Origin: Pseudomonadota bacterium
GTDB taxonomy: Bacteria; Pseudomonadota; Alphaproteobacteria; UBA9655
Reading direction: 5' to 3'
Length of the DNA: 11,503 bases
Assembly (NCBI GenBank): GCA_021809225.1
Contig: JAKBAL010000024.1
Location: 1-11,503, forward strand
Part shown: positions 1 through 11,503 of the stretch, one piece after another
How the letters are laid out: each line of letters begins with the position of its first letter
How positions within the stretch are numbered: position 1 is the stretch's first letter
Position numbers and translations under genes: made by a program
Notes under the pieces: generated by a model
Told to the model about the DNA's origin: nothing
The model's input: only the letters and a program-made list of their open reading frames with translations
Database searches by the model: none

Positions 1-2
1 CC

Positions 3-671
3 CATACTTTATTAACTCATAAATTGCATAGCATAGTTATAAGTAATCCAGAATACTTTACATATAAAGCAGGGCAATATATAAAACTTTATTTAGATGA
101 TGGTACATTTAGGTTGTATTCAATAGCTAATGCTCCTAATCTCCATTATCTTGAGCTACATATTCAAGAACCAAACCATGATAATTTCCTTAAAAATTTT
201 TTACTTACATTAAAAATTAATCAAACTCTTTTTATTTCAAATTCCATGGGGAAATTAGTGTGTTCCCCTAACATTAATCATCCTACATTATTAATTGCTG
301 GGGGATATGCTTTTGCTCCTCTTAAAGCAATAATTGAAAATCTTTACATGAAAGAAGATGTTAATTTTCCTGTTTATTTGTATTGGGGCATATCAACAAT
401 ATTAGATGTATATTATCACAAAGAATTAAAGAAAATAAAAGAGGATGTTGATTGGTTTAATTATCAATTAATCTTAAGTCATTATGACAATCAATGGAAA
501 GGGGACATTGGAAAATTGGGAGATTTTATATTTCGTGATTTTAACAATTTAGAAGACTTCAATATGTATGTTTGTGGCTCAAAGACTATGGTAAAAGACA
601 TATACGACAAAGCTCTTCAAAATAATCTGATGCCAAGTCATTTTTATAGTGATTATGATTTAGAAGCTTAA
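3..671 (+). CDS. Fre/LuxG-type NAD(P)H:flavin reductase, 5'-partial
   Basis: Single-domain ferredoxin-reductase-fold enzyme that uses NAD(P)H to reduce free FAD, FMN or riboflavin. The frame is open to the window edge (seven sense codons precede a TTG at 24), so about 14 N-terminal residues are probably missing compared with E. coli Fre (233 aa). Visible in order are the flavin-binding KAGQY and RLYSIAN (Fre: RPFSMAS), the nucleotide-binding LIAGGYAFAP (Fre: LIAGGTGFS), YWG, and the C-terminal YVCG...MV segment ending FYSDYDLEA. The usual GGTG is GGYA here, a variation in the pyridine-nucleotide loop. The gene is very AT-rich by eye. It converges on the transporter gene with an 11-bp gap. The neighbouring halogenase requires reduced flavin, so a partner role is inferred. 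An N-terminal 2Fe-2S domain outside the window cannot be excluded. Confidence 0.8.
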   Translation, partial: HTLLTHKLHSIVISNPEYFTYKAGQYIKLYLDDGTFRLYSIANAPNLHYLELHIQEPNHDNFLKNFLLTLKINQTLFISNSMGKLVCSPNINHPTLLIAGGYAFAPLKAIIENLYMKEDVNFPVYLYWGISTILDVYYHKELKKIKEDVDWFNYQLILSHYDNQWKGDIGKLGDFIFRDFNNLEDFNMYVCGSKTMVKDIYDKALQNNLMPSHFYSDYDLEA

Positions 672-682
672 TCCTTATTGGA

Positions 683-2008
683 CTAAAGTTGCTCTGAAAC
701 AGGTTGAAATCCACTCTTCAAAGGAAGTTTCAAGGGATCTTCCGTCATCTCAGAGGTTATTATGTCACTCGTTCCACTTCTTAATCTTAAAGCAGATAAA
801 AGAGTAACAATAGCGGTTATAATAATGTAATAAGTAGGAGCAAATGGGCTGCCCGTTTTATCAATCAAAAATGTGACGATTAAAGGTGCTGTACCACCAA
901 AAAGAGCAATACCTATCCCATGCCCTATAGAGATAGTGCTATAGCGCAATTGGGGGGGCACCATGCTTGCTATTATTTTCGGGCTAGCTGCCATTCCCAT
1001 AGCAATGAATAAGCCAAATATGAGCTCACCAATCAATATATATTCTAATTGATTTTGCAAAAATAAATTATAAACAGGATATGCCGCAAGCATGATTCCT
1101 ATCGCTGAAATAATCAGGAGAGACTTACTACCGATCTTATCCGTCAGCGCCCCAAATAAAGGAAGCGTTAATATCACTGTAATAATCGCTGCCATAGTCA
1201 ATAGCATCGCATTGGCCATGGGAAGCCCAATAATTTTTGTTAAGTATGTAGGCATGTAAGCTATAATAATATAACTCATTGCGTCTACTTGTATGCTAAC
1301 GCCCATAATCATGAGAAGTGTACGTTTGTGCATTTTAAAAATGTGTATGAGGGGGATACGTACGATATCGCCTTTTTTCTTTATTTGTTCAAAAATGGGA
1401 GTTTCAGCTACTTTCATACGTGTATAAAACCCAATGATGGCGGTTACAATTCCAAACAAAAAGGGGAGTCTCCAGCCCCAAGCATATAAAGATTCATGAC
1501 TTAAAATTGCTGTTGTAATACTAATGACTGTTATACTTAATAAGCCACCAATAAATGAGCCCATGATAGCTAAACTCGAGAAAAATCCTTGATGCTTTAT
1601 TGATGAATGCTCATAAAGAAAAATTATTGAACCCGTATATTCACCACCGCAAGACAAGCCTTGTAGTAACCTTAGTAAGATAAGTAGGATAGGAGCCCAG
1701 ATCCCTATATTTTGATAAGTAGGTAATAAACCCATCAAAAACGTAGGGACCGCCATTAATAATAAAGTAAAAGCGAGTGTATTTTTTCTACCAAATCGAT
1801 CGCCTAGATGACCAAAAATAATTCCACCCAATGGTCGCGTCAGGTAACCTGCCGCAAAGCCCCCGAATGTTGCTAAAAGAGATAAGATCGGATCATGTGT
1901 TGGGAAAAATAAAGTTGCTAAGACGGGCGCTAAAAAAGCATATAATGTAAAATCGTACCATTCTAATACTTCTCCAATGATTCCAGCTGCAACAACTTGT
2001 TTTTTCAT
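683..2008 (-). CDS. MFS transporter, metabolite:H+ symporter (MHS/ProP-ShiA-like) family
   Basis: Inner-membrane 12-helix carrier of 441 aa. MHS hallmarks are visible: EWYDF near the N-terminus (residues 16-20), RPLGG (58-62), MFS motif A GHLGDRFGRKN between helices 2 and 3 (66-76), and LQGLSCGGEYTGS in helix 4 (115-127). The last 30 or so residues form a polar cytoplasmic tail. Known MHS members take up proline/betaine, shikimate, alpha-ketoglutarate or citrate by proton symport; the substrate here cannot be read from sequence. It follows the halogenase by 27 nt on the same strand, so the two are probably co-transcribed. GGAAG lies 6 nt before the ATG. Transport of an aromatic substrate or a halogenated product is an inference from context only. 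Confidence 0.87.
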   Translation of the reverse strand: MKKQVVAAGIIGEVLEWYDFTLYAFLAPVLATLFFPTHDPILSLLATFGGFAAGYLTRPLGGIIFGHLGDRFGRKNTLAFTLLLMAVPTFLMGLLPTYQNIGIWAPILLILLRLLQGLSCGGEYTGSIIFLYEHSSIKHQGFFSSLAIMGSFIGGLLSITVISITTAILSHESLYAWGWRLPFLFGIVTAIIGFYTRMKVAETPIFEQIKKKGDIVRIPLIHIFKMHKRTLLMIMGVSIQVDAMSYIIIAYMPTYLTKIIGLPMANAMLLTMAAIITVILTLPLFGALTDKIGSKSLLIISAIGIMLAAYPVYNLFLQNQLEYILIGELIFGLFIAMGMAASPKIIASMVPPQLRYSTISIGHGIGIALFGGTAPLIVTFLIDKTGSPFAPTYYIIITAIVTLLSALRLRSGTSDIITSEMTEDPLKLPLKSGFQPVSEQL

Positions 2009-2035
2009 AGCATGCTTCCAAATTTATTGATTACA

Positions 2036-3619
2036 CTACGCTACCATTTCCACATTATATTGGCGCTTAAGGTATTCATAGTGCGTTGGTAACATTTCAC
2101 TGTATCTTTTCGAGTTCATTTGAATATCACGGAATATATCTTCTGCTTTTTCCATAATATCGTCACGATAATTCAATATAGGTAAGCTTAATTGTGGTAG
2201 TCTATTAACCCCGCAAAGGATGCATTGATAACTGCTATTCGTCCAAAAGTTTTCAAATCGAGCTGAAAATGAATTATAGAGATTATTATCAGACTGATGG
2301 CTTTTGCGAACAGGGATTCCCGCATCCTGACGAGATAATATTAATTGTAAAAATTCTGGCATTTTAGTTTCGTATTTATTAGCTTTCCAAAATGGAGTAT
2401 CTTCTCTAGGAGATGTTTTGAAGTGCATAGCAATAAAGTTTTTAACATCCTCTACCATGTAAGAAACTTTTTGATTGAATTTATCTCGAAAAGCAGGATT
2501 TATTTTTTTGTCAGGGAAATTTTTAATTAATTGATAAAGAGCAGCATAGATGAAGTAAATTCCTGTAGATTCAAGCGGTTCTAAAAAGCTACTTGATAAC
2601 CCGATACTAACACAATTCTTTACCCAAGAATTACGACGTCTTCTTGACTGAAATTTAACAAATCGAGTGTCTGCTTTCTCCCCTCTTTTACCAAAAAACT
2701 TGCGAATTTCTTGTTCTGCCTCTTCATCACTTATAAAATGGCTAGAATAAACATAACCATTACCCGATCTATGAAACAAGGGGATCTCCCACAACCATCC
2801 TGCTTTAAATGCAGTTGCCGACGTATAAGGGCGTATGTCATCAATTTCAGGATTTTCTGGAATGTTTATTGTGACAGCCCTATCTGTTAATAAAGTTTCT
2901 TCAAAAGAAATGATGGGTTCCTTCAGGACTTTCTCAATTAAAAACCCTGTAAATCCAGAGCAATCTATAAATAAATCAGCATGATATTTTTTGCCAGTTT
3001 CACCCACGACACACCGGATATTACCTTGCTCGTCCAACTCAGTCGTTACAAGGTTATCAATGGCATGTATAACGCCCCGCTTAGTAGACCAACCTTTTAA
3101 AAAGTTTGCTACTAATAACGCATCAAAGTGGTAGGCATAATGTTGAGCGGGTGTACCGTCAAAAAATTTCGGGGATTTATTTAAGTCGCATGAAGCGACC
3201 ATATCAAAGCATGCATAATCCATAGGCATGGGATAGTTGTTTTCTAAGCGTTTTTTTATCCAAATATGAGTGAGTGGTATTTCCTCTATTGATGGTATTT
3301 CCCCAAAATTATGATAATAGTAGTCGCTTCCTGCACCTATGGGCTTTGTCCAGTTTTGGAACTTAACACTTAATTTATAGGTTGCGTGGCACGCAGGCAT
3401 CCATTCTGTTTCAGGAATACCGAGCTTATCAAAAAACTCTGTCTTGATTGTGGGGACTGTTGCCTCGCCCACACCTATACGTGGGATAGAAGATGATTCT
3501 ATTAGGGTAATATTAGCATTGAAATTAAGTGATTTAGCAATATAAGCTGCGGACATCCAACCAGAGGTTCCGCCTCCGATCACAACTATGTCACGAATCA
3601 TGTTTTCATTATTCTTCAT
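2036..3619 (-). CDS. Flavin-dependent tryptophan halogenase (PrnA/RebH-like)
   Basis: FADH2-dependent halogenase: flavin, O2 and halide form HOCl, which reaches the substrate through the catalytic lysine and chlorinates or brominates an indole ring. Numbered from the ATG at 3619 (527 aa), it has the FAD motif GGGTSGW (15-21), the family lysine K82 (PrnA K79), the WxWxIP signature W275-P280, and the catalytic glutamate E350 in FLEPLESTG (PrnA E346). The indole-stacking residues H103, F105 and W459 (PrnA H101, F103, W455) are kept. PrnA Y443 and E450, which contact the amino-acid part of tryptophan, align with L447 and R454, so the substrate may differ. An ATG 15 nt upstream is less likely because the ribosome-binding site lies between the two. 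First gene of a unit with the MHS transporter. Confidence 0.95.
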   Translation of the reverse strand: MKNNENMIRDIVVIGGGTSGWMSAAYIAKSLNFNANITLIESSSIPRIGVGEATVPTIKTEFFDKLGIPETEWMPACHATYKLSVKFQNWTKPIGAGSDYYYHNFGEIPSIEEIPLTHIWIKKRLENNYPMPMDYACFDMVASCDLNKSPKFFDGTPAQHYAYHFDALLVANFLKGWSTKRGVIHAIDNLVTTELDEQGNIRCVVGETGKKYHADLFIDCSGFTGFLIEKVLKEPIISFEETLLTDRAVTINIPENPEIDDIRPYTSATAFKAGWLWEIPLFHRSGNGYVYSSHFISDEEAEQEIRKFFGKRGEKADTRFVKFQSRRRRNSWVKNCVSIGLSSSFLEPLESTGIYFIYAALYQLIKNFPDKKINPAFRDKFNQKVSYMVEDVKNFIAMHFKTSPREDTPFWKANKYETKMPEFLQLILSRQDAGIPVRKSHQSDNNLYNSFSARFENFWTNSSYQCILCGVNRLPQLSLPILNYRDDIMEKAEDIFRDIQMNSKRYSEMLPTHYEYLKRQYNVEMVA

Positions 3620-3623
3620 ATAA

Positions 3624-3631
3624 CTCTCCCT
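3624..3631 (-). promoter_or_regulatory. Ribosome-binding site fixing the halogenase start
   Basis: AGGGAGAG read on the minus strand, 4 nt before the ATG at 3619. The alternative in-frame ATG at 3634 lies directly in front of it and has no purine-rich site of its own, so the downstream ATG is preferred. Confidence 0.7.
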
Positions 3632-3649
3632 CATATGAATAATTTATGG

Positions 3650-3678
3650 ATGGTAAAAGTATGTTTACCAATTTTCAA
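3650..3678 (-). promoter_or_regulatory. Candidate halogenase promoter with embedded inverted-repeat operator
   Basis: On the minus strand TTGAAA (3678-3673), a 17-bp spacer and TACCAT (3655-3650) form a plausible sigma-70 promoter about 30 nt before the halogenase start. A perfect inverted repeat TGGTAAA-N6-TTTACCA covers 3651-3670, that is, the downstream part of the spacer and nearly all of the -10 box, where a bound protein would block RNA polymerase. The core GTAAA-N6-TTTAC resembles the TyrR-box consensus known from gammaproteobacteria. That resemblance may be chance. Confidence 0.4.
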
Positions 3679-3733
3679 AGAACTTATTAGCCTCTTGACG
3701 AGAAATAATACAAATTGCAACCTCTGTCTAGAA

Positions 3734-3751
3734 AAATTCTTTTAAGAATTT
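3734..3751 (-). terminator. Weak AT-rich hairpin downstream of the slipin gene
   Basis: An 8-bp inverted repeat AAATTCTT/AAGAATTT separated by TT. On the minus strand it runs into a short T-rich stretch, so it could be a weak terminator for the slipin gene. The stem is almost all A-T and would have to open for a loop, so it may only be an incidental palindrome. Confidence 0.2.
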
Positions 3752-3795
3752 CAGTAGCTAAAGAAATAAATACCATATACATAAAAAACCTAGAC

Positions 3796-4587
3796 CTACT
3801 CTTTTTTACTTTTTGTAAAATTTTCGATCATGGGCATTAGCTCAATGGGCAGGGGAAAAACAATGGTGGAGTTATTTTCTTCAGCAATTGATCCCAAAGT
3901 TTGGAGGTAGCGAAGAACCATCGTTTGTGGCTGCTGAGCAAGAACTTGCGCGGCTGTAAGAAGATTTTCTGAAGCCTGGTATTCTCCTTCTGCATGAATG
4001 ATTTTCGCGCGACGGTCCCGCTCAGCTTCGGCTTGTTTGGCAATCGCGCGAATCATACTCTCGTCCAGGTCTACCTGTTTAATTTCAACGTTCGTGACCT
4101 TAATACCCCACGCTTTTGTTTGCTCATCCAAAATACCCTGGAGAGAGGCGTTGAGTTTATCACGCTCAGCTAGGATGACATCTAGCTCGTGTTGACCTAA
4201 AACAGACCGTAAGGTTGTTTGGGCCAATTGGCTGGTGGCTTCAAAGAAATCTTCCACATTGATAATGGCTTTTTGAGGATCAATCACGCGGAAATATAAA
4301 ACGGCATTGACTTGAAGAGAGACGTTGTCTCGAGAAATAACTTCTTGAGTCGGGATATCAAAAACAACGACCCGTAAATCAACCCGCATCATTTTCTGAA
4401 TGATGGGAAAAACAAGAACCAGGCCGGGCCCTTTTACTTTCCAAAATCTTCCGAGGGTAAAGACAACTCCCCTTTCAAATTCCCATAGAATACGGAAGCT
4501 TCTGAAGATAATGAGTAGAAATACAACTAAAATAATACAAAATAATATAAAAGTATTCGAAAAATCAGCTGGTGAATATTCATGCAT
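3796..4587 (-). CDS. Slipin / stomatin-like SPFH (band 7) membrane protein
   Basis: Membrane-microdomain scaffold of 263 aa that oligomerises at the inner membrane; family members are linked to membrane-protein quality control. There is one N-terminal hydrophobic helix (about residues 11-32), then the SPFH domain (about 36-190) with [46 protein letters not shown] split across the first sheet, [14 protein letters not shown] and [15 protein letters not shown], followed by a helical [23 protein letters not shown] segment (183-205). Length and order match bacterial slipins. Slipins often sit beside an NfeD-type protease gene; none is present in the adjacent sequence. The start has AAGGAAG upstream at good spacing. 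The gene reads away from the divergent cysteine-rich gene. Confidence 0.9.
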
Positions 4588-4623
4588 GTTTAGCTTCCTT
4601 TTGATATAATAAGCGCTAGTCCT

Positions 4624-4683
4624 TCACTCTTTTCCCTTTTTTAAGGCAAGAGGTGATCGCGCTTTCCAAAGCTCTTCATCCAT
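4624..4683 (-). CDS. Possible 19-residue small ORF upstream of the slipin gene
   Basis: Reads MDEELWKARSPLALKKGKE and ends with TGA, 36 nt before the slipin start on the same strand. AGGA lies 9 nt before the ATG and a perfect TATAAT (4715-4710) lies further upstream, although no good -35 is seen. It could be a small protein, a leader peptide for the slipin gene, or chance. No family recognised. Confidence 0.2.
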   Translation of the reverse strand: MDEELWKARSPLALKKGKE

Positions 4684-4809
4684 TTTTACACATCCTAATT
4701 TTTTATGATATTATAAATGAGTAAATCAAAAATTAATCATGCCGCTTTTTCTCCCTTCATTCAAAATTAAATTCTAGGGAGTTATACTTGATTATTTATC
4801 GCTAAAAAC

Positions 4810-4862
4810 TTGACTGTCTTTTTTTAACCATTCATGATTTAAAAAAAATATCTTAAAGATAT
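4810..4862 (+). promoter_or_regulatory. Candidate promoter and palindrome upstream of the cysteine-rich secreted gene
   Basis: TTGACT (4810-4815), a 17-bp spacer and CATGAT (4833-4838) form a fair sigma-70 promoter. It is followed by the near-perfect inverted repeat ATATCTT-A-AAGATAT (4848-4862) in the predicted 5' leader. The rest of the 4588-4883 gap is AT-rich and carries the opposite-strand signals of the slipin unit. Confidence 0.4.
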
Positions 4863-4883
4863 GAAAAAAGAGAGAAAATAATA

Positions 4884-5414
4884 ATGAAGTTGCAATGGAA
4901 ATCCGGAATTATTGGCGTTTTTGCCCTGTTTGTATTGGGCGAACTAAAAGCCGAACAACCGCTCGCTCTTACAGTACCAAAACTTATGACTCAGTCAAAA
5001 CCTACAACCCCTGCGGAAGCTGAAGCTCAGCTTCAGGGAGCTATTACAGATTTTTGTTATTGGTTTGCTTATGTTGGAGAATTTTTCAATATGAGTTTTT
5101 GTAACCCTGAAGAATGTAATACACCAACAGGTTTTTATAATTGCTTAGAGAAAGTAGCAGCTTGGCTAGATCCAGAATTATGTGTGGATCTCAAATCCCA
5201 GTTGCGTCCTATCTGTGATAATGCTTGTACATGGCTTTTCTGTAAAAAATCTGACGTACGCCAAGCTTGTAAATCTGTTTGCTGTCCCCTTAACCGTGAT
5301 AACATTAAGAATTGTATGGGCAAGGGAGAAAGCTGTCCTTTCCCTCCCATTAAATGCGGATCAGCTCTTTCTAAAAAAAGACGAGAGCCTTCACAAAAAG
5401 GAAAATCTTATTAG
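4884..5414 (+). CDS. Secreted cysteine-rich protein of unknown function (14 Cys)
   Basis: Not recognised as a known family. The 176-aa product starts with a Sec-type signal peptide (MKLQWK, a hydrophobic core at about residues 8-19, possible cleavage after LKA at 23). A short Thr/Pro/Glu-rich linker follows, then a compact region with 14 cysteines between residues 58 and 158: 58, 73, 78, 87, 100, 111, 115, 120, 129, 133, 134, 144, 151 and 158. The even number suggests up to seven disulfides formed outside the cytoplasm. The tail from about 163 (KKRREPSQKGKSY) is basic. There are no CxxCH haem sites and no regular ferredoxin spacing. The ribosome-binding site is weak (AAGAGAG). A role in the envelope or as an exported effector is speculation. 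uvrB follows 56 nt downstream. Confidence 0.72.
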   Translation: MKLQWKSGIIGVFALFVLGELKAEQPLALTVPKLMTQSKPTTPAEAEAQLQGAITDFCYWFAYVGEFFNMSFCNPEECNTPTGFYNCLEKVAAWLDPELCVDLKSQLRPICDNACTWLFCKKSDVRQACKSVCCPLNRDNIKNCMGKGESCPFPPIKCGSALSKKRREPSQKGKSY

Positions 5415-5437
5415 GAAAGATCTTTTGCTGATTCAGG

Positions 5438-5467
5438 ATGGAAAAAATGAATAAGGACGTATATTAA
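5438..5467 (+). other. Nine-codon mini-ORF directly before uvrB
   Basis: Reads MEKMNKDVY and ends with TAA four bases before the uvrB start codon. The best Shine-Dalgarno for uvrB (AAGGA, 5453-5457) lies inside it, at an unusually long 13-nt spacing. Re-initiation after this mini-ORF could help the TTG start. This is inferred from geometry only. Confidence 0.2.
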
Positions 5468-5470
5468 ACC

Positions 5471-7477
5471 TTGACATCCTCACTCTTCACCCTCGTTTCT
5501 GAGTTTGAACCCGCTGGTGATCAACCGCAAGCGATTCAAGACTTGTTGAAAGGTTTGGACGAAGGCGACCGAAATCAGGTTTTGCTTGGTGTGACTGGGT
5601 CTGGAAAAACCTTCACCATGGCTCAGATCATTGCTCGCATGGGGAAACCGGCCCTAATTATGGCGCCGAATAAGACCTTGGCTGCTCAGCTGTATGGAGA
5701 GATGAAATCCTTTTTCCCCCATAATGCGGTGGAATATTTTGTCTCTTACTATGATTATTACCAACCCGAGGCTTATGTGCCGCGGACTGATACCTACATT
5801 GAAAAAGAAGCGACCATTAACGAGCAAATCGATCGGATGCGCCATTCTGCAACACGGTCTCTTCTTGAGCGGCGAGATGTGATCATTGTAGCGAGTGTCT
5901 CTTGTATTTACGGTATCGGGTCAGTGGAAACTTATAGCCAAATGGTGGTGCCTCTCAAAGTTGGCGATCGGATTGAGAGAGGCGATCTTTTACGAAAGTT
6001 GGTGAGTCTTCAATACAAGCGTAATGATATTGATTTTCATCGAGGAACCTTTCGAGCGAAAGGGGATATTATCGAAATTTTCCCATCCCACTATGAAGAC
6101 CGGGCCTGGAAAATTTCCCTCTTCGGGGACGAGATTGAAACAATTGTGGAGGTTGATCCTTTAACAGGAGCCAAAACGTCTACCCTTGAAACCATTAAGG
6201 TTTATGCCAATTCCCACTATGTCACCCCAGGGCCTACGATCCAGCAAGCCATTCAAGGGATTAAGGTGGAGCTCAAAGAGCGCCTTGAAGAACTTAGGCA
6301 GGAAGACAAACTATTGGAAGCTCAACGCTTGGAACAGCGCACGAAATTCGATCTTGAAATGCTCGCAGCCACAGGGATGTGTGCAGGGATTGAAAACTAC
6401 TCTCGCTTTTTGACAGGCCGGGCGCCTGGAGAGCCCCCTCCCACCCTGTTTGAATATTTGCCGAAAGATTCTCTTTTGTTTGTCGATGAAAGCCATGTCA
6501 CTGTTCCCCAATTAGGGGGGATGTATAAGGGGGACGCTTCGCGCAAAAGAACTCTTTCTGAGTATGGATTTCGTTTGCCCTCTTGTCGAGATAACCGACC
6601 CTTGAAGTTTGAAGAATGGGAGGGCATGCGTTCATCCACTGTTTTTGTCTCGGCCACCCCTGGTCCTTGGGAGATGGATCAAACCCAGGGTGTATTTGCA
6701 GAGCAAGTGATTCGGCCCACAGGACTTATGGATCCCGTTTGTATTGTAAGGCCCGTTGAAAACCAGGTGGAAGATCTGATTCAGGAATGCCAAGAAGTGG
6801 CTAAGAAAGGTTTTCGTGTTCTGGTGACGACGTTAACCAAACGCATGGCAGAAGCTTTAACCGAATACCTCAGTGAAGCGGGCCTTAAGGTTCGGTATGT
6901 GCATTCTGATGTGGATACCCTAGAGCGCATTGAAATTATCCGAGATCTGCGACTGGGTGTGTTTGATGTCTTGATTGGAATCAACCTTTTAAGAGAAGGT
7001 CTTGATATCCCCGAATGTGGACTTGTCGCCATATTGGATGCAGATAAGGAAGGCTTCCTGCGGTCTAAAACCTCTCTCATCCAAACGATGGGAAGGGCTG
7101 CTCGGAACGTGGAGGGGAGGGCCATCTTATATGCGGATCGAATCACAAATTCTATGAAAGCAGCCCTTGAGGAAACCAATCGACGGCGAGAAAGGCAGCA
7201 GGCCTATAATGCTGCCCATGGAATTACTCCTGAGACCATTAAACGATCGATCCATCGGATTTTGGAAAGTGTGTATGAAAAAGATCATACAACAATTTCT
7301 TTGGCAGAAGATCCTTATTTGGAAATGAATCCTAAAAAGAGGAAAGCCTATAAAGAAAGCCTTGAAAAGAAAATGTTTGCGGCAGCGGGCAACCTGGAAT
7401 TTGAAGAAGCTGCGCGTTTGAGAGATGAACTGAAGAGGTTAGAAGAGAAAGAGTTAGAATTAGGTGCTCTGGAATAA
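5471..7477 (+). CDS. uvrB: UvrABC excinuclease subunit B
   Basis: Damage-verification helicase-like subunit of nucleotide excision repair; it receives damaged DNA from UvrA and recruits UvrC. The protein is 668 aa, the normal length. Visible are Walker A GVTGSGKT (40-47), the beta-hairpin [12 protein letters not shown] (93-104) that inserts between strands, the DEAD-type DESH (339-342), the helicase segments LREGLDIPE and QTMGRAARN, and the C-terminal UVR domain [12 protein letters not shown] (643-654) that binds UvrC. The start must be TTG: an in-frame TAA lies one codon upstream, and no ATG, GTG or other TTG occurs before the conserved N-terminus. Its Shine-Dalgarno is distant. No GTTC-N7-GTTC, the alphaproteobacterial LexA box, is visible just upstream. 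GC content is higher than in the 1-3.7 kb block. Confidence 0.98.
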
Positions 7478-7487
7478 TGTTTACCGA

Positions 7488-7508
7488 ATAAGTACTTATA
7501 TGGTGCAC
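7488..7508 (+). promoter_or_regulatory. Candidate YefM-YoeB operator: paired palindromes
   Basis: A perfect 12-bp palindrome ATAAGTACTTAT (7488-7499) is followed by the 6-bp palindrome GTGCAC (7503-7508). Their centres are exactly 12 bp apart, the spacing I recall for the long and short palindromes (TGTACA cores) of the E. coli yefM operator. It lies 29-49 nt before the antitoxin start, where autorepression is expected. The cores differ from TGTACA, so this is a candidate. Confidence 0.45.
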
Positions 7509-7536
7509 TAAGAGAATAGAAGGCTGGAGTTCGGTT

Positions 7537-7791
7537 ATGGATGCAATTACCTATACACAAGCGCGTAAAAATTTCACACAAGCGATGAATCGCGTGTGTG
7601 AAGATCATGTTCCCCTTGTTATTACACGCCAATCAAAAGAGCCTGTGGTGATGCTTTCTCTTGCGGATTACAATGCCATTGAAGAAACATTGTACCTTTT
7701 ACGGAGCCCTCGAAATGCTCAGAGGCTGCTTGAATCTATACGGGCAGCAGAAAGAGGTGAATTTATTCAGAGGGACTTAATAGAAGATTAG
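7537..7791 (+). CDS. yefM: YefM-type antitoxin (Phd/YefM family)
   Basis: Antitoxin and autorepressor of 84 aa that neutralises the YoeB mRNA interferase and, with it, represses its own operon. The Phd/YefM N-terminal fold is visible: ITYTQARKNFTQAMNRVCEDHVPLVITRQSKEPVVMLSLADYNAIEETLYLL in two halves (residues 4-29 dimer/DNA-binding, 30-55 sheet and helix), then the toxin-wrapping tail LLRSPRNAQRLLESIRAAERGE (54-75). GGAG lies 7 nt before the ATG. The stop TAG abuts the toxin ATG, the usual coupled arrangement. It appears intact although the toxin next to it is broken. Confidence 0.92.
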   Translation: MDAITYTQARKNFTQAMNRVCEDHVPLVITRQSKEPVVMLSLADYNAIEETLYLLRSPRNAQRLLESIRAAERGEFIQRDLIED

Positions 7792-8046
7792 ATGGAAATT
7801 GTATTTACAAAGAAAGCTTGGGATGACTATGTCTACTGGCAAACCATGGACATAAAAATGCCGAAGCGTGTAAATCCTTTAATTAAAGATATATTGCGTA
7901 CGCCCTTCAGTGGAATAGGAAAGCTCGAGCCCTTAAAGTTTGAAATTGCAGGTTGTTGGTCACGACGGATTAATGATGAACACTGAATTGTCTACCAAGT
8001 CCAGCAAGAGAGGCTTGTTATTCACCAATGCAGTTATCATTATTAA
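7792..8046 (+). pseudogene. yoeB: YoeB-type toxin interrupted by TGA at the catalytic Arg codon
   Basis: YoeB is a ribosome-dependent mRNA interferase. The frame aligns end to end with the 84-residue E. coli protein without indels: WDDYVYWQ (10-17), the catalytic glutamate E46 in LEPLKFE, WSRRINDEH (56-64), and after the break IVYQVQQERLVIHQCSYHY with H83 and Y84. Codon 65, the catalytic arginine in E. coli YoeB, is TGA (7984-7986); a single C-to-T change from CGA would explain it. The 64-residue product would lack Arg65, His83 and Tyr84 and should have no RNase activity. The perfect preservation downstream suggests a recent mutation. A sequencing error or TGA readthrough would give a functional toxin, but no other gene here uses TGA as sense. 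Confidence 0.9.
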
Positions 8047-8061
8047 AATGAGGGTACGAGG

Positions 8062-8997
8062 TCAGGGAATACCGAATTTTCCTTTTTTAAATTCCTCTCT
8101 TACGTTTTGAATGGGAGTTGGGACTGAAGAGTTGAGCTCAATCGCTCCCTTAGGTAGGAAACCCTTAGCACAAGTCACGGTCGTTTCTCTGAAGGATTTT
8201 AGGGAGAAATGATGTTTGCCTGTCGTTGGTTTATTTTCTTCTTTGCTCTTTCTTTCCTTTCCTTTGTATTTTTTATATGAAGTATTGTTATGAAAGGGGG
8301 GGGGCGCTTCATAAGAAGCGGCCCTTCTTATCTGGCTGTTCTGGGAGGGAGGCTCTTCCTTATAAGCATGGTTTTGTCTAGGTGATAAATTTTCTATAAA
8401 GCGGCTATAGTCTGACTTATTATTCCTTTCGCTTATTTGTTTTTCTAAGGGGGAGGTATGTGGATGGAATGAGGTTTCATTCGTAAGTTTTTTAAAGTTT
8501 CGCTTGGACCTCACTTTAATGACACGGTGAGGTATTTTGTTTTCTTCTCGTGGAGCGCAAAGACGATTGATATCCAAAATGAGAGGCGGAAGTGCAGTAT
8601 CTTCTTGGTTTTGGGGGTGGTGAGAAAAAACTTGAGCTTGCATTTCAATTAAAGCGCTGATTTCATCTTGCTGAGGCAAGACTTTTCGAGGTGAGCTAGA
8701 GCTACGCTGACGTCGACGTTTAGGCTTTTCCTGCCCACTTCCTCTAATATAACATTTGCTCTCTTCGGAGATTTCTGGAGGCTTATTACGTAAAGGAGGT
8801 GAGTTATTCTGGGGGTAATTTCTTTCAAAGATAGAGAAATCGGGTAAGGGTAAGTACGGAACAGATCGTGCATTTGTGGAATTGCTCCGAGGGCTTTTTT
8901 TCTTGAGCAAGTGTTGCTCTTCTTCCATAGCAGTTAGTGGTTGGTTCATAAAACACGTAAGGCCGAAAATAAAGAGTAATTTTAAGAGAATTTTCAC
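8062..8997 (-). CDS. Secreted, basic, low-complexity protein of unknown function
   Basis: No family recognised. The 311-aa product begins with a clear Sec signal peptide (MKILLKLLFIFGLTCFMNQPLTA, in two parts: charged start 1-6, hydrophobic core 7-17; cleavage after A23). The mature part is rich in Lys, Arg, Ser, Pro and Asn and has little hydrophobic content, so it is probably largely disordered. Three SPR motifs occur (residues 35-37, 102-104, 205-207). A strongly basic patch KPKRRRQRSSSSPRK (91-105) resembles a eukaryotic nuclear localisation signal. The start is GTG with AAGGGG 11 nt upstream; no in-frame ATG fits the signal peptide. The coding strand contains a C9 run. It ends 15 nt from the yoeB remnant, convergent. 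An exported effector is one possibility, unproven. Confidence 0.65.
   Translation of the reverse strand: MKILLKLLFIFGLTCFMNQPLTAMEEEQHLLKKKSPRSNSTNARSVPYLPLPDFSIFERNYPQNNSPPLRNKPPEISEESKCYIRGSGQEKPKRRRQRSSSSPRKVLPQQDEISALIEMQAQVFSHHPQNQEDTALPPLILDINRLCAPREENKIPHRVIKVRSKRNFKKLTNETSFHPHTSPLEKQISERNNKSDYSRFIENLSPRQNHAYKEEPPSQNSQIRRAASYEAPPPFHNNTSYKKYKGKERKSKEENKPTTGKHHFSLKSFRETTVTCAKGFLPKGAIELNSSVPTPIQNVREEFKKGKFGIP
8296..8304. repeat. G9/C9 homopolymer inside the secreted basic protein gene
   Basis: Nine consecutive G on the plus strand, read as a Pro-Pro-Pro codon run (residues 232-234) on the coding strand. Gain or loss of one base would shift the frame of the last quarter of the protein. 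Homopolymers of this length can vary by slipped-strand mispairing and are also prone to sequencing error. Confidence 0.8.
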
Positions 8998-9015
8998 AGC
9001 GCATAAAACCCCTTC

Positions 9016-9021
9016 ATTATA
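9016..9021 (-). promoter_or_regulatory. Candidate -10 box for the secreted basic protein gene
   Basis: A perfect TATAAT on the minus strand 18 nt before the GTG start, giving a very short leader that contains AAGGGG. No convincing -35 lies 16-18 bp upstream; the surroundings are strongly AT-rich, so a chance match is possible. Confidence 0.3.
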
Positions 9022-9144
9022 AATTGGAATCTATTGCAAGTATATAAAATTATATATAAAATGTATTAAGGATGCATTAATTTATTTTAGGGTTTATTTT
9101 AAAATTACAATAGAGCAAAAATTTTATTGATATACTTATCCGAC

Positions 9145-9279
9145 ATGAAAATAAGGTTTTTCTGGATTGCTCTCGCAATGCATGCTCTCGTGAAAAAAGG
9201 TAGGCGACTTATTGGTTTCTCGCTTTTGCGCGGACAAGCTTTGCGAGGTCCCGTAAGGGCCGCGGCAACGCAGTTTTAA
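9145..9279. repeat. Repeat-like element in the 9.0-9.3 kb intergenic region
   Basis: The gap between the secreted protein gene and the PEBP gene is AT-rich up to about 9140 and then changes to a clearly more GC-rich stretch. That stretch holds a hairpin ATTGC-TCTC-GCAAT (9166-9179) within CTGGATTGC...GCAATG, which resembles the short palindromic repeats (CATTGCGAG...GCAATCCAG type) scattered in many intracellular bacteria. It also holds a direct repeat TGCTCTCG (9168-9175 and 9183-9190) and a possible longer stem TTGCGCGG/CCGCGGCAA (9226-9233 with 9260-9268, one bulge). The plus strand could encode a 44-residue peptide across it, without a good ribosome-binding site. A dispersed-repeat remnant is the preferred reading. 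Confidence 0.35.
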
Positions 9280-9314
9280 ACTTTAACACCCACTTTTATT
9301 TTGATTGAGTAGGA

Positions 9315-9776
9315 TTATTTTTTTTTGCTATGCTTTCGCTCATACACGCCCACAAGGCTAGCTTCTGCAAGGATATGGTTTTGCAGCGCTTGTAAGAGGT
9401 CTGCTTTTGTTGCGTCTTCAGGGAGTTGAAGCACTGTATCAAGGGCATAAAGCGTAAAGAAGTACCTATGTTTCCCACTGGGTGGATTGGGCCCACCGTA
9501 ACCTGTTTTCCCCCAGCTGTTTAGGCAACTTTGGATGCCGTGGGGAAGCGCCTTTAGTCCTTCCGCCAACACACCTATGGTGGGCGGAATATTATATAAT
9601 ATCCAATGATCCCAGGTATGGTGAGGAGCATCCGGGTCATCACAAACCAAAGCTAATGAATGGGTTCCTTCAGGAACATCTTGCCACCTCAAAGGGGGCG
9701 AAGTGTCTTCCCCTTCACCTGTATACTGAACAGGAATGGGATCAAAGTTCTCAAATGCTGAGCTTAAAAGTATCAT
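9315..9776 (-). CDS. YbhB/YbcL-family (PEBP, Raf-kinase-inhibitor-like) protein
   Basis: Small cytosolic protein (153 aa) of the phosphatidylethanolamine-binding family; the biochemical role of bacterial members is largely unsettled. Hallmarks are visible in order: YTGEGEDTSPPLRW (18-31), the ligand-pocket motif CDDPDAP (45-51), DHWILYNIP (56-64), and GYGGPNPPSGKHRYFF (92-107) with its conserved GKHRY. The length is typical of YbhB/YbcL. It has no signal peptide, unlike YbcL. It has a very strong Shine-Dalgarno (GGGGGAGGA) ending 6 nt before the ATG, but that site lies in the 3' arm of a long hairpin, so translation may be structure-controlled. It lies 144 nt downstream of ndk on the same strand. 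Confidence 0.93.
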   Translation of the reverse strand: MILLSSAFENFDPIPVQYTGEGEDTSPPLRWQDVPEGTHSLALVCDDPDAPHHTWDHWILYNIPPTIGVLAEGLKALPHGIQSCLNSWGKTGYGGPNPPSGKHRYFFTLYALDTVLQLPEDATKADLLQALQNHILAEASLVGVYERKHSKKK

Positions 9777-9782
9777 GAATTA

Positions 9783-9827
9783 TCCTCCCCCTTTATATTA
9801 TATAAACGATATCATAAAGGAGGAGGA
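9783..9827 (-). promoter_or_regulatory. Long hairpin sequestering the PEBP ribosome-binding site
   Basis: Arms 9783-9796 and 9814-9827 flank a 17-nt loop. In the minus-strand RNA all 14 positions pair (13 Watson-Crick plus one U-G wobble); on the plus strand the wobble becomes a C-A mismatch. The 3' arm contains the PEBP Shine-Dalgarno GGGGGAGG and the 5' arm is its anti-Shine-Dalgarno CCTCCTCC. This would hide the site from ribosomes, as in an RNA thermometer or attenuator, if transcription starts upstream. A TATAAT on the minus strand sits in the loop (9802-9797); a start from it would omit the 5' arm. Confidence 0.5.
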
Positions 9828-9920
9828 ATGCCTAAGATTTTTGATTAAAGGTACGGAAAACACATCTAAAATCAAAGAAAATATAGAAAGTTAAATACTC
9901 ATCATAGAGAACTAAACGCT

Positions 9921-10337
9921 TTATCCCACAATTTCTATTTCACTGAAGAAAAAGGAAATTTCTTTAACAGCGTTGTCGAGGCTGTCCGATCCATGGACCG
10001 AGTTGGCTTCAATGGATTCAGCAAAGTCACGACGGATCGTTCCTTCGTCTGCGTTGGCAGGATTGGTTGCTCCCATCACATCACGATAACGGTTAACGGC
10101 ATCTTCGCCTTCCAGGACTTGCACGACCACAGGGCCTGTAATCATGAAGGTGCAAAGATCATTAAAAAAAGAACGTTCTTGATGGACTGCATAAAATTTT
10201 TGGGCTTGGTCAAGGGTCAGGTGAATGCGCCTTTGAGCAATGATCCTAAGACCTGAATTTTCAATCAATTGATTGACAGCTCCGGTTAGGTTTCTACGGG
10301 TAATATCAGGCTTGAGAATGGATAATGTGCGTTGCAT
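9921..10337 (-). CDS. ndk: Nucleoside diphosphate kinase
   Basis: Transfers the gamma-phosphate of ATP to nucleoside diphosphates through a phosphohistidine, balancing the cell's NTP and dNTP pools. The protein is 138 aa, normal for the bacterial family. Visible are the N-terminal RTLSILKPD (3-11), the nucleotide-binding segment RDVMGATNP (85-93) and GTIRRDF (99-105), and the active-site NSVHGSDS (112-119) with catalytic His115. GGAG lies 8 nt before the ATG. ogt ends 68 nt upstream on the same strand, so the two may be co-transcribed. No terminator hairpin with a T-run is seen after the stop, so transcripts may continue to the PEBP gene. Confidence 0.98.
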
Positions 10338-10405
10338 GTATAAAACTCCAAAATTGAAAAAGCGTCTCTTCTATAACGCTAATTGAGGAAAAAGGAAAGA
10401 AAGTA

Positions 10406-11503
<1,098 letters not shown>

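Follow-up and report, generated by a model that had tools for sequence, protein, structure and literature searches.

Gene content and layout of the window

The window, that is, the whole 11,503-nucleotide stretch that was analysed, begins with three genes: a Fre-like NAD(P)H:flavin reductase of the FNR fold (PF00175 and the Fre model; positions 3 to 671, plus strand, its first 20 residues lying outside the window), an MHS-like MFS carrier of the ProP/TcuC/ShiA type (PF07690, PF00083 and TIGR00883; 683 to 2008, minus strand) and a PrnA-like flavin-dependent halogenase of 527 amino acids counted from an ATG at 3619 (PF04820 and the PrnA match; 2036 to 3619, minus strand). The longest open reading frame of the halogenase spans 2036 to 3634 (532 amino acids); ATG 3619, the end given by the first-pass annotation, is a better start than 3634 because a Shine-Dalgarno-like AGGGAGAG, read from the sequence, lies four bases ahead of it (3624 to 3631, minus strand). 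The carrier follows 27 nt downstream of the halogenase on the same strand, so the two are probably joined in one transcript. The reductase ends 11 nt from the carrier in convergent orientation and for that reason is outside this transcript. A first-pass annotation of this DNA had described the same arrangement of a PrnA-type halogenase, an MHS carrier and a Fre/LuxG-type reductase, and both spacings and all three family assignments were confirmed; the idea that the reductase shares a transcript with the halogenase lost ground through its convergent orientation.

The family matches of the three products are not due to chance. The halogenase belongs to PF04820 (E = 3.1e-149, 498.2 bits, cut-off 21). 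The carrier matched PF07690 (E = 1.1e-33) as well as PF00083; its best NCBIfam model was TIGR00883 (metabolite/H+ symporter), the same best subfamily as for the MHS carriers ProP, TcuC and ShiA, which was matched over its full length but at 382.5 bits, below the cut-off of 443.45, and its best equivalog was ProP (300.6 bits against a cut-off of 544). PF00175 (E = 6.3e-16 for the window sequence) was the only Pfam match of both the truncated reductase and its full-length form P0121 (242 amino acids, with 20 extra at the N-terminus), and a PrnF/RebF-type (Flavin_Reduct) domain was not among the matches of either. The best NCBIfam model for the reductase was that of Fre, with 129.6 bits (134 bits for P0121) against a cut-off of 230. 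The predicted model of P0121 (pLDDT 91.8) aligned with E. coli Fre (1QFJ) at TM-scores of 0.84/0.89, and other FNR-fold reductases gave similar scores. In size, FNR fold and the absence of a 2Fe-2S (Fer2) domain the stand-alone reductase resembles E. coli Fre and LuxG, but at 21% identity in the structural comparison, and well below the Fre cut-off, it is set apart from them; a word-based search across some 5.8 billion proteins returned 30 matches from 236 candidates, 10 of them at ≥39% identity including the window's own. A separate search of viral contigs gave no relatives. The reductase thus resembles Fre in its predicted fold and belongs to a small, distinct family.

Past the halogenase lie genes for an SPFH protein, a hypothetical protein, uvrB, a YefM antitoxin with a YoeB-like frame and a second hypothetical protein, followed by PEBP, ndk, a methylguanine methyltransferase-type gene and an aminotransferase. 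None of these genes appears specific to the synthesis of a halogenated product, and no pyrrolnitrin or rebeccamycin genes occur within the window. The earlier description of a minimal cassette is weakened, since the reductase passes the window edge and the presumed contig (11,713 bases, the one that carries P0121) is only 210 bases longer, which makes neighbouring biosynthetic genes possible. GC content was 27.9% in the reductase, 37.9% in the carrier and 37.0% in the halogenase, against 40.0 to 47.3% in the remaining window genes, and these lower values fit a foreign origin of the trio. An Rfam scan of the window gave nothing at gathering scores, and repeats in the window were not striking; a promoter scan of positions 1 to 5500 was at chance level (20 against 21.0 expected), and the same scan yielded 5 terminators against 3.5 expected.

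Halogenase phylogeny, active site and candidate substrates

The best solved structure for the halogenase was PrnA (553 bits; 45.8% identity across 511 aligned residues), and the predicted halogenase model matched the PrnA fold with TM-scores of 0.92/0.95. In the halogenase tree, the window row grouped with P0001 and P0002 (support 100/100), and its clade of 45 rows separated from the PrnA/RebH group with support 100/99; the enzyme thus stands in a well-supported clade of its own relative to the tryptophan 7-halogenase PrnA, to which it is about 46% identical, and to RebH and Thal (group A). The nearest homologue with an organism name was the gammaproteobacterial P0010 (72%), most of the closer ones having no such name. 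The window's own halogenase was absent, at 100%, from the list of homologues. Titles and abstract openings from the literature on (tryptophan) halogenases in Legionella, Holosporales, symbionts, and endosymbionts or amoebae showed none on a locus of this kind.

With residues of the window halogenase numbered along the 532-amino-acid frame, PrnA K79, E346, H101, F103, W272 and W455 are all retained, including the catalytic Lys and Glu (K87 and E355, for PrnA K79 and E346), and W280, W282, I284 and P285 form the W.W.IP motif. Catalytic and indole-stacking residues are those of PrnA, whereas three positions of the PrnA pocket differ: Y443 is replaced by Leu452, E450 by Arg459 and Y461 by Gln470. 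Across a 121-row alignment (the window plus 120 listed homologues), the E450 position holds Gln in 33 rows, Gly in 29, Leu in 22, Arg in 21, Ser in 8, Ala in 6, Asp in 1 and Glu in 1 (P0103), and Glu is retained in each of the 16 rows that have both the Tyr pair and, after it, the NFW/NYW motif (PrnA/RebH/Thal-type). The excerpted text of PMC8269204 gives the Trp4 motif of group A as YYxxF(E|D)(A|Y)EF(R|K)NFW(L|T)N(G|S)(N|S)YY, from which the window halogenase, reading LYNSFSARFENFWTNSSYQ, departs.

In PrnA the amino-acid end of tryptophan is hydrogen-bonded by Y443, Y444, E450 and F454, and an E450K variant showed anthranilate activity raised about 8-fold and also a disordered loop (PMC5659210, in excerpt); given that disorder, a single residue does not fix substrate charge. 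Joint mutation of the Tyr pair, Glu and Asn abolished tryptophan activity, Hal1 mutated in the Tyr pair alone converted even more tryptophan, and MHal2-4, halogenases without the Trp4 motif, halogenated indole (all in the excerpts of PMC8269204). Neutral indoles stay candidates because the Tyr-pair mutants gained activity and MHal2-4 took indole. Since PrnA's amine-end Glu is Arg here and one Tyr of the pair is Leu, free L-tryptophan is a doubtful substrate; more likely candidates are aryl or indole compounds that are acidic or whose amine is absent or blocked. The stretch around R459 is a low-confidence part of the predicted model (mean pLDDT 58 for residues 451-460), which does not confirm the placement of R459. 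For the halogenated indole proposed by the first-pass annotation, replacement of the amine-binding residue argues against a tryptophan-derived product, and an indole without a free amine would still fit.

Probable recurrence of the three genes at other loci

A contig size of 8,730 bases recurs for P0002 (halogenase, 83%), P0127 (reductase, 62%) and P0156 (carrier, 70%), and each of these clusters comprises a single contig of the same source (lgn). From these equal sizes, the contig itself not having been read, all three genes appear to lie together on a second, diverged contig, which lends some substance to the co-occurrence in relatives considered in the first-pass annotation. A jitter null based on 60 of the 120 listed halogenase entries, all 30 reductase entries and 40 of the 120 listed carrier entries gave 0.00035 triples and 0.065 reductase-carrier pairs as expected; besides the window's own contig, one triple (8,730 bases) and one further pair (19,503 bases) were observed. 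The three genes thus probably form a genuine unit. On the 19,503-base contig, reductase P0126 pairs with carrier P0155, again by equal sizes, and no halogenase for this contig is found among the 120 listed, so that reductase and carrier may also occur without a halogenase.

A tblastn search (E 1e-3) of 100 further halogenase loci turned up no related reductase (L001-L097 and L120-L122; 64 of the 100 exceed 15 kb, L081-L097 span only 1.5 kb on each side, L083 repeats L041 and L093 repeats L037). Apart from L120 and L121, all of these loci are distant (≤52% identity or not given), and the control therefore says little on relatives at 70 to 85%; 80 of them came from a contig scan for the halogenase, with 52% the best among the matches listed. 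L049 was not counted as having a neighbouring reductase, its match being confined to the Fer2 part of P0131. The first-pass annotation had called a Fre-type partner unusual, a view that holds in weaker form, given its absence from these mostly distant loci. Chemically, however, the pairing is ordinary, since a metagenome-derived Fre-like reductase has served with such halogenases in vitro (PMC8269204, in excerpt) and a review describes the partner reductase as readily replaced by another (PMC8407142, in excerpt).

An MHS-like carrier lies about 0.5 kb from the halogenase at one of the control loci (L031, Streptomyces; 34% identity to the window carrier), and L079 gave only a weak fragment of a carrier match. 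MHS-like carriers were present in all 17 genomes of the order related to the host, with up to 16 matches per genome and ≤44% identity to the window carrier among the matches listed; the carrier type is common in the host lineage, and the window copy is on its own branch. As such carriers abound in the kin and one adjoins a distant Streptomyces halogenase, the carrier beside the window halogenase may be incidental.

Host lineage, origin and competing readings

Kin of the host were chosen through UvrB among 289 genomes drawn evenly from Alphaproteobacteria; the window UvrB was nearest to those of G248 and G013 (87%) and G149 (80%). The order of G248 comprises 17 genomes, 0.9-2.4 Mb in size (completeness not given), and on account of these sizes the host is probably a host-associated alphaproteobacterium, as had been supposed from the sequence at first pass. 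None of the 17 genomes holds a relative of the window halogenase (E 1e-30). The sole reductase match in this order (1/17, G673) was dropped, its frame being a different FNR-type protein, and tblastn of the window reductase at that locus gave no match; the neighbour of the G673 match looks, by reading, like a nitric oxide reductase. In three related genomes compared for synteny around uvrB (L113-L115), uvrB alone of the window genes was matched. Across the 289 Alphaproteobacteria genomes no halogenase exceeded 389 bits (10 genomes had more distant ones at E 1e-100), and across 369 genomes of the G006 class (Alteromonas) none exceeded 369 bits (5 with more distant ones at E 1e-100); in some genomes of these class surveys scoring was limited to the top 3-5 first-look candidates. 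The orders of G369, G388 and G312 (1, 1 and 2 genomes) gave nothing.

Closer relatives occur in the order of G478, which is probably Legionellales (G478 has eight DotI/IcmL-type matches): 3 of its 143 genomes carried a halogenase match, at 1,006, 991 and 622 bits, and the 622-bit one is of canonical Glu type. The two best (apparently P0043, Legionellaceae, and P0042, the latter identical in sequence to the second match) are 61-62% identical to the window halogenase and lie on contigs of 11,324 and 13,702 bases. At one of their two loci, L121, the halogenase start is overlapped over 4 nt by an NRPS-type thioesterase; at the other, L120, a condensation-adenylation protein is encoded 1.5 kb downstream of the halogenase, with a transposase-like frame (by reading) between them. 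These two halogenases, from G724 and G716 (probably Legionellales), share the window's clade and likewise lack Glu at the E450 position, where they have Gln and the window Arg; they have NRPS-type neighbours and, unlike the window, no related reductase or carrier on their short contigs. A plasmid or phage source of the halogenase is not supported, as all matches in 91 plasmid and 77 phage records were <60%; viral contigs gave at least 80 matches, the best at 38% among the matches listed. With two relatives at 61-62% near NRPS genes, transfer of the unit into the alphaproteobacterium from an NRPS-type setting such as theirs is plausible, donor and direction being unproven.

The explanation that we favour, with about even confidence, is a horizontally acquired halogenation unit of reductase, halogenase and carrier acting on a substrate other than free L-tryptophan. 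The Fre-like reductase would use NAD(P)H to convert FAD to FADH2, from which, with O2 and chloride or bromide, the halogenase would form a halogenating agent bound to K87; a lysine-bound agent of this kind is the mechanism of the flavin-dependent halogenase family. Halogenation would then fall on an electron-rich aryl group lodged between H108, F110 and W464, the substrate probably being an aryl or indole compound that is acidic or whose amine is absent or blocked. The co-directional carrier would bring substrate in or take product out.

The locus could instead be the edge of a larger NRPS-type cluster, with the halogenase acting on a tryptophan-like residue that is carrier-bound or part of a peptide, and the synthetase genes past the contig end. 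The window terminates inside the reductase, the clade relatives at L121 (thioesterase) and L120 (condensation-adenylation) lie near NRPS genes, and loss of the amine-binding Glu fits an acylated amine too; yet the genes on the other side of the halogenase are of housekeeping type (SPFH, uvrB, PEBP, ndk), and the L120 and L121 halogenases are just 61-62% identical, with no related reductase or carrier on contigs that are themselves short (11.3 and 13.7 kb), so we regard such a cluster as possible but unlikely. A conventional halogenase of free L-tryptophan that recognises the amine less strictly and supplies halotryptophan would agree with the PrnA fold (TM 0.92/0.95), the retained stacking and catalytic residues and the greater tryptophan conversion of the Hal1 Tyr-pair mutant (PMC8269204, in excerpt). 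It is made improbable by the Glu-to-Arg charge reversal and by the E450 position itself, non-Glu in 120 of the 121 rows and Glu in every PrnA/RebH/Thal-type row. Quite improbable, finally, is that the genes are chance neighbours, the reductase belonging to an unrelated upstream operon and the unit being the halogenase-carrier pair only: the convergent orientation of the reductase, its GC of 27.9% against 37-38% in the pair, and the 19,503-base contig with reductase and carrier and no listed halogenase all point that way, but the trio apparently recurs on the 8,730-base contig even though the two reductases share just 62% identity.

If the favoured reading of an acquired halogenation unit is true, the locus would represent a naturally occurring clade of halogenases whose amine-binding site has its charge reversed, an aid in finding aromatic-acid halogenases, and an example of a halogenase keeping reductase and carrier genes alongside; it would also suggest that halogenated small molecules are made by host-associated bacteria. 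A broader joint reading, which we offer tentatively and consider rather unlikely, is that a natural PrnA-fold family of host-associated bacteria moved from amino-acid to carboxylate recognition via Glu-to-Arg, and that in one alphaproteobacterial lineage it left the NRPS setting behind and became a scavenge-and-halogenate unit, in which a proton-coupled carrier imports an aromatic acid from the host and a Fre-like reductase is dedicated to the halogenase. The Glu-to-Arg change in this joint reading is the one that engineers approached with E450K.

A YefM/YoeB-type gene pair and two proteins with signal-peptide-like starts

Profile matches placed a YefM-type antitoxin gene at 7537-7791 on the plus strand of the window and, directly 3' of it on the same strand, a YoeB-type toxin frame at 7792-7986. 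Because the stop codon of this frame is reached after 60 of the 80 positions of the YoeB profile have been matched, the toxin looks truncated. Two further open reading frames begin with what appeared by eye to be signal-peptide-like starts: a cysteine-rich protein of 176 aa (4884-5414, plus strand), whose gene lies immediately 5' of uvrB, and a basic, low-complexity protein of 311 aa (8062-8997, minus strand). Neither matched any profile in searches of Pfam and NCBIfam.

Halogenases of the same clade in other genomes

NRPS genes were found close to halogenases of the window halogenase's clade at two loci, L120 and L121, whose source genomes probably belong to the Legionellales; the halogenase at L120 is also preceded, on its upstream side, by consecutive GST, cupin and LUD-domain genes. 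Two distinct halogenases of this clade (homologue clusters P0031 and P0039) may lie on one contig, since the longest contig listed for each measures 522,716 bases.

MHS-type carriers

Carriers of the MHS/ProP-like type were numerous in 17 genomes of one order (G013, G149, G248 and G665-G678; the first three have the UvrB proteins closest to that of the window among 289 genomes of one class), reaching a maximum of 16 matches per genome, in a genome of 2.1 Mb. At a Streptomyces locus (L031), an MHS-like MFS carrier at 8379-9530 sits next to a distant halogenase.
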